This document shows positions 1 through 64,000 of a stretch of 64,000 nt of DNA, in pieces. Each line of letters starts with the position of its first letter. Positions within the stretch are counted from its first letter, which is position 1. The DNA is from a virus: the IMG/VR virus record IMGVR_UViG_3300046311_000263, positions 1-64,000 of that record. One strand, written 5' to 3'. The notes below the pieces were generated by a model. It had not been told where the DNA came from. It saw only the letters and a program-made list of their open reading frames with translations, and did no database searches. Made by a program: the position numbers and the translations under genes.

Positions 1-2
1 TG

Positions 3-134
3 CTACAGTTCGCTAAAATGTGGAAGCCCAGCGATACTGATGTAGCTAATAGACTAACAATAAAAGTAGCTGCTTTAGAAAAAGAAGTATCAGATTATAG
101 ATGGCAAGAGAGTCCTGGACAAGGTGCCTATTAA
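3..134 (+). CDS. C-terminal end of an unknown protein (cut by window edge)
   Basis: An open frame runs in from the left edge and stops at a TAA at 132-134. The 43 visible residues end in SPGQGAY and include a short charged helix-like stretch (LEKEVSDYRWQE). The start lies outside the window. I do not recognise the family. It is followed by a strong promoter at 156-184, so it probably closes the preceding transcription unit. Confidence 0.6.
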   Translation, partial: LQFAKMWKPSDTDVANRLTIKVAALEKEVSDYRWQESPGQGAY

Positions 135-155
135 TCGAGCGTAAAAAATTCTCAC

Positions 156-184
156 TTGATTGCGCAGTTATATTAGTCTATAAT
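156..184 (+). promoter_or_regulatory. Sigma-70 type promoter of the tRNA/small-gene unit
   Basis: TTGATT at 156-161 and TATAAT at 179-184 are separated by 17 bases. The predicted transcription start is near 191, giving a leader of about 17 bases before the ATG at 208. It would drive the first small gene and the tRNA array behind it. Confidence 0.8.
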
Positions 185-207
185 AATTCTTTGATCGGGA
201 TAGTTCA

Positions 208-489
208 ATGAATACATATGTAGTTGCTTTTTTGTCGTTTCACACTAACGAGATCCTAATGCAAGAAGTACTTGCAGAATCTAAGCTAGAAGCCGCGCTC
301 AAGTATCTTAATGATTCCACTCAGTGGGACGAAGTTGTAGCAGACTCATTCGAAGATCTACACGAACAGCTTGCCAACGCCGATGCCGTACTAGAAGTGC
401 TTCAGATCAATAACTCGCGGGCCGGGCGGTCAGGTTCTGGATTGCAAATCCAGCTAGCGGAGTTCAACTCTCCGGCGAGTCTCCATTAA
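208..489 (+). CDS. Small acidic hypothetical protein whose 3' end is a tRNA gene
   Basis: 93 codons from ATG 208 to TAA 487-489. Residues 1 to about 68 look like ordinary protein with an acidic helix (SFEDLHEQLANADAVLEVLQ). The last 26 codons are read straight through the tRNA-Cys gene at 412-485, so the C-terminal Arg/Ser/Gly-rich stretch is just translated tRNA. No family is recognised. The promoter at 156-184 lies just upstream. The stop overlaps the next start as TAATG. Either the protein is real with a tRNA-encoded tail, or the frame stays open there by chance; the N-terminal part looks coding. Confidence 0.6.
   Translation: MNTYVVAFLSFHTNEILMQEVLAESKLEAALKYLNDSTQWDEVVADSFEDLHEQLANADAVLEVLQINNSRAGRSGSGLQIQLAEFNSPASLH
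412..485 (+). tRNA. tRNA-Cys (anticodon GCA), embedded in a coding frame
   Basis: Acceptor strand 412-418 pairs with 475-481 except for the first A-C pair. The D arm is short. The anticodon stem CTGGA/TCCAG holds loop TTGCAAA, giving anticodon GCA. The T arm is CGGAG-TTCAACT-CTCCG. Discriminator T and an encoded CCA end at 485. The whole tRNA lies inside the 3' end of the 208-489 frame, so maturation of the tRNA would destroy that message. Confidence 0.85.
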
Positions 490-587
490 TGCAAGTTATC
501 TCATACAAGCCAGAAGAGCCTAAAGTATTTATTGTGTGGTACTTTGACCAGTATGGGTTTCTTTACGTTAAAACATTGCGTGTGTAG
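489..587 (+). CDS. Tiny hypothetical protein (32 aa) ending inside tRNA-Gly
   Basis: ATG at 489-491 overlaps the previous stop (TAATG). The frame gives a 32-residue aromatic-rich peptide (VFIVWYFDQYGFLYV). Its stop codon TAG at 585-587 is formed by positions 8-10 of tRNA-Gly. Coding potential is plausible because of the tight overlap, but the length is small and no family is recognised. Confidence 0.4.
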   Translation: MQVISYKPEEPKVFIVWYFDQYGFLYVKTLRV

Positions 588-651
588 TTCAATGGTAGAA
601 TAGGACGTTGCCAACGTCTAGACGAGAGTTCGATCCTCTCCACCCGCACCA
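578..651 (+). tRNA. tRNA-Gly (anticodon GCC)
   Basis: Acceptor GCGTGTG pairs with CACCCGC apart from one T-C mismatch. Anticodon stem GGACG/CGTCT encloses TTGCCAA, anticodon GCC. The T arm GAGAG-TTCGATC-CTCTC is perfect. Discriminator A and an encoded CCA are present. It lies directly upstream of the MazG-like gene. Confidence 0.9.
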
Positions 652-663
652 GCTAAGTATATA

Positions 664-1014
664 ATGACATTTGTAAAAGTTGAACAAAATTTTCTAGGAA
701 ATGTTTATGACATTTACGATATTAGTTTATTGCGAGAAACTAAGTCACTAGAAGCGATAGGACTTAAACTAACCGAAGAAGTTGGTGAAGTAGCAGAGCA
801 AATTAATGTAATTTGCGGAAATATTAACAAAGACCTAAAAGAGCCAATCGAAGGTGAAATTGCAGATCTATTAAATTGTGCTCTTTGTATTTTGTTCAAG
901 GCATACCCAGAACATAATGTATATGAGATTCTGGCAAAGCTTAATATGTCTATGGAAGCTAAAAATAAGAAGTGGGTTAGTAACCTAACTTCTACCAAAA
1001 TTACGAGTCTGTAG
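664..1014 (+). CDS. MazG-like nucleotide pyrophosphohydrolase
   Basis: 116 residues with the all-alpha NTP pyrophosphatase signature: a first acidic helix with EEVGEVAEQ (about residues 39-47) and a second with EGEIADLLNCAL (about 64-75), the metal-binding E-x-x-E and E-x-x-D pairs of the MazG superfamily. Such enzymes hydrolyse NTP or dNTP to the monophosphate and pyrophosphate; phage copies are proposed to clean the nucleotide pool or alter alarmone levels. It sits between tRNA-Gly and a structured, tRNA-like stretch. No strong Shine-Dalgarno is seen before the ATG. The family is fairly sure; the substrate is not known. Confidence 0.8.
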   Translation: MTFVKVEQNFLGNVYDIYDISLLRETKSLEAIGLKLTEEVGEVAEQINVICGNINKDLKEPIEGEIADLLNCALCILFKAYPEHNVYEILAKLNMSMEAKNKKWVSNLTSTKITSL

Positions 1015-1016
1015 GA

Positions 1017-1095
1017 AGTACAACTACAGTCTGAGCTGAGGAAGTCGATCGACGGAGTGTTCAGCCCACAAATGATTAGATCGATTCGTAGTACA
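1017..1095 (+). other. Structured intergenic RNA candidate
   Basis: No open frame. Several complementary segments are present: GCTGA with TCAGC, AGTCGATC with GATCGATT (the two interleave, as in a pseudoknot), and an outer GTA-CTAC with GTAGTAC that has a bulge. It is tRNA-sized and directly precedes a tRNA-like element, but I cannot fold it as a tRNA. Confidence 0.3.
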
Positions 1096-1166
1096 GAACA
1101 TAGTAGCTCAGTTGGATAGAGTGTCGCGACGGTGAAGGTCGGTGGTTCGAGCCCACTCTATGTTCG
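1096..1166 (+). tRNA. tRNA-like element, His-like acceptor, abnormal anticodon arm
   Basis: AACATAG (1097-1103) pairs with CTATGTT (1158-1164), and G1096 can pair with C1165, the extra G-1:C73 pair typical of tRNA-His. The D arm (GCTC/GAGT) and T arm (GGTGG-TTCGAGC-CCACT) are normal. Only 17 bases lie between base 26 and the T stem, about 4-5 too few. The best hairpin is CGAC-GGTGAAG-GTCG, which lacks the universal T33 and leaves no variable loop. CCA is not encoded. It may be a decayed tRNA-His or a tRNA mimic. Confidence 0.5.
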
Positions 1167-1188
1167 TCTTACATTTAAAATTTCTTAC

Positions 1189-1217
1189 TTGAAAGTGCTG
1201 GTTTTTCAATATATAAT
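1189..1217 (+). promoter_or_regulatory. Sigma-70 type promoter
   Basis: TTGAAA at 1189-1194 and TATAAT at 1212-1217 with a 17-base spacer. The start site would be near 1224, about 20 bases before the ATG at 1245. Confidence 0.75.
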
Positions 1218-1244
1218 GTATTTATACATTGAAAAGGCAACAAT

Positions 1245-1529
1245 ATGCGCAAAATCTTTTTTACATACCATACCGGCTTTTGTGGCTCTGACGGCTACGA
1301 AATGGTCGAATTTGATGACGAGGTTACTAACGAAGAGCTAGATCAGTACGCTTACGAAGGTGCTATTTCTAACGCGGAAATGTATGGTATCTACGCTACA
1401 GAGTCTGCTACTGATAATCACGACGACGATGACGACGATGAAGAATATATCGGAGACGAGTATTCTGACAACATCGAAGGTTACTGGTGTGACTACGTTG
1501 CTGAAAAGCACAAAGGGTACATTACGTAA
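1245..1529 (+). CDS. Acidic hypothetical protein with poly-Asp run
   Basis: 94 residues starting 28 bases after a good -10 box. The sequence is strongly acidic with a run of six Asp followed by Glu (about residues 60-67) and aromatic residues toward the C-terminus (YWCDYV). Such small acidic phage proteins are often DNA mimics or host-enzyme inhibitors, but nothing here proves that. The family is not recognised. A second open frame (1505-1756) begins just before its stop in the -1 frame and has no start codon of its own. Confidence 0.7.
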   Translation: MRKIFFTYHTGFCGSDGYEMVEFDDEVTNEELDQYAYEGAISNAEMYGIYATESATDNHDDDDDDEEYIGDEYSDNIEGYWCDYVAEKHKGYIT

Positions 1530-1756
1530 GCAATTTTGATCTCAAGAGCGCAGTTAAGAACTCAGTAAAATTTGAAAGGTACCGTAAGGGTAACCTATGG
1601 TACCTAGCAAGGGACGATCAGTATAATATCCTGTCGTTTCCGGTTCCTATTGAAGATACGGGTGATGCTACCTTTGAAGACGTAGATAAAGGTATCTATT
1701 TTATGCGTTATATACGCAAGCATCTGGAAACAATTAACAACGGTTCCTTAGCATAG
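1505..1756 (+). CDS. Open frame without a start codon, overlapping the acidic gene
   Basis: After a TGA at 1502-1504 this frame stays open to TAG 1754-1756. The protein looks genuine (FERYRKGNLWYLARDD and FPVPIEDTGDATFEDVDKG), but there is no early ATG, GTG or TTG in frame. It lies in the -1 frame relative to the acidic gene and overlaps its last eight codons, so a ribosomal frameshift or an unusual start could express it. The 3' end runs 15 bases into tRNA-Met. Alternatives are a decayed gene or an indel. Function unknown. Confidence 0.4.
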   Translation, partial: KAQRVHYVSNFDLKSAVKNSVKFERYRKGNLWYLARDDQYNILSFPVPIEDTGDATFEDVDKGIYFMRYIRKHLETINNGSLA

Positions 1757-1818
1757 TCGGCCTAATGCAGCGGTTTCATACGCCGCGATCATGTGTTCAA
1801 ATCACATAGGAACTACCA
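1742..1818 (+). tRNA. tRNA with CAT anticodon (Met or Ile2)
   Basis: Acceptor GGTTCCT pairs with AGGAACT; the D stem is GCAT/ATGC; the anticodon stem GCGGT/GCCGC holds TTCATAC, anticodon CAT; the T arm is ATGTG/CACAT. Discriminator A and CCA are encoded. CAT can be elongator Met, initiator, or an Ile tRNA needing lysidine; sequence reading alone does not separate these. The first 15 bases overlap the 1505-1756 frame. Confidence 0.85.
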
Positions 1819-1824
1819 AATAAT

Positions 1825-1899
1825 ACCTCTTTAGTTCAATGGACAGAATAGGGGTTTCCTAAACCTTTGGTGCATGTTCGATTCATGCAAGAGGTACCA
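1825..1899 (+). tRNA. tRNA-Arg (anticodon CCT), CCA fused to the next start codon
   Basis: Acceptor ACCTCTT/AAGAGGT, D stem GTTC/GAAT, anticodon loop TTCCTAA with anticodon CCT, and a normal T arm. The final A of CCA at 1899 is also the A of the ATG of the next gene. The 3' acceptor strand contains GAGG four bases before that ATG, so it can act as its ribosome binding site. Confidence 0.85.
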
Positions 1900-2165
1900 T
1901 GTCAAAGCTATTCTCTACAGTAGGCACTCTGACCCTAGACTCAGAGCTAACTTTTGGTAAGTACGAAGGCTGCACTGTATATGACGCACTTAGTGCAGAT
2001 CCAACCTACATAGCCTGGTTATATGTAGAAGCAGGAAAATCCTTTAAAGAAGAAGTTAAAAAAGTTCTAGTTACCAGACTTCTAGAACTATGTAACGATA
2101 AGAAGCTCTCTAAAACTAAACACAAGAACTATGAACCTTGGAACCCTGATGATGTTCCCTATTAA
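1899..2165 (+). CDS. ExoX C-terminal-like small protein
   Basis: 88 residues. Residues 16-45 (LTFGKYEGCTVYDALSADP followed by TYIAWL) match the pattern F-G-K-y-x-G-x-x-x-x-x-x-x-x-D-P-x-Y-x-x-W, the short domain found at the C-terminus of exodeoxyribonuclease X and as free-standing phage proteins; its role is probably nucleic-acid binding. There is no nuclease domain. The ATG shares its A with the end of tRNA-Arg, and the only Shine-Dalgarno (GAGG) is part of the tRNA acceptor stem. Domain call fairly confident, function inferred. Confidence 0.7.
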   Translation: MSKLFSTVGTLTLDSELTFGKYEGCTVYDALSADPTYIAWLYVEAGKSFKEEVKKVLVTRLLELCNDKKLSKTKHKNYEPWNPDDVPY

Positions 2166-2170
2166 ACAAA

Positions 2171-2425
2171 ATGAATAAACTACAAATGTCTACAAATATG
2201 CAATCCGCCCTAGATGCCGTTCGCGGCCGTCAGTTCATCGTAGGATCTATTGATCCTACAGGCACGTTTTCTATCAGTGCTCGTCCTACTACTCACCCTA
2301 ACAGGATTCTTGCCGACCGCGAGTCTGCGCGTCTAGCTGGTATGTATCCTGGTAAAGCCTTTATCGTGATGCAGCTGACCGGTGGTTCTATGGTTCCTGC
2401 AGCTCCTGCAATTCAGGCTCTGTAA
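2171..2425 (+). CDS. Hypothetical protein
   Basis: 84 residues starting 6 bases after the ExoX-like gene. It contains RGRQFIVGSIDPTGTFSISARP and ends in an Ala/Pro-rich tail (MVPAAPAIQAL). Codons are richer in C and G than in its neighbours, as in the highly expressed genes further right. No obvious Shine-Dalgarno; it may be translated by coupling. Family not recognised. Confidence 0.6.
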   Translation: MNKLQMSTNMQSALDAVRGRQFIVGSIDPTGTFSISARPTTHPNRILADRESARLAGMYPGKAFIVMQLTGGSMVPAAPAIQAL

Positions 2426-2431
2426 AGTTTT

Positions 2432-2507
2432 GCCCCTGTAGCTGAGAGGTTCAAGCGCTGCTTTTACACGGCGGGGTATGTCAGTTCGAGTCTGACCGGG
2501 GGTACCA
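2432..2507 (+). tRNA. tRNA-Val (anticodon TAC)
   Basis: Acceptor GCCCCTG/CGGGGGT (first pair G-T), anticodon stem CTGCT/GGCGG around TTTACAC giving TAC, normal T arm, discriminator A and encoded CCA. It starts seven bases after the previous stop codon. Confidence 0.85.
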
Positions 2508-2513
2508 AAATAA

Positions 2514-2693
2514 GCTGTAACCAGATGACAGTATCCGCTTTAGCGATAATTGTTACGTTCAGCCGTCGCGCATCCGCAGACGTTAAACTATGAGGAAGGC
2601 AAGCTGGAATAGACAGCCAGTCAACGTGAGACTTAAAATCCCAACAGATCATTGGGTCAACTCTTGGTAGTTATCAGACTAAACTACCACAAT
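2514..2693 (+). other. Non-coding structured stretch with decayed tRNA-Leu-like core
   Basis: No credible frame on the plus strand. Hairpins are visible: GTAAC/GTTAC around 2517-2555 with an inner CGC-TTTA-GCG, CCCAA/TTGGG near 2640-2657, and TGGTAGTT/AACTACCA near 2665-2690. Between them, a GGAATAGACAGC segment followed by GAGACTTAAAATCCC resembles the D arm and anticodon loop (TAA) of tRNA-Leu, but the D loop is short, the T arm lacks one T and no acceptor pairs well. Probably a degraded or divergent tRNA. Confidence 0.35.
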
Positions 2694-2769
2694 CCTGCTT
2701 TAGCTGATGTGGTCATAGCGGCGGTCTGAAGAGCCGTTGAACTTGGTTCGATTCCAAGAGGTAGGGCCA
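2694..2769 (+). tRNA. tRNA-Phe (anticodon GAA)
   Basis: Acceptor CCTGCTT/AGGTAGG, anticodon loop CTGAAGA with anticodon GAA in stem GCGGT/GCCGT, T arm ACTTG-GTTCGATT-CCAAG region intact, discriminator G and CCA encoded. Its CCA is the first three bases of the 17-base inverted repeat that follows. Confidence 0.8.
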
Positions 2770-2851
2770 TAATTTTAGTATACAGCGTAAGCGCTTACGT
2801 CTCTAATCAGGCTCAGCGACCTCCGACTGAGATTGTATACTAAAATTATGG
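2767..2851 (+). repeat. 17-bp perfect inverted repeat with two inner hairpins
   Basis: CCATAATTTTAGTATAC (2767-2783) is exactly complementary to 2835-2851. The enclosed 51 bases contain the palindrome CGTAAGCGCTTACG (2785-2798) and the hairpin CTCAG/CTGAG (2812-2831), so the RNA can form a three-way junction. The left arm includes the CCA of tRNA-Phe and the right arm includes the first two bases of tRNA-Asp. Confidence 0.8.
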
Positions 2852-2924
2852 CGCATTCGTATAGAGGTCATTACTGCGGATTGTCTATCCGCTTACGGGA
2901 GTTCGATTCTCCCATGCGTCGCCA
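2850..2924 (+). tRNA. tRNA-Asp (anticodon GTC)
   Basis: Acceptor GGCGCAT/ATGCGTC, D stem GTA/TAC, anticodon stem GCGGA/TCCGC around TTGTCTA giving GTC, T stem GGGAG/CTCCC, discriminator G and encoded CCA. Confidence 0.9.
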
Positions 2925-2930
2925 AATAAT

Positions 2931-3004
2931 GAGAGTGCTTAGCTCATAAGTAGAGCAGACCGTAAGGTATCGCGAGCAGAATCAGAACCTGCACACTCTC
3001 GCCA
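2931..3004 (+). tRNA. tRNA-like element with CCA but no anticodon loop
   Basis: A perfect 7-bp acceptor GAGAGTG/CACTCTC with G and an encoded CCA, a D arm (GCTC/GAGC) and a T-arm-like hairpin GCAGA-ATCAGAA-CCTGC (closing pair mismatched). Only 18 bases replace the usual 21-22 between base 26 and the T stem. They form GACC-GTAA-GGT, a hairpin capped by a GNRA-type tetraloop, so there is no 7-base anticodon loop. It is either a decayed tRNA or a non-decoding tRNA mimic. Confidence 0.5.
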
Positions 3005-3011
3005 AAACAAT

Positions 3012-3086
3012 TGGTGCTTTAGTATATTCTGACAATATACACTCCGGGGTGTATATTGGGGCCCTGAAAAGGGTCGGTGCCAGCCA
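3012..3086 (+). tRNA. tRNA-like element dominated by a 10-bp hairpin
   Basis: The acceptor TGGTGCT pairs along its whole length with GGTGCCA when wobbles are allowed, followed by G and an encoded CCA. A T-arm-like hairpin GGCCC-TGAAAAG-GGGTC sits in the right place. Instead of D and anticodon arms there is a perfect 10-bp hairpin CAATATACAC/GTGTATATTG with loop TCCGGG. No standard anticodon can be read. This is the second CCA-tailed tRNA-like element in a row. Confidence 0.45.
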
Positions 3087-3092
3087 AACAAC

Positions 3093-3180
3093 GGAGTCTT
3101 AACGTGTATGGACCACGGTACGCTTGGAAAGCGTTACGCTTGGGCAACCGGGTGGGGTTCGATTCCTCAGATATCCGCCA
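3093..3180 (+). tRNA. tRNA-Ser (anticodon GGA), weak acceptor stem
   Basis: Anticodon stem ACGC/GCGT with loop TTGGAAA (anticodon GGA), a long variable arm as in class II tRNAs, T arm TGGGG-TTCGATT-CCTCA and encoded CCA. The acceptor strands GGAGTCT and GATATCC pair only at the outer three positions, so the stem is poor as written. Confidence 0.65.
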
Positions 3181-3193
3181 AAATTAAACTACA

Positions 3194-3478
3194 ATGTCTA
3201 AACTACTTTACGAAATTCATATCACTTGCTATACTAGCCAAGCCAAGCAGGCGGCCTTCGCCGCAGCTGAACTACACTGGAAGACTAGCGAGATTATGCG
3301 TGATCCCGTTCTAGGTAATGATACATACTACTATTTAACTAAATATGCTGCTACTTTGGATCAGGCCATAGAGTTTCTAAGCGCTGCATGTCATACACTT
3401 CAATTCAAATATAATGTCATTATCGTACGAGAAAAGATTGAACATATCGTGTACGATATTAGACATAGACCAAAATGA
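3194..3478 (+). CDS. Hypothetical protein
   Basis: 94 residues beginning 13 bases after tRNA-Ser. It shows alternating helix and strand character (LLYEIHITCYTSQ; FKYNVIIVREKIEHIVYDI) but no motif I recognise. Its stop overlaps the start of the phosphoesterase gene (ATGA at 3475-3478), so the two are probably translationally coupled. Confidence 0.65.
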   Translation: MSKLLYEIHITCYTSQAKQAAFAAAELHWKTSEIMRDPVLGNDTYYYLTKYAATLDQAIEFLSAACHTLQFKYNVIIVREKIEHIVYDIRHRPK

Positions 3479-4017
3479 GCAAAAATATTTTTCTAATTGC
3501 AGACTACCATTTTGGGCACGAAAGCCCCTATGTTAAGTTTAAACGGGCCGACGGTTCTCCGTTAAGGCCCTTTTCGTGTTCTTTGGAAGCTGACGAACAC
3601 ATGGTTCAGGAACACAACAAGCTGGTAAAAGCAGGTGACCGCGTCTACGTATTAGGAGACGTAACTTTTCATAAAAAGCACCTCCACTGGCTTGAAAAGA
3701 TGAATGGCAATAAAGTCCTAATTAAAGGTAACCATGACCTCGAAGACCTATCAGTTTATCAACGATATTTTGATGATGTTAGGGGTGTTCATCAGTTTGA
3801 TGGTTTGCTTCTTACCCATATTCCTGTGCATCCTGCTAGCCTGGCTCGCTGGGGCTTCAATGTACATGGGCATCTTCATGCTAATCGTGTAATGAGAATG
3901 CACGGTAGTACTAATACCGATGCCACCGACGATAGGTACTTTTGCGTATCCGTTGAGCAAACAAATTACAAACCAATGTCACTTGAAGAGGTTAAAAAAT
4001 GGAAGCCAAAGCAGTAG
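3475..4017 (+). CDS. Calcineurin-like metallophosphoesterase
   Basis: 180 residues with the metal-binding motifs of the calcineurin superfamily in order: D-x-H (ADYHFGH, residues 9-14), GDV (about 62), GNHD (about 85), a lone His (LLTHIP, about 115) and GHLH (about 132). The compact size matches the phosphoesterases common in phages, which hydrolyse phosphomonoesters or diesters; the true substrate cannot be told. ATGA overlap with the gene before it and a start codon inside its 3' end (3999) point to a tight operon. Confidence 0.85.
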   Translation: MSKNIFLIADYHFGHESPYVKFKRADGSPLRPFSCSLEADEHMVQEHNKLVKAGDRVYVLGDVTFHKKHLHWLEKMNGNKVLIKGNHDLEDLSVYQRYFDDVRGVHQFDGLLLTHIPVHPASLARWGFNVHGHLHANRVMRMHGSTNTDATDDRYFCVSVEQTNYKPMSLEEVKKWKPKQ

Positions 4018-4163
4018 ATTTTACTGACAAGTCCTTACTGAATATTCGTAAGGATATCCTAACTGAAGAAATTAAAGAAGTTGAATATACCCTTGCCAGC
4101 ATGTATAAAGAATGGCATGAACTACTTAAGCAGTTAAAAACCTATGAGACTTGCGCTACTTAA
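3999..4163 (+). CDS. Small helical hypothetical protein
   Basis: 54 residues from ATG 3999, which overlaps the end of the phosphoesterase, to TAA 4161-4163. Upstream is GAAGAGG, a usable ribosome binding site. The protein is largely one charged helix (ILTEEIKEVEYTLASMYKEW). Overlaps on both sides support it being real. Family unknown. Confidence 0.6.
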   Translation: MEAKAVDFTDKSLLNIRKDILTEEIKEVEYTLASMYKEWHELLKQLKTYETCAT

Positions 4164-4296
4164 TAACGAAAACAATACACTCTCAATCTATGAGGGAAAT
4201 ACTTTGGTTGCAATGTTCGAGGCGCCAAACGACTACAAATACACGCCTGAAGAGATAGAGCAGGCCCGACTAGAAGAATATAAGGAATTAGCTTGA
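4144..4296 (+). CDS. Small hypothetical protein upstream of thyX
   Basis: 50 residues from ATG 4144, overlapping the previous gene, to TGA 4294-4296. It has a beta-like start (LALLNNENNTLSIYEG) and a helical acidic end (TPEEIEQARLEEYKEL). Its stop overlaps the TTG start of the ThyX gene as TTGA. No known family. Confidence 0.6.
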   Translation: MRLALLNNENNTLSIYEGNTLVAMFEAPNDYKYTPEEIEQARLEEYKELA

Positions 4297-4961
4297 CAGT
4301 ATCAACAAAACTAGTAGCTCTAACGGTACCTCTAGTGGAAGGCATAGAGACACCAGATGAATTCATTGCTTATGCTGCTAGAGTATCGAACCCTGCTAAT
4401 CAGCATAATACTTTGACTGCTCCAGGCCTTATTGCTTATCTTATTAACAACAAGCACTGGTCGCCATTAGAAATGGTTAGTGCCACCCTAGAGGTTACTA
4501 CGACTAGAGATATTGCTCGACAAATGCTAAGGCATCGCAGTTTCTCTTTCCAGGAATTTAGCCAAAGGTACGCAGAAGCTACGCAACTAGGACATACTTT
4601 CAGAGAAGCTAGACTTCAAGATGATAAAAATCGTCAGAATTCTATTGAAACTGACGATAAAGAATTAGAAGCCTGGTGGCAAGCCCGTCAACTACAAGTG
4701 TGGACGCTAGCTACAGAAGTTTACAGTGAAGCCCTAGCTAAGGGTATTGCTAAAGAGCAGGCACGTGCTCCTCTACCAGAAGGTATTACTAATTCTAAGT
4801 TATACATGGCTGGCACTATTCGTTCTTGGTATCACTACTGTGACTTACGAAAAGGCAACGGTACTCAGCGTGAACATGCCGCTATTGCATTAAGCGCTAT
4901 TTCTGCTCTTGCCCCCAAGTTCCCCTCAATTTTCAACAACCCTAAAATTAAATTAGTATAA
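4293..4961 (+). CDS. thyX: FAD-dependent thymidylate synthase
   Basis: 222 residues. The ThyX signature R-H-R-x-x-S-x-x-x-x-S-x-R-Y is present as RHRSFSFQEFSQRY (about residues 79-92), followed by the helical half with conserved R and E residues (KEQARAPLP). It makes dTMP from dUMP with methylene-tetrahydrofolate, NADPH and FAD. The start is taken as TTG 4293 because AAGGA lies seven bases upstream and it overlaps the previous stop (TTGA). It works with the ribonucleotide reductase, dUTPase and MazG-like genes in dNTP supply. Confidence 0.93.
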   Translation: MTVSTKLVALTVPLVEGIETPDEFIAYAARVSNPANQHNTLTAPGLIAYLINNKHWSPLEMVSATLEVTTTRDIARQMLRHRSFSFQEFSQRYAEATQLGHTFREARLQDDKNRQNSIETDDKELEAWWQARQLQVWTLATEVYSEALAKGIAKEQARAPLPEGITNSKLYMAGTIRSWYHYCDLRKGNGTQREHAAIALSAISALAPKFPSIFNNPKIKLV

Positions 4962-5359
4962 TGTCTAATAAATCGCCTAAGGGCAGCGGTCGTAAGGCAG
5001 GTCTTACTCGTTACAAAACCTCCAATTCTTACGAGACCAATCGTAAGCGTAAGCTGGCTCGTGCGCTGAAGCGCAACCCGGAAAATAAGCAAATTGAGCT
5101 GGCACTACAAGATAAGGGAATTCCTAGGAAGACTCCTAAAGTGCCGGTTTGGAGCCATTCATCTATTAGAATTGCACAACTAATGAAGCAATTCATGGGC
5201 AAGTACAATAAGAATATTCTTAGTTCCGATATTGACGCATGGCTTGTGGCTATTAAGGATCATAAGGACCAGTTTCTGCCTAAGAAAGTTATTGAAGCTA
5301 AAAAGCAAGGCAGCTTGTTTTCCATTGGTCAGCGTGTTCGTATTGTGCTACCTAGCTAA
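4961..5359 (+). CDS. Basic hypothetical protein
   Basis: 132 residues with a very basic N-terminal third (KSPKGSGRKAGLTRYKTS; RKRKLARALKRN) that suggests nucleic-acid binding, and a helical C-terminal half. Its start overlaps the thyX stop (TAATG) and its stop overlaps the next start (TAATG). Family not recognised. Confidence 0.65.
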   Translation: MSNKSPKGSGRKAGLTRYKTSNSYETNRKRKLARALKRNPENKQIELALQDKGIPRKTPKVPVWSHSSIRIAQLMKQFMGKYNKNILSSDIDAWLVAIKDHKDQFLPKKVIEAKKQGSLFSIGQRVRIVLPS

Positions 5360-5616
5360 TGTTAGTAGCTTATCTAATGTTTTGTCTAACTACTGCAATA
5401 GTAGCTCATATATACTTATTTAGTCACATACTCTCCGTTGTTGAAGACGTAGACGGTAAAAAAAATAATCTCATAGAGTATAAGGGTATTACAGTTACAG
5501 TTATATTTTTACTAAGCCTTGTTCTGGCTCCCGTACTGGTAGGGATATTAGTATCTGACTATAACAGTGACGTCTTTATTGATGCTACTATTGAAGCATT
5601 TTTAAATAAGGATTAA
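5359..5616 (+). CDS. Small membrane protein
   Basis: 85 residues with two hydrophobic segments, about residues 2-24 (LVAYLMFCLTTAIVAHIYLF) and 44-66 (ITVTVIFLLSLVLAPVLVGI), joined by a charged loop. It probably sits in the host inner membrane. TAATG overlap with the gene before it. Role unknown. Confidence 0.65.
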   Translation: MLVAYLMFCLTTAIVAHIYLFSHILSVVEDVDGKKNNLIEYKGITVTVIFLLSLVLAPVLVGILVSDYNSDVFIDATIEAFLNKD

Positions 5617-5626
5617 AAAATATATA

Positions 5627-5655
5627 TTGACACGCAGTGGTCAATAGTCTATAAT
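5627..5655 (+). promoter_or_regulatory. Consensus sigma-70 promoter
   Basis: Perfect TTGACA (5627-5632) and perfect TATAAT (5650-5655) with a 17-base spacer. ATTGAC at 5626-5631 and GTCAAT at 5639-5644 form an inverted repeat over the -35 box and could be an operator. It drives the gene at 5682 and probably the two tRNAs behind it. Confidence 0.88.
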
Positions 5656-5681
5656 ATATACTTAAATCGGAAAAACTTTAA

Positions 5682-5951
5682 ATGAAAACTTTCACGTTTA
5701 CGTATACTAAAGACAACGGCGATACCTCTGAGCGCACTTTGCTAGCACTAGTTACTCCTGGTGGTACTATGTACGCTGGTATTGACCTAAGTTCTATGCC
5801 TCCGGAAAAGGCTCAGAACTTTGCAGCAGACGCAGCTAATCTGTATGATGAATACTTGGCAGATCTAAAGGCTCTTCAAGTAGAGTACGACATTAAGCAT
5901 AACTATCGTCAGTTTAAAGCCGAAAATATTTCAGATCTGACAGAAATCTAA
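5682..5951 (+). CDS. Hypothetical protein under a strong promoter
   Basis: 89 residues. The start shows a beta-hairpin-like KTFTFTYTKDNGDTSERTLL, then a helix-rich end. It sits 27 bases after a perfect -10 box, so it should be strongly expressed, and tRNA-Trp follows within a few bases. Family not recognised. Confidence 0.65.
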   Translation: MKTFTFTYTKDNGDTSERTLLALVTPGGTMYAGIDLSSMPPEKAQNFAADAANLYDEYLADLKALQVEYDIKHNYRQFKAENISDLTEI

Positions 5952-5954
5952 ATC

Positions 5955-6032
5955 AGCGACTTGCAGGTGTTACGGCAGCATACCGGCCTCCAAAGCCGTG
6001 TGGTCGGAGTTCGAATCTCTGGCTCGTCGCCA
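5955..6032 (+). tRNA. tRNA-Trp (anticodon CCA)
   Basis: Anticodon stem CGGC/GCCG with loop CTCCAAA (anticodon CCA), T arm CGGAG-TTCGAAT-CTCTG, and G plus encoded CCA. The acceptor AGCGACT pairs with GCTCGTC at five of seven positions. The D arm TGC/GCA is short. Confidence 0.75.
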
Positions 6033-6039
6033 ATAATTA

Positions 6040-6113
6040 GCTCTTATAGTACATTGGTAGTACAGTTGCCTTGTAAGCATCAGAAGTTAGTTCGATTCTA
6101 ACTTGGAGCACCA
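6040..6113 (+). tRNA. tRNA-Thr (anticodon TGT)
   Basis: Acceptor GCTCTTA/TTGGAGC (one mismatch), D stem GTAC/GTAC, anticodon loop CTTGTAA giving TGT, T stem GTTAG/CTAAC, and A plus encoded CCA. GGAG of its 3' acceptor strand (6105-6108) lies eight bases before the ATG at 6117 and is the only candidate ribosome binding site for that gene. Confidence 0.88.
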
Positions 6114-6116
6114 TAT

Positions 6117-6365
6117 ATGACAACTAAACCATTCCGAACCGTAGACTTAGATAAATTAAGTCAGTATTATGTTTTTTCTGAAAATGTAATACAGAAAACT
6201 CTATCTATTGCAGGTGAACAAGAGGTATCTCCAGAGGTCCTCCCGGATAGTTTGGTACCGACAAATTCTCTCTTGTATTTGTGTGTGTCTTATTGTATAA
6301 TGTACGACAAGCTATTAGAATATGAGCTTGTGGCTCACCCAAAACCCAACAAAACAATACATTAA
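6117..6365 (+). CDS. Hypothetical protein
   Basis: 82 residues beginning three bases after the CCA of tRNA-Thr. The only Shine-Dalgarno-like sequence is inside the tRNA acceptor stem. The protein has a hydrophobic helix (LLYLCVSYCIMYDKLLEY) and no recognised motif. A promoter for the next gene lies inside its 3' end. Confidence 0.6.
   Translation: MTTKPFRTVDLDKLSQYYVFSENVIQKTLSIAGEQEVSPEVLPDSLVPTNSLLYLCVSYCIMYDKLLEYELVAHPKPNKTIH
6273..6301 (+). promoter_or_regulatory. Sigma-70 type promoter inside a coding region
   Basis: TTGTAT (6273-6278) and TATAAT (6296-6301), spacer 17. It would start about 65 bases before the gene at 6374, which is closed by its own terminator. Confidence 0.6.
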
Positions 6366-6373
6366 GGTAGTAA

Positions 6374-6736
6374 ATGACGACTTGGACCCCAGAACTTAAA
6401 AAAGAAATCGTAGAAGCTTATCTTACTTCGGATCCCACTGCGGAAACGAATGCAGAAATCATGAAGGACATTGCTGACAGTTACGAAGATATGACTCCTA
6501 ACGGTGTTCGTCAAGTACTGGTGCAGGCAAATGTCTATGTTAAGAAAGAAGTTGCAACAGGCACTACTGCAGGCAAGAAGACAGACGGAGAAGGCGCTAA
6601 GCGCGTATCCAAAGAATCTCAGCTAGAGACACTACGCGTGGCTATTAAGGCTCGCGGCAAGACTGTAGACGAAGAGATTGTGTCTAAGATGACCGGCAAG
6701 GCTGCTGCATATTTCGTTACCGTTCTAGGTAACTAA
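6374..6736 (+). CDS. Myb/SANT-like DNA-binding protein
   Basis: 120 residues. The N-terminal part (TWTPELKKEIVEAYL, then IADSYEDMTPNGVRQVLVQA) reads like a three-helix SANT/Myb-type helix-turn-helix with the opening Trp, similar in pattern to the repeats of the protein at 9416. The middle is Lys/Gly-rich and probably a flexible linker. Codons are more G/C-ending than in neighbours, and the gene has its own promoter and a strong terminator, which together suggest high expression. A DNA-organising or regulatory role is inferred. Confidence 0.6.
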   Translation: MTTWTPELKKEIVEAYLTSDPTAETNAEIMKDIADSYEDMTPNGVRQVLVQANVYVKKEVATGTTAGKKTDGEGAKRVSKESQLETLRVAIKARGKTVDEEIVSKMTGKAAAYFVTVLGN

Positions 6737-6743
6737 TAGATAC

Positions 6744-6769
6744 AGGCTGCCTATGTGCAGCCTTTTTTG
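6744..6769 (+). terminator. Intrinsic terminator
   Basis: AGGCTGC and GCAGCCT form a 7-bp stem with a six-base loop, followed by a run of six T. It ends the unit for the gene at 6374 and lies only a few bases before the next ATG. Confidence 0.88.
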
Positions 6770-6771
6770 TT

Positions 6772-7360
6772 ATGGCAACACGTAAATCAAAAAACGGTGA
6801 CACCGAACGACTAGACGATGCCAGTATGGATCGTGTAATAGAACTACTTGCCAATAAAGGTACTAAGAAAGACGCCTGCGCAATACTAAATATTTCATAT
6901 AATACTACCAGGCTAGGTACCCTGATAGAGAAATACTTGGAGAAAAAGCGCAAAGACGCTGAAAAGCGTGCAGAACGTAGAGGTAAACCCGCTACGACTG
7001 CTGAAATTGTATTCGCCATTGAAGGCTATCTAGAAGGTCGTACTGTAGAGTCTATTGCAGATTCTCTTTATCGGGGCGCTACGTTTGTAAATAGCATTCT
7101 GAGAACTAACGGAGTACCTTTAAGAAGCGTGCCACAAGACTACTTCAAGCCTGGACTAGTTCCAGATGAAGCCTGTAGAGACTCTTTTAAAGTGGGAGAA
7201 AAAGTCTACAGCATGCGATATGATTCTCTGGCCGTAATTCGTAGTGAATTTAAACCTGGCATTTACTGTATTTACCTAATGTCTGATAGGCAAAAACAAT
7301 TTGCCTATCAAGAAGCTTGTGAACTAGCTTCTCTAGACCATCTTAGAAAGCTAGGCGTAA

Positions 7361-7368
<8 letters not shown>
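6772..7368 (+). CDS. Helix-turn-helix DNA-binding protein
   Basis: 198 residues. Two helix-turn-helix-like blocks are visible: about residues 17-45 (MDRVIELLANKGTKKDACAI, then LNISYNTT) and about 75-105 (TTAEIVFAIEGYLEGRTVES with ADSLYRGATFVNSIL). A basic helix (EKKRKDAEKRAERR) separates them. The C-terminal 70 residues look like a small beta domain (VGEKVYSMRYDSLAVIRS). It may regulate transcription. The family is not named with certainty. Start ATG follows the terminator closely. Confidence 0.6.
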
Positions 7369-8591
<1,223 letters not shown>

Positions 8592-8602
8592 AAAAAATAG
8601 AC

Positions 8603-8631
8603 TTGATTTATAAATGCTTTCGTATTATAAT
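8603..8631 (+). promoter_or_regulatory. Promoter between the two ligase genes
   Basis: TTGATT (8603-8608) and TATAAT (8626-8631), spacer 17. The expected start (about 7 bases after the -10 box) coincides with the ATG at 8638, so the transcript would be leaderless or nearly so. Confidence 0.8.
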
Positions 8632-8637
8632 AATACC

Positions 8638-9423
8638 ATGACGACGCAAAAAGCAAACACAACATTTATCGACGAACCTACTGAATGCCCGGCATGTTCC
8701 TACACTCTAGATAAGGTCAAAGACCAATTATTCTGTAGGAATACTGCGTGCCCAGCTCAGATCAATAAAAAGATTGAACACTTTTGTAAAGTGTTAAGTA
8801 TTAAAGGTATGGGCCCAGTTACAGTTAAAAAACTGCAACTAAAAGAGCTCACAGAAGTGTACTATATTGATTGGGAAGAGGCCCGAAAGGTACTCGGAGA
8901 AAAAGTAGCGCTTAAACTGCAAGATGAAGTTCTAAAAAGTAGAAATGCTAGTTTGGAAACAGTGCTTGCAGCTATGTCTATTCCCTTATTTGGTGAAACT
9001 GCAGCAGCTAAGCTAAGTAAGGTAATTTCTAATATTCATGAAATTACTCCGGAAAAATGTAAAGAAGCAGGTCTAGGTGACAAAGTTACTGAAAACCTAA
9101 TGAATTGGATGAATACAGAAGGTAAGGAAATTATACCCTTTCTTCCATTTACATACCAAGTATCGAATAAAAGTAGTGCCTCAGAGAACTCTAAAACTGT
9201 GTGTATTACTGGAAAATTAAAGTCCTATAAGAAGAAGGCGGATGCTGAGGAAATTCTCAGAGCTGCTGGATTCCGTCTAGTAGACTCCGTTACAAAAACT
9301 ACGGATTATCTAGTTGATGAAGGCAATCTTGCATCTAGCAAACGACAAACCGCCGAAAAATACGGCATTACTATTATAACCGATCTAAATGATCTAATTG
9401 AAAGAAAAGCATTAAATGACTGA
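8638..9423 (+). CDS. NAD-dependent DNA ligase, C-terminal subunit (zinc finger, HhH, BRCT)
   Basis: 261 residues from ATG 8638 (an upstream in-frame ATG at 8614 lies inside the promoter). In order: a four-Cys zinc finger (CPAC near residue 14 and C-x4-C in CRNTACPAQ near 29), helix-hairpin-helix region (FCKVLSIKGMGPVTVKKL and the repeats after it), and a BRCT domain (KTVCITGKLKSYKKKADAEE to the C-terminus). These complete the LigA architecture and would pair with the product of 7635-8591. The end overlaps the next gene (ATGACTGA). Confidence 0.88.
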   Translation: MTTQKANTTFIDEPTECPACSYTLDKVKDQLFCRNTACPAQINKKIEHFCKVLSIKGMGPVTVKKLQLKELTEVYYIDWEEARKVLGEKVALKLQDEVLKSRNASLETVLAAMSIPLFGETAAAKLSKVISNIHEITPEKCKEAGLGDKVTENLMNWMNTEGKEIIPFLPFTYQVSNKSSASENSKTVCITGKLKSYKKKADAEEILRAAGFRLVDSVTKTTDYLVDEGNLASSKRQTAEKYGITIITDLNDLIERKALND

Positions 9424-10177
9424 AACTGTTAATAAGAAGTGGACTGATGAGACTGTTGCGACCCTAGTCGCTGGTGTAGGTACTGAGCGTCCGGTATCAG
9501 CCGCTATTGTAGAAAGCCTAGCTACAGCTATCGGTACTTCTGTACGTTCCGTTGCCGCTAAGCTGCGTCAAATGGACTACGAAGTAGCTTCTATGGCTAA
9601 GGAAAAGGTTCCTACCTTTAACGCTGAACAAAGTGACGAGCTTAAGGCTTTTGTTACCGAAAACAGCGGAACCTTTACCTATAAGGAAATTGCTGAGCAT
9701 TTTGCTCAAGGCGCTTTCAGTGCCAAGCAAGTTCAAGGTAAGTTACTGGCTATGGAACTAACTAGCCACGTAAAGCCCGCCGAAAAGGTGGAGGCTGCCC
9801 GTACCTATACGGAAGCCGAAGAAGTTAAGTTCCTGGCTATGGCATTGGGTGGTAGCTTCATCGAAGACATTGCTGCGGCTCTGGGCAAGGAAATTGCTAG
9901 CGTACGCGGCAAGGCTCTTTCTCTTACTCGTAGTGGTAAGCTAGAAAAGATTCCTTCGCAGAAGGAGAGCCATGCTAAGGACAACGTTGACCCTGTTGTG
10001 GCTCTTGGTGACGCTCTGTCAAAGATGACCGTGGCTGATATTGCCAAGGCAGTCGATAAGACCGAACGAGGTGTTCGTACTCTACTGACCCGTCGTGGTA
10101 TTAAGGTTGTAGATTATGATGGCGCTGCAAAGAAAGAAAAAGCGCTTGCAAATAAAGCAGCAACTGTTACTGCCTAA
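9416..10177 (+). CDS. Tandem Myb/SANT-like repeat DNA-binding protein
   Basis: 253 residues. Four blocks of about 55-65 residues each read as small helical DNA-binding repeats: KKWTDETVATLV to SVAAKLRQM, FNAEQSDELKAFV to QVQGKLLAM, YTEAEEVKFLAMALG to VRGKALSL, and DPVVALGDALSK to RGVRTLLTRRG. Each ends in a helix with basic residues, like a recognition helix. Codon choice is markedly different from neighbours (AAG, GGC, GCT, CGT), typical of a highly expressed gene, and a strong terminator follows. A nucleoid-like or genome-organising role is plausible but inferred. Confidence 0.65.
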   Translation: MTETVNKKWTDETVATLVAGVGTERPVSAAIVESLATAIGTSVRSVAAKLRQMDYEVASMAKEKVPTFNAEQSDELKAFVTENSGTFTYKEIAEHFAQGAFSAKQVQGKLLAMELTSHVKPAEKVEAARTYTEAEEVKFLAMALGGSFIEDIAAALGKEIASVRGKALSLTRSGKLEKIPSQKESHAKDNVDPVVALGDALSKMTVADIAKAVDKTERGVRTLLTRRGIKVVDYDGAAKKEKALANKAATVTA

Positions 10178-10190
10178 TATTAGGTAATTT

Positions 10191-10222
10191 AAAAGGCCGG
10201 AGACTTACCCCTCCGGCCTTTT
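10191..10222 (+). terminator. Intrinsic terminator
   Basis: AAAAGGCCGGAG and CTCCGGCCTTTT form a 12-bp stem with an 8-base loop. The symmetry would allow termination from either side. It closes the ligase/Myb-like unit. Confidence 0.9.
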
Positions 10223-10239
10223 AGCATTGGAGAATTATA

Positions 10240-10494
10240 ATGAGCACTAAATATACAAAGATACCCGTTGTTCTTAGTTTTGATTATAACGCTCCTATTG
10301 GCGAACTAATTATAGACACTTCACAGCTACCGAAAACAGCAGACTTCTGCTTATCAATAAGCTATAGAGCTGGAGTGGTATCTGTAGGATATCCTGATAC
10401 ATATGAAGAAATAATATGCATTTCTCCAGTTATGGATTTGGACTATATTAAATATTTGGATAATAAAAATGCATGTAACAATAAATTATCATGA
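10240..10494 (+). CDS. Hypothetical protein
   Basis: 84 residues after a good ribosome binding site (GGAG, eight bases before ATG). Beta-rich appearance (IPVVLSFDYNAPIGELIIDT; VSVGYPDTYEEIICISPV). It overlaps the next gene by 26 bases and belongs to the operon that leads into the replicative helicase. Family unknown. Confidence 0.65.
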   Translation: MSTKYTKIPVVLSFDYNAPIGELIIDTSQLPKTADFCLSISYRAGVVSVGYPDTYEEIICISPVMDLDYIKYLDNKNACNNKLS

Positions 10495-10768
10495 CGATAC
10501 AATACTTACTGTTGAAGAGGCTGTAAAACTAGCCCACCAGACTTATGGCAAGTCAGCAAAAGTTCAGGTTCAACCTGACTCATTTGCGCCACACGACCTA
10601 ATATACTTCGGAATTCAGCAAGTAATTACTCATAGGCAGCTATCTATACTATATGACAGTAAGTATAGCTATCAACAAGACCTACAACTATTAAGAGCTG
10701 AAACTTTAAAGAAGTTAGAAGAACTTCTAGATGCAGTTATTATAGACAATGAAGGACGCGTAGCATAA
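10469..10768 (+). CDS. Hypothetical protein before the helicase gene
   Basis: 99 residues, with a beta start (MHVTINYHDDTILTVEEAVK) and a long C-terminal helix (QQDLQLLRAETLKKLEELLD). Its stop shares one base with the helicase start (TAATG). A helicase-loading or accessory role could be guessed from position only. Confidence 0.6.
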   Translation: MHVTINYHDDTILTVEEAVKLAHQTYGKSAKVQVQPDSFAPHDLIYFGIQQVITHRQLSILYDSKYSYQQDLQLLRAETLKKLEELLDAVIIDNEGRVA

Positions 10769-12150
10769 TGGACTGCAGTGCAGTTGTATTAAACAAGCTA
10801 CTGACTGAACGTGATCTAGAAATATGGAGTAAATTAAAGCTAGCGTTTGTAGACTCCTCTTATTCTAGCGTGTATAGTGCCATTTCTAAGCATTATGACC
10901 GCTACGGATTATTACCATCTTTCGAAGAGCTCGATCTAGAAGTTAGAGAAGGAGTAGCAAAAAATACTTTAGCTATTCTTAAACTAATAGACGAGCCCGA
11001 TATTAGTGCAGAAGTAGCTTTAGATGCATTAATTGATCAATATACACAGGATCAGACAGTACACTTATTAGATAAGTTTATTGATAAACTACCTTTGTAT
11101 GACACGCAGGAAATAAAAGACAACTTAGCCGATATAGTACTAAAGTTAGATGAGAAAACTCTAACTACTGAGGGTGTTTATAGCATGGCGGATATCATGC
11201 TGTTTAAGTCTCCAGACGATCTAAAGCGTGATAGAGTGTACCTTGGACTAAATAACGTATTTGACAGCGTACTAGGCGGTGTAGCTAGACAGGAACTAAT
11301 TCTTCTAGGTGGCCCGCGGGGAGCTGGTAAATCCATTACATCTAGTAATATATGTGCTAATCAGTATAGAAGTGGTAATACTGCTGTACTATTTACAATC
11401 GAAATGATTGCGCACGAAGTGTTAGAACGAAATCAAGCTATTTTAGCTGATGTGCCTTATATGGGACTAAAGCAGAATAACTTGTCTGAAGATGACCTAT
11501 TAAAGGTTATTAAGTCTAGAGCAGAAATGTTTCAGGACGCAGATGACTTAGTTCAAGAATATATATACTCGCGCGATAAGTTCAAGTTCGAATCTAGACT
11601 AGTACGAGAAAAATCTCTAAAACCAGATAATCAGATAATCATAATAGATGATAGAGCTTTGACTCTTACATCTATAGATCTACATTTAGGTAAGCTAAAG
11701 GCTAAATTCGGGGATAAACTTACAGTTTGCGTTGTTGACTACTTAAATCAGATAGTGCATGATGGTGGTGGTACAGATCAGTTTGACTGGAAACCTCAGA
11801 TAATTATATCTAAACGTCTTAAGGAGCTTGCTAGAAAACATGACGTAGTTATGTTTTCACCTTACCAGATAGATGCTTCAGGAGAGGCTAGATTCGCTAA
11901 AGGCATTCTAGACGCTGCGGATATTGCTATTGTTATGGAGTCTCACGAGAAAGAGGCTAAGGCTATGTCTTTCCATACGACTAAAATTCGTGGGGGTCCT
12001 CCTATTAGCTTTACCAGTCCAATTGATTGGGATACTTTAAATATATCCCCAATTTCTATCGACAAGCCAGAAAAAGCAGAAAAGAAAAGTGAGAAGAAAG
12101 AAAAAACTTCTCACAAAACAGGAGAAGGGGCTGTTGACGCTCCTTGGTAA
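10768..12150 (+). CDS. DnaB-like replicative DNA helicase
   Basis: 460 residues. Walker A is GGPRGAGKS (about residues 178-186), a TIEM block (about 208-211) fits DnaB motif H1a, Walker B is VCVVDYLNQI (about 325-334), then motif H3/H4 SKRLKELARKHDVVMFSPYQ and a final KIRGGP loop. This is the RecA-like core of DnaB-family helicases; the N-terminal 130 residues are helical as in DnaB primase-binding domains. It unwinds DNA 5' to 3' at the fork and precedes primase and polymerase genes in order. The C-terminal tail is Lys/Glu-rich. Confidence 0.9.
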   Translation: MDCSAVVLNKLLTERDLEIWSKLKLAFVDSSYSSVYSAISKHYDRYGLLPSFEELDLEVREGVAKNTLAILKLIDEPDISAEVALDALIDQYTQDQTVHLLDKFIDKLPLYDTQEIKDNLADIVLKLDEKTLTTEGVYSMADIMLFKSPDDLKRDRVYLGLNNVFDSVLGGVARQELILLGGPRGAGKSITSSNICANQYRSGNTAVLFTIEMIAHEVLERNQAILADVPYMGLKQNNLSEDDLLKVIKSRAEMFQDADDLVQEYIYSRDKFKFESRLVREKSLKPDNQIIIIDDRALTLTSIDLHLGKLKAKFGDKLTVCVVDYLNQIVHDGGGTDQFDWKPQIIISKRLKELARKHDVVMFSPYQIDASGEARFAKGILDAADIAIVMESHEKEAKAMSFHTTKIRGGPPISFTSPIDWDTLNISPISIDKPEKAEKKSEKKEKTSHKTGEGAVDAPW

Positions 12151-12152
12151 TA

Positions 12153-13016
12153 ATGAGTGACGCGGTACTAAATCTATTAAATAATCAAAAATTAGCCTTT
12201 ACCGTCTCAGGTAGGGACTATCTAATACGGTGCTTAAACCCTAAGCATGACGATTCTAGTCCGTCCCTTAGAATTGATAAGCTTACAGGTATTGCGCACT
12301 GCTTTGCCTGCGGATGGAAAAGAAACCTATTCAGACACTATGGTATATTAACTACACCAATTCCTGTAAAAGTTTCTAAGCTAAAAGCCAAATTACTCGA
12401 GCTTGCTACAGTTTCGGAGGTCTCTTTACCAGAAGATTCTTACCCTTACACTAAAGTCTTTAGGGGTATATCCGTAAGTACTCTTAAAAAGTTTGAAGCT
12501 TTTTATACTACCGGAGAGGAAAAGCTAGAGGATAGAGTATGTTTTCCTATAAGAGATATTACTGGCAAATGTGTAGTACTGTTAGGTAGGCATGTACTTA
12601 GTAATGCTGAGAAGCGTTACGAGATATTTCCTTCTGGCAGGCCTGTACCCTGCTACCCTATGATATTTGAAGAAGCTACTACTAGCGCAGTTCTTGTAGA
12701 AGGCATATTTGATATGTTAAATCTATACGACAAAGGTATAAAAAATGTAGTTTGTTGTTTTGGAACTAATACTCTAAAAAAGGAAGCCAAGTATATGCTG
12801 CTTCCTTTAAAAGCTCAAGGTATTCATAAGCTATACCTAATGTTTGATGGGGATGACGCAGGCAGAAACTCTATGAAGGAGCTCACGCCTATTCTAGAAG
12901 ATTTAGGTTTCCAAGTGTATATTCTAGAGTTAGAAGACGAGCTAGACCCAGGAAACCTGAACCAGTCACAAGTAGACATATATAAAAAATACATACATGA
13001 AAATAGCAATAATTGA
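12153..13016 (+). CDS. DnaG-type DNA primase
   Basis: 287 residues from ATG 12153; an in-frame TTG nine bases upstream overlaps the helicase end and is less likely. Zinc-binding residues appear in RCLNPKHDDSSPSLRID and HCFACGW (about residues 26-52), matching the CHC2 zinc domain. The TOPRIM domain shows VEGIFDMLNLY (about 182-192) and the acidic motif FDGDDAGR (about 230-237). It makes RNA primers for the helicase next to it. Its end overlaps the polymerase start by 20 bases. Confidence 0.9.
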   Translation: MSDAVLNLLNNQKLAFTVSGRDYLIRCLNPKHDDSSPSLRIDKLTGIAHCFACGWKRNLFRHYGILTTPIPVKVSKLKAKLLELATVSEVSLPEDSYPYTKVFRGISVSTLKKFEAFYTTGEEKLEDRVCFPIRDITGKCVVLLGRHVLSNAEKRYEIFPSGRPVPCYPMIFEEATTSAVLVEGIFDMLNLYDKGIKNVVCCFGTNTLKKEAKYMLLPLKAQGIHKLYLMFDGDDAGRNSMKELTPILEDLGFQVYILELEDELDPGNLNQSQVDIYKKYIHENSNN

Positions 13017-15288
13017 TAAAGCCCCTTCTAGAAATGACTATAGTAAATACTTTTCATTTAGTTACGAACACTTTCATATGTCCAGTGTTCCAGTACAAAA
13101 GCTACTTAAAAGGGATGTAGACTTAGAAATTGATTTAAGCTACTATGATCTAGTTATATTGGTAGGATCTGAAGCGGCTAAAGAGTACGCAAAAATTACT
13201 AGTGTTACAAATTATGCAGGGCAGTTAATTAAAGATAAATTTGTAGCTCTTACTAATCCAGCGGTGCTACTGTTTAAACCAGAAGGTAAACAAGACTTTG
13301 ATAGGGCAGTAGAACGAATTAACTTATATGTTTCTAACGGTATTAAACGTAATACTGCCGGAGACTTTAAAGGTATAGACAATAGAGAAGAAGCTAAAGC
13401 ATTCTTACTGGAAATTCTACACAGTGATGCCCCGGCAGTAGCAACAGATACTGAAACAACTGCACTTTACCCTAGGGATGGGCATATTTTAGGTATGTCT
13501 CTATCCTATAAAAAGGGTTATGGTAGATATATTTTATCAGATGTTTTAGACGACGAACTATTAGGTATATATCAAGAAATTGTTGATACCAAGGAAATTG
13601 TATTTCATAACCTGAAATTTGACTTCAAAATGATAGAATATCATTTTGGCATTAAATTTCGCAGAGACCATGTTCACGATACAATGGTTATGCACTACAT
13701 TCTAGACGAAAACGGATCACACGGTTTAAAGCCTTTGGCGCTTAAATACACGGAATACGGAGATTACGATGCGGATCTATCCGAATTTATTTCATCGTAC
13801 TGTTCTACCCATTCAATTCTTCGAGACGATTTTACTTGGGATTTAATTCCGTTTGAAATTATTTCCTTATACGCGGCTATAGACCCTACAGCTACTCTAG
13901 AACTTTATTATAAGTTCAGGCCTATTATAGATGGAAACGTAAAGTTTAGCTCGGTTTATTACAAGCTACTATTACCAGGTACTTTGTTTCTTAATGATAT
14001 GGAAGAAGTAGGTATACCTATTAGTATTAAGCGTATGAGAGTAGCCGATACCTATCTAGATAACGAGATTGATGCGGCTAGGTTAGCTATTTATGAGTTT
14101 CCTGAAATAGCTTTGTTTGAGCAAGAGCAAGGAGTGATCTTTAACCCTAACTCTGTTCAGCAGCTACGTAAGGTATTGTTTGACTATCTAAACCTTACTC
14201 CTACAGGTAAGCTAACAGCAACGGGGGCTATCTCTACTGACGCAGAAGTATTAGAACAGTTGAGTGAAGACCACCCTCTTCCGGCGGCTATTCTTAAAGT
14301 GCGTCAACTTACTAAGATTAAAAATACTTACATAAGTAAAATTCTGCCTCAGATAGATAGAGATGGTAGAATTCGTACAAACTTCAATCTTATATTTACT
14401 ACTTCTGGTAGACTGTCTAGTAGTGGTAAATTTAACGCGCAACAAATACCTAGAGACAATCCAATCATTAAGGGCTGTATCGTAGCCCCTGATGGGTATA
14501 AAATAGTCTCTCAGGACTTGCAAACAGGGGAGATGTATTACGCAGCTGTACTGAGCGGAGATAAAAATCTACAAAAAGTATTCGTGGATAAGGGTGGAGA
14601 CTTCCACAGCAGTATTGCTAAAATGGTATTTGATTTACCCTGCGAAGCTAAGGACGTTAAAGAACTATACCCAGACATGAGACAGTCTGCTAAAGCTATT
14701 TCTTTTGGTATTCTGTATGGATCGGGCCCACAAAAAGTAAGTGACACTGTTAGTAAAGCAACCGGTGAGTACTATGGTATTGATAGAGCTAAGGAAGATA
14801 TTAGCACTTATTTTACTAAATTCAATAAGTTAAAGAAGTGGCTAAAAGATAGAGAAAGTTTTATACGAGCTAATGGGTTTACATATTCCTTCTTTGGTCG
14901 TAAGCGTAGACTAATCAATGTATTTTCTTCTGATAAGGGTATTGCAGCACACGAAGTTCGCTCAGGAATTAACTCTGAAGTACAGTCTATTTGTTCCGAT
15001 GTTAACTTACTAGGAGCAATAGATACTGCTAACGCTATTAAGCATCTAGATGCTAAGATATTCATGTTAGTACACGACTCTATTGTCGCTATAGTTAAAG
15101 ATGAAGATGTTGAAGAGTATTGCGCTATACTTCGTAGAGAAACTCAAAAAGATCGAGGCTGCTCTATTCCGATGACTCCAATCGGAGTAGATCAAGAAGT
15201 AGGACAGGACTATTCATTTGGAAAATTTGACAAGTATTACAGCTTTGAGTCAGGTAGCTTATCCCGTATTCCTGTTGGGCCTAAGTAA
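12997..15288 (+). CDS. Family A DNA polymerase with 3'-5' exonuclease
   Basis: 763 residues. Exonuclease motifs: ATDTETTALYP (about 148), HNLKFDFK (about 203), YAAIDPTATLELYY (about 291). Polymerase motif A is QDLQTGEMYYAAV (about 504) where most family members have D-x-S-x-x-E; motif B is RQSAKAISFGILYGSG (about 561); motif C is VHDSIV (about 691). No 5' nuclease domain is present; that activity is the separate gene at 22335. The N-terminal 130 residues resemble no domain I can name. This is the replicative polymerase of the phage. Confidence 0.95.
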   Translation: MKIAIIDKAPSRNDYSKYFSFSYEHFHMSSVPVQKLLKRDVDLEIDLSYYDLVILVGSEAAKEYAKITSVTNYAGQLIKDKFVALTNPAVLLFKPEGKQDFDRAVERINLYVSNGIKRNTAGDFKGIDNREEAKAFLLEILHSDAPAVATDTETTALYPRDGHILGMSLSYKKGYGRYILSDVLDDELLGIYQEIVDTKEIVFHNLKFDFKMIEYHFGIKFRRDHVHDTMVMHYILDENGSHGLKPLALKYTEYGDYDADLSEFISSYCSTHSILRDDFTWDLIPFEIISLYAAIDPTATLELYYKFRPIIDGNVKFSSVYYKLLLPGTLFLNDMEEVGIPISIKRMRVADTYLDNEIDAARLAIYEFPEIALFEQEQGVIFNPNSVQQLRKVLFDYLNLTPTGKLTATGAISTDAEVLEQLSEDHPLPAAILKVRQLTKIKNTYISKILPQIDRDGRIRTNFNLIFTTSGRLSSSGKFNAQQIPRDNPIIKGCIVAPDGYKIVSQDLQTGEMYYAAVLSGDKNLQKVFVDKGGDFHSSIAKMVFDLPCEAKDVKELYPDMRQSAKAISFGILYGSGPQKVSDTVSKATGEYYGIDRAKEDISTYFTKFNKLKKWLKDRESFIRANGFTYSFFGRKRRLINVFSSDKGIAAHEVRSGINSEVQSICSDVNLLGAIDTANAIKHLDAKIFMLVHDSIVAIVKDEDVEEYCAILRRETQKDRGCSIPMTPIGVDQEVGQDYSFGKFDKYYSFESGSLSRIPVGPK

Positions 15289-15766
15289 ACCACTTACAGT
15301 AGATAAAGTAACTTTTTATGCTACAATACACGAAGAAGACGGGAAAACAATAACTAATATAGTTATTGTTGATGACAAAAATATAGAGGGGGACACTCTC
15401 GGACTTAGAAGGGTGTCCCTTCTACGCGACGGAGTACGCATGCGTAGATTAAGTAAAGCTATATTTTTTTTAGGCGACATGATTAAATTGGCTACTAGTA
15501 AAACCTGGTTTATAGATAATAATGGGATGGTTTTTAACTACAAGAAAACTCAGTCCGCTAAGCTAAACTTTAAACGAATTAGTAAAGTAATTCCTATTTC
15601 TACAGGTGGTGCCTTATTAGAATTGGAAGGTTCTACTGCCAGGTATAAATCGCTCTATGCGCCAACACCCCAAGAGAAATACGCCGGAATTCTAACAATA
15701 GGAGCAATGTCTATATTGTACGGCGTTTACGACACTAAGTATGATAACACCACTAGACGAATATGA
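15218..15766 (+). CDS. Hypothetical protein after the polymerase
   Basis: Up to 182 residues. The start shown is a TTG 70 bases inside the polymerase gene; other in-frame TTG codons follow and the true start may be near the polymerase stop, since the convincing protein sequence begins around LGLSKPLTVDKVTFYATI. It has beta-rich segments (TNIVIVDDKN; KTWFIDNNGMVFNYKK) and a hydrophobic end (YAGILTIGAMSILYGVY). Its stop overlaps the SLOG gene by four bases. No family recognised. Confidence 0.55.
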   Translation: MENLTSITALSQVAYPVFLLGLSKPLTVDKVTFYATIHEEDGKTITNIVIVDDKNIEGDTLGLRRVSLLRDGVRMRRLSKAIFFLGDMIKLATSKTWFIDNNGMVFNYKKTQSAKLNFKRISKVIPISTGGALLELEGSTARYKSLYAPTPQEKYAGILTIGAMSILYGVYDTKYDNTTRRI

Positions 15767-16113
15767 AACTAATTGTAGCAGGTAGTAGAACTATTACCGA
15801 TGAAGAATACGTACATAGATTAATTTATTTATGGGATTCTACCGTTGCTCCTATAACTGAGATAGTATCGGGTGGAGCTGCGGGAGTGGATCGTTTAGGA
15901 GAATCCTACGCTAAAGCTTTCGGTGTACCTTTAGTAGTAATGCCTGCTGAATGGGCTAAGTATGGTAGAAAAGCTGGAATAATGCGTAATCTGGATATGG
16001 CTAGATATGCGGACGGCTTACTAGCTGTATGGGATGGCACTAGTAAAGGTACCGGCAACATGATTGATACTGCTAGACGTATGGGCCTTATAACTAGAGC
16101 AAATATATATTGA
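15763..16113 (+). CDS. SLOG-family (YspA/DUF2493-like) nucleotide-binding protein
   Basis: 116 residues. LIVAGSRTITDEE (residues 3-15), VSGGAAGVDRLGESYAKAFG (about 40-59) and LLAVWDGTSKGTGNMID (about 86-102) are the glycine-rich loops of the SLOG Rossmann-like fold shared with DprA and LOG proteins. Such stand-alone proteins are thought to bind nucleotides or nucleotide signals, and are frequent in phages. The stop overlaps the next start as TTGA. Family fairly sure, role unknown. Confidence 0.8.
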   Translation: MKLIVAGSRTITDEEYVHRLIYLWDSTVAPITEIVSGGAAGVDRLGESYAKAFGVPLVVMPAEWAKYGRKAGIMRNLDMARYADGLLAVWDGTSKGTGNMIDTARRMGLITRANIY

Positions 16114-17402
16114 AAGCCGTAATATCAAATAGAATCTACTTAGGTAAGCCTAAGGAAGGTTTCGATTCTATAAAACAAGCCCTTACATATAAATTAGAGC
16201 AAAAGTATGGTTCGCAAGGTAGTGTAAAAAAGCATATAGAAATTATACGTAATTACACTAGTTTTCCTAGAGATGTGTTAAGTATACCGCAAGGTAGACT
16301 TGATCTTATTCCTGAAGACTATGAAATTGTTGACAAAAGAGTTACTAATTCTATGCCTTTTCCGACTCCGCGGCTACAGCTACGAGATGACCAAAAGCTA
16401 GTATTTGATGAGCTGGAAGACACCTGCTTTATAAATGCGTTACCTGGTTGGGGTAAGACATTTATAGCGTTATACGCAGCAATGAAACTAGGTCAGAAAA
16501 CGCTTATCATAACGCATAATACATTTCTACGAGATCAGTGGATAAGCGAAGTAGAAAAGCTATTTGGTATGCAGGCAGGTATAATAGGCTCTAGTAGTTA
16601 CGATATAGATCACGTTATTGTAGTGGCTAATATTCAGACATTTACTAAGTATGCACAAGAGTTAAGCAAAGAGTTTGGCACTGTAATAATGGATGAGGCT
16701 CACCACTGCCCTGCTTCTACATTTACTACAGCTATAGATATAATGCATGCTAGATATCGTATAGGATTAAGTGGTACAATGAAACGAAAAGACGGCAAAC
16801 ATATAATGTTTGCTGATTACTTTGGAAATAAAGTATTTGTGCCTCCTCAAAATAATACAGTAAATCCTACTGTCAAACTACTACGTACAGGAGTATCCTT
16901 AACTCCAGGAGCTGTATGGGCCAAAAAGATAAATAATCTACTTTACGATCCAGATTACCAAGAATACGTAGCTATTATAGCTAAAACGCAGGCTGCTATG
17001 GGACATAAAGTACTAGTAGTAGCCGATAGAACAGAATTTTTACAGAATATAAAGGATATTATAGGTGAAAAATGTGTGCTGGCTATTGGCGAAACCTCAC
17101 TTGAGGAACGTAACGGAATCGAATCAAAACTTGAAAGTGGCAAAGCTTCCATCGTTGCTGGTTCGAGACAAATATTCTCGGAAGGTATCTCAGTAAATAT
17201 TCTTAGCTGTCTAATTTTAGCTACTCCTATATCTAACGAGGCGCTATTAGAACAATTAGCCGGACGTATTATGAGAAGGCACCCTAATAAATTAGACCCT
17301 ATTATTATAGACCTACAGTTTTCTGGCCCCGCAGACAAGAAACAGAATAATGTTCGTCTGGGTCTTTATATGGATAAAGGCTGGGAAGTAGTTAGCATAT
17401 AA
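16110..17402 (+). CDS. Superfamily 2 DNA helicase (UvsW / T5 D10-like)
   Basis: 430 residues from a TTG that overlaps the previous stop. Motif I ALPGWGKT (about 107-114), motif II VIMDEAHHCPA (about 190-200), motif III GLSGTMKRKDGK (about 217-228), and motifs V/VI toward the end (AGSRQIFSEGISVNILSCLI; LEQLAGRIMRR). This set matches recombination/branch-migration helicases such as T4 UvsW. It probably remodels forks and recombination intermediates with the SbcCD genes further on. Confidence 0.88.
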   Translation: MKAVISNRIYLGKPKEGFDSIKQALTYKLEQKYGSQGSVKKHIEIIRNYTSFPRDVLSIPQGRLDLIPEDYEIVDKRVTNSMPFPTPRLQLRDDQKLVFDELEDTCFINALPGWGKTFIALYAAMKLGQKTLIITHNTFLRDQWISEVEKLFGMQAGIIGSSSYDIDHVIVVANIQTFTKYAQELSKEFGTVIMDEAHHCPASTFTTAIDIMHARYRIGLSGTMKRKDGKHIMFADYFGNKVFVPPQNNTVNPTVKLLRTGVSLTPGAVWAKKINNLLYDPDYQEYVAIIAKTQAAMGHKVLVVADRTEFLQNIKDIIGEKCVLAIGETSLEERNGIESKLESGKASIVAGSRQIFSEGISVNILSCLILATPISNEALLEQLAGRIMRRHPNKLDPIIIDLQFSGPADKKQNNVRLGLYMDKGWEVVSI

Positions 17403-17409
17403 AATTTAT

Positions 17410-17440
17410 ACTTGCATATGCAAGTTGTAAATGGTATAAT
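17410..17440 (+). promoter_or_regulatory. Sigma-70 promoter with palindrome over the -35 box
   Basis: TTGCAT (17412-17417) and TATAAT (17435-17440), spacer 17. ACTTGCATATGCAAGT at 17410-17425 is a perfect 16-base palindrome that covers the -35 box, a likely operator. Start site near 17447. Confidence 0.75.
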
Positions 17441-17460
17441 AAATGTTCGATGAGGCAGTT

Positions 17461-17889
17461 ATGGCTTTAATGTTTAACCTTTATAATTTAGAGCTAGAAG
17501 CTGCAGGTAGTGATAGTCGTTTTATATCACTATTATCGAATCACTATTATAAGAAAATACCTAAAAAACAACATTTAATACCTAAACTAAATCTATACGG
17601 AAATAGTTTCATAGTATGGCCGGAGCCTTTATTTAATGCTCCTAAACACTTTGAGACTTCTTTAATCATACAATATATAAAACTAGCAGGTAGACGAGAC
17701 TATACTCTATTCAAAGAGTACGGTGTTTTAAGTTTACCTAAGTCTTATTATCCTGATTTAGATTATTCCAGTCTAGTATTAAATCCACTATTAAAAATCA
17801 CTAGAACAGATATTCTGTTTAAATTTGAAGAGCAAATAAGGAAAGAAAATGGCATTAGCATTCGGCAATACTCAAGGCAAAGCGATTAA
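17461..17889 (+). CDS. Hypothetical protein before the ssDNA-binding protein
   Basis: 142 residues from ATG 17461. An in-frame ATG at 17443 lies two bases after the -10 box and could not be transcribed, while 17461 has GAGG five bases upstream. The protein has Tyr/Lys-rich helices (YYKKIPKKQHLIPKLNLYGN) and no motif I know. The 3' end overlaps the next gene by 41 bases, so the two are co-transcribed. Confidence 0.65.
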   Translation: MALMFNLYNLELEAAGSDSRFISLLSNHYYKKIPKKQHLIPKLNLYGNSFIVWPEPLFNAPKHFETSLIIQYIKLAGRRDYTLFKEYGVLSLPKSYYPDLDYSSLVLNPLLKITRTDILFKFEEQIRKENGISIRQYSRQSD

Positions 17890-18490
17890 GTCTCAGGTAG
17901 ACTCATACAAGTACGTTGATGGCGATAACGTTGTACGTATTTTTGGCGGCATTTTGCCGCGATATCTATATTGGTTAAAGGGTACTAATAATAAAGATAT
18001 CCCTGTTGAGTGCCTAGCATTTGATCGTGAGAAGGAAAAGTTCAACAACTTAGTAGTTGATCACGTTCCAGAGTTTTACCCTGATCTTAAGTGCAGCTGG
18101 TCGTACAGTATTAACTGTATTGACGTTAAGAATGGCGGAGCTGTTAAGGTACTGAACCTTAAGAAGAAGCTGTTTGAACAAATCAAAACCGCAGCGGAAG
18201 AATTAGGTGATCCTACAGATCCTGAAACAGGGTGGGATATTGTGTTCAAGCGAGTTAAAACTGGCCCGCACACTTTCAACGTTGAGTATACCTTAGCCGC
18301 CCTGAAGTGCAAGCGTCGTGCACTAACGGCTGAAGAGCTAGCCGCAATTGCTGCGGATCCGGGTATTGACGCTAAGTACCCTAGGGCAACTCCGGAAGAA
18401 GTATTAGCCACTTTAGAAAAGATCGCTAAGGGCGCTCAAGCCGAGGAAGAAGTTCCCGCTGAAGCTGCCGAAGCCGTATCGGATCTATAA
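17849..18490 (+). CDS. Single-stranded DNA-binding protein
   Basis: 213 residues. The central OB-like region (DGDNVVRIFGGILPRYLYWL, HVPEFYPDLKCSWSYSINCI) and the strongly acidic tail (EEEVPAEAAEAVSDL) follow the layout of phage gp32-type ssDNA-binding proteins, where the tail recruits replication partners. AAGGAAAG lies upstream of the ATG. Codons are biased to G/C-ending forms and a strong terminator follows, as expected for an abundant protein. It sits between the helicase and recombination genes. Family assigned by pattern, not by search. Confidence 0.75.
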   Translation: MALAFGNTQGKAIKSQVDSYKYVDGDNVVRIFGGILPRYLYWLKGTNNKDIPVECLAFDREKEKFNNLVVDHVPEFYPDLKCSWSYSINCIDVKNGGAVKVLNLKKKLFEQIKTAAEELGDPTDPETGWDIVFKRVKTGPHTFNVEYTLAALKCKRRALTAEELAAIAADPGIDAKYPRATPEEVLATLEKIAKGAQAEEEVPAEAAEAVSDL

Positions 18491-18494
18491 AAAT

Positions 18495-18532
18495 AAAAAG
18501 CCCCCTAAGGTTGAGCCTATAGGGGGCTTTTC
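18495..18532 (+). terminator. Intrinsic terminator
   Basis: AAAAGCCCCCTA and TATAGGGGGCTTTT form a stem of at least 11 bp with a 10-base loop and T run, directly after the ssDNA-binding protein gene. Confidence 0.9.
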
Positions 18533-18549
18533 TCACTGGAGATACATAA

Positions 18550-18939
18550 ATGCACATTACTGATTTTATAAAAGATGCTAGAAAGTATATGGTGGACACC
18601 TCTAGTACTTGCAATTATATAGGTCTTACACAACAAATTCGACAATACAGAACTATAGCATTACAGCTACCTAGAGGCAGTGGTAAAACTTACGCAGCTA
18701 ATAAAATACATACCAGTACGTCTTCCTTAATGTATGGCAACTACTTAAGTAGTTATTTTGATTACGAAGTTGAAAGACGTAAATTCATGGGACGTAGTTT
18801 TAGTGGATTAAAACTAAATTGCGTTATATTTGATGAATATAGAGAGACTCCAGAAGATTTCTATAAATTACTACTTAGTGTTTTAATACCTGCTAGATTA
18901 GTGTCGGAAGACTTTCATATAATTAGATTATACACATGA
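18550..18939 (+). CDS. Small P-loop ATPase-like protein
   Basis: 129 residues with a ribosome binding site (GGAG). A clear Walker A LPRGSGKTYAANK (about residues 40-52) and a Walker B LNCVIFDEY (about 93-101) are present, but the protein ends soon after, so it lacks most of a normal ATPase core. The motif style recalls terminase or helicase N-terminal domains. It could be a truncated relic or a regulator. Its stop overlaps the SbcD start (ATGA). Confidence 0.6.
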   Translation: MHITDFIKDARKYMVDTSSTCNYIGLTQQIRQYRTIALQLPRGSGKTYAANKIHTSTSSLMYGNYLSSYFDYEVERRKFMGRSFSGLKLNCVIFDEYRETPEDFYKLLLSVLIPARLVSEDFHIIRLYT

Positions 18940-19883
18940 AAATACTATTCACAGCAGACATTCATTTAAAGTTAGGACAGAAGGGTGTACCTACGGAATG
19001 GTCAAAAAATAGATTTAAGTTATTCTTTAGTCAACTCAAAGATCTCAGCGCCAAGGTAGATTTAACCATACTAGGTGGGGATATTTTTGATAAGATACCT
19101 AGTATGGAAGAATTAGAGCTATACTACGATCTAATAGAAGCTATACAATCCAAGTGTTTTATCTATAGTGGGAATCATGAGGCTCTTAAGAAAAATACTA
19201 CCTTTCTTACTAATCTAAAGAAAGTAACTAGTAGACTGAATCCTAAGATACAGATTATTGATGATTTCTATAGCTACGAGAATATAGACTTCATTCCCTA
19301 TAATAAGCTGAAAGAGTATCATCCGGCGGATATAGATTTTCACGGAGATATTTTATGCACTCACGTAAGAGGAGAAATACCGCCCCATGTCAAGCCTGAG
19401 GTTTCCCTGGAATTATTTGATAGATGGCAAGTGGTCCTCGCTGGTGATCTCCATTCTTATGATAATTGCCAGCGCAATATTCTTTATCCTGGATCCCCCG
19501 TCACTACTTCATTCCATCGCAGCCGTGTCGATACGGGTGTTATCATTATTGATACTACTACACTTGATCATAGGTGGGTCAAGCTCGAACTTCCGCAACT
19601 TATTCGTAAAACAATCCGAGCAGGCGAGCCAATGCCAGCCGGAGAATACGATCACGTAGTATATGAAGTAGAAGGTGATGTAAGTGAGCTTTCTATGATT
19701 GAAAGCAGCGAACTAGTTGATAAGAAAGTTTTACGTAGAGTATCAGATATAGCTCTAATACTAGCAGCTGATATGAGTCTAGCTGATGAAGTACGCGAGT
19801 ACTTACTATATATTCTAGAATTAGACGAGTACAAGGTTAACGAATTAATAATGGAGTTTTCGAAATATGTCGACCATGACTAA
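18936..19883 (+). CDS. SbcD/Mre11-like nuclease subunit (T4 gp47-like)
   Basis: 315 residues with metallophosphoesterase motifs of the Mre11/SbcD family: TADIHLK (residues 6-12), LGGDIFD (about 45-51), SGNHEAL (about 78-84) and LAGDLHS (about 167-173). It cleaves DNA ends together with the SbcC-like protein encoded by 20096-21886; a glutaredoxin gene is inserted between them. It probably acts in recombination-dependent replication and host DNA breakdown. Confidence 0.9.
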   Translation: MKILFTADIHLKLGQKGVPTEWSKNRFKLFFSQLKDLSAKVDLTILGGDIFDKIPSMEELELYYDLIEAIQSKCFIYSGNHEALKKNTTFLTNLKKVTSRLNPKIQIIDDFYSYENIDFIPYNKLKEYHPADIDFHGDILCTHVRGEIPPHVKPEVSLELFDRWQVVLAGDLHSYDNCQRNILYPGSPVTTSFHRSRVDTGVIIIDTTTLDHRWVKLELPQLIRKTIRAGEPMPAGEYDHVVYEVEGDVSELSMIESSELVDKKVLRRVSDIALILAADMSLADEVREYLLYILELDEYKVNELIMEFSKYVDHD

Positions 19884-20112
19884 TATAATTGTATGGGGCC
19901 AAGCCAATTGCAGGTATTGTGATATGGCCAAACGCCTATTAGATTCTAAAGGATTAGCTTACGAGTATAGAGCTATAATGGGTATTGATAGCAAAAAAGA
20001 GTTTTTCGAAGCTACTAACGGTGCTAAATCTATACCGCAGATACTTATCAATGGTAAGTTGATAGGCGGATACGAGCAACTAAGGGCTCTTATTAATGAC
20101 CAGATTAATTAA
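19867..20112 (+). CDS. Glutaredoxin
   Basis: 81 residues with the thioredoxin-fold active site C-R-Y-C (about residues 16-19), cis-Pro in KSIPQILING (about 58) and the terminal IGGYEQLR motif that binds the reductant. It can supply electrons to the phage ribonucleotide reductase encoded further along. It overlaps the SbcD gene by 17 bases and the SbcC gene by 17 bases. Confidence 0.92.
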   Translation: MSTMTNIIVWGQANCRYCDMAKRLLDSKGLAYEYRAIMGIDSKKEFFEATNGAKSIPQILINGKLIGGYEQLRALINDQIN

Positions 20113-21886
20113 ACTTAGATGGTCTAACGCTTTTTCATATGGAGATAACAACTCCATAAGTTTAGACGCATGCCCTTTATTACAATTAGTAGGCAAAAAC
20201 GGACACGGTAAAAGCAGTATCGCTTCTATTCTAGAAGAAGTTTTATTTAATAAAAACTCTAAAGGTATAAAGCGTACCAATGTACTAAATAGATATGTTA
20301 AGTCTAAGAGCTACACTATTAGTCTTGATTTTGAGAATAATGGGAGTCTGTATACTATTACTACTACAAGAGGTAGTACGCAGACAGTAGTGCTAACAAA
20401 AGACGGAAAAGATATAAGTGGACATACCTCTACAGCAACGTACAAGCTGATAGAAGAAATACTCGGTATCGATCATAAAGCTTTCTCACAGATAGTGTAT
20501 CAAAGCGATCCATTTAGTTTAGAGTTTTTAACTGCTACAGATACTAATCGTAAAAAGTTTTTAATCGATCTACTGAATCTAACCAAATATACTAAGGCTG
20601 CCGAATTCTTTAAACTACAGCTAAAAGAGCTTAATAAAGAACTAGAGATAACACAAGCTAAGCTAAATTCAGTTAAGTCATGGATTGCCAAATTTAAAAA
20701 TGAAGACCTAATTCCTATAGAATTAGTAACAATACCAGAAAAAGATACTATAAGCCCAACTACTCTAGCCGCAAAACAGTTAGATCTTAGTAAGCTAGAA
20801 AGTACTAATAAAAAGATCGTACAAAATAATAAGTATATTCAGCTATTATCAAGTATATCTTTTACATCTGTCAGCGCCCCTAATATAGATCTTACCGAAA
20901 TAGGTGTTAGGTTAGCTACTGCTAAAAGTCATGTAACTAAGCTACAAACTGGAATATCTGGCGCAGGACCTATTTTATCCAAATGCCCTAGCTGCGGGCA
21001 GGCTATAGATAGTAGCCACAAGAAAAAAATAGTAGAAGAGTGCACAGCAGCATTGCCAGCAGCAAAACAGTTAGTATCAACTATTACTACTGAAAAACTA
21101 GCAGCAGAAAAGTTACTAGAAGAATATAACACTTCTCTAACTAAACAGGCGGAGATTGAAAAGTATCACGCATTAATAGACAAAACTTTACCGCTAACAC
21201 AGTTAGTAGCTTCTATTATCGAAGACGAAATTAAACTGTTAAAAGCAAATATAGATGCAAACTCTAGTGCTATAGATAAGGCTAGTAAGCACAATCAGCG
21301 CGCTTCGGCGCACAACGCTAGGGTAGAAGTAATGCTTACTCAAAAAGACTCTATGGAGAAAGACTTAGAGAAGTTAACGGTTCAGGAAAAGGAACAGTTA
21401 ATTAGGGTATCTAATCTACAAATACTTATTAAAACGTTTAGCCCTACAGGGCTGGTAGCATATAAGATAGAAACCTTAGTCAAAGATCTAGAAGATATTA
21501 CTAATAAATATCTATTGGATATGAGCGATGGTAGATTCCAACTAGGCTTTAAGATTACATCTGCGGATAAGTTAGATGTAATTATAACTGATAACGGTGT
21601 AGATATTGATATATTTGCACTAAGTAATGGCGAATTAGCAAGAGTCAACGTATCTACTCTGCTAGCTATCAGAAAGCTTATGCAGTCGTTGTCTAATACA
21701 ACTATTAATTTACTTATATTAGACGAAACCGTAGAGTCCTTAGATGTAGACGGAAAAGAAAGATTAGTAGAAGTTCTATTAAAAGAAGAACATTTAAATA
21801 CTATTCTTGTCAGCCATGGGTTCTCTCATCCATTACTAGAAAAAATTAATGTAGTAAAGGAGAATAATGTATCAAGGATTGAATAA
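20096..21886 (+). CDS. SbcC/Rad50-like ATPase (T4 gp46-like)
   Basis: 596 residues. Walker A LVGKNGHGKSS (about 28-38), long coiled-coil arms, a central zinc hook CPSCGQ (about 296-301), the ABC signature region ALSNGELARVNVST (about 507-520) and Walker B LLILDETVESLD (about 539-550). It forms the ATP-driven partner of the SbcD-like nuclease. The coiled coil is short compared with cellular SbcC, as in phages. The end overlaps the next gene by one base (TAATG). Confidence 0.92.
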   Translation: MTRLIKLRWSNAFSYGDNNSISLDACPLLQLVGKNGHGKSSIASILEEVLFNKNSKGIKRTNVLNRYVKSKSYTISLDFENNGSLYTITTTRGSTQTVVLTKDGKDISGHTSTATYKLIEEILGIDHKAFSQIVYQSDPFSLEFLTATDTNRKKFLIDLLNLTKYTKAAEFFKLQLKELNKELEITQAKLNSVKSWIAKFKNEDLIPIELVTIPEKDTISPTTLAAKQLDLSKLESTNKKIVQNNKYIQLLSSISFTSVSAPNIDLTEIGVRLATAKSHVTKLQTGISGAGPILSKCPSCGQAIDSSHKKKIVEECTAALPAAKQLVSTITTEKLAAEKLLEEYNTSLTKQAEIEKYHALIDKTLPLTQLVASIIEDEIKLLKANIDANSSAIDKASKHNQRASAHNARVEVMLTQKDSMEKDLEKLTVQEKEQLIRVSNLQILIKTFSPTGLVAYKIETLVKDLEDITNKYLLDMSDGRFQLGFKITSADKLDVIITDNGVDIDIFALSNGELARVNVSTLLAIRKLMQSLSNTTINLLILDETVESLDVDGKERLVEVLLKEEHLNTILVSHGFSHPLLEKINVVKENNVSRIE

Positions 21887-22338
21887 TGGTAGATGTAAGA
21901 GCTAAAGGCGCTAAAGCAGAAACGGACGTACGTAATATACTTAGGAAACACACTGGACTATCGTGGGAACGAACTCCTGGGTCGGGCGCTTTAGATCCTA
22001 AGCATCTGCTGAAAGGAGATTTATACGTACCGGGGGAATCTAACCTATATTGTGTAGAAGTTAAGCACTACGCCGAAGATCATATAAACAGTGGTATACT
22101 GACTCATAAGCTACCTCAAGTTATAGAATGGTGGCAGCAAACATCAAGGCAAGGTATTCAGGTAGGCAGAAAACCTGTCTTGATTTTTAAGTTCAATCGT
22201 AGTAAAATATTTGTTAGCTACGAGGATATGCCAAACTCCGACTACAGATACATCTTTATCAAAGTAGGTGAGCATGAATTATATATTGCACTTCTAGAAG
22301 ATTGGCTATTACATGATAACCCTAAATTTATAAAATGA
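21886..22338 (+). CDS. PDDEXK-type endonuclease, Holliday-junction-resolvase-like
   Basis: 150 residues. The N-terminal helix with GAKAETDVRNILRKH, then SGAL, KGDLYV (about residue 44) and VEVKHY (about 57-62) give the E...D...E-x-K arrangement of PDDEXK nucleases of the resolvase type. It likely cuts branched DNA during replication or before packaging. It lies between SbcC and the flap exonuclease, with overlaps on both sides. The fold is fairly sure; the substrate is inferred. Confidence 0.75.
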   Translation: MVDVRAKGAKAETDVRNILRKHTGLSWERTPGSGALDPKHLLKGDLYVPGESNLYCVEVKHYAEDHINSGILTHKLPQVIEWWQQTSRQGIQVGRKPVLIFKFNRSKIFVSYEDMPNSDYRYIFIKVGEHELYIALLEDWLLHDNPKFIK

Positions 22339-23189
22339 CAGTAAGCTTTAAACAAATGACTACCGCTGAGCCAAATACAGTAATGGTGGTAGACGCCCTA
22401 AATTTAGCATTTAGATATAAACACTCTAAAGCTAAAAGTTTCGTAGATGATTACTTACATACAGTAGATAGCTTGAAAAAATCTTATAAAGCAGCTAAAG
22501 TTATTATTACCTGCGATGCTGGTAGTAGCTCCTATAGAAAAAACTTATTTCCTGAATATAAGCAAAATCGTAAAGATAAACAAGAAACACAAACTGAACA
22601 AGAACGCGCAGAATTCGAGGTATTCTTTGAAGAGTTTATGAGAGTTATGGATGTGTATGCCGAGGGGCATGACTACCCACTACTACGTTTTGATAAATGC
22701 GAAGCAGACGACATTGCCGCTTATATAGTAAACAAGCGTAGAAAAAAGAACAAGATATGGCTTATTAGTTCAGATAAAGACTGGGATCTGCTTATAAGTG
22801 AGTCTGTATCTAGATTTTCCTATGTAACTAGAAAGCAGATAACTTATGATAACTGGCATGAGCATTATGATTATAGCATCGATGATCATATTAGTATTAA
22901 GTGTCTTACTGGCGACACTGGCGACAACATACCTGGCGTATCAGGTATTGGCCCTAAAAAAGCCTTTGCACTTGTTCAAGAATTCGGCTCTACTTACGAT
23001 ATTATTGCATCTTTGCCCATATCTAGCAAGTATAAGCATATTGCTAACCTTAATGACTTTGGGGCTGAAGCACTACTTCTTAACTATAGGCTAATGGATT
23101 TACAGTCTAATTGTGCAGAAGCGTTAGGCGAAGAAAACTGTGCCACTATTGATAAAGTCTTAAAGGAATATTTAGATGGAAATAATTGA
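22335..23189 (+). CDS. 5'-3' flap exonuclease (T5 D15-like)
   Basis: 284 residues. VVDALNLAFRYKH (about 18-30), YRKNLFPEYKQNRKDK (about 68-83), FDKCEADDIAAYIV (about 119-132), LISSDKDWDLL (about 143-153) and CLTGDTGDNIPGVSGIGPKK (about 190-209) are the acidic metal sites and helix-hairpin-helix of the FEN family, closest in pattern to the T5 enzyme. It removes RNA primers and flaps, supplying the 5' nuclease missing from the polymerase. Confidence 0.92.
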   Translation: MTVSFKQMTTAEPNTVMVVDALNLAFRYKHSKAKSFVDDYLHTVDSLKKSYKAAKVIITCDAGSSSYRKNLFPEYKQNRKDKQETQTEQERAEFEVFFEEFMRVMDVYAEGHDYPLLRFDKCEADDIAAYIVNKRRKKNKIWLISSDKDWDLLISESVSRFSYVTRKQITYDNWHEHYDYSIDDHISIKCLTGDTGDNIPGVSGIGPKKAFALVQEFGSTYDIIASLPISSKYKHIANLNDFGAEALLLNYRLMDLQSNCAEALGEENCATIDKVLKEYLDGNN

Positions 23190-23499
23190 TAACGCTATTA
23201 AAAAAGCAATTCTATTAAGACAGGATTACGCAAATCATGTAGTATACGGAGAATTGCTGGCTACTTGCCTAATACTAGGATCCCTAGTATTAATGTTATT
23301 AGCTAGGTCTATGTCTGATTTATGGTGGGTGCCTCCGGCGGTGTCTATGACTATCGTAGCTGCCTTAGCTGCTTTTAAAGAAGTCTATAGTGTTTATAGT
23401 GGCAAAGGCGAAGCCTCTGGAAAAGATTTTTTATACACTATGTACGGAGCAGTACTAGTTAATTTAGTGTACATATTAGGAGTTGTAGTAGTTAAATGA
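23176..23499 (+). CDS. Small membrane protein with three hydrophobic segments
   Basis: 107 residues. Hydrophobic stretches at about 27-43 (LATCLILGSLVLMLLA), 51-66 (VPPAVSMTIVAALAAF) and 89-106 (MYGAVLVNLVYILGVVVV). It overlaps the genes on both sides and is embedded in the nucleotide and replication operon. It could anchor replication at the membrane or act as a holin-like protein; neither is shown by sequence. Confidence 0.6.
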   Translation: MEIIDNAIKKAILLRQDYANHVVYGELLATCLILGSLVLMLLARSMSDLWWVPPAVSMTIVAALAAFKEVYSVYSGKGEASGKDFLYTMYGAVLVNLVYILGVVVVK

Positions 23500-23927
23500 A
23501 TATAGATATTAAAGTAAGTAGTCCAATGCTGACGCCGGTTAGAGCCCATCCGTCAGATGCAGGAGCAGACCTAAAATGCACTAGTGACTATGTATTAATG
23601 CCAGGTCAACATTCCTCTATGTTAGATACGGGAGTAGCTGTTAAAATACCTGTTGGTTATGTAGGATTGGTGTTTAGTCGATCTAGTCAAGGAGTAACTG
23701 GAGTAAGGCTAGCGAATAGCGTAGGCGTAATTGATTCCGACTACAGAGGTAATATAAAAGTAATTCTAGCTAATGACGGTACTGTTCCGTATAAAATAGA
23801 AGCAGGTTCAACAAAAATCGCCCAACTAGTAATAGTACCTATTGTACTAGCTAATTTTATTGTACAGAATGATTCTGATTGGAATAATACTGTTCGTGGA
23901 GTTAATGGGTTTGGGAGCACTAATTAA
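23496..23927 (+). CDS. dut: dUTP diphosphatase
   Basis: 143 residues with the five trimeric dUTPase motifs: HPSDAGADLK (motif 1), LDTGVAVKIP (2), SRSSQGVTG (3), GVIDSDYRGNIKV (4) and RGVNGFGSTN at the C-terminus (5). It hydrolyses dUTP to dUMP, which feeds the ThyX enzyme and keeps uracil out of phage DNA. Its stop overlaps the reductase start (TAATG). Confidence 0.95.
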   Translation: MNIDIKVSSPMLTPVRAHPSDAGADLKCTSDYVLMPGQHSSMLDTGVAVKIPVGYVGLVFSRSSQGVTGVRLANSVGVIDSDYRGNIKVILANDGTVPYKIEAGSTKIAQLVIVPIVLANFIVQNDSDWNNTVRGVNGFGSTN

Positions 23928-26014
23928 TGGCAGTAAGTACAAGAGCACAAGTAATAACACGTCGTACGTATAATAGGCCTTTAAACGCTGAAGGTACAGT
24001 ATTTGAAACGTGGGCGCAAACGGTAAATAGAGTTATACTGCACCAGACCTTTTTATGGGAAAGAGCAAAAACTGCTAATGTACTAGAAGGCATGCCGCTG
24101 CATGATGTTACTCCTGATTTACAAGAATGGGTATATCTTAATAGTACCGAAATTCAGGAACTAGAAGAATTACGAAAATTGCTGCTAGCACGTAAGTTAG
24201 CAGTAGCAGGTCGTACCCTATGGCTTGGTGGTACGGATATAGCGCGTCGCCGCGAAGCTAGTATGTTCAACTGTAGCTTTACTAACGTGGAAACGGTATA
24301 TGACGCCGTTGATGTGTTCTGGCTACTATTGCAGGGGTGCGGTGTAGGCTTTAGGCCAGTTAGTGGTACTTTAACTGGTTTTCGTAACTATATTCCAGAA
24401 TTAGAAATTATTCGTAGTAATAATTCTACCAGTAAAGGTAGGGAAAATAACGAAGAAAACTGGGATGCCACAAACAAGATATGGACCCTTAGCGTAGGCG
24501 ACTCGGCTGAAGCATGGGCCAAAAGTATTGGAAAAATGCTAGCCGGCAAGTACCCAGCAAAGAAACTTATTCTGGACTTTAGTCAGATTCGTAAGCCTGG
24601 AATACGTTTAAAAAATTATGGTTGGCTGAGTCAGGGCGACGTAGGCATGGCCAAAGCTTACACACAAGTATATGATCTTCTAAACGCAAAAGCAGACTCC
24701 TTACTTACCGAAATAGACATTCTGGATATTATGAACCTATTAGGTACGGTGCTATCCACGCGCCGAAGTGCGCAAATTGCCGTAATGGATGACTACAATG
24801 CTGCTGTATACGAATTTGCGGAAGCTAAGGTAGGTATCTGGGATAATGGTAAACAGCACCGTAGCCAGAGTAATAATTCTATTATTTTCTGGAAGAAGCC
24901 TACTAAACGTGAACTTACTACTTGGTTCGAAAAGATAAATCGTGGCGGAAACGGAGAACCCGGTTTAATTAACGGACAACAGCTTCGAGCTAGAGCTCCT
25001 TGGGCTCAAGGTATGAATCCTTGTGCAGAAATTCTATTACCCAATAAAGGGTTCTGTAATTTAGTAAGTATTGACTTACTTAAATTTAAAGGAAACGTAT
25101 TAGGATTACATGCTGCTGCTAGAATAGTTGCTAGAGCTAACTACAGACAGACGGTAGTGGATTTCCGAGACGGTATTCTACAAGAAGCATGGCACCTTAA
25201 TAATGAGCATCTACGCCTATGTGGTGTGTCTCTAATGAGCGTAGCTGGACGTACCGATATGCGTTCATATGAATATCGTAGATTAGAAAGATCTGCTACA
25301 GCTGCTGCATATGAAATGGCGGATGAGCTAGGACTACCAAGGCCTAAAAACGTAACAGCGCTTAAGCCTGAGGGTACTCAAAGTAAATGTTACGACGCGT
25401 ATGAGGGAATGCACAAACCGCTAGGTAAATTCATTCTCAACAATGTGGCGTTCAGTAAATATGATCCTTTAGTAGAGCAGTTGCGTGCGGCTAACTATAA
25501 TGTATTTAATCATCCATATGATGATTCAGCTACGTTAATTACATTCCCTGTTAAAAACGAGGGGGTCGATTTCGACATTGTAAACGGTAAAGAAGTTAAC
25601 AACGATACTGCTATACAACAGCTAGAAGTATATAAAATGCTAATGGATAGCTACTGTCAGCAAAACGTAAGTTGCACTATAAGTTATAGTGTTGATGAAA
25701 CTGAAGAAATTGTAGACTGGTTATACAGTAACTGGGATAGCTATGTTGCTGTAAGCTTCTTATTTAGAAATGATGCTAGCAAGACTGCGGCGGATTTAGG
25801 TTATCCATATCTGCCGCAAGAAGTGACTACTAAGGAAATCTATGAGGCTTATGTAGCCAAACTTCTACCTGTATATATAGACGAGCAGTCTCCGCAACTA
25901 GAAGACAGTGTTATAATGGAATATAACGTAGTTGCTAAAGATAGTACGGAAGACGAGAATTTCTTTGAACTAAGCGATGCAGATTGCGCAACGGGCGCTT
26001 GCCCAGTAAGGTAA
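23927..26014 (+). CDS. nrdJ: Adenosylcobalamin-dependent (class II) ribonucleotide reductase
   Basis: 695 residues, the size of the monomeric ribonucleoside-triphosphate reductases. Visible signatures: SMFNCSFTNV (about 112) with the first redox Cys, NPCAEILLPNKGFCNLVS (about 363-380) with the thiyl-radical Cys, TALKPEGTQSKCYDAYEGMH (about 481) and the C-terminal redox pair CATGACPVR. It reduces ribonucleotides to deoxyribonucleotides using vitamin B12, so it works with or without oxygen but depends on host cobalamin. No separate radical-generating subunit is needed or seen. Confidence 0.93.
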   Translation: MAVSTRAQVITRRTYNRPLNAEGTVFETWAQTVNRVILHQTFLWERAKTANVLEGMPLHDVTPDLQEWVYLNSTEIQELEELRKLLLARKLAVAGRTLWLGGTDIARRREASMFNCSFTNVETVYDAVDVFWLLLQGCGVGFRPVSGTLTGFRNYIPELEIIRSNNSTSKGRENNEENWDATNKIWTLSVGDSAEAWAKSIGKMLAGKYPAKKLILDFSQIRKPGIRLKNYGWLSQGDVGMAKAYTQVYDLLNAKADSLLTEIDILDIMNLLGTVLSTRRSAQIAVMDDYNAAVYEFAEAKVGIWDNGKQHRSQSNNSIIFWKKPTKRELTTWFEKINRGGNGEPGLINGQQLRARAPWAQGMNPCAEILLPNKGFCNLVSIDLLKFKGNVLGLHAAARIVARANYRQTVVDFRDGILQEAWHLNNEHLRLCGVSLMSVAGRTDMRSYEYRRLERSATAAAYEMADELGLPRPKNVTALKPEGTQSKCYDAYEGMHKPLGKFILNNVAFSKYDPLVEQLRAANYNVFNHPYDDSATLITFPVKNEGVDFDIVNGKEVNNDTAIQQLEVYKMLMDSYCQQNVSCTISYSVDETEEIVDWLYSNWDSYVAVSFLFRNDASKTAADLGYPYLPQEVTTKEIYEAYVAKLLPVYIDEQSPQLEDSVIMEYNVVAKDSTEDENFFELSDADCATGACPVR

Positions 26015-26018
26015 CGAA

Positions 26019-26333
26019 ATGGACGAAATTGAATCAATGATCAAGTCTAAAGGACTCAACGCCCCTAGGGTTACTCCTGCTGACATTGATGCGGCCATTA
26101 CAACAGTAACGTATACTATGCTACCTAGTGGTAAAGTAATGGTATGCGAAATTACGCTACGTAATGGATTTACCGTTAGAGGAGAGGCCAGCACTGTTAG
26201 CCCCGAAAACTTTGATGAAGAAATAGGTAGAAGCATTTCGTTTAGGAACGCCAGAGATGCAATTTGGCAACTAGAAGGATACCTTCTTCAGGAAAGTCTG
26301 TACTTAGCTAAATTAAACAGCCGATACTCATAA
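26019..26333 (+). CDS. N4 gp49 / Sf6 gp66 family protein
   Basis: 104 residues. The stretch VCEITLRNGFTVRGEASTVS with ENFDEEIGRSISFRNARDAI and LEGYLLQE closely follows the pattern of the small phage family named after N4 gp49 and Sf6 gene 66, whose function is unknown. It is the last gene of the rightward replication block, five bases after the reductase gene, and is followed by the two-way terminator. Confidence 0.88.
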   Translation: MDEIESMIKSKGLNAPRVTPADIDAAITTVTYTMLPSGKVMVCEITLRNGFTVRGEASTVSPENFDEEIGRSISFRNARDAIWQLEGYLLQESLYLAKLNSRYS

Positions 26334-26335
26334 AG

Positions 26336-26376
26336 AAAAAAGCCCCTACAGCACTATACTGTAGGGGCTTTTTTTA
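26336..26376. terminator. Bidirectional terminator between convergent blocks
   Basis: AAAAAAGCCCCTACAG and CTGTAGGGGCTTTTTT are complementary with an 8-base spacer. Poly-A on the left and poly-T on the right allow termination of both the rightward replication block and the leftward late block. Confidence 0.93.
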
Positions 26377-27369
26377 TTTTAAGAACTTATTAAGAAAATC
26401 TACGGTGGTTTCTTGAATAGGCTGAGAAGTCCAGGGGAAGGTTCCTCTATTACCGTGACTAGCTCCCTGTACAACTCTACGAATAGCACATCTATTAACC
26501 GAATCAATAGCTTCTTTTAATAATTGACTTTGTCCCATAGGTACCGTACAATCTTGATCTCCGTGTAATATATACATAGGCGGAGGTACAAAAGTACCAA
26601 CATAACTTATAGGATTAGCGCTTGTTATCTGTTCAGCACAGGTAGGGTCTAATAGACCTGCCTCGCAGCCTAATACTCTAGATTCCGCGGAGGTAGCATC
26701 GTTATGATTACTTCCTCCAGTAGAGCAGCCTTGCAACTGTAGCTGACTATCCATTTCGTCAAACTTTGTAGGCCCATACCAGGAAATTGCAGCCTGTACA
26801 GAACTGGAGACCCCACTATTACCTAAAGTAGTGTCCTCAAACTCTGGTACCACTCTAGCTGTAGCGGCTAAGGCGGCTAAGTGCCCACCGGCAGATGATC
26901 CGAAAGTAGCTATTCTAGTACCTTTTACATTTAAAGTACTTGCATTAAGTTTAATGTATCTAATAGCTGCTTTTATGTCCTGTATTTGCGCAGGAAATAC
27001 CGCTTCTCCGGATAATCTATAGTTAATAGAAGCTACCGCGTATCCGGCACATACTAAACGTTTTACCTGCTGAATATTGCTTTTATCTCCATTAGCCCAG
27101 CCTCCCCCATGAATCCATATTACTACTGGAGCAGGATTAACAGCTGGTCTGTATAGATCAAACTTATGAGCAAGATTACCTGTAGTAGTATAAGATATGT
27201 CCTTTATAGCGTCTAAATCATGAATACAGTTAGGAGCTTCTGTAAATTCAGGTACCAGTATCACATTATCTTTTAGATTGGTTTGTACAGTAGGGCAACT
27301 AGAGGTCTGTGCTATAGCTATGTTTACTGTTAATAAACTAGCTATAAGATATAATAGTATCTTTTTCAT
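26374..27369 (-). CDS. Secreted alpha/beta-hydrolase esterase
   Basis: 331 residues. The N-terminus MKKILLYLIASLLTVNIAIAQ is a typical Sec signal peptide with cleavage likely after AIA. The mature part has the oxyanion loop IHGGGW (86-91), nucleophile elbow GSSAGG (Ser about 159), acid in LHGDQD and His in ASHGNRG, as in BD-FAE/acetyl-xylan-type carboxylesterases. Several Cys could form disulfides outside the cytoplasm. This is unusual cargo for a phage; it may de-acetylate host surface polysaccharide. It is the last gene of the late block. Class sure, substrate unknown. Confidence 0.85.
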   Translation of the reverse strand: MKKILLYLIASLLTVNIAIAQTSSCPTVQTNLKDNVILVPEFTEAPNCIHDLDAIKDISYTTTGNLAHKFDLYRPAVNPAPVVIWIHGGGWANGDKSNIQQVKRLVCAGYAVASINYRLSGEAVFPAQIQDIKAAIRYIKLNASTLNVKGTRIATFGSSAGGHLAALAATARVVPEFEDTTLGNSGVSSSVQAAISWYGPTKFDEMDSQLQLQGCSTGGSNHNDATSAESRVLGCEAGLLDPTCAEQITSANPISYVGTFVPPPMYILHGDQDCTVPMGQSQLLKEAIDSVNRCAIRRVVQGASHGNRGTFPWTSQPIQETTVDFLNKFLK

Positions 27370-27378
27370 TAATAACTT

Positions 27379-28074
27379 TCAATTGTTATACGCTAGAATT
27401 ATTTCTTTACACATTCTACTACGTACAATGTCGGAATCTTCAAATTTTATAGTAGACACTCCAGCAATATGCTTTAATCTATCTACTGCGTCTTGTAGGC
27501 CAGATCCTGGAATATCGGCTTGGCTAGGATCGCCCGATAAAATAAACTTGCAGTTTTTACCTATACGGCTCAACATCATCTTGAACTCTGTCTTAGTCAT
27601 GTTCTGGCATTCATCGACTAACACTATACAATTGTCAAAAGTAGCTCCACGCATGTGTGTTAAGGGCCTAGGGTCTATACTCTTGCTCTTTAAACAATAC
27701 TCATAAAAGCCTTTACCCAGAAACTTACTAAATATTGCGTCAAAAGGTTCTAAGTATGGTTCATACTTTTCTTCTATAGTTCCTGGCAAGAAGCCCAGGC
27801 CTCGTCCAACTTCAACGTTAGGTCTGGTTAGTATTACTCTTTCAATTCGTTTATGATACAATTGATTAGCAGCATAGTGAGTAGCTATGAAAGTCTTACC
27901 GGTACCAGCACTACCAATTCCAAAAATTATCTCGCTATCTTCAATAGCTTCCACGTATAGTTGTTGAGCATAATTTAGAGTAGTGATCTCTTTGAATTTA
28001 TGCGCTACGTACTCTTCAGCCCTATTATCACTTTGCAATACTTTTCGTGACTTCTTACCAGAATTTACAGCCAT
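27379..28074 (-). CDS. phoH: PhoH-like ATPase
   Basis: 231 residues. Walker A GSAGTGKTFIA (about 57-67), a TRPNVEVGRGLGFLPGTIEE block (about 84-103), Walker B VLVDECQNMTKTEFKMMLSR (about 150-169) and FILSGDPSQAD define the PhoH family, common in phages of aquatic and soil bacteria. RNA helicase or RNase roles are suggested for cellular relatives; the phage role is unknown. It lies between the spike and the esterase. Confidence 0.92.
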   Translation of the reverse strand: MAVNSGKKSRKVLQSDNRAEEYVAHKFKEITTLNYAQQLYVEAIEDSEIIFGIGSAGTGKTFIATHYAANQLYHKRIERVILTRPNVEVGRGLGFLPGTIEEKYEPYLEPFDAIFSKFLGKGFYEYCLKSKSIDPRPLTHMRGATFDNCIVLVDECQNMTKTEFKMMLSRIGKNCKFILSGDPSQADIPGSGLQDAVDRLKHIAGVSTIKFEDSDIVRSRMCKEIILAYNN

Positions 28075-28087
28075 TAGAATCCTTATA

Positions 28088-29626
28088 TTACTTAATACTA
28101 AATTTAGAAACAGTATAATTACCAGCGTATTTTCTACCTTGTTTACCTTCTACATCTCTAACGTAACCTAAATCATTACGACCTGTCAATGCTATAGATC
28201 CAGGTAAAGGTCTGAAAAACTCGTTAATGTTACTTATGCCTTCGGTATTGCCAGTGGCCGCGCTATGTGCTGCTTGAAGAGTAGTAACACTATTATATTG
28301 AGTACCTGCCCCCTGAGCCCCTACGTATCCAGGTACCCCTACTGAATCTAATATATTACCTCTAATCTTCCATCTAGCATCGTTTAGACTGCCTGTAGGT
28401 AGTCTGATGAATGCGCTGGATGTCCCTTTTACTATATTATTATCTATAAACGCAGTGGCTGTACCGGCTATAGTTCCGGTACTATACAGTCCTACAAACC
28501 CTCCCCAGCTAGTAGGGGATAAAGTAGAATCCCCTATACAAGTGTTATTATTAATATATACTGTACCAGCTATGGTTCCTGTACTTGGTGCCCAGGAAAA
28601 TAGACCTGCGTAAGTATTAAACTTACTAGAATTATACTCAATATCAATAACAGTAGATACTGTTGCATTACCTGTACCTCCATCTCCGGTAACTAAACGT
28701 ACTAAAGGGTTCCCGTTTGAAGATTCAGCATTCCAATGATTGTATTTAATATTAATTCTACCAGTATCCGAAATACCTGCTATACCTATCTGTATATTGC
28801 CGCTAGTTTCTCCATATAGATGATTTCTAAGAACGTTAACAGTACCGGAAACATCTCCTAGCATTATGCCTTGCTTTACTTGAACATTTCTACGAATATA
28901 GCACTGCTCAATATTTAATGTACCTGCAAATCCTGTACTGTTATAAAGCTGAATAGGGTCACCAATTGCGGATACTTCATCAATACCGTTATTAACGCAC
29001 ATTGCACGTCTAATAGTTACAAACCCACCAGCGTGCAGAGACTGAGTAGCACTTGTACCTATAGCAATACCTTCGTCCTGCGTATTACTTACTAGAACGT
29101 CTTCTATAAGTAGGTTTGGCCTATATGCGGATATGCCAACCCTGGCATTATCTATTTTTGCGCGTTTAATAGTAGCACCTATCTGAGCCTGTGCACTAGT
29201 ACCAATACTAACCGCGGAAGCCATGTCTCTAGCATTTACGATGCATACGTCTTCCACTGAACAACCAGTTCTACTAGAGTAATTGATTGCTCCTTGTAGG
29301 GTTTCGCCTGTTGCATCAATAGTCCACATTCCTTCGTGAACACCTGGAGATCTAACAACTTTGTACGTACTAGTTATATTTGGGTACTTCCAATAAGGTA
29401 TAGTTAACATTAAAATATTATCAGCTAACCCATACCCCCTGTATATCAGATTGTTGGCAGGTAGTACCAATCTACCAAATACTGTAGTACCATTTCTAAC
29501 ATTTATTATATCATTAGCTACAACAGCATTACCACCAGTCATACCCGGTACAGTACGCCACGGATCTTGTTGTGTACCTGTCCCTGCGTCGGACCCAGTT
29601 ACAGGATTTACCCAGTATTCACTCAT
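28088..29626 (-). CDS. Tail spike / fibre with parallel beta-helix
   Basis: 512 residues. It opens with EYWVNPVTGSDAGTGTQQDP followed by WRTV, the usual start of right-handed beta-helix (pectate-lyase-like) proteins, and continues with repeated short strands rich in I, V, N and G (for example IKRAKIDNARVGISAYRPNL). Such proteins bind or cleave host surface glycans. GGAT precedes the ATG. It lies next to the lysis and tail fibre genes. Confidence 0.75.
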   Translation of the reverse strand: MSEYWVNPVTGSDAGTGTQQDPWRTVPGMTGGNAVVANDIINVRNGTTVFGRLVLPANNLIYRGYGLADNILMLTIPYWKYPNITSTYKVVRSPGVHEGMWTIDATGETLQGAINYSSRTGCSVEDVCIVNARDMASAVSIGTSAQAQIGATIKRAKIDNARVGISAYRPNLLIEDVLVSNTQDEGIAIGTSATQSLHAGGFVTIRRAMCVNNGIDEVSAIGDPIQLYNSTGFAGTLNIEQCYIRRNVQVKQGIMLGDVSGTVNVLRNHLYGETSGNIQIGIAGISDTGRINIKYNHWNAESSNGNPLVRLVTGDGGTGNATVSTVIDIEYNSSKFNTYAGLFSWAPSTGTIAGTVYINNNTCIGDSTLSPTSWGGFVGLYSTGTIAGTATAFIDNNIVKGTSSAFIRLPTGSLNDARWKIRGNILDSVGVPGYVGAQGAGTQYNSVTTLQAAHSAATGNTEGISNINEFFRPLPGSIALTGRNDLGYVRDVEGKQGRKYAGNYTVSKFSIK

Positions 29627-29627
29627 A

Positions 29628-30116
29628 TTATCCTACCAGTATATTAACAGTTTGTACACCGCTAAGAACTACGTGGCATCCAATAGCTAAGGCACGTTTC
29701 CAGGCAAACTCAACTCTACCTAGAACTAAGGTAGTAGTAGGTACAACGATAGTCCCGGCCGCACTAGTGTTATCGTAAATAGTTATAGTAGGAGAAGCAG
29801 TAACGGCAATACAATCATATCCAGCTAATTCACACGGACCTGTAAATACAGTACCTGTAGCTGTTCTATTAACATAGGGGGTGGATTCGGCTAATGCTAA
29901 TAATTGATTATTAGCATATAGCCCACCGTTATATGGATTATACTGTACAGGGAAAAATACCTGAATTCCGTCCTTATACTTGGCTAATCCCGCTCCTACT
30001 AACGCATCTAGTTCTGGTATTTCGTTATCTGATACTACCTCGGTAAGTCCTGGTAGTGTATATCCTACAGTAGTTATAGTAGATAAAGTTAAATTTTGAT
30101 AACTAAATTGGCTCAT
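29628..30116 (-). CDS. Tail-associated hypothetical protein
   Basis: 162 residues, beta-rich, with Thr/Val/Gly-rich strands (ITIYDNTSAAGTIVVPTTTL) and an FPVQYNPYNGGLYANNQLLA segment. It has the look of a fibre or capsid-decoration protein. It overlaps the endolysin gene by four bases and is directly upstream of the spike gene. Family not named. Confidence 0.55.
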   Translation of the reverse strand: MSQFSYQNLTLSTITTVGYTLPGLTEVVSDNEIPELDALVGAGLAKYKDGIQVFFPVQYNPYNGGLYANNQLLALAESTPYVNRTATGTVFTGPCELAGYDCIAVTASPTITIYDNTSAAGTIVVPTTTLVLGRVEFAWKRALAIGCHVVLSGVQTVNILVG

Positions 30117-30457
30117 ACTTTTCTTTCAAAATGAGGAACATCTTTAAAAGACTTCCAAAACCCACCCCAATCATTCTTGGAGTCTAAAGATACCCAATAA
30201 TCTCCTAGAGGTTTTAATATAGTTGTATCATATATTAAAGTACCATTTAGAAAGAAATTCAAATCAATTGCGCATCTACGTAAATGATTACTATTCATAG
30301 TCTTGCTTCTGCCAGACTTAACATATATTTGCTGCTGTTCTGTAGTGCGGAATAGCTCTCCACCTGTTACTACAAAACCAAGCTCTTCTGCTTTAAAAAT
30401 TAACTTACATACATCTAGTAAGAATTTAGATTGTGCTTGCACTAAGGAACTATACAT
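30113..30457 (-). CDS. Endolysin, M15-type peptidase
   Basis: 114 residues. The zinc ligands of the LAS/M15 peptidase family are visible: SNHLRRCAIDLNF (H-x6-D, about 57-69) and a final His in VPHFE near the C-terminus, with a Trp-rich WGGFW between. Enzymes of this type cut the L-Ala-D-Glu or D-Ala bonds in peptidoglycan; the T5 endolysin belongs to the same family. Single-domain, no signal peptide, so it needs the holin encoded next to it. Confidence 0.88.
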   Translation of the reverse strand: MYSSLVQAQSKFLLDVCKLIFKAEELGFVVTGGELFRTTEQQQIYVKSGRSKTMNSNHLRRCAIDLNFFLNGTLIYDTTILKPLGDYWVSLDSKNDWGGFWKSFKDVPHFERKV

Positions 30458-30986
30458 TTTGTTGTCCTTTTATAGCATTTGCTAAGGAAGCATCTTTATC
30501 TCTAGAGCCCTTACTGCTGCCAAAGAAATAGTTGATTATAGTGGCTACAATGCTGCCTAGCAAGAATCCTAGTATAGTATCTACAAATCTAACATTGGTA
30601 GGAGGTATAGTCACCAAGGTAATAACGGTTATATAAACTATTGAAAATAGACTCCATCCACCTGCTAAGTAGTAAACAAAACGTTTACTAAATTTATCGT
30701 CTTGCGCCAGCGCTGCTTTTTGCATGTCTCTAGCATTGGCTGTATTACTGTGTTCTAGCTTTACTTCTTCTAACTCTTGAGAACGTCGTTCAATAGCATA
30801 TTTTTGCAAAGTCTCTTCGTGATGCATTTCTAGCTGAGCAAGCTTAATCTTACCTTCCTCAGAGCCCATTAATTTAGTAATATCTACTCCGATTTTTTCT
30901 TCAATGAAGTCTTTACCTTTTGTTGCTACCGCATTTCCTAATATACCTAGGCCGGCATTTAATAAAGTTGCTACTATTGGAAGCAT
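30450..30986 (-). CDS. Holin-like protein (GTA holin 3TM type)
   Basis: 178 residues. A hydrophobic N-terminus (IVATLLNAGLGILGNAV), the motif GSEEGKIKLAQLEMHHEET typical of the three-TM holin family first noted in gene transfer agents, a charged coiled segment, and two further hydrophobic segments (WSLFSIVYITVITLVTI; FLLGSIVATIINYFFG). It overlaps the endolysin gene by eight bases, a normal holin-endolysin arrangement. Confidence 0.78.
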   Translation of the reverse strand: MLPIVATLLNAGLGILGNAVATKGKDFIEEKIGVDITKLMGSEEGKIKLAQLEMHHEETLQKYAIERRSQELEEVKLEHSNTANARDMQKAALAQDDKFSKRFVYYLAGGWSLFSIVYITVITLVTIPPTNVRFVDTILGFLLGSIVATIINYFFGSSKGSRDKDASLANAIKGQQNV

Positions 30987-30987
30987 A

Positions 30988-31446
30988 TTATTTTAATCCT
31001 AAAAATTTAGCTATAGTCAATAGCTTAGACACAAACGAATGCTGCCATACAGCGGTAGCTACTTCGGATGCAGAAGGGCCTGTACTTCCAGAAGTAGAGA
31101 TACCCTGCGCTAATACTGGTACGGTAAGCTGTACCAGTACGTTAAAATTGCCTAAAGTAGATACCACGGGGGAACCTCCGCCATCTACGAATAGGTTACC
31201 AGTTATTACCAGTAAGTGGTTAGCCTCCATAGGTCTTACCCTCCATCCATTTAATAAAAATATGTATGGAGGAATAAGAAGGCCGCTACCTAGGTCATCT
31301 CCACCTACCTGCTTAAGTGCAGGTAGGTATTTGCTATTATCTGATACAACCAGCCAATCTATCCAGCTGGACCATATTTCGGTCGTAGAGGTAGTAGTAG
31401 AGTCTAATATTATTACCTTATTAACTGGATCAAATGAGATCGCCAT
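30988..31446 (-). CDS. Tail structural protein
   Basis: 152 residues. NGWRVRPMEANHLLVITGNL and FVDGGGSP are a pattern I associate with small virion proteins near tail fibre genes. C-terminal helix (VATAVWQHSFVSKLLTIAKF). It sits between a large fibre-type gene and the holin. Role inferred. Confidence 0.6.
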   Translation of the reverse strand: MAISFDPVNKVIILDSTTTSTTEIWSSWIDWLVVSDNSKYLPALKQVGGDDLGSGLLIPPYIFLLNGWRVRPMEANHLLVITGNLFVDGGGSPVVSTLGNFNVLVQLTVPVLAQGISTSGSTGPSASEVATAVWQHSFVSKLLTIAKFLGLK

Positions 31447-31478
31447 AATGACCCTTTATTTAGTAATAGTACCATCGC

Positions 31479-33113
31479 TTAAGCGTATACTCTATCTGCT
31501 TCGGCTACTAATGATAATGAAATAGCCTTACTACGAGTAAGAGTACCTGTAGCCGCCACGAATTTTCCAGTACCTGGACGTACACCTATTAATGTAACGG
31601 GTCTATCTGTACCTCCGGCAAAGCCTCCCTGAGTATTACCATCATAGTCATAATCAAACGAAATTGAAGATGTAGAGATAGTACCAGTAATAGGACTACC
31701 CGAAGCATTATTCACAGTAATAGCTCCTGACTCGCCATAATCGTTACCGGCACCAGGAGGTGTAGTAAACATTAGTCTATAGCTAGATCCAGCCCCTACT
31801 AATGGGGCGTTAAATGTAATTACACCTGCCGCAGCATATGGGTAATTACGAGCCGTGGTAGTATTATCATAAGAAGCAAAACTATTAGTATCCGCAGTAC
31901 GGTATCCTAATATAGTAACTCCGGCACCTCCTCCGTTAGGGTTTACTGGAGAGTAAAAGCCTGCTTTTAGGTCAGATCCAACAAAGTTAAGTAGAATAGA
32001 AGCAGTCTTGCCAGTAACACTGCCTGCAGAAGCTAATCCATTAATGTTAGTAGCTTGTCTTAATAGATACTGTATCTTAGTATAAATTTGCTGCAAAGTA
32101 GCACTAATAGGTGTAGCTCTTTGTAAAGTAAAACTTAGGTTAGAAGCTGAACCTGTCACTGCTACTGTTGTAGTTATACTAGTACTTGTAGGTGTTCCAG
32201 AAATACTGTATACTCCCTTACCGGCACCTTCGTGTACTATTAAAGTACCCCCTGCATAAGTGGCTCCAACTATACCTGCAGCTGCAGTTGTAAAAGTTGT
32301 AGTACCGTTAGATACTCCATCTACCCCTGAATGTGTACCTACATCTACTACTATACCAAAATCTCTGGCAGACCCAGCAGTATCAATATCCTTACTAAAT
32401 GTAGTTGGAAAATACTTAACATTTATTTCGCTATAAGGAGAAGCTGTGATACCCGCGTCGTTTGAAGTTATATCTAGATCAGATTCGTTTGATAGTAGTA
32501 AATTAACTAAGTTAGCCCCTGTAGAGGTTTTACCAGTATCAGCAAGAACTGAATCTTTATACTTGTAATTATACTCTCTTACAAATCCTTTAAAATAAGT
32601 TCTATTATCAAAAGTAGAAGTAGTACCATCCGCTGCAGCGTCCCCGTATACTTGAATACCTTCATTACATTGATCTGTGAAGGTAAAATTAGTAGGGGAG
32701 TCTGAGGAAGTACGCTGCCAATATAGCTGGGCTCCAGAAGATACAGATCCTAGTCCTACTATACCTACGTATTGTCTAGCTAAAGTACCTGACGAATTAA
32801 ACTCTGACCATCCGCCATCTCTAAGTCTTTGTCGAGTAGTATCGTTAGCAGGTTTCCACCCACTAAAAGTGTTTCCGTCTGTACCAAACTGAAACTGACC
32901 CGATAACGCGTCGATAGCGTACATAGGGAAAGGGCTATCTTGATAAGTAGACGTAGCCCATAATTCTACAAATTTACTATATAGAGCTTGTAGTGTGACT
33001 CCATCCTTAGCTACTAAGTTACCTGCAACGTTTAATGTAAAAGTTTTGGCAGTTTCGTCAATAGTAAGTTCCGTACCTACGTTTAAACTAGCCCTGGAAG
33101 TGATTTTTGCCAT
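31479..33113 (-). CDS. Virion structural protein (tail fibre region)
   Basis: 544 residues, Thr/Ser/Gly-rich, with strands such as ELTIDETAKTFTLNVAGNLV and YPYAAAGVITFNAPLVGAG and few charged residues. The composition and place in the tail cluster indicate a structural protein exposed on the particle. AAGGAT precedes the ATG. No enzyme motif seen. Confidence 0.6.
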   Translation of the reverse strand: MAKITSRASLNVGTELTIDETAKTFTLNVAGNLVAKDGVTLQALYSKFVELWATSTYQDSPFPMYAIDALSGQFQFGTDGNTFSGWKPANDTTRQRLRDGGWSEFNSSGTLARQYVGIVGLGSVSSGAQLYWQRTSSDSPTNFTFTDQCNEGIQVYGDAAADGTTSTFDNRTYFKGFVREYNYKYKDSVLADTGKTSTGANLVNLLLSNESDLDITSNDAGITASPYSEINVKYFPTTFSKDIDTAGSARDFGIVVDVGTHSGVDGVSNGTTTFTTAAAGIVGATYAGGTLIVHEGAGKGVYSISGTPTSTSITTTVAVTGSASNLSFTLQRATPISATLQQIYTKIQYLLRQATNINGLASAGSVTGKTASILLNFVGSDLKAGFYSPVNPNGGGAGVTILGYRTADTNSFASYDNTTTARNYPYAAAGVITFNAPLVGAGSSYRLMFTTPPGAGNDYGESGAITVNNASGSPITGTISTSSISFDYDYDGNTQGGFAGGTDRPVTLIGVRPGTGKFVAATGTLTRSKAISLSLVAEADRVYA

Positions 33114-33122
33114 AGCAAATCC

Positions 33123-35696
33123 TTAAATAAAATTACGATCAGTAGTCATTGCTACGGGTATAGAAGAATCGGTAGTGGTTAGAGACAGCCCACGGATATA
33201 CAGGGGAACATATCCTGTTTTGATAAAACCTACGTCAACTGTTTGTGCTCCACTATAGCTATAGTTATAGTTAGACAGCCCGTGGCTATCTTGCTGTGCA
33301 AGAATTGTACTAGTACCTGCTGTTAGAACTACTACGTCTGTACCAATAGGTAACCCTGTAAATGTTACTACGTTGGTATCTAAAGGATACAAATTATCAA
33401 CTTGAGCTGATGTAGTGGTAGTAATAGCAATACGAACATTTGTAAGTGCATTACCAACAGATGCAACTGCACAAGTTGCTCGTAACTTCAACTTAAATCC
33501 AGTCGAGGGACTAATCGATACTACACTAAGGTTAGCCGCACTAGCTGTTAACCATGTACCGTTCCATCCACTACCAATATTATACTGGAACTCAAAAGTC
33601 ATATTAGCAGTATTATTGCCAGTTAACGTAGGAGCAGTATTTGATAGTGCTGTACAGCCTAGAGCGTACCATGGTAACTCCCAAGTTACCTGATCACCTA
33701 TACTAGTTAATAGTACTTGTCCTAAACTATTGAAACGTGGGGTGCCTCCAGATATATAACACTCAGTAGCAGTTTCAGTAGTAGGTTCATTACCTGCTAC
33801 TGATAAAAACCCGGCGGTATTACTAGTAAAATGTAAGTGCCAGTGTGTGCCGTATATAGCAGTTTGACCGGTTACCGCAGAAGTTAAACGATTACCACGA
33901 TGTATGCTATTAAGAGAGACAAGAGCACTAGTATCTGCATCATCGCCTTTTACATGTTCTATTAATATACGGTTATCGCTGTTAGAAAACGCCCAGGCCC
34001 CTGTGCGTGTATTACTACAATATAAACGTTGAAATTTACAGTCAGCATTCAGACCGTTAGTTGTAACAATAAGGCCTGTTTGGTTTGCTGAACCTAAATT
34101 AAGTGAAGTAGTGGGAGTACCAACATTACGAAACTTTAAACCAAACGAACCAGAAGTTACCATTAATGCTAAATATGGGTGTACATTTGTTGAACCAGAC
34201 AGAAAAGATATCCCATCTACTGTAATGTTTGATGTACCCGTGGCTACGTTAACACAGGCTACTGGATTTGTAGCGGTTGTAGCTCCCGAAAATATATCAG
34301 CATAAATTAAGTTATTAATATTTATACGTTGGCACCCAGCAGCAACCTGAATTCCGCCATTTATACTCTCTAACCCATCTAATGTAAAGTCTATACAGTT
34401 AGATAGGCCCAGAGTATACGCCCCGGCGTTACCTCGATTCAACAGGCCTACAATACGACATCCATTAAAGGATATACCAAATGCATTAGAACACTGTACG
34501 GGGTTAGCTCCACTTGATGCCATACTGAAGCGAGCAAATAGACAGTTATCAATTTGTCCTCCAGAGAAATGAGACGATAGGTTTAAAGCAATGGATAATA
34601 AGGAGCCTATAGGAGAAACAATTAAATCGTCCCAAACTAGCGGGGCGGCAACTTCAGAAATAACAATAGTATCAGAAATTGCGCTATGTGCAAAGTCGGC
34701 CTGAAACGCCTGTGCCATATTTAAGTACCAACTACAAACGACATTAGTCATGCTAATACTGCCCGCAGCGCTAACAATAAATTCTTGACGCGTAGCAAGC
34801 GTGGTATTTGGTGATACTCTGGGACCAGAACCGCTAACAGTACGAGTACAGCATGTTAATATAATATTTGGTATGCGAACTCGGCAACCTGTTGGAGGTA
34901 AAAATCCTACGTTGTTAGTACCGTCACTACCAATACGAATGCCACTAGTAGTATGCCACACAATTTTACCTCGAGCATCTGTAGGAGTAGTAGCAGAGTT
35001 AACCATAGCGCCACATCCAGTAAATTTCTCAAACACTCCTGAGCCGCTAGCGGTTTCAATCCATACACCGGGGAATACTGAGGCAAATGTGGCAGTAGTA
35101 GGACAAGGCAGTATCTGCCCTCTAGTACCACTTGTTGTACCTAACTCAAACCAATCTCCAACGGTTTCAAAAGTACCAACACGTGGAACAGTTATTGTGG
35201 CTGTATCGGCACCTCGTACTTCAATCCAACCTACTACATCGGGTCCAGTAGCGCTAGCACTAATACCTGTTAAAGCTCCGGAAGCAAAAGCTCCACCTGT
35301 TACGGATTTAATTTTAATATACCCGCTAGCGGGCATCGCTGCTGCGGCTGCTATGGGTTCACTTTGCCAATTCTCCCATACGCCTAGCAGGGGTCCACTA
35401 ACACCTCCTTGTACTATAGAAGTACCAATAGCAGGTACCGTGCCGGTGCCTGTATTAAAAGGTATAACTCTCACAGTAGTACCGTCAATACGAACAGTAC
35501 CGCCAATACCAGCATAGGCTACGGTATCAAGAGAACCAAAAGCCGTACTATGTCCAGCACATTGATAGCTATCAGTATTAATAAGCAAAGTTGAAGCGTT
35601 ACTGATAGTATAAACATCTAAAGTAGCATTAGTAGATCCACTAACTAAGCTATCCCATGAAGTAGTTCCACCACTATTAATGTTAAATGCTGACAT
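33123..35696 (-). CDS. Large virion structural protein
   Basis: 857 residues, Ser/Thr/Gly/Ala-rich with many short beta segments (ITVDGISFLSGSTNVHPYLA; IVTTNGLNADCKFQRLYCSN). The middle reads like a beta-helix or repeated beta-solenoid. It is likely a long fibre or appendage. It follows the small genes at 35700-36930 with minimal gaps. Confidence 0.6.
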   Translation of the reverse strand: MSAFNINSGGTTSWDSLVSGSTNATLDVYTISNASTLLINTDSYQCAGHSTAFGSLDTVAYAGIGGTVRIDGTTVRVIPFNTGTGTVPAIGTSIVQGGVSGPLLGVWENWQSEPIAAAAAMPASGYIKIKSVTGGAFASGALTGISASATGPDVVGWIEVRGADTATITVPRVGTFETVGDWFELGTTSGTRGQILPCPTTATFASVFPGVWIETASGSGVFEKFTGCGAMVNSATTPTDARGKIVWHTTSGIRIGSDGTNNVGFLPPTGCRVRIPNIILTCCTRTVSGSGPRVSPNTTLATRQEFIVSAAGSISMTNVVCSWYLNMAQAFQADFAHSAISDTIVISEVAAPLVWDDLIVSPIGSLLSIALNLSSHFSGGQIDNCLFARFSMASSGANPVQCSNAFGISFNGCRIVGLLNRGNAGAYTLGLSNCIDFTLDGLESINGGIQVAAGCQRININNLIYADIFSGATTATNPVACVNVATGTSNITVDGISFLSGSTNVHPYLALMVTSGSFGLKFRNVGTPTTSLNLGSANQTGLIVTTNGLNADCKFQRLYCSNTRTGAWAFSNSDNRILIEHVKGDDADTSALVSLNSIHRGNRLTSAVTGQTAIYGTHWHLHFTSNTAGFLSVAGNEPTTETATECYISGGTPRFNSLGQVLLTSIGDQVTWELPWYALGCTALSNTAPTLTGNNTANMTFEFQYNIGSGWNGTWLTASAANLSVVSISPSTGFKLKLRATCAVASVGNALTNVRIAITTTTSAQVDNLYPLDTNVVTFTGLPIGTDVVVLTAGTSTILAQQDSHGLSNYNYSYSGAQTVDVGFIKTGYVPLYIRGLSLTTTDSSIPVAMTTDRNFI

Positions 35697-35699
35697 TTA

Positions 35700-35909
35700 T
35701 CAAGGTTCCTGATATGGGGGGAAAATGTCTTCATTAACCCCCATGGTTTCATCTGGGTATATAGCTGGGATACTATGGGCATACAGCTCGCTATATGCTT
35801 CTAAGGTAATTTCCCAGGATTTATCATAATGTGTAGGAGGAGGGGTTAATGCTAAGTCTACAGAAATAAAATCACCACCTACCTGATATGTTCTATACGG
35901 AGCACTCAT
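35700..35909 (-). CDS. Small hypothetical protein in tail cluster
   Basis: 69 residues, Pro/Tyr-rich (LTPPPTHYDKSW; YPDETMGVNEDIFPPYQEP). Its start overlaps the previous gene by four bases, supporting a real gene. Function unknown. Confidence 0.55.
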   Translation of the reverse strand: MSAPYRTYQVGGDFISVDLALTPPPTHYDKSWEITLEAYSELYAHSIPAIYPDETMGVNEDIFPPYQEP

Positions 35910-36340
35910 GAGTATACCTTAATTAGTCTATCTGACCAAATATTATCAAATAAAGTGTTACCATCTGCCCAGGTTTCAGTAACGTCTCCATCATTAGCTA
36001 GATCTATACGACGAAGTCTCCATACAGCAGAGCCTTCACTACTACCGGGAGACGCTTCGCCTTTATATATTAAGAACTCCGAAACAAAATCCACTCTTTT
36101 TGAATACATATCTAAATCCTCGGCAGAGTCTCCCTTAGGGCCTGCTATACCTGCACTAGTATGTACTGTATCCGTTTTTGTAACATCTGATACAACATTA
36201 TTATTTACAGTATTTACAACTAAATTATACGGTAAAGAAAAAGAGACTATGTTAGAAGTATTGTCCTTTACAGTAACTGTATCTGTAGCCATATCACTAT
36301 TAACTACAACAGATGTAGAATTTAATTGTACTATTGACAT
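35906..36340 (-). CDS. Tail fibre-type protein with short collagen-like piece
   Basis: 144 residues. N-terminal Val/Thr/Asn-rich strands, then AGIAGPKGDSAEDLDMYSKR resembling the collagen-like linker often seen in tail fibres, then a C-terminal part ending AVWRLRRIDLANDGDVTETW that fits a fibre attachment or head domain. It overlaps both neighbours. Confidence 0.6.
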   Translation of the reverse strand: MSIVQLNSTSVVVNSDMATDTVTVKDNTSNIVSFSLPYNLVVNTVNNNVVSDVTKTDTVHTSAGIAGPKGDSAEDLDMYSKRVDFVSEFLIYKGEASPGSSEGSAVWRLRRIDLANDGDVTETWADGNTLFDNIWSDRLIKVYS

Positions 36341-36930
36341 TATCTAGTAACTTCTTTTTCTACGCTTATAGTTCCGGAGGCTAACTGTAGGACGTACCCT
36401 GCAACTGTATAAAGTTCCAAGCTATAAACTGCGGATGTAAATGTAAACTCAGAACTCTGTACTGCGGATATATTTATAGTAATAGTTTTATTAGTATTAT
36501 CTAAAACTATTCCGCCGTTTGAAGTAGTAAGCTCCAGTAAAATATCTGCTGAATCTATTTTTGCTCTTATTTGAAGCCTGGCGCTATATGTTGATAAATC
36601 AGTAGGGAAATTATATTCTAGTACTCCTCCTGAAACATATGCAGTAAAACCTATGGCGTTTATATTGTTTATAGAAAGAGTGTCAGAAGTAACATCTGAA
36701 GCTATATGATAAATATCGGCGGAATTAAGCTCTTTCATGCCTACTACGTTGGTTACCTTAAATCGCCATCCCGGAGGTATAGCATGCCCAACAGAAGTTA
36801 TAACTACAGGAGCCGCATTGGTTATTCCTGTTATATACTTATATACTTTTGTACTACTTTCCCAACGTAGTACTTCGCTAAAAGTGCTACCCTTATATAT
36901 CTTATAGTTTAGTTTTACTGGGGCTGCCAT
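36340..36930 (-). CDS. Virion-associated hypothetical protein
   Basis: 196 residues. The start LNYKIYKGSTFSEVLRWES and the later ARLQIRAKIDSADILLELTT plus VYSLELYTVAGYVLQLASG form a beta-sandwich-like pattern seen in small phage structural proteins that sit near fibre genes. Function inferred from context only. Confidence 0.55.
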   Translation of the reverse strand: MAAPVKLNYKIYKGSTFSEVLRWESSTKVYKYITGITNAAPVVITSVGHAIPPGWRFKVTNVVGMKELNSADIYHIASDVTSDTLSINNINAIGFTAYVSGGVLEYNFPTDLSTYSARLQIRAKIDSADILLELTTSNGGIVLDNTNKTITINISAVQSSEFTFTSAVYSLELYTVAGYVLQLASGTISVEKEVTR

Positions 36931-36938
36931 ACTTATCC

Positions 36939-37229
36939 TTACTTACTTATTAACGCCAGAAAGGGGTCTAAATAATTTCTAGCTAGTGCGCTAGCTACTA
37001 AAGTTATTAAGCCTATAATGGCCCAGGTTATTATGTTACGCTTAAATTCTGTTAAAGACTCTAAGGATCTTTTTTCCGAATCACTCTCTTTTCTATGAAA
37101 GGTACGATGCCCGGTATAGTCTATGTTACCGTCCTCATCTTTAGGAAATGCACTTTCTAGTGATTTCTTTAGATCGCCCACTGTAGACTCTAATGCTATA
37201 AGTTTTTGCGAATCTAATGGATTATTCAT
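36939..37229 (-). CDS. Single-TM protein, possible holin/antiholin
   Basis: 96 residues: a helical charged N-terminal part (SQKLIALESTVGDLKKSLES) followed by one hydrophobic segment (NIITWAIIGLITLVASALA, about residues 65-83). This N-in one-TM layout occurs in class III holins and regulatory lysis proteins. It sits beside the NlpC/P60-like gene and far from the endolysin, so the role is open. Confidence 0.55.
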   Translation of the reverse strand: MNNPLDSQKLIALESTVGDLKKSLESAFPKDEDGNIDYTGHRTFHRKESDSEKRSLESLTEFKRNIITWAIIGLITLVASALARNYLDPFLALISK

Positions 37230-37251
37230 AAGGTCTCTCCTTCATAAATTA

Positions 37252-37689
37252 TTACTCTATTATGTAGGATTGGTCTACAGTTATTCTTCCAAACCCTATT
37301 CTAACTCGTCGCCTCCCAGCAGCCTGTATAGTAGCTTCTAGCAACTCCGAGCAGTACCATTTTGATACGTCTTCCCAAGAATGCTGTCTAGCTACCATAC
37401 CAAATATTGCTCCCCAATCGTAAGGTTTACCTATCTGAGCCTCAATAAATGCTAATCCCTTATCTGGGTTAGGACACTCTATTTCCTGTACTTCGTATTT
37501 ACTGGAGCCTTGTATGAATAGGGTTAAAGGTATACGGACCACACCTTTAAAAGCTGAGGCTTCTATTACGTGACTACCGTCCGCAGTTAATACTCCTACA
37601 TGAGAGTAAGGGCCAAACCAAGAAGCCAGCCTAATTAAAACTGAGCCTATAGTATGACTACGTCGATAGATAGCTATTAATTTCCCCAT
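37252..37689 (-). CDS. Permuted NlpC/P60-like cysteine hydrolase
   Basis: 145 residues from the ATG at 37689, chosen because AAAGG lies just upstream; a further in-frame ATG at 37713 has no such site. YSHVGVLTADGSHVIEASA gives a catalytic His early, and KWYCSELLEATI a catalytic Cys late, with KPYDWGAIFGM between; this is the circularly permuted papain-like arrangement of YiiX/YebB-type NlpC/P60 proteins. It may cut peptidoglycan during DNA entry or lysis. Own promoter upstream. Confidence 0.7.
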   Translation of the reverse strand: MGKLIAIYRRSHTIGSVLIRLASWFGPYSHVGVLTADGSHVIEASAFKGVVRIPLTLFIQGSSKYEVQEIECPNPDKGLAFIEAQIGKPYDWGAIFGMVARQHSWEDVSKWYCSELLEATIQAAGRRRVRIGFGRITVDQSYIIE

Positions 37690-37739
37690 ATAGACCTTTA
37701 ATTTTAGCTGCATAAGCTATACAGCTATATTTTGATACT

Positions 37740-37768
37740 ATTATACCACTATACCAAATCTTTTGCAA
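37740..37768 (-). promoter_or_regulatory. Sigma-70 type late promoter
   Basis: On the minus strand TTGCAA (37768-37763) and TATAAT (37745-37740), spacer 17. It drives the NlpC/P60-like gene and the genes that follow leftward. Confidence 0.78.
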
Positions 37769-37788
37769 GCTAAAAATTAAATAGGGTA

Positions 37789-39393
37789 TTATATTTCTTC
37801 TATTTCTACAGACGTAGCATACATGCTAAGATAAGGATGGGATATACCACTACTAGGAGCTAGCTTTCCATATATTTGATATAGATTTTCTTTACCTGGA
37901 TCTAAATCTTCAGGAAATAAGCTTATATACACACCCAATCTTGAACCGTATATTTTTAATAGCTTTACTAATTGATCCCTATCAGTACCAGTCATCCAAT
38001 CTAGGTCAAAGGATAACTTATTGTATACGACACCATTAGTAGTTATTAAATCTCCGGCCTCACTACGCTCACTAGTACTAGTATCAGTAATATCAGTAGA
38101 CATACCGTACCCGGTATTGTACGCCGGGGACCAATAGGTACCTAGTATTAGCCTACTAAACTCAAGATAGCCGGAAGTATTAACTAAATCCATGATCTCT
38201 ATAGCCAAATACTTGGTTGAACTACTAGGTATATACGCTCGTATATACGCTCTATCTAGACCAAAAGTATTAGTAGCATAAGAAGGTAAACTACTCTCTT
38301 TTGTAGAGTTCCATGGGGCTCCATTTATATTCTTACCATCAGCTAATATAGTAACACCAGTAAGATTTAAGCCTAAAGCAGTTGGAGAACCTATAATAGT
38401 AGGTGCAACATTAAAGGAACTAAATCTTATATTAGCTCCTTTACTAATATTGCCTAACGTTAATACCACAGCATTAATGGAACTAGCAGTATCTAATGTA
38501 ACGACAGCTGCGGCATATACTACTGTACTATATATAGTAGTATACACATTGTGAGCGAACGTTACGCCGGATGCAAGTTTAGATAAAGTTTGAGTAGTGA
38601 CGTTACCTCCTGGAATAGCTGTACCCTCTCTTAAAGTACCTGTAACAGTATATGTAATTACCGTGTTTGTTGCTGATGCATTAAAAGGTATACCAGAGTG
38701 ATCCACATAGGCAGCAAAAAACGTGTTTGCATCTCCTACCGACACACTGCCTACAGTAGCCGTACCACTAGTTACTGCAGCACTTATATTAAAAGTGCCT
38801 AATGCAGTACCTATCCCGTCGTATCTGAGAGGGGTACAGCCCTCAAATACCCATACATTACAACCTGTACCCGCGTAGCTAGTTATGGCTCCTGTATTAT
38901 CTGACTGCAATCTATGTGTACTATTAGAGCATACTACTGTGATTTGATTCAGTAAGGATAATATTACAGGAACTACTTGTACGTCTCTTAATGTACTTCC
39001 AGAACTAGGAGTGGAGGTGGTATAGGTTCTAACTGTGTAACTAGTATTAGTACTATTATCGTCAGGTACAAAAGTATATGGTAATGGTACAGCTACTGCA
39101 GCTTCGGTTTCCCCTGAACCTGTAACAGTACAGAAAGTAGCAGGGCTACCCGTTACTGCTGTTGAAGTGACTGTAAAACCACTATGGGCTCCTGGAATTG
39201 CATATGAAGTAGATGTTTTAAAAATAACTGGAAAGTTAGAAGATACTCTAGATCCTGTTCTCCATACTGCGGACCTAGTGTCTTTCTTTAAGTTTGCGGT
39301 AGATGTAGCTGCGCTAGCTGTAGAACTACCTAATATAGTAGTCGTCGAAGCGTCGGCTTTGTTTATATGTATAATTCTTAAATTATTTGCCAT
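37789..39393 (-). CDS. Tail structural protein
   Basis: 534 residues. Starts NNLRIIHINKADASTTTILG and is Thr/Ser/Val-rich with few charges. Near the C-terminus is a distinct domain (WSPAYNTGYGMSTDITDTST; FDLDWMTGTDRDQLVKLLKI) that is conserved-looking and may bind another tail protein. It follows the DUF4376 gene and precedes the promoter at 37740-37768. Confidence 0.6.
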   Translation of the reverse strand: MANNLRIIHINKADASTTTILGSSTASAATSTANLKKDTRSAVWRTGSRVSSNFPVIFKTSTSYAIPGAHSGFTVTSTAVTGSPATFCTVTGSGETEAAVAVPLPYTFVPDDNSTNTSYTVRTYTTSTPSSGSTLRDVQVVPVILSLLNQITVVCSNSTHRLQSDNTGAITSYAGTGCNVWVFEGCTPLRYDGIGTALGTFNISAAVTSGTATVGSVSVGDANTFFAAYVDHSGIPFNASATNTVITYTVTGTLREGTAIPGGNVTTQTLSKLASGVTFAHNVYTTIYSTVVYAAAVVTLDTASSINAVVLTLGNISKGANIRFSSFNVAPTIIGSPTALGLNLTGVTILADGKNINGAPWNSTKESSLPSYATNTFGLDRAYIRAYIPSSSTKYLAIEIMDLVNTSGYLEFSRLILGTYWSPAYNTGYGMSTDITDTSTSERSEAGDLITTNGVVYNKLSFDLDWMTGTDRDQLVKLLKIYGSRLGVYISLFPEDLDPGKENLYQIYGKLAPSSGISHPYLSMYATSVEIEEI

Positions 39394-39402
39394 TACATTT
39401 CC

Positions 39403-40056
39403 TTAAGTGGGCCATTGAACGGCATCTAATTCTTCAACAGTAGTAGCTGCAAATACTTGGGCATGTAGAGATCTAGATATTTGATGTAATGAGATTACAT
39501 GTGTACCCAGAGCTATCCCTACCTGTACCATGTCACTACCACTTAGAGTTCTCACAGTATTATCAAATAAAGTCCAATCTACGGAATATGGCTGTCCAGC
39601 TAAAGCAGCCTGCATGGCCAATATTACCGCTCCTTGAATTCTACTTTGACTAATAGGTATAGAATCAAAATGCGAGTTATTCCAATAAAAGCCTCCAAAC
39701 TCTAGTGCTAGTCTCTTAGCTTTAAATTCATCCCATTTTAGTTGCTGTAGAGCAGGTAGTGAATTACCTGCAGTAGTACTAACTGTAGCCCCTAGCCACG
39801 GTTCCTGATTAACTATATAATTCAATATACCCAGCTTTATGTTATTATCAGTTATAGTAATTCCACTAATAGGAACTGATATATAGGTACTACTATTGTG
39901 GCGAAGGCCACCAGCTTTAGCTGTTTCTGATACCCATGAATTAATATTAACTCTAAAGGAGTTATCTGCAATAGATAAGTCTATTGCAGCCACTGAGTGG
40001 TACCCATAGACTGCTCCATTTGCTTGAGTTATTTCTTTAATTATGTTCATATTCAT
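39403..40056 (-). CDS. DUF4376-containing tail protein
   Basis: 217 residues. The C-terminal half LKWDEFKAKRLALEFGGFYW with SQSRIQGAVILAMQAAL and WTLFDNTVRTLSGSDM follows the DUF4376 pattern found at the ends of phage tail fibre and assembly proteins. The N-terminal half is beta-rich. It overlaps the 40053 gene by four bases. Confidence 0.72.
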   Translation of the reverse strand: MNMNIIKEITQANGAVYGYHSVAAIDLSIADNSFRVNINSWVSETAKAGGLRHNSSTYISVPISGITITDNNIKLGILNYIVNQEPWLGATVSTTAGNSLPALQQLKWDEFKAKRLALEFGGFYWNNSHFDSIPISQSRIQGAVILAMQAALAGQPYSVDWTLFDNTVRTLSGSDMVQVGIALGTHVISLHQISRSLHAQVFAATTVEELDAVQWPT

Positions 40057-42515
40057 GGTTCGTATACTCCACCTCCACCAGAGGCATATTTTTCAGCAAT
40101 TATGTTTAAACTACCTGTAGCTACCACTACGCTAGTATCTGCTGCGGTAGCTATGGCGAAATCAGCTGTAAGAATGCTTTCTCCATTACTAGCTCTACTA
40201 GCGGCAAATACCGGTACAGTGCTAATTAAATGCCATACTCCTGCAGAAGCGGAGTCTCCGGTCAGCGTACCTGATGTTAGTATTACTCGTATCTTGTATG
40301 CAGTACCTATATCTGTTATATTAGCTAGATACCAATCCTTACCGGAATCTGAATAAGAAGATACAGCGGTTCTTTTAGATATAGATCCATTACTATTAAA
40401 TCTAATACCTGCGTATGTTGTGGCATCTGAGTTAGATACTACTGAATATAGTACTCCAATAGTAGGTACTGGGCCATCAAACACTAAGGCAGCCGACTTA
40501 TTTTTACTAAGAGTAAATCTTTGAGTAAGTGCTACGTATCCCAGGGCTAATAAAGCCGCATTTGGAGTAGCGGTAATATCTACATATCCAGTGTCTAAAC
40601 TACTAGATATAGCTGTTACTGCTACGGTTCTAGTAGTTAAAGTAGTTGTAATAGAACCATCGGAAGCAGTCCTACTATATGTCCAGTTTGAAGAATCATC
40701 TAATCCTTTTCTGTACATATTAATTGTGGCGTTAGCCCCAGTAAACCCCGCACCAGCAGCAACTACGCCAGTAGAGTCCGCTGGCAACACCCAGCTATAC
40801 TTATCTAGTTCTGCTACAGCTGGGTTAGATTCTGCGTCTGACTGTTCTATATAAAAGTCAATATTATCAAAACATACAGTTCCAGTAAACGTAGCGGGAA
40901 AACTAGTCCAGGAAGCCATAGCATATATTCTAATACCATATATTCTTTGGTCTTTTCCAACTTTAGCAACCCATGGAATACGTTGCCATACACCAGTAGT
41001 AGAAGATAAAGGTTGAATTTTAATATCTACTAAGTTAGGGCTTGCCAGTCCAGAACTGGTATATAATCTTATTAGTATACCTGGTAACCCTGAAGTAACT
41101 GTAGCTAGATAAATATCTACAGTACCGGATAAGTATGAACCTAAAGGTAAAGGATTAGTAGATAAATCTATAGTTTCCTTTAATAGCCCTAGATCTGTAC
41201 CTACTGCATTATACTTAATGGAGTATTTACCGTTTCGGGTAATAGTAGTTTCCTTTATAGGAGCAGCTCCTTGCCAGTAGTCCCAACCGGTAGGTAGAGT
41301 AGACGGCCAATTCTCAAAAGAGCCATTTAACCCCAATGTTACTGCGTCCCCCACCCCCAACGAAGTAGTTATTGTAACTTTATCTAAAAGTATCTGTCTA
41401 TCAGCGTAAGCATTAGCCCAATTTGTTCTAAATGTACTTCCTACAATATCTGTAGTAGTGTTTATATTAGCATCATTAATCCAACTAGGTACGGTACTGA
41501 ACGGATATATCATTGCAGCATCAGATCCATCGTTCATGTATCCCGCAAGACTTTCTAACTCTGCAACATATGTAGTTAGTTCAGTAGTAAGTCCTAGAGT
41601 AGTAGAGGTTGGATATAGACCTACTATTTCTTTTACTAAAGCGTCCCATTCTCTACGAATTGCTTGCTTCTCAGAAGCCGTAAGTTTACTATCATTTGAT
41701 ATATCAGATAGTAAAGAGGCGGAAAGAGTGATACTACTCATTTCTCCGCTACTTAATTGGTTAACTTTACTAAATTTTTGAACTATAGAATAACTGGTAG
41801 TATTACCTGAGGCATCCCTAATATCTACTTGATACGTAACATTAGCTAAAGATTCTGAACTGGACATAGCCGATATGTTACCAACAGTATATGTATCCGT
41901 TGCAGAGGACCCAGCCGGAACAGTAACTGCTCCGCTAGGTACTACACTTACGGAGCTAATACTAAAGGTATTAGCTCCACTAGCACCATAAGTTAAATAG
42001 GAAGTTCCTCTGAGAACTTTTATAGTATTACCAGTATTACTAAATACGGTCACTACTCCTGCTGATGATGCCGGTACTATAACAGTACCATTGGTTATCT
42101 GTACGTCTAAGGAGTCATCTGCCTCTTTTAGATAGTAAATGTCGTAGTAAGCGTAAGTAGTTAGTCTTAAACTTTCAGTTACCGTACATCTATATCTAAC
42201 ATACACATTTGTACCTATGTAGCCTGAATAAGTTGAATTAGTTACAGCTAGTGTAGGACTAGTTGACGCGCTAATAGCAATCCAGGATAACGGTGCGGAA
42301 CTAAGAGAGTACTCCCACGTGTATATAGCTGAGGCCGAATATACTCCCGCTGTTAGTAAAGTAGCAGTCAAAGTTATACTAGAAGGGCTCACGGCCCCAT
42401 TATTTTTAGCTTTGGTAAATCTAGAAGAAGTAGTTGTTAAATTAACCTCACTGACCAGTAGTCTAGGTACTGTATTTTGTAGAGCTAATTCTCTACTATT
42501 TATAATCGCTGCCAT
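40053..42515 (-). CDS. Large tail tip / fibre protein
   Basis: 820 residues. Ig-like or fibronectin-like strands at the start (ITLTATLLTAGVYSASAIYT), a helical block in the middle (SASLLSDISNDSKLTASEKQ to DALVKEIVGLYPTS) like that in lambda J-type and central tail fibre proteins, then a carbohydrate-binding-like segment (LNGSFENWPSTLPTGWDYWQ). It is a candidate host-recognition protein. It overlaps the next gene by one base. Confidence 0.65.
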   Translation of the reverse strand: MAAIINSRELALQNTVPRLLVSEVNLTTTSSRFTKAKNNGAVSPSSITLTATLLTAGVYSASAIYTWEYSLSSAPLSWIAISASTSPTLAVTNSTYSGYIGTNVYVRYRCTVTESLRLTTYAYYDIYYLKEADDSLDVQITNGTVIVPASSAGVVTVFSNTGNTIKVLRGTSYLTYGASGANTFSISSVSVVPSGAVTVPAGSSATDTYTVGNISAMSSSESLANVTYQVDIRDASGNTTSYSIVQKFSKVNQLSSGEMSSITLSASLLSDISNDSKLTASEKQAIRREWDALVKEIVGLYPTSTTLGLTTELTTYVAELESLAGYMNDGSDAAMIYPFSTVPSWINDANINTTTDIVGSTFRTNWANAYADRQILLDKVTITTSLGVGDAVTLGLNGSFENWPSTLPTGWDYWQGAAPIKETTITRNGKYSIKYNAVGTDLGLLKETIDLSTNPLPLGSYLSGTVDIYLATVTSGLPGILIRLYTSSGLASPNLVDIKIQPLSSTTGVWQRIPWVAKVGKDQRIYGIRIYAMASWTSFPATFTGTVCFDNIDFYIEQSDAESNPAVAELDKYSWVLPADSTGVVAAGAGFTGANATINMYRKGLDDSSNWTYSRTASDGSITTTLTTRTVAVTAISSSLDTGYVDITATPNAALLALGYVALTQRFTLSKNKSAALVFDGPVPTIGVLYSVVSNSDATTYAGIRFNSNGSISKRTAVSSYSDSGKDWYLANITDIGTAYKIRVILTSGTLTGDSASAGVWHLISTVPVFAASRASNGESILTADFAIATAADTSVVVATGSLNIIAEKYASGGGGVYEP

Positions 42516-45286
42516 TATACCATCACCTCTACTTCTATTGTACTTTTAGACCAATTAGGACTTAAAGATATAACTTGACCGGTTTTACCACTACCTAAGC
42601 CAAACCTTGGATGGGTTAAAGTTACTTGTTGTCCTAACTTAAGTCCTAATAATTTGGACGTTCCTGTGAAGGTGTAAACAGTTCTAGGTAACTTGTAGTA
42701 ATTTAGCAATCTAGTTGCTTCCTCGTTTGCTGCAAGAGTAGTTATTAAATACGAATCTCTTTGTATAGGTTCGGTTGTTAATCTGTAGGTTGAAACAGTA
42801 AGAGGATCAGTAACTGTTTCTATTAACCATTCTGTGGACATAGCATCTTTATTTGAATCTGGAATAGCAGTAGTAATATTTGACTGTACTGTCCAATTTT
42901 TGCAGTAAGCCAACTTAATACTTCCTAATATATCTGGCCTATTACTAATAGAGAAGCTACCTGCGTACATATCACTAGCTGTTATATCGGTAATGTTGGG
43001 ATTACTAAAAGGGCTACCTAATCTAAGTAACTGCAGCAATCCTTGTCTATTTATATATACTTGACAGCCTATACTATAAGCCAAAGTTTGTATAGTTTCC
43101 AGTAGATTTTCTCTATCTAGAACTACGTAACCCATTGCAGGAATATTAACAAAACTTGCAGATAGGGCGCTAAGACCACTAATATCTATTTCGCTCTCCG
43201 CGAAACGCTTAGTAGGTTGTCCGTAGGATGTTACTAATAGTTGAATAATATCCACTACATTATTTGTATATCCTATGTTTGATTTATAAACACCCTGTAC
43301 AGAGCAAGTGATAGTACCAGATGCGGGGGAAGTTAGAGTAAAGGTACCCTGACTATTGTTAACTACGGCCCCGGTTTCTATACCACCTCTTGTGTAAATA
43401 GGATAGCCATTATCTCTAATTTCTGTAATACCTTCACTATATCCATCATTAAATAAATAAGTCAAAGTGCTAGGATCTATTAGTATTGGAGTTATGTTAT
43501 GCACTTCACCAAATACTATCGGGCGAACTACGTCTTGATTTGTTTGTCCAGATGCCCAAGTACCTGTAGTGCCTATTAAGCGTTCAGTAACTGGACCATT
43601 TAATCTTTCCTGTTTATCTCTCAGTACCAGATTTACAGTATCTCTAGATCGGGATTTACATTCATCTATAACGCCATTGTAAATTAGACTAAATATAGAA
43701 TCTATATCATCTATAGTAGCTAGCTCCCACGTAGGGTCCCCGAAATAAATCTTTATCTCTCTATTACTCCATACGTATTTGCCAGAGTCTAACCAATCGT
43801 CAATGGCTCCATTTGGGTTACTAAGTTCTATATCTCCATAAGAAACACTAGGTGTATTATCTAGTCCTAGTGCTTCTGAAATAATGAAATTTTTACTTAT
43901 TAAAGGTTCAAATACTACAAGACTATCCTGTGTGATTAAACTACTATTAGATAAATATACATTTTCTTCTTCAGTAGTTATAATATCTAGCGAGGTAGTA
44001 GGTATTGCAGTAGCATAAACAGATACTTTTTGTACCCATTGCTGACCTTGCTGGCCCCCACTAGAGCTCCATCCGGCGTTACCTATACCTAGCCTACTAT
44101 TAGATACAGGCATACTTCCGGTAACATCAGTAGTTCCTAGTATACCATTTGCTGCTACATTAAACAAGGTTGCTTTAGCTGCCCATGCTGCAGATAGTAC
44201 CTCACCGGAAGTAAATGTAACTCCAGAAGTAATGTTTGCACTATTTACTCCGGCAGATTTAGTAGTACCCCAAATAACTCCTGAAGCATCTGTGTACAAG
44301 TACGAAGTATTATTAATGTTGGCTCCGCCAATACTAAGCAATACCATGTCATTAGTATTATACTTTATGGTGCCCTCATATGCTAAAGTATATTCGGTAG
44401 CGTTGAACCAAGGAGACAGTGTATTTACTAGCACCACATCCGCGGATCTAGTAACAGCGGCGTTAGTTGTTTTAATAGAACTTGTAGGGAACGTTCCTAT
44501 TTCTAGCTGAGGTAGTCCTATAAGAACAGTTAAGTCTATAGCCAATCCGGAAGTCAGGCCTATAGAGAATAACATATAAACTCTATCTGATGTGGCTTCA
44601 GTAATGTAATTATTACTAAATTTAAGTAAATTATTTGTTAGAGCTACTGCTTCTACTTGCTGAGATATAAATCCACCACTATCATAACTCATTAACGTTA
44701 TTCCAGTAGAACCTACGTTAGTTAAGGAACCCGCAGCTAACTGTAAATACGCCGATCCAGATACATTAGTACCTGGACTGAACAACAAATTGGCAGTAGT
44801 GTCAAATGATATAAAAGTAGTGCCGTTAGCAGACGGGGTGCCGCTAATACGTAGTTCTATACAAGGTACCCCATTATATGTGGATATAGACACAACAGTT
44901 GTGCTGATGCCTGTAGCTCCATTGGTAAAACTATTCCAGTTGGTTGGAAGCGTGCCGGGTACCCCCACGACAGCTCCCACCATAGTATTATTTCTAATAT
45001 AGTTAGTTCTTGTTTCTTCTACTAATAAGCCTAACGGAGCTAAAGTAGTAGGATCATGATCTATTCTAGGTACATTTGCTTCTGCAAACTCTAGTAGGCC
45101 TTTAGAGTTTGTAAAGGCCGCTGAAGAGGCTCTAGTAAATGTGATTCTAGGATCTATAGTGCCGCCGCTATTAATAAAATCTAGAAAAAGAGAAGGTACT
45201 TCCGGCGCTTGCGGTTTCCTTTTAGCAATAACAAATAACCCTCTGGCACGGGTACTATCTTCTAACCATTCCTGCGAATACGCCAT
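42515..45286 (-). CDS. Tail tip protein with LamG-like domain
   Basis: 923 residues. The stretch FLDFINSGGTIDPRITFTRA with SSAAFTNSKGLLEFAEANVP and PLGLLVEETRTNYIRN is a pattern common in phage tail proteins with a concanavalin/LamG-like domain. The C-terminal third (NRPDILGSIKLAYCKNWTV; KLLGLKLGQQVTLTHPRFG) looks like a baseplate-hub or tip domain. It follows the tape measure gene and has its own promoter inside a long inverted repeat. Confidence 0.68.
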   Translation of the reverse strand: MAYSQEWLEDSTRARGLFVIAKRKPQAPEVPSLFLDFINSGGTIDPRITFTRASSAAFTNSKGLLEFAEANVPRIDHDPTTLAPLGLLVEETRTNYIRNNTMVGAVVGVPGTLPTNWNSFTNGATGISTTVVSISTYNGVPCIELRISGTPSANGTTFISFDTTANLLFSPGTNVSGSAYLQLAAGSLTNVGSTGITLMSYDSGGFISQQVEAVALTNNLLKFSNNYITEATSDRVYMLFSIGLTSGLAIDLTVLIGLPQLEIGTFPTSSIKTTNAAVTRSADVVLVNTLSPWFNATEYTLAYEGTIKYNTNDMVLLSIGGANINNTSYLYTDASGVIWGTTKSAGVNSANITSGVTFTSGEVLSAAWAAKATLFNVAANGILGTTDVTGSMPVSNSRLGIGNAGWSSSGGQQGQQWVQKVSVYATAIPTTSLDIITTEEENVYLSNSSLITQDSLVVFEPLISKNFIISEALGLDNTPSVSYGDIELSNPNGAIDDWLDSGKYVWSNREIKIYFGDPTWELATIDDIDSIFSLIYNGVIDECKSRSRDTVNLVLRDKQERLNGPVTERLIGTTGTWASGQTNQDVVRPIVFGEVHNITPILIDPSTLTYLFNDGYSEGITEIRDNGYPIYTRGGIETGAVVNNSQGTFTLTSPASGTITCSVQGVYKSNIGYTNNVVDIIQLLVTSYGQPTKRFAESEIDISGLSALSASFVNIPAMGYVVLDRENLLETIQTLAYSIGCQVYINRQGLLQLLRLGSPFSNPNITDITASDMYAGSFSISNRPDILGSIKLAYCKNWTVQSNITTAIPDSNKDAMSTEWLIETVTDPLTVSTYRLTTEPIQRDSYLITTLAANEEATRLLNYYKLPRTVYTFTGTSKLLGLKLGQQVTLTHPRFGLGSGKTGQVISLSPNWSKSTIEVEVMV

Positions 45287-45313
45287 ATAAATCCTTACCT
45301 TTATAATATAGCT

Positions 45314-45342
45314 ATTATAACATACACCAAAATTACTGTCAA
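45314..45342 (-). promoter_or_regulatory. Late promoter with -35 box in a hairpin loop
   Basis: On the minus strand TTGACA (45342-45337) and TATAAT (45319-45314), spacer 17. The -35 box falls in and beside the loop of the 17-bp inverted repeat at 45321-45360. Confidence 0.82.
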
Positions 45343-45360
45343 GAGTAATTTTGGTGTATG
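45321..45360. repeat. 17-bp perfect inverted repeat, 6-base loop
   Basis: CATACACCAAAATTACT (45321-45337) is exactly complementary to 45344-45360. It has no following T run on the minus strand, so it is more likely an operator or RNA hairpin than a simple terminator. Confidence 0.85.
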
Positions 45361-45362
45361 GA

Positions 45363-45394
45363 CAAACAGCCCAATATTTCTATTGAGCTGTTTG
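45363..45394 (-). terminator. Hairpin after the tape measure gene
   Basis: CAAACAGC (45363-45370) pairs with GCTGTTTG (45387-45394), with a further inner CAATA/TATTG. It lies three bases beyond the tape measure stop. There is no strong T tract, so termination would be partial. Confidence 0.45.
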
Positions 45395-45396
45395 TA

Positions 45397-48300
45397 TTAT
45401 GAACCCTGGTACTCTGTTTGAGTTCTCCAGAATTCTTCTTTAGATGTTTCTTCCACGGTTTTAGCAATTACAACCGCAGCTGCTTGTGTTGATTGATCGT
45501 TAGTAATTATTATTGCATTAGTTTGTGCTTCTTGTTCTTCGCGTAACAGGCGTAGGGCTTCTTTTAAACCAACTATTTCATTAACTAGAGGTTGTAAATC
45601 TATAGTTATCTGAGGTACAGGAGGCTGAACAGTTACTGCTGCTAACATGTCTTGTTGCCATACTAGCATTGCGGAGTCCGAAACTAGTTTTGCTTCGTCG
45701 CTGACTATTTTCTGTGCCTGTAGTTCGTTTATTAGTTGTCTTGTATAGTCTATGTTTAATTTAGAGGTGTCGTCGATTGAGTCTAAAATTAAGTTACTAG
45801 TCTTAATTTCTTCAAGTTGCATATCTGCGGCGGATTTCTGTTCAGATAATATTGAAGTATTACTGTCCAGAGTATTCAGTACAGAATTAAAATCTGTAAT
45901 GTACTTATCTCCGCTTGCAAATAGCAATCTAGAACTATCAAGGAACTTATCCGCAGCTGTAGGCAGTTCGCTAAGGGCTTTAGTTTTTTCTTCTTCTGAC
46001 GAAGTAGTTGAAGCAGCTACAGCTCTTAAACGTTCAAATTCTGACTGTACTTCTTGGTATTTCTGAAGAGGAGTTAAAATAGATTTATCTCCTGCTAGTA
46101 GTACCTCTCTATAGTTAGTAAGACTATCAAGAGAAGTTTGTAAGGACTTTGACAGTTTGTCTAGAGCGTCTCTTTGTTTAATTAGTTTATCTTTTGATCG
46201 TTTTTCGTCTTCTAATGCATATATATACTCTTGATTAGCTATTAGTATTTCCGACTGAGCAGCCGGGTACTTCTTTAACTCTTCAATTTCGGCAGCACGT
46301 CTAATTGCGACTATCTTTAGCTGACTTTCTTCGTCGCCTAGAAGCTCCAGAATTTTAATCTGTTGGGCTTCTACTTTTTGACGCATTTCCAGTACTGACA
46401 ATGCTTCTTGCGCAGACTCATATACTTTAGCAAATGCTGGAGCTAAGTCTAGCAATGTATTATATAGTTCTCTAGCGCTAGGGTTACTTAAATCTTTAGC
46501 TAAAGTTAACGTTAAGGCTTTAAATTCTTCTTTTGTATCAATTGAGCTTAAGCCTAGTTCTGCTAGTCTTTCTGTTAAATCTTTCTGAATTGGAGCTAAA
46601 CGTTCAGCTTCGGACAAGAAATTATCAAGGAAAAATCTTTGCTTATCTAGGAACTCATCCAGCCCACCTGCTAGTGAGGCCAAAGCTTCAGTGATTTCTA
46701 TACTCTTAAGTTTAATTTGCTCGGTGGTAATACCTTCCGAAATTATCTCACTTAAAGCACTAACTGAATCAATACCTAGGCTTTTGAACGACAACAATAC
46801 TTTTTCATTTGTGTCTAGTACACGCAGAACTGTCTCTGCCATACCTTCTCCAAATTTACGGTACTGAAGCAAGGAGTCAAAAACTGCCCCGGCTGCACTA
46901 TCCATCATAGCACTAATTATATTACCTAGCTCTTCCTCTAACTCCGCGCCTTTTAGACCTCTTAGTGAGGCCAGCATGGCTACAGGTACAGAAGCTAATC
47001 CTGCTAAGATATCCTCTTTAGCTCTACCTAACTTATCTCCTAATTCTAGGAAAAGGTCTGTGGCATTACTAAATATATTTGAAATTTCTGCTGCCACACC
47101 GGCATCAAGATCCTTAAACTGATCACTAGTTTTAACACTAGTACTGCCACCAATTCCTAAGAATCCGCTCTTCTTCTTAGTAGTTTGTAAGGTTTCGTAC
47201 TGTTGAATACTTCCGGCTTTGTTAAGAGCTAGGTCAATGAAACTTCCTACGAACTTAACTCCACTATCAATAATATTCTTACTAGTAGTGCTTCCGAATA
47301 GTCCTGTAATTCCACTAGTCTTAGTACTTTCCTTTGTACCAAAACCTGTACCAGTCCTTAAGCCTGCTACTCCATATAGGTTTCTAGCGGCTCCGCCTAT
47401 AGCTTCGTTAATGCTTTCTAGTAGCTTTACTGTCTTGCTATCATAAGTTAAACCTTCAATGCTTGTCTCTTTAATTCTATCTAAAGAATTTTGAATTGAC
47501 TTGCTCTTAGCGTCTGCATCTCCAAAAACACCGCCACCGTTTTCAACTTTCTTACCGTCTACCCAGGACATTCCTGTACCTTGAGTTTCCTGTCTGTCAG
47601 CTGCAGAAGATCCGGCCTTTATATTTACGCTAGAGCCGCCACCAAGTACGGAGGCAACAGCTGCTGCAACTAGAGCTCCAATAGCAATTTTCATAAACCA
47701 AGGGCTATCCTTCATAGAGTCTACTACAGCTTCTTTACCTTTTACGGTAGCTCGTGTAGTAGAGTTAGCAACAGCACTAACAGTTGCCGAGGCGTCCATA
47801 ACCATTTCTCTGATAGAGTTAGCTAATTTAATAGCAGCCAGGCCTTTTTCAAGTCCAGCAAATAGTTTGTATGCTGCGGTCTTTTCTTTAAATAGTTTCT
47901 TTGTAGAACCTATTGCCTTAATAGCAGTTTCGTCCTCCAATTTTACACGCTTTTTAGCGAACTTATCTTCTATTTCTGCCTGCTCTTCGGCACTCTTACC
48001 AATTTTCTCATTATCACGTTGCTTAGTTAGTTCTTCGCTTTTCTTAGTAGCTTCAAACATCGAGGCCGCTAAGTCCCCTACAGCGGAACCTAAACTACCA
48101 AAAACTACTTCTAGTCCTTTGATAATATCCTCTTGATTTTTTAGTTCAAGATTTAACTTAATCTGCTCATCTGTCTGTTGTTTTGTAAGTTCTATGCCAG
48201 AAACCTTGAAGGCATTAATTCGTGTAATACCAGATACCTGAGTAGCGTAAGCTGCTTGAGCTGCCGCAGCCTCAGCTTCTAGAAACTGTTTTTCTCTACT

Positions 48301-51300
48301 ACCATCTTCGGCCTTAGATAGTTTATTATCAATACCTAGTTTAACCTCTCTGTAGGCTAAAGCTGCTGAACGTAGTTGGTCAAAATAATCTAACTCTAGC
48401 TTTGATAAAGATATTCTTTCTTGCTCTTTAGCATAGTACTCTTCCGAAATTAAATTTCTTTGTTGTAAGCTGGATAATTCTTGTAGTCTAAGATCGGATT
48501 CTTGCAGTAAACTTTCTTTTGTAATACTACCTACTTGATTTAATCTGTCTGTCTGTATAGCCCTAAGTTGAGTCTCAAACTCAAAACTCTTAGTATAGTA
48601 ATTATCATTGATCTGGCTACGTTTTTGCGCAGCCTCTCTCTCCGCTAAGCCTTTATCTGCTTCTACAGACTTAATTTTTTCAGCTATTTTACCGTCTCTG
48701 TCTCCAGCTGTTTTTCTTACTTTTTCTAGTTGATCTAATTCAGATTGAAGCTTTATTTTTTGCTTGAGTTCATCGCTAGCTACCTTATCTAACTCAAATT
48801 GTTTTTGCTTTTCTAAGGTGAAATTACCTGCTACTCCTAATAAGGACGCGTAACTACCTAGAGCGGCACTATCAATATTAGATTGCTTATCTTTAGAAAC
48901 GGCAATATCTACTTCGGCCGCTGCCTTTATTGCCACGGATTCTAGAGAGTTTTGTAACAATTTACCAAACTCTGCTGCTTTAAGTTTAACTAACTCTAGT
49001 TGTTTATTAAGCGTTTGTGCCACATATGTCTGCAATATAGCGGCCCCACCTGCTTCGTCTGGATTATTACTAGACATTGCTGCTGTAATACTTTTAATAT
49101 TACCGGATTTCTTTAAAGCTTCTGCTATTCCTAATTGTTTTAGTGACGCAACAATTTGAGCTAGTTGTGCTCTATCTTCATCATTTTTGTTATTTTTCGC
49201 GTTTAATAGCTTTTCTTTTTCAGTTAAAACTAATTTCTCTAGTTGTAGACTTAAATTAGTAGTAGCTTCTACGTTAGCATATAAAGCATTCACAGATGAA
49301 ACCTGTGCAGCTGTTTCCGCTTTAATTACTTCGCGATCTCTTGCTGTAGTATCTACGCCTAGATTTTTAGCAGCAGATAGCGCTGATTTTTGTACCTCTA
49401 AACCAGCTTGTCTTATACCAACACTAAAGGATTGTAGAAGTTTCTCGTTTCCTTTTACAACAAGCTCTTGCCCTATTCTTGCGAATTCGGCATTTTTTGC
49501 GGAAATTACTCCTAATAGTCTTGCTTCGTCTCTTTGTAGTCTATCAAGTTCCGCTGAGGCAGTACTGCGTACTTTAGTGGTACTTCCCGTACGGCTTAAC
49601 TTTTCAGTCTCTCTAATTTTATCTCTTAATTCACCAAGAGATTTAAGTAGGGCGTCTATATTATTTTTACTATTTAGTAGTAATGTAACCGAATCAGTAG
49701 GTAGGATACTAAGCGAGTTAATATCCTTAAGAAGTACGCTTATTCCAACAAGGCCTTTTTGTGGATCTTTTAAGGCTTCGTTAAAGCTTTTGCCTGCATT
49801 AACGGCTAAGGTACCAATTTTAGACATTTCGTCCTTAGGTAACAATTTGGCCATTGAAGATGACATCTCTGTAGATAGCTGGTCTAAGCCGCTCTTAAAT
49901 GAAGTCAGTGCCGCGGCGGAAGTGTTAACTTCCCCACTAATAAGCTTAAACACCGAACCTACTTCTTTAGAAGTAGCCAGGGCGTCTTTTAGATCTAGAT
50001 CGTCAATAAATTCTGCTACTGCTTCTTTATCTCCTATATCTATACCCTTAAATAATTTGGAAATCTTTCTTTCTGCTTTTGCCTTAATTTTAGGGTCTTC
50101 AATAGCATCTAAAGAAGCTAAGATAGAAGTTGCTAGACTATTACCTAAATCATCGGTTGCAGAAAAACCAAATATATCAAGGAACTTATCCTTGAATCTA
50201 TCGTAGGTTCTTTGGCTATCAACTAGCTTCTGTAAACCAGAGATAACACTTTCCACAGCATCCGAAACACCTAGCAATGAAGTAGCTAGAGCTTGGCTGC
50301 TTTCGGTACTAATTTTGTCTGCAGCACTCTTTTTAGCAATAGCTTGTAAAGAACTCTGTACTGTAGTAGAAGCACTATTTAAGGTTTCTAAAGAGTTTGA
50401 GTAGTCTTCTAATTGCTTAGCTGACTGAGAAAATACAGAGTCAAGAATCTGAAAAGCTGCTGCAACAATACCCGCGTACATAAACATACTACCAAGTGAG
50501 CTTATAAGAGTACCTGCCGCTTGACCAACAATTCTAAACGCTCCTGCCGATTTAGTAAGAACAGCATTAAAATTGGTCATATTCTTACGACCGTCTTCAA
50601 ACTTTTTACCTGTTATATCTATACCGTTTTGTGCGTCTCTAACGTTAGCATTTAATTCTCTAAGCGCTCCGGCCACTCCTAGAATAGGGGCCTTATCAGT
50701 TATATTATTTAATATATCTAATCTTTGGGATTTTTGTGAGGCTTTATTAGCAATACGCTCTTGCTGAGCGGTTACTGAAAAATACTCCTTTAACTTTGCA
50801 GGCCTATCTTCAATTAATTTGTCTAACTGTGTTTCCGAAACTAATTGTTCTTTTTTTGCAGCTATAATAGCTCGTATACCTGCAACTTCGTCAAGTCTAG
50901 CTTGTTTAGTTTTATCTGTTAAATTACTACGCGATAGAATATTATCTATACGCTGAGCCTGCTTATCTAGCTTATCAATCTCTTCTTGGGATGCTAAAGC
51001 TCCAGAGGTAGGTAATATTTCTACCGTTCCTTTTAAGGCTTTCTTAAGATCTAACTTATTTATAGCTGCCTGTGCGGAAGCCTTAGCTTGCTCTAATTTA
51101 GTAATTAGAGGGGCTATTATTTTATCTTCTTTATCTATTTCACGAAGTCTTGCAGCCTGCTTTCTAGCATTAGCACTTTCAATAACAAACTTACGCTGAG
51201 ATTCGGCAGCTTTATCTAGCCTAGCTCTCCAGTCTGTTAATGCAGGAATAGCTTGCTTTAATAAAATACTGGCTATACCCGCTAAAGCCACACTTAAAGC

Positions 51301-52206
51301 GGCAGGACTAGCATTCAATATACTAAGAACTGGAGATAAAGCAGTATTTAATAACTGCCCGAAAGCAATACTTAAGTTCTGTACTGTAGCTAGAAGTTTT
51401 GAGTAGGGGTTAGCCGCTAAATCAATAGCTCCGAATTTAGCTTCACCTTGTGCTAGTACAGCATTCGCGAATGCTTGTCTACGCTCAAAATCTGTTAAGC
51501 TAGTAGAAGTCTTACCAATGCTAGATGCGTACTTACGGGTTGCATCGTCTAGACGTACCATAATACCGATTTCATCTAATAGTTCGGGTTCTAGCTTTGT
51601 AATACCTCGGGTAAGACGGTTAACCGCATCAGGCATAGATACACCTAACGCCTGGGAAGCAGTCTTAGCAACTTTACCTAAACGTAATATATTAGTTGCA
51701 CTCAATCCTCCGGCGCTAGCATTAGCGGTCGATCTAAGAGCATCTTCTAACGAAATAGCACCGTCAGTAACTTTTACTAAGTCTTTGGCTAGAGAACCTA
51801 GATTTTTACCAGATGCGGCACCTAACTGATCTAAGCCTTTTACTAGGTTAGATACGTCTGCCGCTTTTGACAAGGCGCTGAAAGCAGCTGTAGCCGCAAA
51901 TAAGTTTGCAGCAAACGTAGCGTAAACCTGTACAAGGCCGCCAAGTCCCTGAGATTGCTTAGCAAAATCTCGACCAGCAGCACCAGTACCTGGACCAATA
52001 CTGCGAGTAAGACCAGACGCTTCACCGTCTTCTCTGCCACGCGCAGACGCAGCTACGCCGCGCCTAGCTGCCTGTACAGCAGGAGACACAGAACTAGCGG
52101 ATGCTGCAGCCCTTCTTAATTCGGCTGTTAACGCTTTGGCTTCATCAGTAGTCCTACCAATAGAGCCGTTATCGGTAAGATTAATATTTACATTTGCTGT
52201 TGCCAT
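45397..52206 (-). CDS. Tail tape measure protein
   Basis: 2269 residues, by far the longest gene. Long Ala/Lys/Glu/Leu-rich coiled-coil regions (for example KQKQFELDKVASDELKQKIK) alternate with hydrophobic segments (FMYAGIVAAAFQILDSVF at about 535; WFMKIAIGALVAAAVASVLG at about 1505), the standard design of tape measure proteins. If 0.15 nm per residue applies, the tail would be roughly 340 nm long, which is long. It follows the frameshifting chaperone genes as in lambda. It has its own promoter. Confidence 0.93.
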   Translation of the reverse strand: MATANVNINLTDNGSIGRTTDEAKALTAELRRAAASASSVSPAVQAARRGVAASARGREDGEASGLTRSIGPGTGAAGRDFAKQSQGLGGLVQVYATFAANLFAATAAFSALSKAADVSNLVKGLDQLGAASGKNLGSLAKDLVKVTDGAISLEDALRSTANASAGGLSATNILRLGKVAKTASQALGVSMPDAVNRLTRGITKLEPELLDEIGIMVRLDDATRKYASSIGKTSTSLTDFERRQAFANAVLAQGEAKFGAIDLAANPYSKLLATVQNLSIAFGQLLNTALSPVLSILNASPAALSVALAGIASILLKQAIPALTDWRARLDKAAESQRKFVIESANARKQAARLREIDKEDKIIAPLITKLEQAKASAQAAINKLDLKKALKGTVEILPTSGALASQEEIDKLDKQAQRIDNILSRSNLTDKTKQARLDEVAGIRAIIAAKKEQLVSETQLDKLIEDRPAKLKEYFSVTAQQERIANKASQKSQRLDILNNITDKAPILGVAGALRELNANVRDAQNGIDITGKKFEDGRKNMTNFNAVLTKSAGAFRIVGQAAGTLISSLGSMFMYAGIVAAAFQILDSVFSQSAKQLEDYSNSLETLNSASTTVQSSLQAIAKKSAADKISTESSQALATSLLGVSDAVESVISGLQKLVDSQRTYDRFKDKFLDIFGFSATDDLGNSLATSILASLDAIEDPKIKAKAERKISKLFKGIDIGDKEAVAEFIDDLDLKDALATSKEVGSVFKLISGEVNTSAAALTSFKSGLDQLSTEMSSSMAKLLPKDEMSKIGTLAVNAGKSFNEALKDPQKGLVGISVLLKDINSLSILPTDSVTLLLNSKNNIDALLKSLGELRDKIRETEKLSRTGSTTKVRSTASAELDRLQRDEARLLGVISAKNAEFARIGQELVVKGNEKLLQSFSVGIRQAGLEVQKSALSAAKNLGVDTTARDREVIKAETAAQVSSVNALYANVEATTNLSLQLEKLVLTEKEKLLNAKNNKNDEDRAQLAQIVASLKQLGIAEALKKSGNIKSITAAMSSNNPDEAGGAAILQTYVAQTLNKQLELVKLKAAEFGKLLQNSLESVAIKAAAEVDIAVSKDKQSNIDSAALGSYASLLGVAGNFTLEKQKQFELDKVASDELKQKIKLQSELDQLEKVRKTAGDRDGKIAEKIKSVEADKGLAEREAAQKRSQINDNYYTKSFEFETQLRAIQTDRLNQVGSITKESLLQESDLRLQELSSLQQRNLISEEYYAKEQERISLSKLELDYFDQLRSAALAYREVKLGIDNKLSKAEDGSREKQFLEAEAAAAQAAYATQVSGITRINAFKVSGIELTKQQTDEQIKLNLELKNQEDIIKGLEVVFGSLGSAVGDLAASMFEATKKSEELTKQRDNEKIGKSAEEQAEIEDKFAKKRVKLEDETAIKAIGSTKKLFKEKTAAYKLFAGLEKGLAAIKLANSIREMVMDASATVSAVANSTTRATVKGKEAVVDSMKDSPWFMKIAIGALVAAAVASVLGGGSSVNIKAGSSAADRQETQGTGMSWVDGKKVENGGGVFGDADAKSKSIQNSLDRIKETSIEGLTYDSKTVKLLESINEAIGGAARNLYGVAGLRTGTGFGTKESTKTSGITGLFGSTTSKNIIDSGVKFVGSFIDLALNKAGSIQQYETLQTTKKKSGFLGIGGSTSVKTSDQFKDLDAGVAAEISNIFSNATDLFLELGDKLGRAKEDILAGLASVPVAMLASLRGLKGAELEEELGNIISAMMDSAAGAVFDSLLQYRKFGEGMAETVLRVLDTNEKVLLSFKSLGIDSVSALSEIISEGITTEQIKLKSIEITEALASLAGGLDEFLDKQRFFLDNFLSEAERLAPIQKDLTERLAELGLSSIDTKEEFKALTLTLAKDLSNPSARELYNTLLDLAPAFAKVYESAQEALSVLEMRQKVEAQQIKILELLGDEESQLKIVAIRRAAEIEELKKYPAAQSEILIANQEYIYALEDEKRSKDKLIKQRDALDKLSKSLQTSLDSLTNYREVLLAGDKSILTPLQKYQEVQSEFERLRAVAASTTSSEEEKTKALSELPTAADKFLDSSRLLFASGDKYITDFNSVLNTLDSNTSILSEQKSAADMQLEEIKTSNLILDSIDDTSKLNIDYTRQLINELQAQKIVSDEAKLVSDSAMLVWQQDMLAAVTVQPPVPQITIDLQPLVNEIVGLKEALRLLREEQEAQTNAIIITNDQSTQAAAVVIAKTVEETSKEEFWRTQTEYQGS

Positions 52207-52261
52207 AATCTCTCTTTATTCAATGTGCCGAAAAAATTCGTCACCACTTTAGCATGCTCCA

Positions 52262-52290
52262 ATTATATCACTATACCAACGCGGTGTCAA
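52262..52290 (-). promoter_or_regulatory. Late promoter of the tape measure gene
   Basis: On the minus strand TTGACA (52290-52285) and TATAAT (52267-52262), spacer 17, about 55 bases before the tape measure ATG. Confidence 0.85.
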
Positions 52291-52310
52291 TAAGTAAAAT
52301 TTTAGAGCAT

Positions 52311-52347
52311 AAAAAAACCCCGTAAGTTTTATCTTACGGGGTTTTTA
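52311..52347 (-). terminator. Intrinsic terminator after tail chaperones
   Basis: ACCCCGTAAG and CTTACGGGGT form a 9-10 bp stem with a 6-base loop; on the minus strand it ends in a run of T. It overlaps the stop codon of the gene at 52329 and separates it from the tape measure promoter. Poly-T on the plus side too suggests it works both ways. Confidence 0.88.
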
Positions 52348-52652
52348 GTTTCTGGCTTCTTACTCTCGCTAAACATCTTTTTACGTATAGCATCGATTAC
52401 ACTTACCATATCGAAAGTAAAACGTCGATCCTCCTCCGGTACTTCTAGAATATTAAATATATCCACTATACCGTTAAAATTCTTACCTAGATACCTACCA
52501 TTAAAGTAGTCCCAATCATCTTTTAGTTTATCATAAAGATATAAAATATGCTGGACGCTAGGATGTAGATCGGAGTACTCTATAGGCATGTCCTCTTCTC
52601 TAATAGCTTCTCCTAGAGCTTCGCAGGCTTGTATATAACCCTCACGGGTCAT
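52329..52652 (-). CDS. Tail assembly chaperone, frameshift extension (gpT-like part)
   Basis: The frame from 52652 (ATG) reads 107 residues, but it stays open upstream and joins the gene at 53113 by a -1 shift at the slippery site 52721-52727. The joined product would be about 261 residues: 131 from the first frame, then LFEAQRNQVTADLTSYFENS leading into this frame. That mirrors lambda gpGT. The part itself is helical and acidic (LYDKLKDDWDYFNGRYLGK), and binds tail tube or tape measure proteins in relatives. The internal ATG is probably not used. Confidence 0.8.
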   Translation of the reverse strand: MTREGYIQACEALGEAIREEDMPIEYSDLHPSVQHILYLYDKLKDDWDYFNGRYLGKNFNGIVDIFNILEVPEEDRRFTFDMVSVIDAIRKKMFSESKKPETKNPVR

Positions 52653-52693
52653 ACCAAGCTTGCTATTTTCAAAATAAGAAGTTAAGTCAGCAG

Positions 52694-53113
52694 TTACTTG
52701 GTTTCGCTGCGCTTCGAAAAGTTTCCCAGTTCTGTCACAATTTCAGAAACAAATGCGTCGAAATTAGAAGACGATTGCATTAGGAACAATGCGTTTTCGT
52801 CGGTGAAGTCTAATTCAGATTCTTTATCATTAGTACCTAGATCTACCGGAGCTAGCTGCTCTAGATAAGACAGCTTAAGGCCCTTCCAGCCCTTAATAGC
52901 TGCAGCTACGTATAGCTGTAAGAATAACTTGTCATCTAATTCTTCAATTTGCTGACGATTCTTGAATACCTGCTTGGTAGATTTCTTGCGAATGTTAATT
53001 AACGTTTCGCGAGATAGGAACGATAGATTCAATGTGAAGCCCGGCATACCTGGGTAGTCAACTTCCACGCTCTTGCTTGGAACTAACAGGGTCTTCAGTG
53101 ATAATTGTGACAT
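52694..53113 (-). CDS. Tail assembly chaperone (gpG-like)
   Basis: 139 residues from the ATG at 53113 (a TTG-type upstream extension to 53164 lacks support). TLLVPSKSVEVDYPGMPGFT begins the protein and the C-terminal helix NALFLMQSSSNFDAFVSEIV precedes the slip site. Position between the tail tube and tape measure genes and the GGGAAAC heptamer identify it as the lambda G-type chaperone, which coats the tape measure before tail polymerisation. Confidence 0.82.
   Translation of the reverse strand: MSQLSLKTLLVPSKSVEVDYPGMPGFTLNLSFLSRETLINIRKKSTKQVFKNRQQIEELDDKLFLQLYVAAAIKGWKGLKLSYLEQLAPVDLGTNDKESELDFTDENALFLMQSSSNFDAFVSEIVTELGNFSKRSETK
52721..52727 (-). promoter_or_regulatory. Programmed -1 ribosomal frameshift site (GGGAAAC)
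   Basis: On the minus strand the heptamer G-GGA-AAC is in the zero frame of the chaperone gene (codons CTG GGA AAC). It has the X-XXY-YYZ form and differs by one base from the lambda G/T site. A -1 slip opens directly into the frame of 52329-52652. Confidence 0.88.
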
Positions 53114-53183
53114 ATTGGATTTTATCCTTTTGTAATGGTATGGAAAAAGAAGGGTGGTGATCAAGCCACCCCTGTAAAACTAA

Positions 53184-54614
53184 TCAGGCAGAGAAGTAAC
53201 GAATACGTAGATCGTTAGCAGCTGCAATATCGTAAATAGCTGTAGCTCCTGCAATGTTGCTGTGTCCCTGCGCGGTAAAATTAATAGTAGTGGAAATAAC
53301 GTCAGCAGTTTCTACTGTAGGTACTTGTAGTAAGCAACCTGGCATTAACACTTCTACCTTAGTAAGGTTAGCTAAGCCGCCGATTTCAATCTGAGTGTAA
53401 AACTTAGTTTCCGAAGCGTTTAGGGTCAGAATGTCCTTTAGTAGCTGCGCTGATAGGTTTGTACCTACTCTTAAATACGCAGTAACGTTACCACTGATAG
53501 AACGCGAACCAGTAAAGTAACCAATAGGCTCGTTAACAACTCCAAGGTTACTAGGAGTAATATAGTTAACGTTGTTGGCGATAGTAATATTACCACCTGT
53601 CAACGCTACTGTGTAAGTAGTACCACCACTTCCACCAATGTTACCCTTTAGCTGCATTGTGGACAGCTTATTAGTAATATAGTTAGCAGTAGTTTCCTTG
53701 GCTTTAGCAGTACCTGTAGCTAAACCGGTTCCACCGAATACGGCAGGGTTAGCTGTAGAGATAGTAGCAGTATCAATATAGTTAAGCTTAGTGCCCTTGA
53801 TAGTCCAAGCAATCGTTGCAATACCGTCTAGTGAGAAGTCGATTGACGCCTGATCTACAACGCAGTTGTCGATGGCGTATACTGCGTTATCTACTAAGAA
53901 AATCATACCAAACTTTTGTAGCTGGTTCTTATTAGATAGAGCTGAAGTTACTTGACCGAACGCAGCGTTACCTGCTTGGGCGATATTATCTGTCCATGCT
54001 GAAGTGTTAAACTTAACAGCAGTAGTTGCACTAGGGGCTGCGCTTGTAGGAGCATCTAGGTAAGTTAATACGATGCTGGTAGCGGTTAGAGTTTTAACCC
54101 TTGCTGGGGCGTTATAGTCGGGGCCAGAGGCGCCTGTAAAGCCGCTCATGTTGTATACTTCACCTACCACAACACCAGCAAAGGTCATCGCAGTTCCAGC
54201 AATAGTAAGTTCGCCAGTACCAGCGCTATAAGTAGTTGCCAGGGTTACTGTACCACCTAGAGCTACCGAAGTGCCCATAGCTACATCGGAGAATATTGCG
54301 TTCCATAGAACGCTTTCTTCTGCATTAACGGAGGTAGAGGGTTTGTGAGGGCGAATATATGTAGAGAAAGTAATATCTACCGGATCTAGAGTAACGTTGA
54401 ATGCTCTCTGTCCACGAACAGGGGCGCTACCTGCTTCAGCAATCTGAATGGTAGTTTGCTGAGTTGACTGTGTAAAGCTAAATCCGTCTAATACCTGAAT
54501 TTCAGTGGTATTAGCGCTGGTAACTGTGGCACCGGAACGTTCAATAACACCAGTACTGGCGTTTACGTTTGTAGTGAAGAATAGTCTACTATTACGTACT
54601 AAGTTAAATGACAT
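53184..54614 (-). CDS. Major tail tube protein
   Basis: 476 residues, beta-rich with Thr/Asn/Val abundance (FFTTNVNASTGVIERSGATV; SIDFSLDGIATIAWTIKGTK) and a Ser/Gly-rich Ig-like region. Its place between the tail terminator gene and the tail chaperones is that of the tail tube gene in siphophages. Codon use is G/C-richer than in neighbouring tail genes, as expected for an abundant protein. Confidence 0.75.
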   Translation of the reverse strand: MSFNLVRNSRLFFTTNVNASTGVIERSGATVTSANTTEIQVLDGFSFTQSTQQTTIQIAEAGSAPVRGQRAFNVTLDPVDITFSTYIRPHKPSTSVNAEESVLWNAIFSDVAMGTSVALGGTVTLATTYSAGTGELTIAGTAMTFAGVVVGEVYNMSGFTGASGPDYNAPARVKTLTATSIVLTYLDAPTSAAPSATTAVKFNTSAWTDNIAQAGNAAFGQVTSALSNKNQLQKFGMIFLVDNAVYAIDNCVVDQASIDFSLDGIATIAWTIKGTKLNYIDTATISTANPAVFGGTGLATGTAKAKETTANYITNKLSTMQLKGNIGGSGGTTYTVALTGGNITIANNVNYITPSNLGVVNEPIGYFTGSRSISGNVTAYLRVGTNLSAQLLKDILTLNASETKFYTQIEIGGLANLTKVEVLMPGCLLQVPTVETADVISTTINFTAQGHSNIAGATAIYDIAAANDLRIRYFSA

Positions 54615-54715
54615 AATGTCTTCCTTATTTATTGTATATACGTTAGTACGCTAACTAGATAATTATCTGTGATTGGTACATGTGTATATATTTTCGTACT
54701 AAGAGGTACGATAAC

Positions 54716-55159
54716 TCATTTCATTATTTGGTAGCGTACAAGGAGATTTATCTCTCCTACGCCGTACGGAGCAAGTAGTCCTTCATCCGTAGTAATAGAG
54801 GTTATAGAAATTTCGGAAGTAGTATGGTTATTAGTAGAGTCGTAGGTTATAACACCCAGAGTACTGTCTAATACTTTTTCTACATCCTCTAGTAATAATT
54901 CTAGCTCGTCTTGAGGGTTCTCTCCCTTAGTGTACACTTTTATAGATACACTAAGGAAGCCCCAGGAGAAGTTGGAAGGCATATAGTCTCTCGATTCAGA
55001 CCCTGCAACTACATATACGCAGGGAAAATCATTGACTTCGTCCCAGAATTTTAACTTTGCGAATACATTACCATACAGATTAGAAGTATATGTAGAGTTT
55101 CCATCAATCACCTTTAACTGTTCAGTTATTGCTTTTACAATACTTGTTCTTTTACTCAT
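54716..55159 (-). CDS. Tail terminator / neck protein
   Basis: 147 residues. SIVKAITEQLKVIDGNSTYT with FPCVYVVAGSESRDYMPSN and FLSVSIKVYTKGENPQDELE resembles the tail-terminator (lambda gpU-like) family in order and composition. It overlaps the upstream completion gene by four bases and is followed by about 100 bases without a gene. Confidence 0.65.
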   Translation of the reverse strand: MSKRTSIVKAITEQLKVIDGNSTYTSNLYGNVFAKLKFWDEVNDFPCVYVVAGSESRDYMPSNFSWGFLSVSIKVYTKGENPQDELELLLEDVEKVLDSTLGVITYDSTNNHTTSEISITSITTDEGLLAPYGVGEINLLVRYQIMK

Positions 55160-56622
55160 ACTAGTACTGCCCTTAGTCTATTACCTACCTGCTCAGCGGC
55201 TATATCTCGTACACTTCTAGAAATTAACAACTTAGGGTCTCTTGTTTTGGGAAATTCTTGACGCCCTCCTTGAGAGAACGTAGCATAAGGATTGCGCATA
55301 TAACTATAAAACGCTGTAACCATTCCAGCTCTGGATTCGCTTAGGCGCTCTACTCTCACGGACTCAGCAAATCTACCTGATTGTAGATTAAGTACGTTTG
55401 AGGAGCTTCCGTCGCCCATGTTCTGTTTAACTTGCTGAACTATATTAGCTTGTAGTAGTACAAGTAAGCTTGGTAGGCTAATTAAACTGGTTGTACTGAT
55501 AGAGTTTATAGCTTGTACAACTGGACTCGCTGAACTAGTTGTTTTTAATTTAGCTTTAATACCTTTTAACTTAGATATTAAAGTCTTATTATTAGCTGGC
55601 TTATCAACTTTAATAGTTCTAGCAGCTATTTTTGTTTTAGGTACTCTATAAACTTTTTTACTTACGGGAGTACCTTCTACAATATTAGCTAGTTTTTGTG
55701 CTAGTAAATCTATGAAAGAAGGAGATCCTTTGGTATTTAATAGAGATTCACCTAAAGCTGGAGACTTAGCTATAACCGCTTCCAGATCTTTATTATTGAC
55801 AGAAAATATAGAGCGCAATTCCGTAACGGCTAATATTGACTTTCTACCAGATTCTTGGTTCAAGGCCTGGCCTTGTATTTCTACTAAATATTTGTCAGAG
55901 CTTTTAATGTAGCTTGCGTATAGTTCCTGATTTACAGCGTCCGGTAGGTTAGCCGAAGCTAAGTCGTCCGCCTGTAATTTAGCAATATATTTATCTAGGA
56001 CTTCTACCAGAAGCTTTCGCTGACCTTCTGCTAACTCGGTAGCAGAAGCAACTTTATCTCTAAATTCTTTAGATAAGTTAGTAGCAATACTAACTACGTG
56101 ACCTTTGTTAAAATACTTACCAAAACCTATTTCTTTAGCTGCCTTTTCTATAGCGTTAAAACGCTTTTTACGTTCTGCCGCTGATATTGATTTATCTGCC
56201 GCTAAGGAGGCTTTGTTTTCTAACTCAAATTTATCTCTAGCTTCAAAGTAGGCTTCTTGTACATCGTCGTACTCATCTATTAAATCTCTAACTTTTGTAG
56301 AAATAGTATCAAAGCCAATAGAGTCAAACTTTACTGCTCTATCTTTACCGTTTATCTTAATAATAGAGTTTGGAGTCTTATCTCCTGCGGCTATTTTGTC
56401 AATAAATAATTTAGCTTCAAAACTAGGTAGTGACTTACCCGTAATAGTTTTAAATATATCTTGTACGTTTTTCTCAGATAATATAAAAGACGTCTTGCTA
56501 GCACTCTGCTGACTGGCACGTAGAGCATCTACTGTGCTATTAACTATATTAGCGTCCAGTTTTTCTAGCCAGTCTGTATAGACTTTGCTCTTAATTACAG
56601 CGCTAAATGCATCAACAGACAT
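55156..56622 (-). CDS. Head-tail completion protein with long N-terminal region
   Basis: 488 residues. The C-terminal 90 residues (SGRFAESVRVERLSESRAGM; FYSYMRNPYATFSQGGRQEF) look like the HK97 gp10-type neck/tail completion domain with its RFAES start. The first 390 residues are Lys/Ser/Ala-rich helices without a motif I can name, so this seems to be a fusion or extended version. Position between connector and tail terminator agrees. Confidence 0.6.
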   Translation of the reverse strand: MSVDAFSAVIKSKVYTDWLEKLDANIVNSTVDALRASQQSASKTSFILSEKNVQDIFKTITGKSLPSFEAKLFIDKIAAGDKTPNSIIKINGKDRAVKFDSIGFDTISTKVRDLIDEYDDVQEAYFEARDKFELENKASLAADKSISAAERKKRFNAIEKAAKEIGFGKYFNKGHVVSIATNLSKEFRDKVASATELAEGQRKLLVEVLDKYIAKLQADDLASANLPDAVNQELYASYIKSSDKYLVEIQGQALNQESGRKSILAVTELRSIFSVNNKDLEAVIAKSPALGESLLNTKGSPSFIDLLAQKLANIVEGTPVSKKVYRVPKTKIAARTIKVDKPANNKTLISKLKGIKAKLKTTSSASPVVQAINSISTTSLISLPSLLVLLQANIVQQVKQNMGDGSSSNVLNLQSGRFAESVRVERLSESRAGMVTAFYSYMRNPYATFSQGGRQEFPKTRDPKLLISRSVRDIAAEQVGNRLRAVLV

Positions 56623-57192
56623 TTAATCATAACTCCCTCGATATAGATCAAGCACGCGCTTAATATGTGCAGGTAAATTAGTGCTGGTTACGTACTCTAT
56701 CTGTACTGAATTTGTACCTGGAGCCTTAGGGCTATGAATAGCCATGTCGTTCTTTAGATAGTATCCAACTAAGTCTAATACTGCTACTTTTAAATCTTCA
56801 GGTAGTATTTCGTAGCCGCCTGTATAAGTTATCTTGTATCCGTTTATGTACTTAGGGAACGTTTCCGAAGCTGTACAATATAAAGCGTCGTCTTCCTGGT
56901 CAAATACATATTGGTTATACAGTTCTAATTCTGTGTAGGTCTGACCGTAATCGTAACTAATCTCAACGGAGGATAAATTAATTACAGGATATTCTTTTAG
57001 ATATATCTTAGAGCTTCCATTACCGCTAGTAACTTCAATTTTAGCGTCTGAAACATAATCCACAAAAGTTCTACGACATAGATTCTTTACTAGTGCAGAA
57101 ACTTTAGGAATTACGTTGTTAATTGCGGCATCTTGAGTACTACTAGATATACCAGCGTATGCCTTATATTCTGCTAGAGTAACTAGATCCAT
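56623..57192 (-). CDS. Head-tail connector protein (HK97 gp6-like)
   Basis: 189 residues. VTLAEYKAYAGISSSTQDAA, VSALVKNLCRRTFVDYVSD and the later LPEDLKVAVLDLVGYYLKND match the small all-alpha connector that binds the portal in HK97-like phages. It abuts the completion gene by one base. It is separated from the capsid gene by a strong terminator and a long inverted repeat. Confidence 0.82.
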   Translation of the reverse strand: MDLVTLAEYKAYAGISSSTQDAAINNVIPKVSALVKNLCRRTFVDYVSDAKIEVTSGNGSSKIYLKEYPVINLSSVEISYDYGQTYTELELYNQYVFDQEDDALYCTASETFPKYINGYKITYTGGYEILPEDLKVAVLDLVGYYLKNDMAIHSPKAPGTNSVQIEYVTSTNLPAHIKRVLDLYRGSYD

Positions 57193-57209
57193 TTTTATTA
57201 TCCTTTAGT

Positions 57210-57250
57210 GTCTTTTATAAACTGTCATATCTGGACAGTTTATAAAAGAC
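57210..57250 (-). repeat. 17-bp perfect inverted repeat, 7-base loop
   Basis: GTCTTTTATAAACTGTC (57210-57226) is exactly complementary to 57234-57250 around ATATCTG. It lies between the capsid terminator and the connector ATG and shares GAC at 57248-57250 with the terminator stem. Confidence 0.88.
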
Positions 57251-57269
57251 AAGGGCCGAAGCCCTTGTC
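57244..57269 (-). terminator. Intrinsic terminator after the capsid gene (TTCG loop)
   Basis: On the minus strand GACAAGGGC-TTCG-GCCCTTGTC is followed by TTTT. A 9-bp stem with the very stable TTCG tetraloop. It comes about ten bases after the capsid stop. Confidence 0.9.
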
Positions 57270-57277
57270 TTAAGATA

Positions 57278-59248
57278 TTATACTAACCAACGGAAGGTAG
57301 AAACACCTAAGCCGTTTACAGTACTGATCTGAGTCATACCCATACGTAGACTTGCTACTAGAACCTTACGCTGTTCGGCAACGATATCATCAGTGTCGAA
57401 ACGTAGACCACGTTGAGTACCAAGCAAGAAGTTACTTGCGTTAATAGCGATCGCGCCAACGTTGGTAACGATACCAGGAGCAGTGTTTGCACCCGAAGTC
57501 TTAGCAGGTAGTTCAGCGCTAACTACAACAGGAGATCCACCTACCATACCAACCTGACCAGTTAGGATAGTAGCCTTATCGCCCACTTTATCCATTGTCT
57601 GGAATAGTGCGTCTTCCATTAGATCGTAATATGCTTCGGTGTTAACAACGTAAACAACTTCCGAAGGATCAAGACCCCATGCACCTAAGTCTTTACGTAG
57701 AGCACGTAGATGAGCAGTGGTGAACGCGTTAGCAACCTGAGCAGTAACGGCCGAAACTTCGTCGTACTTAGCTAAACCCTTGATAGGATCGGTAGTTCCG
57801 TTCGCTGTACCTAAGAAGATAGCACGATCAACTGAACGAGCTGTACGACGAACCATAGCGTCGCGCACGATAGGAAGAATAACGATTAGTGAATCTTCTT
57901 CTTCTTCAAAGTTCATGTACTCTTTAGTAGCTAGCTTGTAGGTATTTAGAGTCACTTCTTTCAGAGCGTGAGTAGCGGCAGCACCAGAGGAGTTATCGGT
58001 ACCGAACTGAGCGTTAGTAACCCATGTTCCTAGACCAGCTTCAGGGTTAACTGGGAAGCTCATCACGTTAGTCTGCATAGGTACCGAGCGAATTCCTAGA
58101 TCGCCAGACACTAGACGACGACGGATTTCAGCTTCCATAGTCATAGAAACTTCGTGTTCCCAGGTCTGCGAAGGTAGGTGAGCACTAGTAGCAGCACCGG
58201 CACCCAGAGCCTTAGTAATTACGCTCTTACCGAAATTAGTATTTTCGATAGACTTACCCATAATCTTAGCTAGGAAAACGGCCTTTTCCTTATCAGCATA
58301 GGATACTGCATCTTTCTGGCTGCCTTCGGCAAAGGTCATCTTGCTACGCTGTAGTGCTGCAACTTCAGCAGCCTTTTCAGCGATGGTAGCGTGTAGACCG
58401 TCTAGAACGTTCTTTGTCTTTTCGGCTTCGTCGGAGAAACGCTTCTCGATCTCGGCCAATAGCTTTTCGCTACCAGTTGTCGAAGGAGTAACTTTAGCTA
58501 CAGCTTCAGCGATACGCTTTTGCATAATAGCTTCTTCTTCAGCTGCTTTTTCACGAGCAGCAACTTCAGCCTTTTGGGCGTCTAATATGCTCTTAGTAGC
58601 AGTTTCGGCAGCATTTTTAGCTGCGGCATCAAGCATAGCTTGTAATTCTTTTGGATCCATTCCAATTTCCTTATGATTTTTGCTCTTTACCGAAGCGGGA
58701 TGTTCTAGCCCTTTAGCTGAGCTGTCCTCTTTCGTAAATTGCTGTTTAAATAACTTATATTCTTCGTCGGTTTCAAACGACTTAGATAAAACAAAAAGTG
58801 TATCTTGATTACACGGAACTGCTACTATCGAAATCTCTAATAGCTCTAACTCTTTAATTACAAATAGTTCAGTAACAGAATTATATTCTGCGTCCTTTAC
58901 TCTAAACCCTATACTAAGGGCTGTTAATACACCGTCTTTAACCAGGTTAAATACTTCTGAAGCGGCAGAAATTCTGGCCTTTATCCATAATCCCTTAGAG
59001 TCTATTTTATGCTCTACCATTCTACCGACTGGATCGTCGTGGTCATGATATGCAAGAATTATAGGATTTTTTAGATAATTCTGAAGACCTTTTTCCCAGA
59101 CAGAGCTAGGAACCACGTCCCCATCTCTATCTGGTTCATTTGAACTAGCATATCCAGTAATATAAATACTGTCAATAGGCTCGTCAGCTGTAGGTAGTTC
59201 TTTTGTAAACTGGCTATCTAGATGGATTATCTTATTCTTATAGTCCAT
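57278..59248 (-). CDS. Prohead protease fused to major capsid protein
   Basis: 656 residues. Residues about 1-165 are an HK97-type (S78/U35) protease: IYITGYASSNEPDRDGDVVP, His in LAYHDHDDPVGRM (about 70) and Ser in LTALSIGFRV (about 110). Residues about 195-310 form an Ala/Glu/Lys coiled coil, the delta scaffold. From about 320 on is the HK97-fold capsid protein (EHEVSMTMEAEIRRRLVSGD; SKREY-type loops; VDRAIFLGTANGTTDPIKGL). Codon use shifts to G/C-ending forms in the capsid part. Own promoter and terminator fit very high expression. Confidence 0.9.
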   Translation of the reverse strand: MDYKNKIIHLDSQFTKELPTADEPIDSIYITGYASSNEPDRDGDVVPSSVWEKGLQNYLKNPIILAYHDHDDPVGRMVEHKIDSKGLWIKARISAASEVFNLVKDGVLTALSIGFRVKDAEYNSVTELFVIKELELLEISIVAVPCNQDTLFVLSKSFETDEEYKLFKQQFTKEDSSAKGLEHPASVKSKNHKEIGMDPKELQAMLDAAAKNAAETATKSILDAQKAEVAAREKAAEEEAIMQKRIAEAVAKVTPSTTGSEKLLAEIEKRFSDEAEKTKNVLDGLHATIAEKAAEVAALQRSKMTFAEGSQKDAVSYADKEKAVFLAKIMGKSIENTNFGKSVITKALGAGAATSAHLPSQTWEHEVSMTMEAEIRRRLVSGDLGIRSVPMQTNVMSFPVNPEAGLGTWVTNAQFGTDNSSGAAATHALKEVTLNTYKLATKEYMNFEEEEDSLIVILPIVRDAMVRRTARSVDRAIFLGTANGTTDPIKGLAKYDEVSAVTAQVANAFTTAHLRALRKDLGAWGLDPSEVVYVVNTEAYYDLMEDALFQTMDKVGDKATILTGQVGMVGGSPVVVSAELPAKTSGANTAPGIVTNVGAIAINASNFLLGTQRGLRFDTDDIVAEQRKVLVASLRMGMTQISTVNGLGVSTFRWLV

Positions 59249-59282
59249 AATTTTCCTTTGATAGCATTTTTATGTTGTTCCA

Positions 59283-59311
59283 ATTATAGCATTGTAGCAA
59301 CAGGTAGTCAA
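59283..59311 (-). promoter_or_regulatory. Late promoter of the capsid gene
   Basis: On the minus strand TTGACT (59311-59306) and TATAAT (59288-59283), spacer 17, about 30 bases before the ATG region. Confidence 0.83.
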
Positions 59312-59327
59312 GGTGTATTTTTTCTAC

Positions 59328-60515
59328 CTATTCTTTTGGTTTTGTGACGGGACGGCCGCCTTTAGAAGGATCCACAGCTGATCCAGCAATATTAGCAGGT
59401 ATTCTAAGCGTGTCACTCTCTGCATCCTTATCTTTTTCATATCTCAGTTCTGTACGTGCCTCGTTAACTGTTAATATACCACCGTTAACTAGGGTTGTAT
59501 GATATGCTGCGATATCTTTAAGTTCTGGCTGCAGTGCTGAGATATTTGTGGTTATGGCCTCTATGTCATAGCCGTACATTTGTTCTATACAAGAAACAAA
59601 TTTACGTACTATAGGCAGTACGGTCTCCAAGTAAAATAGGCGCAGGTTTGGAGAAATATTGGCTTGGTTTCCTCCATCCAGTAAAACTGGGGGTACGCCA
59701 AGTGTTTCTAGGACTTTAACATTATGAGTTTTAATGCTGGTGTCAAAATCCAGATCTTTAAAGTTGGAAGTAAATAGCTGAACGGGCTTAAGTCCACTAT
59801 CAATAATAATAGGTCTGCGTGCAGAATTCTTTACATTGTACTTGGCAACCCAGTTATTGATTGTACGTTCCTTAGCTTGAGCGCTAAGTGTATTATCAGT
59901 AGCTAGTGCAAATCCTGGAATAGCGCCGTTATCGAAGAAAGTTTGCTGAAAGTCAGTCATCTTTGTAAGGATGGTTAGTGACTTAGTAGCAGCGGACAAT
60001 CTACTAGTACCTCTGTAGATGCTAGTAGAACTGGCGTCTCGGAAGTAAAATACCTCATCTGCCCTAAATTCAGTCTGACCCGCGTAGCGGTAGCCAGCAA
60101 TAAACGTCTTAGGATCAGGTAGTATTTCTACGTCGCTAGCAGGCAAGTGGTATAGGAACGCTCCGTCATAGTAAATGAATGCATTACCTTCCAGCAGGAA
60201 ATCAGTAAATAGTGCAGTTCTAAATGCTTGTACTGATTGGTAAGGATTAGGACGATAGTTTAACAAGCTATTAAGAGTCTTTACTCGCATAGCTGGAATA
60301 GTACCTTCCGAGTGCTTATCCTTAATATCGTAGTCTAGAGAGGCACACGCAGAGACTATCATGTTTATTCCGCGGTTTACAACCTCAACTGTACTAAAAG
60401 CAGTTAGATAAGAGGTAGGTTGTGTAGTCCCTACCTGGGTGCCCTCATCAGAGTATATGTGAGGCTGAGCTGGATTCATCTTTTCTTTGATCCAGCCCAT
60501 AATAGTATTAGCCAT
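59328..60515 (-). CDS. Portal protein (HK97 type)
   Basis: 395 residues. FSTVEVVNRGINMIVSACAS, LLNYRPNPYQSVQAFRTALF, GNAFIYY, and LGVPPVLLDGGNQANISPNL with the QLAEQ-like helical stem (LPIVRKFVSCIEQMYGYDIE) give the usual portal layout. It forms the dodecamer through which DNA is packaged. Placed between the HNH protein and the protease-capsid gene as in HK97-like phages. Confidence 0.9.
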   Translation of the reverse strand: MANTIMGWIKEKMNPAQPHIYSDEGTQVGTTQPTSYLTAFSTVEVVNRGINMIVSACASLDYDIKDKHSEGTIPAMRVKTLNSLLNYRPNPYQSVQAFRTALFTDFLLEGNAFIYYDGAFLYHLPASDVEILPDPKTFIAGYRYAGQTEFRADEVFYFRDASSTSIYRGTSRLSAATKSLTILTKMTDFQQTFFDNGAIPGFALATDNTLSAQAKERTINNWVAKYNVKNSARRPIIIDSGLKPVQLFTSNFKDLDFDTSIKTHNVKVLETLGVPPVLLDGGNQANISPNLRLFYLETVLPIVRKFVSCIEQMYGYDIEAITTNISALQPELKDIAAYHTTLVNGGILTVNEARTELRYEKDKDAESDTLRIPANIAGSAVDPSKGGRPVTKPKE

Positions 60516-60523
60516 TTTGTTCC

Positions 60524-60955
60524 TTACGTGAAGTCGCTAAAGAACGAACCTAGTATCTTAGGCTTGTCTGATACTACTCCCGACTGTTTATCGATCTGTT
60601 TCTGTATCCAACGCGATTGTTTATCTGCAGTACCTAGAGGAGGCTTCTTGCCGTAAACACCATGAAGCATCACGTGGTGCTTATTGCATAGTGTAAATAC
60701 GTCTTCGTAAATCTCTTTATGGTGACTCTCAATAAACTCGTCTCGTACAGCCAGAATACCTTCGTCAGTAGATATATCGTAGCCATTAAGTCTAGCCCAG
60801 TTCTCTAACAGTATTGTTATTGAGTGAGTATGATGTAACTCTAAATCTTCAGTAGTTCCGCAAATATGGCAAGTATCTTTCTTATCATACGCAGCTTTCG
60901 CTCTATCACGTACCCACTTAACAGGAATTCTGTTATTTCCAGTATTCTTAGCCAT
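60524..60955 (-). CDS. HNH endonuclease-type protein
   Basis: 143 residues from ATG 60955; an upstream in-frame start at 61066 would run through a terminator and promoter and is rejected. The Cys pair C-H-I-C, then LELHHTHS, and CNKHHVMLHG give the HNH metal finger with zinc Cys. HNH proteins beside terminases take part in DNA cleavage at packaging (HK97 gp74-like), but free-standing homing nucleases look similar. It has its own promoter. Confidence 0.82.
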   Translation of the reverse strand: MAKNTGNNRIPVKWVRDRAKAAYDKKDTCHICGTTEDLELHHTHSITILLENWARLNGYDISTDEGILAVRDEFIESHHKEIYEDVFTLCNKHHVMLHGVYGKKPPLGTADKQSRWIQKQIDKQSGVVSDKPKILGSFFSDFT

Positions 60956-60982
60956 TTTTGTAACCAAAGTTTCAGTAGTTAA

Positions 60983-61011
60983 ATTATAGCAGCATGCATA
61001 AACAATGTCAA
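60983..61011 (-). promoter_or_regulatory. Consensus late promoter of the HNH gene
   Basis: On the minus strand TTGACA (61011-61006) and TATAAT (60988-60983), spacer 17, about 28 bases before the ATG at 60955. Confidence 0.88.
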
Positions 61012-61030
61012 GCTCTTTTTTGCGGACGTA

Positions 61031-61061
61031 AAAAAGCCCGCGTTTTACTGCGGGCTTTTTA
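61031..61061. terminator. Intrinsic terminator after terL
   Basis: AAAAAAGCCCGC and GCGGGCTTTTTA are complementary with an 8-base loop, directly after the TerL stop. The A and T tracts on the two sides allow termination both ways. Confidence 0.92.
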
Positions 61062-61062
61062 A

Positions 61063-62379
61063 TCATAAAGTATACGTATATACTGCGTACCTTATAGCGT
61101 CGGGTATGTGACTGTGCGTATGCAAAGGCTTTTCCTTTGTCAGCGTAGCTTTAGTATCCCATTGATACTGATCAAGAGCAGCTAGAGTATGTACGCAATG
61201 AGGAGAAATCTTTAGTCGATTATTATCTATTAAAGACTGCACATATGCAATACCTGGCAATACGTCTTTCTTAGCTTTGATAGTGGAAATGTTATAAATG
61301 TGTGCTAAATCGGACGCAAATTGTGGCGCTGCTGAGTCTATAAATATGGAGTCTATTTTCCATTTGTCTACAAACTCAGCAATAGAAGCAGCGTGCTCTG
61401 GTGTATTACGCTCGGCTTCTAAATACTCGTCCACGATATGAAATACGTCGTCTAGTGGGCTATACACTATTACTACGAAAGCCGTAGGGTCGCGATACCC
61501 AGGGTCTAGGCCAGCTATTACTTCAGTGCCATCAACTGGTAAGTACTCGCAAACATTAGAGTCTACAACGCTATAAATCTGACCCTCGAATGAGTTAAAT
61601 GACGCCATGTACTCTTGTTCAAATTCGTTCTTTGACATAGAGTTACGAGCTTCAGCAGCGTCAGACTCAAGCATTCTATGGTTCTCACGATAGTCAGCTT
61701 TAATAGATACCCACTCAGGATACTTATCAGAATACCCACGCTGGAAGAATGTACTGAACCAGTTATTCTTACCGCGGGGAGTAGAGATAAATATAGCTTT
61801 AGAATTCTTACGATCTAGCGTGGGTCGTAGAGATACGTTGAAAGCTGCTTCGCCATCAGCACCTAGAGCAGCTTCGTCGAAGATAATCAAATTATACGAA
61901 CGTCCAACTGAAGAGTCTACTGTGGATAAAGATCCCATTCGTACTGAAGAGCCGTTAGATAGCTCAATTACCTTATCTTTTAAGTTATCTCTAGCAACCT
62001 CTAAATCAAAAGAAGCAATCAAATGACGCTGTATTTCGAACGAGATGGAAGATAGACTGAAGTTAGGAGACATAATCAGTACGTTACAGGAAGGTACTAG
62101 AGCTACTAACTGCCCAATAATATTAGAAATATAAGTTTTACCCAATCGGCGCGCTAGTGCAGCACAAACAAATCTAATCCTAGGATCGTTGATTGCATTA
62201 ATAAGCGCAATCTGGGGGTCATTGATCTGATCCCACGCAGTGGAAGGCTCGTCTGTTACAGGATCGCGCGCTGGTAATAACTTTAAATACGGTGTGATAG
62301 GTAATTTGATAAACCTATCCGCCATTGGAAACTCAGTAATTTCAGTACTAGAGATTCCTGGTCTGCTAATTTCCAGCAT
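61063..62379 (-). CDS. terL: Terminase large subunit
   Basis: 438 residues. ATPase part: Walker A ALARRLGKTYISN (about 62-74), Walker B YNLIIFDEAALG (about 137-148) and motif III FISTPRGKNN (about 175). Nuclease part: AGLDPGYRDPTAFVV (about 265), FIDSAAPQF (about 325) and SHIPDAIRYAVY near the C-terminus supply the RNase H-fold acidic residues. It pumps and cuts DNA at packaging. The start overlaps a tiny membrane-protein gene that links it to terS. Confidence 0.93.
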   Translation of the reverse strand: MLEISRPGISSTEITEFPMADRFIKLPITPYLKLLPARDPVTDEPSTAWDQINDPQIALINAINDPRIRFVCAALARRLGKTYISNIIGQLVALVPSCNVLIMSPNFSLSSISFEIQRHLIASFDLEVARDNLKDKVIELSNGSSVRMGSLSTVDSSVGRSYNLIIFDEAALGADGEAAFNVSLRPTLDRKNSKAIFISTPRGKNNWFSTFFQRGYSDKYPEWVSIKADYRENHRMLESDAAEARNSMSKNEFEQEYMASFNSFEGQIYSVVDSNVCEYLPVDGTEVIAGLDPGYRDPTAFVVIVYSPLDDVFHIVDEYLEAERNTPEHAASIAEFVDKWKIDSIFIDSAAPQFASDLAHIYNISTIKAKKDVLPGIAYVQSLIDNNRLKISPHCVHTLAALDQYQWDTKATLTKEKPLHTHSHIPDAIRYAVYTYTL

Positions 62380-62503
62380 ATAGATAGAGAGCCGTTAAAC
62401 CAACGTATATTATAGAGGCTTTTATAATATCGTACAAAGGGAATAAATGCGATAAGCCTAAAGCTATAACCATAGGTATCAGTAAAAGGTAATTCTTATT
62501 CAT
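62366..62503 (-). CDS. Tiny membrane protein between terS and terL
   Basis: 45 residues, ATG at 62503 inside the terS end, TAG at 62366-62368 inside the terL start. Sequence begins MNKNYLLLIPMVIALGLSHL and continues with a second hydrophobic stretch (IIKASIIYVGLTALYLYA), so two membrane helices. Overlaps on both sides support translation. Function unknown; a lysis or membrane-anchoring role is possible. Confidence 0.6.
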   Translation of the reverse strand: MNKNYLLLIPMVIALGLSHLFPLYDIIKASIIYVGLTALYLYAGN

Positions 62504-62975
62504 TGTTAATTATCCCTGAAGTAAGCTGACGAATAAGGTTATCATACTTGGATCCGCCATTGTTAACCTGCACATTTAGCTGGTTTTTAATATTAGCTGA
62601 ACGTGCTTTCTCTAGATCTATTTGTTTAGACATCTCATCCATGGTCATCTTGTGGCTTAGGGCCAGCAATTCAGCAATATCCTTAGCCGATCCAGTTTCT
62701 GATTCTTCCAGTTCCTGAAATTTCTTCTGAATAATAGCATCCATAGCTCTTCGCATTTTGAACCTATTATTAAACCCCATATTGAAGAATACGTGATCTA
62801 TGTAAGCTTTCACTTCTCTGCGATTTAGAGTTTCTGTGACAATTTCGGGAGGAAGGTCTAATTCTTCCGAGGTCGCTCGTATATCCTGGAGCTGAAGATA
62901 ACTATTAGCAATTTCCAGGTACTCTGGGCTAATTGCTAGAACTTCGGCGGGGGTGTGTGTTGGTAGATTAGCCAT
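62496..62975 (-). CDS. terS: Terminase small subunit
   Basis: 159 residues from ATG 62975; the TTG 27 bases upstream lies in the promoter leader and is less likely. N-terminal helix-turn-helix-like region (PEYLEIANSYLQLQDIRATS; LPPEIVTETLNRREVKAYID) and a central coiled coil (KDIAELLALSHKMTMDEMSK) match small terminases that choose the packaging site. It precedes TerL. Confidence 0.78.
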   Translation of the reverse strand: MANLPTHTPAEVLAISPEYLEIANSYLQLQDIRATSEELDLPPEIVTETLNRREVKAYIDHVFFNMGFNNRFKMRRAMDAIIQKKFQELEESETGSAKDIAELLALSHKMTMDEMSKQIDLEKARSANIKNQLNVQVNNGGSKYDNLIRQLTSGIINNE

Positions 62976-63001
62976 GGTGTAAAATAAGTGCGATTGGTAC
63001 A

Positions 63002-63030
63002 ATTATACCACCTAGGGTAATCACGTGCAA
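63002..63030 (-). promoter_or_regulatory. Late promoter of the terminase/head genes
   Basis: On the minus strand TTGCAC (63030-63025) and TATAAT (63007-63002), spacer 17. Predicted start about 20 bases before the terS ATG. Confidence 0.82.
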
Positions 63031-63225
63031 GTGTATTTTTCTAGGGTTTAAAGCTTACTTGAATAATCTAGGTTATTTTGTTAAAATAATGGCTTGGCAC
63101 CGTAATTGTTTTCTAAAATTTTCTAAATAGGCCTTGGTGGTGGGTGTATAGGCATGGGTGGACATGTTAGTCAAGTATCCCCCCCAGTATACCACAGTCT
63201 CATGGCCCACGGCAAGCTAAAAGAT
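63031..63225. other. Intergenic stretch between divergent blocks
   Basis: No credible gene on either strand. It holds a near-direct repeat TTTTCTAAAATTTTCTAAAT at 63110-63130 and a run of seven C at about 63180. Because it lies beside terS it could contain a packaging site or origin, but nothing proves that. Confidence 0.35.
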
Positions 63226-63257
63226 GTAACAACCTGTAACTTATAAGGTTATTGTTG
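63226..63257 (+). promoter_or_regulatory. Operator-like repeat, copy 1
   Basis: GTAACAACCTGTAACTTATA followed by AGGTTATTGTTG. The left half AACAACCT is mirrored by AGGTT..TGTT. A near-identical block recurs at 63770-63798, each placed just before a TATACT -10 promoter. Confidence 0.65.
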
Positions 63258-63280
63258 TAGGTTAATTTTCGTGTTATACT
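63252..63280 (+). promoter_or_regulatory. Promoter of the L7/L12-like gene
   Basis: TTGTTG (63252-63257) and TATACT (63275-63280), spacer 17. Its -35 box is the right end of the operator-like repeat. Confidence 0.7.
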
Positions 63281-63309
63281 ACGTTCACGCAATCAAAAAG
63301 GACTCCCAA

Positions 63310-63693
63310 ATGAACCGCGATACCGTTCTGCTCTCGATCATCAAGCAACTTATGCTGTCCCTCGACTCCTATGAGATGAGGGCTCTTCTGGAAAAGGTTC
63401 TGGACAAGGAGCCGGAAGCTATTGCTCGCGGCCTGGGTGTTCATGTCCCTGTCCCTGTGACTGTAGAGGCGACCCCGGCATGGGCGTATGAGACGGTTGC
63501 CTTTCTGCGGAGCGCACACAAGGTGTCAGCTATCAAGGCTGTGCGTGCCGCTACCGGCATGGGCTTGAAGGAGGCAAAAGACACGATTGATTACTTCAGC
63601 GGGTACGGGGACGTTACTCACTACGGCCTATGTTACAAGGGGCAGGAGGCTGTTGCTGCCCTGCGTCGTGTTACCGGTACACTCTATATCTAA
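63310..63693 (+). CDS. Protein with ribosomal L7/L12 C-terminal-like domain
   Basis: 127 residues from ATG 63310 (AAAAGGA upstream); an in-frame GTG at 63271 lies inside the promoter. The C-terminal half HKVSAIKAVRAATGMGLKEA followed by KDTIDYF matches the L7/L12 C-terminal domain pattern, the part of the ribosomal stalk that recruits translation factors. The N-terminal half is helical (SIIKQLMLSLDSYEMRALLE). Codons are GC-rich, unlike the rest of the window. Phage proteins with this domain are known; the role may be at the ribosome but is not shown. Confidence 0.8.
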   Translation: MNRDTVLLSIIKQLMLSLDSYEMRALLEKVLDKEPEAIARGLGVHVPVPVTVEATPAWAYETVAFLRSAHKVSAIKAVRAATGMGLKEAKDTIDYFSGYGDVTHYGLCYKGQEAVAALRRVTGTLYI

Positions 63694-63699
63694 GTAGAG

Positions 63700-63721
63700 C
63701 AATAGGGGTTAGCCCCTATTG
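63700..63721 (+). terminator. Hairpin after the L7/L12-like gene
   Basis: CAATAGGGG-TTAG-CCCCTATTG, a perfect 9-bp stem, seven bases after the stop. No T tract follows, so it may act as an RNA-stabilising hairpin or weak terminator. Confidence 0.6.
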
Positions 63722-63723
63722 GC

Positions 63724-63759
63724 GCCTAAATTATACCACATAATTTAGGCCCGTGTCAA
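63724..63759 (-). promoter_or_regulatory. Leftward promoter inside an 11-bp inverted repeat
   Basis: GCCTAAATTAT (63724-63734) and ATAATTTAGGC (63740-63750) are exactly complementary. On the minus strand TTGACA (63759-63754) and TATAAT (63735-63730) are 18 bases apart, with the -10 box within the repeat. Transcription would run antisense to the L7/L12-like gene toward terS. Confidence 0.55.
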
Positions 63760-63769
63760 CGTGCAGGAC

Positions 63770-63798
63770 GTAACAACCTGTAACTTGTAAGGTTGTTG
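63770..63798 (+). promoter_or_regulatory. Operator-like repeat, copy 2
   Basis: GTAACAACCTGTAACTTGTA followed by AGGTTGTTG. AACAACCT and AGGTTGTT form a perfect 8-bp inverted repeat with a 10-base centre. Confidence 0.7.
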
Positions 63799-63824
63799 CA
63801 TTCCTAGAATTTTGCTGCTATACT
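63796..63824 (+). promoter_or_regulatory. Promoter of the small gene at 63849
   Basis: TTGCAT (63796-63801) and TATACT (63819-63824), spacer 17. Sequence around the -10 box (CTATACTACGTTCA) repeats that of the promoter at 63252-63280. Confidence 0.72.
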
Positions 63825-63848
63825 ACGTTCATTGTATAGGAGATAGAG

Positions 63849-63980
63849 ATGAGCAACCCGAACCAAGCCCGCTACCTGACCCTGATCTGCGAAGCTGAGC
63901 GTTGGGGGAATCAAAGGGCATGTACGAAGTTGCCGCTATCTACTACGCTGCTGCTAACAAGCTGGAGATTAACTGAATGA
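63849..63980 (+). CDS. Small protein with apparent frameshift
   Basis: ATG with AGGAG upstream. The zero frame gives 43 residues ending in an odd Thr/Leu-rich tail. A -1 shift at the five-G run (about 63904-63908) would instead yield GESKGMYEVAAIYYAAANKL and stop at 63974-63976, which looks much more protein-like and abuts the next ATG at 63977. Either a one-base deletion or a programmed shift. Family unknown. Confidence 0.5.
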   Translation: MSNPNQARYLTLICEAERWGNQRACTKLPLSTTLLLTSWRLTE

Positions 63981-64000
63981 AACTCTTTCGCATCGCCTAC
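63977..64000 (+). CDS. Start of a protein cut by the window edge
   Basis: ATG at 63977 directly after the -1 frame stop of the previous gene. Only eight residues (MKLFRIAY) are visible. No function can be given. Confidence 0.4.

Follow-up and report, generated by a model that had tools for sequence, protein, structure and literature searches.

The usual explanation of phage tRNAs is codon supply, which leaves the question of what a virus uses tRNA-like elements for that have no anticodon loop. Three such elements were described in a first-pass annotation of the window, i.e. the 64,000 nucleotides analysed here (positions 1 to 64,000 of the IMG/VR virus record IMGVR_UViG_3300046311_000263), and decoys, processing spacers and plain decay were considered there. 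Judging from sequence and predicted folds, the mimics probably mark cut sites in longer viral RNAs and are not aids to protein synthesis. The first of them, element 1, is conserved in a syntenic relative (L083) and consists of the following parts:

1096–1165, plus strand: element 1, an anticodon-less tRNA-like sequence with an Rfam RF00005 match, conserved in L083
1096–1103/1158–1165, plus strand: acceptor of 8 bp, strands GAACATAG/CTATGTTC
1106–1109/1119–1122, plus strand: D stem
1124–1127/1132–1135, plus strand: stub stem with a GACG cap at 1128–1131
1136–1140, plus strand: variable loop AGGTC
1141–1157, plus strand: T arm GGTGG-TTCGAGC-CCACT

Element 1 has all the parts by which a tRNA was recognised here, an acceptor (7 bp), a D arm and a T arm with a TTCRA loop, and its D arm, variable loop and T arm are normal. 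It scores 40.7 bits against the Rfam tRNA model (RF00005), above the gathering score of 29, with 8 residues aligned in place of the 13-position anticodon segment. Only 13 nt lie between the D stem and the variable loop, and a 5-bp anticodon stem with a 7-nt loop is absent from element 1 by both the Rfam alignment and the covariation with L083. ARAGORN did not call the element, and it encodes no CCA. The anticodon arm is replaced by a 4-bp stub with a GACG cap (TCGC-GACG-GTGA), a reading preferred over the T33-less 7-nt loop that had been described initially because the stub covaries in L083. A tmRNA piece was rejected as identity, since the D stem of element 1 is complete, which that of the tRNA-like domain of tmRNA is not; neither a standard nor a permuted tmRNA was matched by Rfam in positions 1–8000 of the window, nor was one found in the record by an RF04321 search.

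Directly 5′ of element 1 there is a structured RNA, here called RNA 'a':

1018–1095, plus strand: RNA 'a', conserved in L083 at 4834–4924
1035–1040/1060–1065, 1041–1044 and 1045–1050/1079–1084: helix A, GAAG and helix B of an H-type pseudoknot in RNA 'a'
1051–1059 and 1066–1078: conserved segments of RNA 'a', GANGGAGTG and CCACAAANNATTA

The counterpart of element 1 in L083 lies at 4925–4993; four acceptor pairs and two stub pairs are changed there on both sides, as are 6 of the 12 pairs of RNA 'a', and no pair is broken in either RNA. In this comparison of two divergent sequences, all 33 pairs of element 1 and RNA 'a' are kept, 12 of them with double-sided changes, a level reached by none of 500 shuffles, and slid controls pair to 26–46%. 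With 12 double-sided changes and none broken, decay is thus refuted for element 1, and neither unconstrained change that breaks acceptor pairs nor a mis-folded normal anticodon arm was found there. As far as the alignment of two divergent sequences, window and L083, can tell, element 1 is kept intact by evolution. RNA 'a' matches no Rfam family at E values up to 1, and an exact search of viral contigs for its motif gave true matches only in the window, its twin and L083, the others being chance or coding matches. A mini RNase P RNA was rejected as its identity, since the topology and the GAGGAAG/CACAAA loops are alike but there is no Rfam match and the P4 bulge is not conserved. A theta ribozyme (a nested double pseudoknot with a catalytic C that cuts at tRNA 3′ ends) or other ribozyme is not supported by Rfam, whose HDV-family models gave no match at E values up to 1.

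The other two elements are part of a tandem tRNA array:

2767–2851, plus strand: long spacer stem between tRNA-Phe and tRNA-Asp, z −6.6
2850–2924, plus strand: ordinary tRNA-Asp(GTC) upstream of element 2, called by ARAGORN, 51.4 bits in Rfam
2931–3004, plus strand: element 2, cloverleaf with a 7-bp acceptor and GCCA, in the tandem tRNA slot after tRNA-Asp
3012–3086, plus strand: element 3, cloverleaf with a 7-bp acceptor and GCCA, in the next tandem slot after element 2
3094–3180, plus strand: tRNA-Ser-like sequence (GGA) with an imperfect acceptor and GCCA, read from sequence and then folded, ARAGORN and Rfam being silent

At the base of the spacer stem, the CCA of tRNA-Phe pairs with the 5′ GG of tRNA-Asp, and this architecture recurs with a different sequence in L083 and a further relative, L010. 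The acceptor of element 2 has seven Watson-Crick pairs, followed by G and CCA, and that of element 3 has seven wobble-rich pairs (several G-U), so that the claim of two encoded CCAs holds. Element 2 further has a D-like arm and, as described before, a hairpin with a GTAA tetraloop (a 3-bp stub, ACC-GTAA-GGT), while element 3 has a 4-bp arm at the D position and a middle hairpin that is 11 bp long instead of the 10 bp given earlier. T-arm hairpins had been reported in the right places for all three elements, which is correct for element 1 only: the 'T arm' of element 2 is a non-T 3′ hairpin whose 4-bp stem closes a 9-nt loop, AATCAGAAC, in element 3 a 6-bp hairpin with a GAAA loop is found where the T arm is expected, and both lack a TTCRA loop. 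As tRNA-likes without an anticodon loop, the two thus stand with their acceptors, GCCA and cloverleaf folds, but not with a T-loop, whereas element 1 is backed by Rfam and L083. The folding z-score is −2.25 for element 2 and −3.7 for element 3, for which none of 200 shuffles is equally stable. Elements with acceptor and CCA at most 12 nt from a same-strand tRNA in tRNA arrays were found 123 times on the sense strand and never on the antisense strand, and a slot of the element 2 kind is therefore not due to chance. Elements 2 and 3 could represent more derived versions of the element 1-type module, and as no homologue was found for either, decay or drift is possible for them.

Scanning viral contigs by pattern yielded about 150 other distinct tRNA-likes in which a normal anticodon arm is missing. 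They come in two forms, one of about 58 nt with the arm removed and one of about 69 nt with a tetraloop stub. Several pattern matches in genome contigs were assembly-N artefacts and were discarded. The cultured lactococcal phages P335, bIL309 and TP712 contain one unannotated element each. No single partner gene could be assigned, as the neighbours are diverse, with terminase and endolysin being the commonest. Fold, conservation, anticodon-arm loss, occurrence across many phages and, for several of these, a location behind structured RNAs are all read directly from sequence, and by this evidence anticodon-less mimics are a widespread, largely overlooked set in phages, which annotation conceals by leaving them unannotated or calling them "tRNA-Undet". 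The proposal of a non-decoding tRNA mimic is supported for element 1, by the compensatory changes in L083 and by the many independent viral elements that have acceptor, D and T arms with the anticodon arm gone or tetraloop-capped.

Several of the elements directly follow a structured RNA. In a prophage of S. porci (L477), 3 nt separate the end of GOLLD from an anticodon-less tRNA-like, and in another prophage (L499) a tRNA-Gln, ROOL and an anticodon-less tRNA-like follow each other edge to edge. In related phages the 3′ neighbour of GOLLD is a tRNA-Phe (Javan565), a tRNA-Ser (GBS phage), a 113-nt tRNA-like (Javan584) or a divergent tRNA-like sequence (phiARI0285-1 and Javan345), and in L193 GOLLD ends in a terminator-like hairpin, not a tRNA-like. 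The lactococcal phages bIL309, P335, TP712 and D2544 share one element, which follows a hairpin in each of the four, the hairpin ending 0–10 nt before the element. An 8-bp helix ends at the element start in 20% of 130 elements, as compared to about 9% at control positions (about twofold). For many elements, no structured RNA could be recognised upstream, and z-scores for upstream structure over all elements were not decisive. GOLLD and ROOL were rejected as general partners and explain few cases, because none of 50 other records with such elements has a match to them.

Among the uses proposed initially, a processing spacer fits best. The smallest classic substrate of RNase P consists of an acceptor and a T arm, and it is our tentative reading, at a little less than an even chance, that element 1 is a former tRNA kept for its elbow as an RNase P-type processing module for RNA 'a'. 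The ancestral tRNA would have lost its anticodon arm, and the elbow, made up of acceptor, D arm and T arm, would have been retained for a purpose other than decoding. We infer that host RNase P would cut at the 5′ end of element 1 (1095/1096), or alternatively RNase Z at the 3′ side, and that the upstream RNA would be the product that matters, freed with a defined 3′ end and separated from downstream sequence. The same module, with separate origins in different phages, would also serve other RNAs, GOLLD and ROOL among them. That anticodon-less tRNA folds form a distinct class in phages of many hosts, serving as portable 3′-end modules read by RNase P for structured RNAs including GOLLD and ROOL, with RNA 'a' as a further, unnamed client, is conceivable, at distinctly less than even confidence.

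The elements could instead be former tRNA genes in plain decay, with the anticodon arm already gone and the rest drifting, and elements 2 and 3, without a conserved homologue and with the T-loop lost, would suit this, as would the elements with middles of 12–17 nt, only 45% of which have at least 6 of 7 acceptor pairs, with poor pairing in some. The intact pairing of element 1 and RNA 'a' argues against it, and so does the finding that with middles of 9–11 nt at least 6 of 7 acceptor pairs are present in 80% of the elements, as compared to 5% with mismatched partners, and that many middles are exactly a 4–5-bp stem plus tetraloop; decay is thus quite improbable overall. The tRNA-like RNA itself could also be the product: on its own, as a decoy or regulator, it would bind elbow- or acceptor-recognising enzymes (CCA-adding enzyme, tRNA-modifying enzymes, acceptor-directed toxins), and it would offer no anticodon for cleavage or for codon misreading. 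Such an element is the sole annotated "tRNA" of the Polaribacter phage Danklef_1, 83 of 144 fetched viral loci with an anticodon-less element have no ordinary tRNA, and the lactococcal element recurs almost unchanged in several phages whose flanking sequences differ, its site between lysin and the end of the prophage being one occupied by cargo genes. Against this, a CCA is encoded by 8% of the anticodon-less elements versus 84% of ordinary tRNAs that share their D/T motifs (19% versus 52% within the same loci), and an unsystematic look for defence or toxin genes revealed none that is linked. Such a stand-alone role is less likely than processing, but has an appreciable probability; as to the decoys suggested at first, one for anticodon nucleases is unlikely because the target loop of the enzyme is the missing part, and one for CCA or aminoacylation enzymes fits element 1 poorly because it encodes no CCA.

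Element 1 and RNA 'a' might also be a single unseparated composite RNA of about 150 nt, a riboswitch-like or ribozyme unit with a tRNA-like 3′ domain. The two are adjacent, conserved jointly in the window and L083 and jointly missing from L010, and the arrangement of helix A, GAAG, helix B and CCACAAA faintly recalls an RNase P core. However, conservation does not extend to the bulged U of RNase P helix P4, no RNase P RNA is matched in Rfam, and anticodon-less elements elsewhere stand alone or behind unrelated RNAs; such a unit is improbable.

With canonical bacterial and phage tRNAs (RF00005), the mimics share the acceptor, the D and T arms and the variable loop, element 1 also passing the Rfam gathering threshold, but the anticodon arm is absent or a 4-bp tetraloop stub and usually no CCA is encoded. 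Plant mitochondrial t-elements and the mascRNA of MALAT1 are tRNA-like RNase P/Z signals that mature a neighbouring RNA; those are organellar or eukaryotic, whereas the mimics are phage-encoded and their processing role is predicted. Stable non-tRNA RNAs from a phage tRNA cluster are known as RNAs C and D of phage T4, which resemble the present case by description. If the processing role is true, it would explain in concrete terms how GOLLD and ROOL, which form RNA cages, can obtain their 3′ ends, and with a recurrent non-decoding class, part of the phage "tRNA" content would serve another purpose. In the cultured Lactococcus phages bIL309, P335 and TP712 and in Polaribacter Danklef_1, all with non-pathogenic hosts, the mimics are directly testable. 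Non-standard tRNA-like sequence has likewise been found with phage-derived GOLLD RNA: according to excerpts of the two papers, the Mycobacterium GOLLD gene contains a pseudo-tRNA (PMC6582537) and tRNAs occur in GOLLD linkers (PMC12286853), i.e. within GOLLD or its linker and not as a 3′ module, and these excerpts do not discuss anticodon loss and recurrence. Small structured RNAs next to phage tRNAs are also known from the HDV-like theta ribozymes, proposed for end maturation (PMC10879173), but these are self-cleaving and lie 3′ of tRNAs, while RNA 'a' lies 5′ of a tRNA-like and has no Rfam ribozyme match.

The closest named phages by DNA match only in ThyX and tRNA genes. In relatives, the slot of element 1 just upstream of the same downstream gene is occupied by a tRNA-Gly (L010), an acceptor hairpin with a 7-bp stem plus ACCA (L011) or Gln, Pro and Val tRNAs (L227, L229, L233 and L236). 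Between element 1 and this gene (1245–1529) there is a promoter-like site:

1189–1217, plus strand: sigma-70-type promoter-like site TTGAAA-17-TATAAT, 11 of 12 consensus matches

A similar sequence precedes the gene in L010, L011 and L083.

The window sits within a 77,375-bp IMG/VR virus record of a tailed phage (genes for terminase large subunit, major head protein, DNA polymerase, helicases and ribonucleotide reductase), and a tRNA cluster, with 9 tRNAs by ARAGORN, occupies its positions 1-6200. No named phage is close to the window, DNA matches being limited to ThyX and tRNA genes, and the usable relatives are an identical contig (L009/L012) and three syntenic loci, L010, L011 and L083, with a DNA identity of roughly 65-70%. 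The RNAs in question are the following:

1018-1095, 'a', an H-type pseudoknot RNA
1096-1165, element 1, a tRNA-like RNA read as GAACATAG-TA-GCTC-AGTTGGATA-GAGT-G-TCGC-GACG-GTGA-AGGTC-GGTGG-TTCGAGC-CCACT-CTATGTTC
2931-3004, element 2, a tRNA-like RNA
3012-3086, element 3, a tRNA-like RNA

The first-pass annotation held that element 1 lacks a normal anticodon arm, and this is borne out: the RNA scores 40.7 bits against the Rfam tRNA model (gathering score 29), has 8 residues in place of the expected 13 in that alignment, and is not called as a tRNA by ARAGORN. It has no encoded CCA, and since its folding energy by itself is nothing unusual (z -0.6), the support for it comes from sequence comparison. 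The same RNA is found at the syntenic place in L083 (4925-4993), with the acceptor GAAGTGGG/CCCACTTC and GTGC-GACG-GCAT as the stub, a short tetraloop-capped stem in the place of the anticodon arm, and in both phages 'a' immediately precedes it as a second conserved RNA. Helix A of 'a' is GCTGAG/TTCAGC in one and ACCGGG/TTCGGT in the other, helix B is TCGATC/GATCGA versus CCAGTT/AACTGG, and the loops GAAG, GANGGAGTG and CCACAAANNATTA are invariant. In the two-sequence alignment of 'a' and element 1, 33 of 33 pairs are standard in both phages and 12 are changed on both sides, which none of 500 shuffles reached, and slid partners pair at only 26-46%; as there are only two divergent sequences, this covariation is strong for the structure and thin for the phylogeny. 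Plain decay, which had been left as a possibility, is contradicted by the retained pairing and the double-sided changes, and judging from these substitutions element 1 is evidently under selection. In L010, both 'a' and element 1 are absent and a tRNA-Gly lies in that place, in L011 there is a CGGGGCC/GGCCCCG stem with ACCA and no anticodon arm, and in farther relatives with the same downstream gene the tRNA just upstream is Gln (L227), Pro (L229) or Val (L233, L236), so an acceptor structure of the tRNA type persists in this slot, able to decode or not.

Element 1 is one of a class of such tRNA-likes. A pattern scan of viral contigs, in which a T arm had to come closer than normal behind a canonical D arm, with a stem filter (acceptor at least 6/7 pairs, T stem at least 4/5 pairs), yields at least 150 distinct elements with a bimodal size distribution: those of 57-59 nt (class 1) have a few nucleotides in place of the anticodon arm, which lead into a normal variable loop with C as its last base, and those of about 66-70 nt (class 2) have an arm of a 4-5-bp stem and a tetraloop (TTCG, GAAA, GCAA, GTGA, GGAA, GACG and others). 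Among the matches listed, 51 class 1 sequences of less than 80% mutual identity form 99.0% of their stem pairs, versus 67.3% with shuffled partners. Because the filter demanded good acceptors, the unfiltered figure is the fairer number: among the matches listed, at least 6/7 acceptor pairs are present in 80% of the elements whose middle is 9-11 nt long, versus 5% with mismatched partners. Ordinary tRNAs reach this in 98%, which is why some of the viral elements may be decaying. Of the elements with short middles, again among the matches listed, 8% encode CCA, versus 84% of the ordinary tRNAs that share their D/T motifs, and at loci holding both kinds the figures are 19% versus 52%; the retrieved DNA of 83 of the 144 viral loci with anticodon-less elements contains no ordinary tRNA. 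By the defining feature tested, these elements are tRNA-like structures outside the decoding tRNAs. Species genomes of bacteria and archaea (257 Gb) contain 52 stretches with a similar pattern; about half of those passing the stem filter are assembly-N artefacts, and several of the remaining ones adjoin phage genes.

Elements 2 and 3 fold as cloverleafs (z -2.25 and -3.7), and gaps of about 6-7 nt, the same as between real tandem tRNAs here, separate tRNA-Asp, element 2, element 3 and a tRNA-Ser-like gene. Of the earlier claim that acceptors and T arms are in the right places, the acceptors hold for both (7 bp), and the T arms do not, neither having a TTCRA-type T-loop; the claim that two of the three elements encode CCA is correct (GCCA in both). 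In 198 tRNA-bearing loci, the sense strand carries 123 elements that have a 7-bp acceptor and NCCA, are invisible to ARAGORN and lie at most 12 nt from a same-strand tRNA, and the antisense strand carries none. A loose test, which element 2 also passes because of its D arm, finds a canonical-like anticodon arm in 101 of 118 distinct ones, and most of them are odd yet decoding tRNAs. Viral tRNAs with a normal anticodon arm and a non-TTCRA T-loop (GATCTCGGAAT, GGATCGATACC, GGAGCGTTACC) recur and are missed by ARAGORN (L228 4848-4922, L172 8066-8140, L219 11135-11209 and others). At the slot of element 2, L011 has a tRNA-like gene with a CTA (amber suppressor) anticodon (5911-5990).

RNase P and RNase Z read the acceptor, the T arm and the D-T elbow, and decoding and charging need the anticodon and CCA. 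The anticodon-less elements keep the acceptor, T arm and elbow, have lost the anticodon and usually do not encode CCA, and the best reading is that they are a processing module at which RNase P (or RNase Z) would cut. In an S. porci prophage (L477), an anticodon-less element beginning at 3818 comes right after the structured RNA GOLLD, whose last position is 3814; in related phages the place after GOLLD is taken by a tRNA-Phe whose acceptor is very similar (Javan565), a tRNA-Ser (a GBS phage), a 113-nt tRNA-like (Javan584) or divergent tRNA-like sequence uncalled by ARAGORN and Rfam (phiARI0285-1, Javan345). A tRNA-Gln, the structured RNA ROOL and an anticodon-less element lie edge to edge in L499. 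The lactococcal phages bIL309, P335, TP712 and D2544 have one element (GGTTCTTTAGCTCAGTTGGTAGCTAACCGTTCGGTCGCTGGTTCGAGTCCAGCAAGAACC) in common, which carries no RNA annotation and in bIL309 and D2544 comes after the lysin gene. Across these four phages it lies behind four hairpins, of which three or more differ in sequence and each ends 0-10 nt 5' of it. Overall, an 8-bp helix ends at the element start in 26 of 130 elements (20%) versus 77 of 873 control positions (9%). Against processing as a general rule count the absence of GOLLD or ROOL from 50 other records with anticodon-less elements, a GOLLD that ends in a terminator-like hairpin (L193), and the many elements for which no upstream RNA is apparent; the main rival is that the element acts alone as a decoy or regulator. 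The lack of the target loop argues against use as an anticodon-nuclease decoy, also proposed by the first-pass annotation. Among named phages, Vibrio phage K476 has an anticodon-less element with CCA inside a tRNA tandem, and in Polaribacter phage Danklef_1 a 58-nt element annotated "tRNA-OTHER, Undet (NNN)" is the sole annotated tRNA.

The location of GOLLD and ROOL near tRNA islands, and of tRNAs or pseudo-tRNAs within GOLLD, is published (PMC12286853, PMC6582537). Theta ribozymes are a phage processing device adjoining tRNAs (PMC10879173), but they are a different RNA from the anticodon-less elements, on which no paper was found in the open-access literature.

These tRNA clusters contain further features. 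Between tRNA-Phe and tRNA-Asp, a long stem (window 2767-2851; L010 about 4289-4378; L083 about 7085-7191) pairs the CCA of tRNA-Phe with the 5' GG of tRNA-Asp, the pairing being constant and the sequence different per phage. An RNA between tRNA-Val and tRNA-Phe (window 2514-2693; L011 5274-5562) has a GTCGCGC(A/G)TCCGC hairpin, TGAGGA and a GAATAGA loop in both copies, with different stems, and a search of Rfam to E 1 with the window copy gave no match. Permuted tmRNA genes (RF04321) are present in L083 (2420-2682), L011 (3066-3319), L193 (2138-2400), L237 (2584-2853) and L012 (1316-2095), the identical contig, which extends upstream of window position 1 and in which the tmRNA seems to hold a large insert, as the match spans 780 bp. 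In L083, an ORF resembling a GIY-YIG homing endonuclease (7359-8110) is an insertion that separates tRNA-Asp from a metallophosphoesterase gene, the 5' part of which seems frameshifted. CCA-ended hairpins of 35-40 nt lie between tRNAs in L117 (minus strand, 4450-4487) and L178 (11279-11318), with stems that differ and a loop, GGCGTA...GATAAGTA, that is conserved. In L467 (3648-4016), the anticodon arms of tandem tRNA-likes are replaced by an insert of ~105 nt, a 4-bp stub with GACG like that of element 1, and an insert of ~80 nt; they are natural tRNA scaffolds.

Follow-up and report, generated by a model that had tools for sequence, protein, structure and literature searches.

Acceptor strands of two tRNAs as candidate leaders of the adjoining genes in an uncultured T5-like phage

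We propose that two phage tRNAs, tRNA-Arg and tRNA-Thr, lie flush against the gene that follows each of them and that the 3' strand of their acceptor stem doubles as the leader of that gene. Compact packing with re-used sequence around probably functional phage tRNAs is the best reading of these junctions, and one that we hold with moderate confidence. The window, by which we mean the whole 64,000-nucleotide stretch that was analyzed, covers the first 64 kb of a virus record that is 77.4 kb long, and its source is an uncultured, environmental T5-like phage lineage. At the first junction the ATG of an ExoX-like gene (1899-1901) takes its A from the final A (A1899) of the tRNA-Arg CCA and is preceded by GAGG in the acceptor stem; at the second, the ATG at 6117-6119 stands 3 nt past the tRNA-Thr CCA and eight bases downstream of GGAG in that acceptor (Table 1). 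The initial annotation had described both arrangements with correct coordinates and motifs. Its proposal that the acceptor stems are ribosome binding sites draws moderate support, for these two genes and in this lineage only, from conserved starts, from purine-rich junctions in most tRNA-adjacent relatives and from tRNA-less orthologues that often begin at the end of an upstream frame. If ribosomes do load inside the acceptor stem, then the same nucleotides are constrained by the demands of a tRNA and by those of a translation signal, and any one molecule can serve in only one of these roles. The junctions would then be a clear example on which to test how RNA processing competes with translation, and they would caution against gene callers that disallow overlap between tRNAs and coding sequences. 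If they do not, the junctions are a neat case of extreme compaction.

Judged by sequence, both tRNAs are probably functional. Each combines an anticodon and an encoded CCA with a covariance score above the Rfam tRNA gathering score of 29 bits. Within the first 6.2 kb ARAGORN predicts nine tRNAs, every one on the + strand; Rfam confirms eight of these and adds one at 1097-1165. The layout of tRNAs and genes is unlikely to be an assembly accident, since it is also present on a second IMG/VR contig that matches over 7162 bp with 100% identity. Both starts have anti-Shine-Dalgarno (anti-SD) pairing 4-12 nt before a homology-supported ATG. At 1899 the duplex energy is -7.1 kcal/mol, across a spacer (TACC) whose 4 nt are short for an SD, and opening positions -12 to +3 costs 10.1 kcal/mol, the third highest of 37 starts; at 6117 the duplex energy is -5.6 kcal/mol with a spacing of 8, and opening the same interval costs 5.3 kcal/mol.

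Table 1. Features of the two junctions, of the surrounding window and of related contigs (L numbers). Offsets give the distance in nucleotides from the tRNA end to the start codon.
Feature	Position or offset	Strand	Remarks
tRNA-Met	1742..1818	+	ARAGORN; directly upstream of tRNA-Arg
tRNA-Arg(CCT), CCA encoded	1825..1899	+	ARAGORN; Rfam RF00005, 61.5 bits; acceptor ACCTCTT/AAGAGGT
GAGG, candidate Shine-Dalgarno, 3' acceptor strand	1891..1894	+	4 nt before ATG
88-aa gene, ExoX-like C-terminal domain (PF20600)	1899..2165	+	N-terminus conserved among homologues
Hairpin, 19 perfect pairs	2766-2784 and 2834-2852		between tRNA-Phe and tRNA-Asp
Consensus sigma-70-type promoter, TTGACA-17-TATAAT	5627..5655	+	12/12 match; upstream of gene 5682, tRNA-Trp, tRNA-Thr and gene 6117
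tRNA-Trp(CCA)	5958..6032	+	ARAGORN; with tRNA-Thr, between genes 5682 and 6117
tRNA-Thr(TGT), CCA encoded	6040..6113	+	ARAGORN; Rfam 60.3 bits; acceptor GCTCTTA/TTGGAGC
GGAG, candidate Shine-Dalgarno, 3' acceptor strand	6105..6108	+	8 nt before ATG
82-aa gene	6117..6365	+	start backed by alignment with seven homologues
ExoX-like gene adjoining Arg-CCT	-1 (window); +3 (L005)
ExoX-like gene adjoining tRNA-Met	+1 (L006)
ExoX-like gene adjoining Arg-ACG	+3 (L007, L270, L278)
ExoX-like gene adjoining tRNA-Asn	+8 (L315)
6117-gene orthologue adjoining tRNA-Thr	+3 (window); +4 (L005); +6 (L262)
CCA-anchored hairpins in relatives	L313 2023-2151; L192 4252-4364; L271 3785-3880; L287 4252-4383; others
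Permuted tmRNA genes in relatives	L313 2118-2532; L208 3904-4273; L222 1845-2268; L036 4560-4953

Starts that adjoin a tRNA pair better with the anti-SD than orthologous starts that do not. In a comparison devised after the pattern had been seen, with adjacent orthologues that are few and partly siblings (about six lineages), energies of -5 kcal/mol or below were found at 8 of 10 tRNA-adjacent starts and at 13 of 71 non-adjacent ones (p = 2e-4), at 6 of 8 adjacent starts when the window was left out (p = 0.002), and at 4 of 6 against a fraction of 0.20 when about one start was counted per lineage (p = 0.02). At the level of sequence, this difference speaks for genuine use of the acceptor strand by this lineage. 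The motifs themselves are distributed similarly, GAGG being present in 4/5 start-adjacent tRNA-Arg versus 2/14 other tRNA-Arg and GGAGC in 2/3 start-adjacent tRNA-Thr versus 0/33 other tRNA-Thr. GAGGT is also carried by two non-adjacent tRNA-Arg(ACG), in L273 and L287, and may therefore be a trait of a tRNA lineage. Across the phage, SD 4-mers occur at 11 of 35 starts of longer + strand ORFs versus 23 of 335 internal ATGs (p = 7e-5), so SD pairing matters to this phage; because the remaining 24 of those 35 ORFs, about two thirds, have no such 4-mer, a binding site may not even be essential. SD pairing is thus likely used here without being essential. SD enrichment in start-adjacent acceptors does not hold as a general rule: it appeared in a first set of junctions from the clade (p = 0.0006) and was replicated neither in an independent set of clade tRNA-gene junctions (5/21 vs 80/406, p = 0.41) nor at tRNA-adjacent starts of other, unrelated phages. 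A preference of start codons for the A of CCA is likewise ruled out, with 15 overlaps at -1 observed and 12.4 expected from the A that CCA supplies. Per position, starts 0-8 nt after a tRNA occur at roughly half the frequency of starts at 10-25 nt, where the SD usually lies within the spacer, as expected if an SD inside the tRNA is a handicap.

Could the genes be translated from other starts, or not at all? The 1899 protein shares its N-terminus (M, F at alignment position 5 and the motif that follows) with homologues of four relatives, in an alignment where the ATT-encoded first residue of the L005 copy was entered as M, and a conserved N-terminus is common to the 6117 protein and its seven homologues. 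In relatives whose start is distant from any tRNA, the protein begins with the same residues. Between the in-frame TAA at 1860 and the start of gene 1899 there is no earlier ATG, GTG or TTG in frame. Given these conserved N-termini, a start further downstream or decay of the two genes is the least likely of the explanations considered here, despite the ExoX-like gene of L005 (3089), which carries ATT in place of the expected start codon, 3 nt past the tRNA-Arg CCA. A stronger contender, to which we give perhaps one chance in three, is pure compaction: in a tight genome, acceptor 3' strands that are often G-rich would simply abut genes whose initiation is SD-independent, through AU-rich starts, an S1-type mechanism or, at 6117, a near-leaderless mRNA. 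This explanation fits the many ORFs of this phage that lack an SD 4-mer, the agreement of the -1 frequency with the free-A expectation and the independent junctions without enrichment, and also the CCA-ATG fusions with long ORFs in unrelated phages, of which only 1 of 15 has an SD. It accounts poorly for SD complementarity that is clearly richer at adjacent than at non-adjacent orthologous starts, and for the SD enrichment at gene starts of this phage.

Comparison with relatives bears on whether the arrangement does more than save space. An enlarged set of related contigs yielded 35 distinct orthologues of the ExoX-like gene and 46 of the 6117 gene; a tRNA adjoins the start in 7 and 3 of them, respectively, window included, at offsets from -1 to +8; the other 28 and 43 have no adjacent tRNA. 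New ExoX matches in L175, L179 and L180 were set aside as distant domain proteins rather than orthologues. The arrangement thus recurs in some relatives, with a partner tRNA and a distance that vary, and is therefore not a conserved device on one tRNA. Non-adjacent orthologues begin where an upstream open frame ends in 13/28 ExoX-like and 31/43 6117-gene cases, and because so many tRNA-less 6117 orthologues are joined in this way, a tRNA inserted there would have to supply a binding site of its own. It is conceivable, though unlikely, that the lineage went further and recruited acceptor stems as ribosome binding sites for the gene that follows, with an SD acquired and the pairing of the stem preserved, such that a per-molecule choice between tRNA and protein sets the protein level. 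A regulated switch, in which processing-enzyme capacity or infection stage controls maturation versus translation and sets the ExoX-like protein against tRNA-Arg supply, we regard as very improbable. The shared base does make exclusivity follow at 1899, and tight adjacency of a tRNA and the ExoX-like gene is found in seven diverged orthologues, that of the window included. Against this stand the differing tRNAs (Arg-CCT, Arg-ACG, Met, Asn), offsets and SD matches, and the lack of an adjacent tRNA in most orthologues of either gene; in the window and relatives no signal, conserved partner, second conserved structure or promoter tied to the adjacency was found. The built-in switch of the initial annotation thus goes without support, as does the step from exclusivity to regulation.

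For the compact packing that we favor, we propose the following sequence of events. The tRNA and the next gene are presumably co-transcribed, and the 3' acceptor strand would be paired within the tRNA in some molecules and act as an SD-like mRNA leader in others, with ribosomes putatively using it at 1899 and 6117. With the SD buried in the tRNA fold, gene 1899 would be expected to be translated from those transcripts whose tRNA is unfolded or unexcised, and gene 6117 likewise, though less strictly. Output from these starts would presumably be low, and the competition between tRNA and translation is likely to run unregulated. The predicted loss of the start codon's first base on excision applies at 1899 only, where that base is the A of CCA; one RNA molecule would there yield tRNA-Arg or the 1899 product, never both. 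Mutual exclusion of translation and maturation accordingly follows from geometry at 1899 and is not required at 6117, where processing would leave an mRNA with UAU-AUG at its 5' end that might still be translated. Translational coupling through tRNA-Arg is ruled out by stops in all three frames inside it. An internal promoter at 1796-1824, before tRNA-Arg, which would free the SD, was rejected as weak (9/12), and the spacer between tRNA-Met and tRNA-Arg is absent in L005.

Our literature search found nothing direct on tRNA-start overlaps in phages, and we compared the junctions with better-known systems. In Escherichia coli, tRNAs and coding genes are co-transcribed in thrU-tyrU-glyT-thrT-tufB and metY-nusA, the tRNAs are excised by RNases, and a separate leader with an SD stands between the tRNA and the coding gene. 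The window would share the single transcript of tRNA and downstream gene, whereas here the tRNA itself contains leader and SD and, at 1899, CCA and start codon have a base in common. In mitochondrial tRNA punctuation, excision sets the mRNA 5' end and produces leaderless mRNAs, with overlaps of one or a few bases and no SD used. The one-base overlap at 1899 resembles this, whereas the SD-like sequence within the acceptor stem does not; excision at 1899 takes the start codon's A, which departs from punctuation, and 6117 could follow it, since excision would leave a UAU-AUG 5' end. Translational operators and thermosensors also hide an SD by pairing in the ground state; here the hiding structure is a complete tRNA, itself a product. 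The NAD ligase of phage T5 is split. Like T5 (AY543070), the window interleaves tRNAs with small ORFs and has a split NAD-dependent ligase gene (7635 and 8614), the first part of which is 43-45% identical to T5-like phages. Several ORF 3' ends overlap tRNAs in the T5 cluster. Unlike those in the window, T5 starts after a tRNA mostly lie 13-25 nt past the CCA, with room for a separate SD, and in the T5 stretch examined none of the annotated starts overlaps a CCA.

Other features of the window also concern tRNAs and coding sequence. A search of a phage database gave no relative of the 1899 protein, and the DNA gave short matches only, mainly to thyX. In several relatives that lack tRNA-Trp and tRNA-Thr, genes 5682 and 6117 overlap or are directly adjacent. 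A 93-codon ORF (208-489) spans an entire predicted tRNA-Cys (412-485), which has no Rfam match, and ends in a TAA that overlaps the following ATG (489); in L005, too, a similar ORF runs across the tRNA-Cys. An open frame at 1510-1756 (NFDLKSAVKN...ETINNGSLA) without a standard start codon, its TAG stop inside tRNA-Met, is possibly a frameshifted or non-canonically started gene. Two tRNA-like sequences with GCCA ends (2929-3003 and 3101-3180) are called by neither ARAGORN nor Rfam, and at the syntenic place L006 has a predicted tRNA with a CTA anticodon.

Long hairpins anchored at tRNA CCA ends are a separate feature and a more striking one than the tRNA-start junctions. Their left arm begins exactly at the discriminator base/CCA, the exact stems are 10-21 bp, and the right arm often extends to, or close to, the beginning of the element that follows, be it a tRNA, a tmRNA acceptor piece or a gene. 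Arms that start at -3 and span 10 bp or more occur in 37/661 clade tRNAs versus 4/848 in other phages and 0/22 in T5, and the clade tRNAs have none at sampled offsets from -8 to -20. In L287, L264 and L246 an inverted repeat of this kind is found between tRNA-Arg and the ExoX-like gene, with the ATG included in the right arm. The simplest guess is that these hairpins are a processing signal, for instance for RNase III. Two-piece tmRNA has been reported in aquatic phages (PMC9004378). Some relatives of the window carry permuted tmRNA genes (Table 1) with tags such as ANDQVYALAA, and in L313, L208 and L222 a CCA-anchored hairpin stands directly before the tmRNA acceptor piece.
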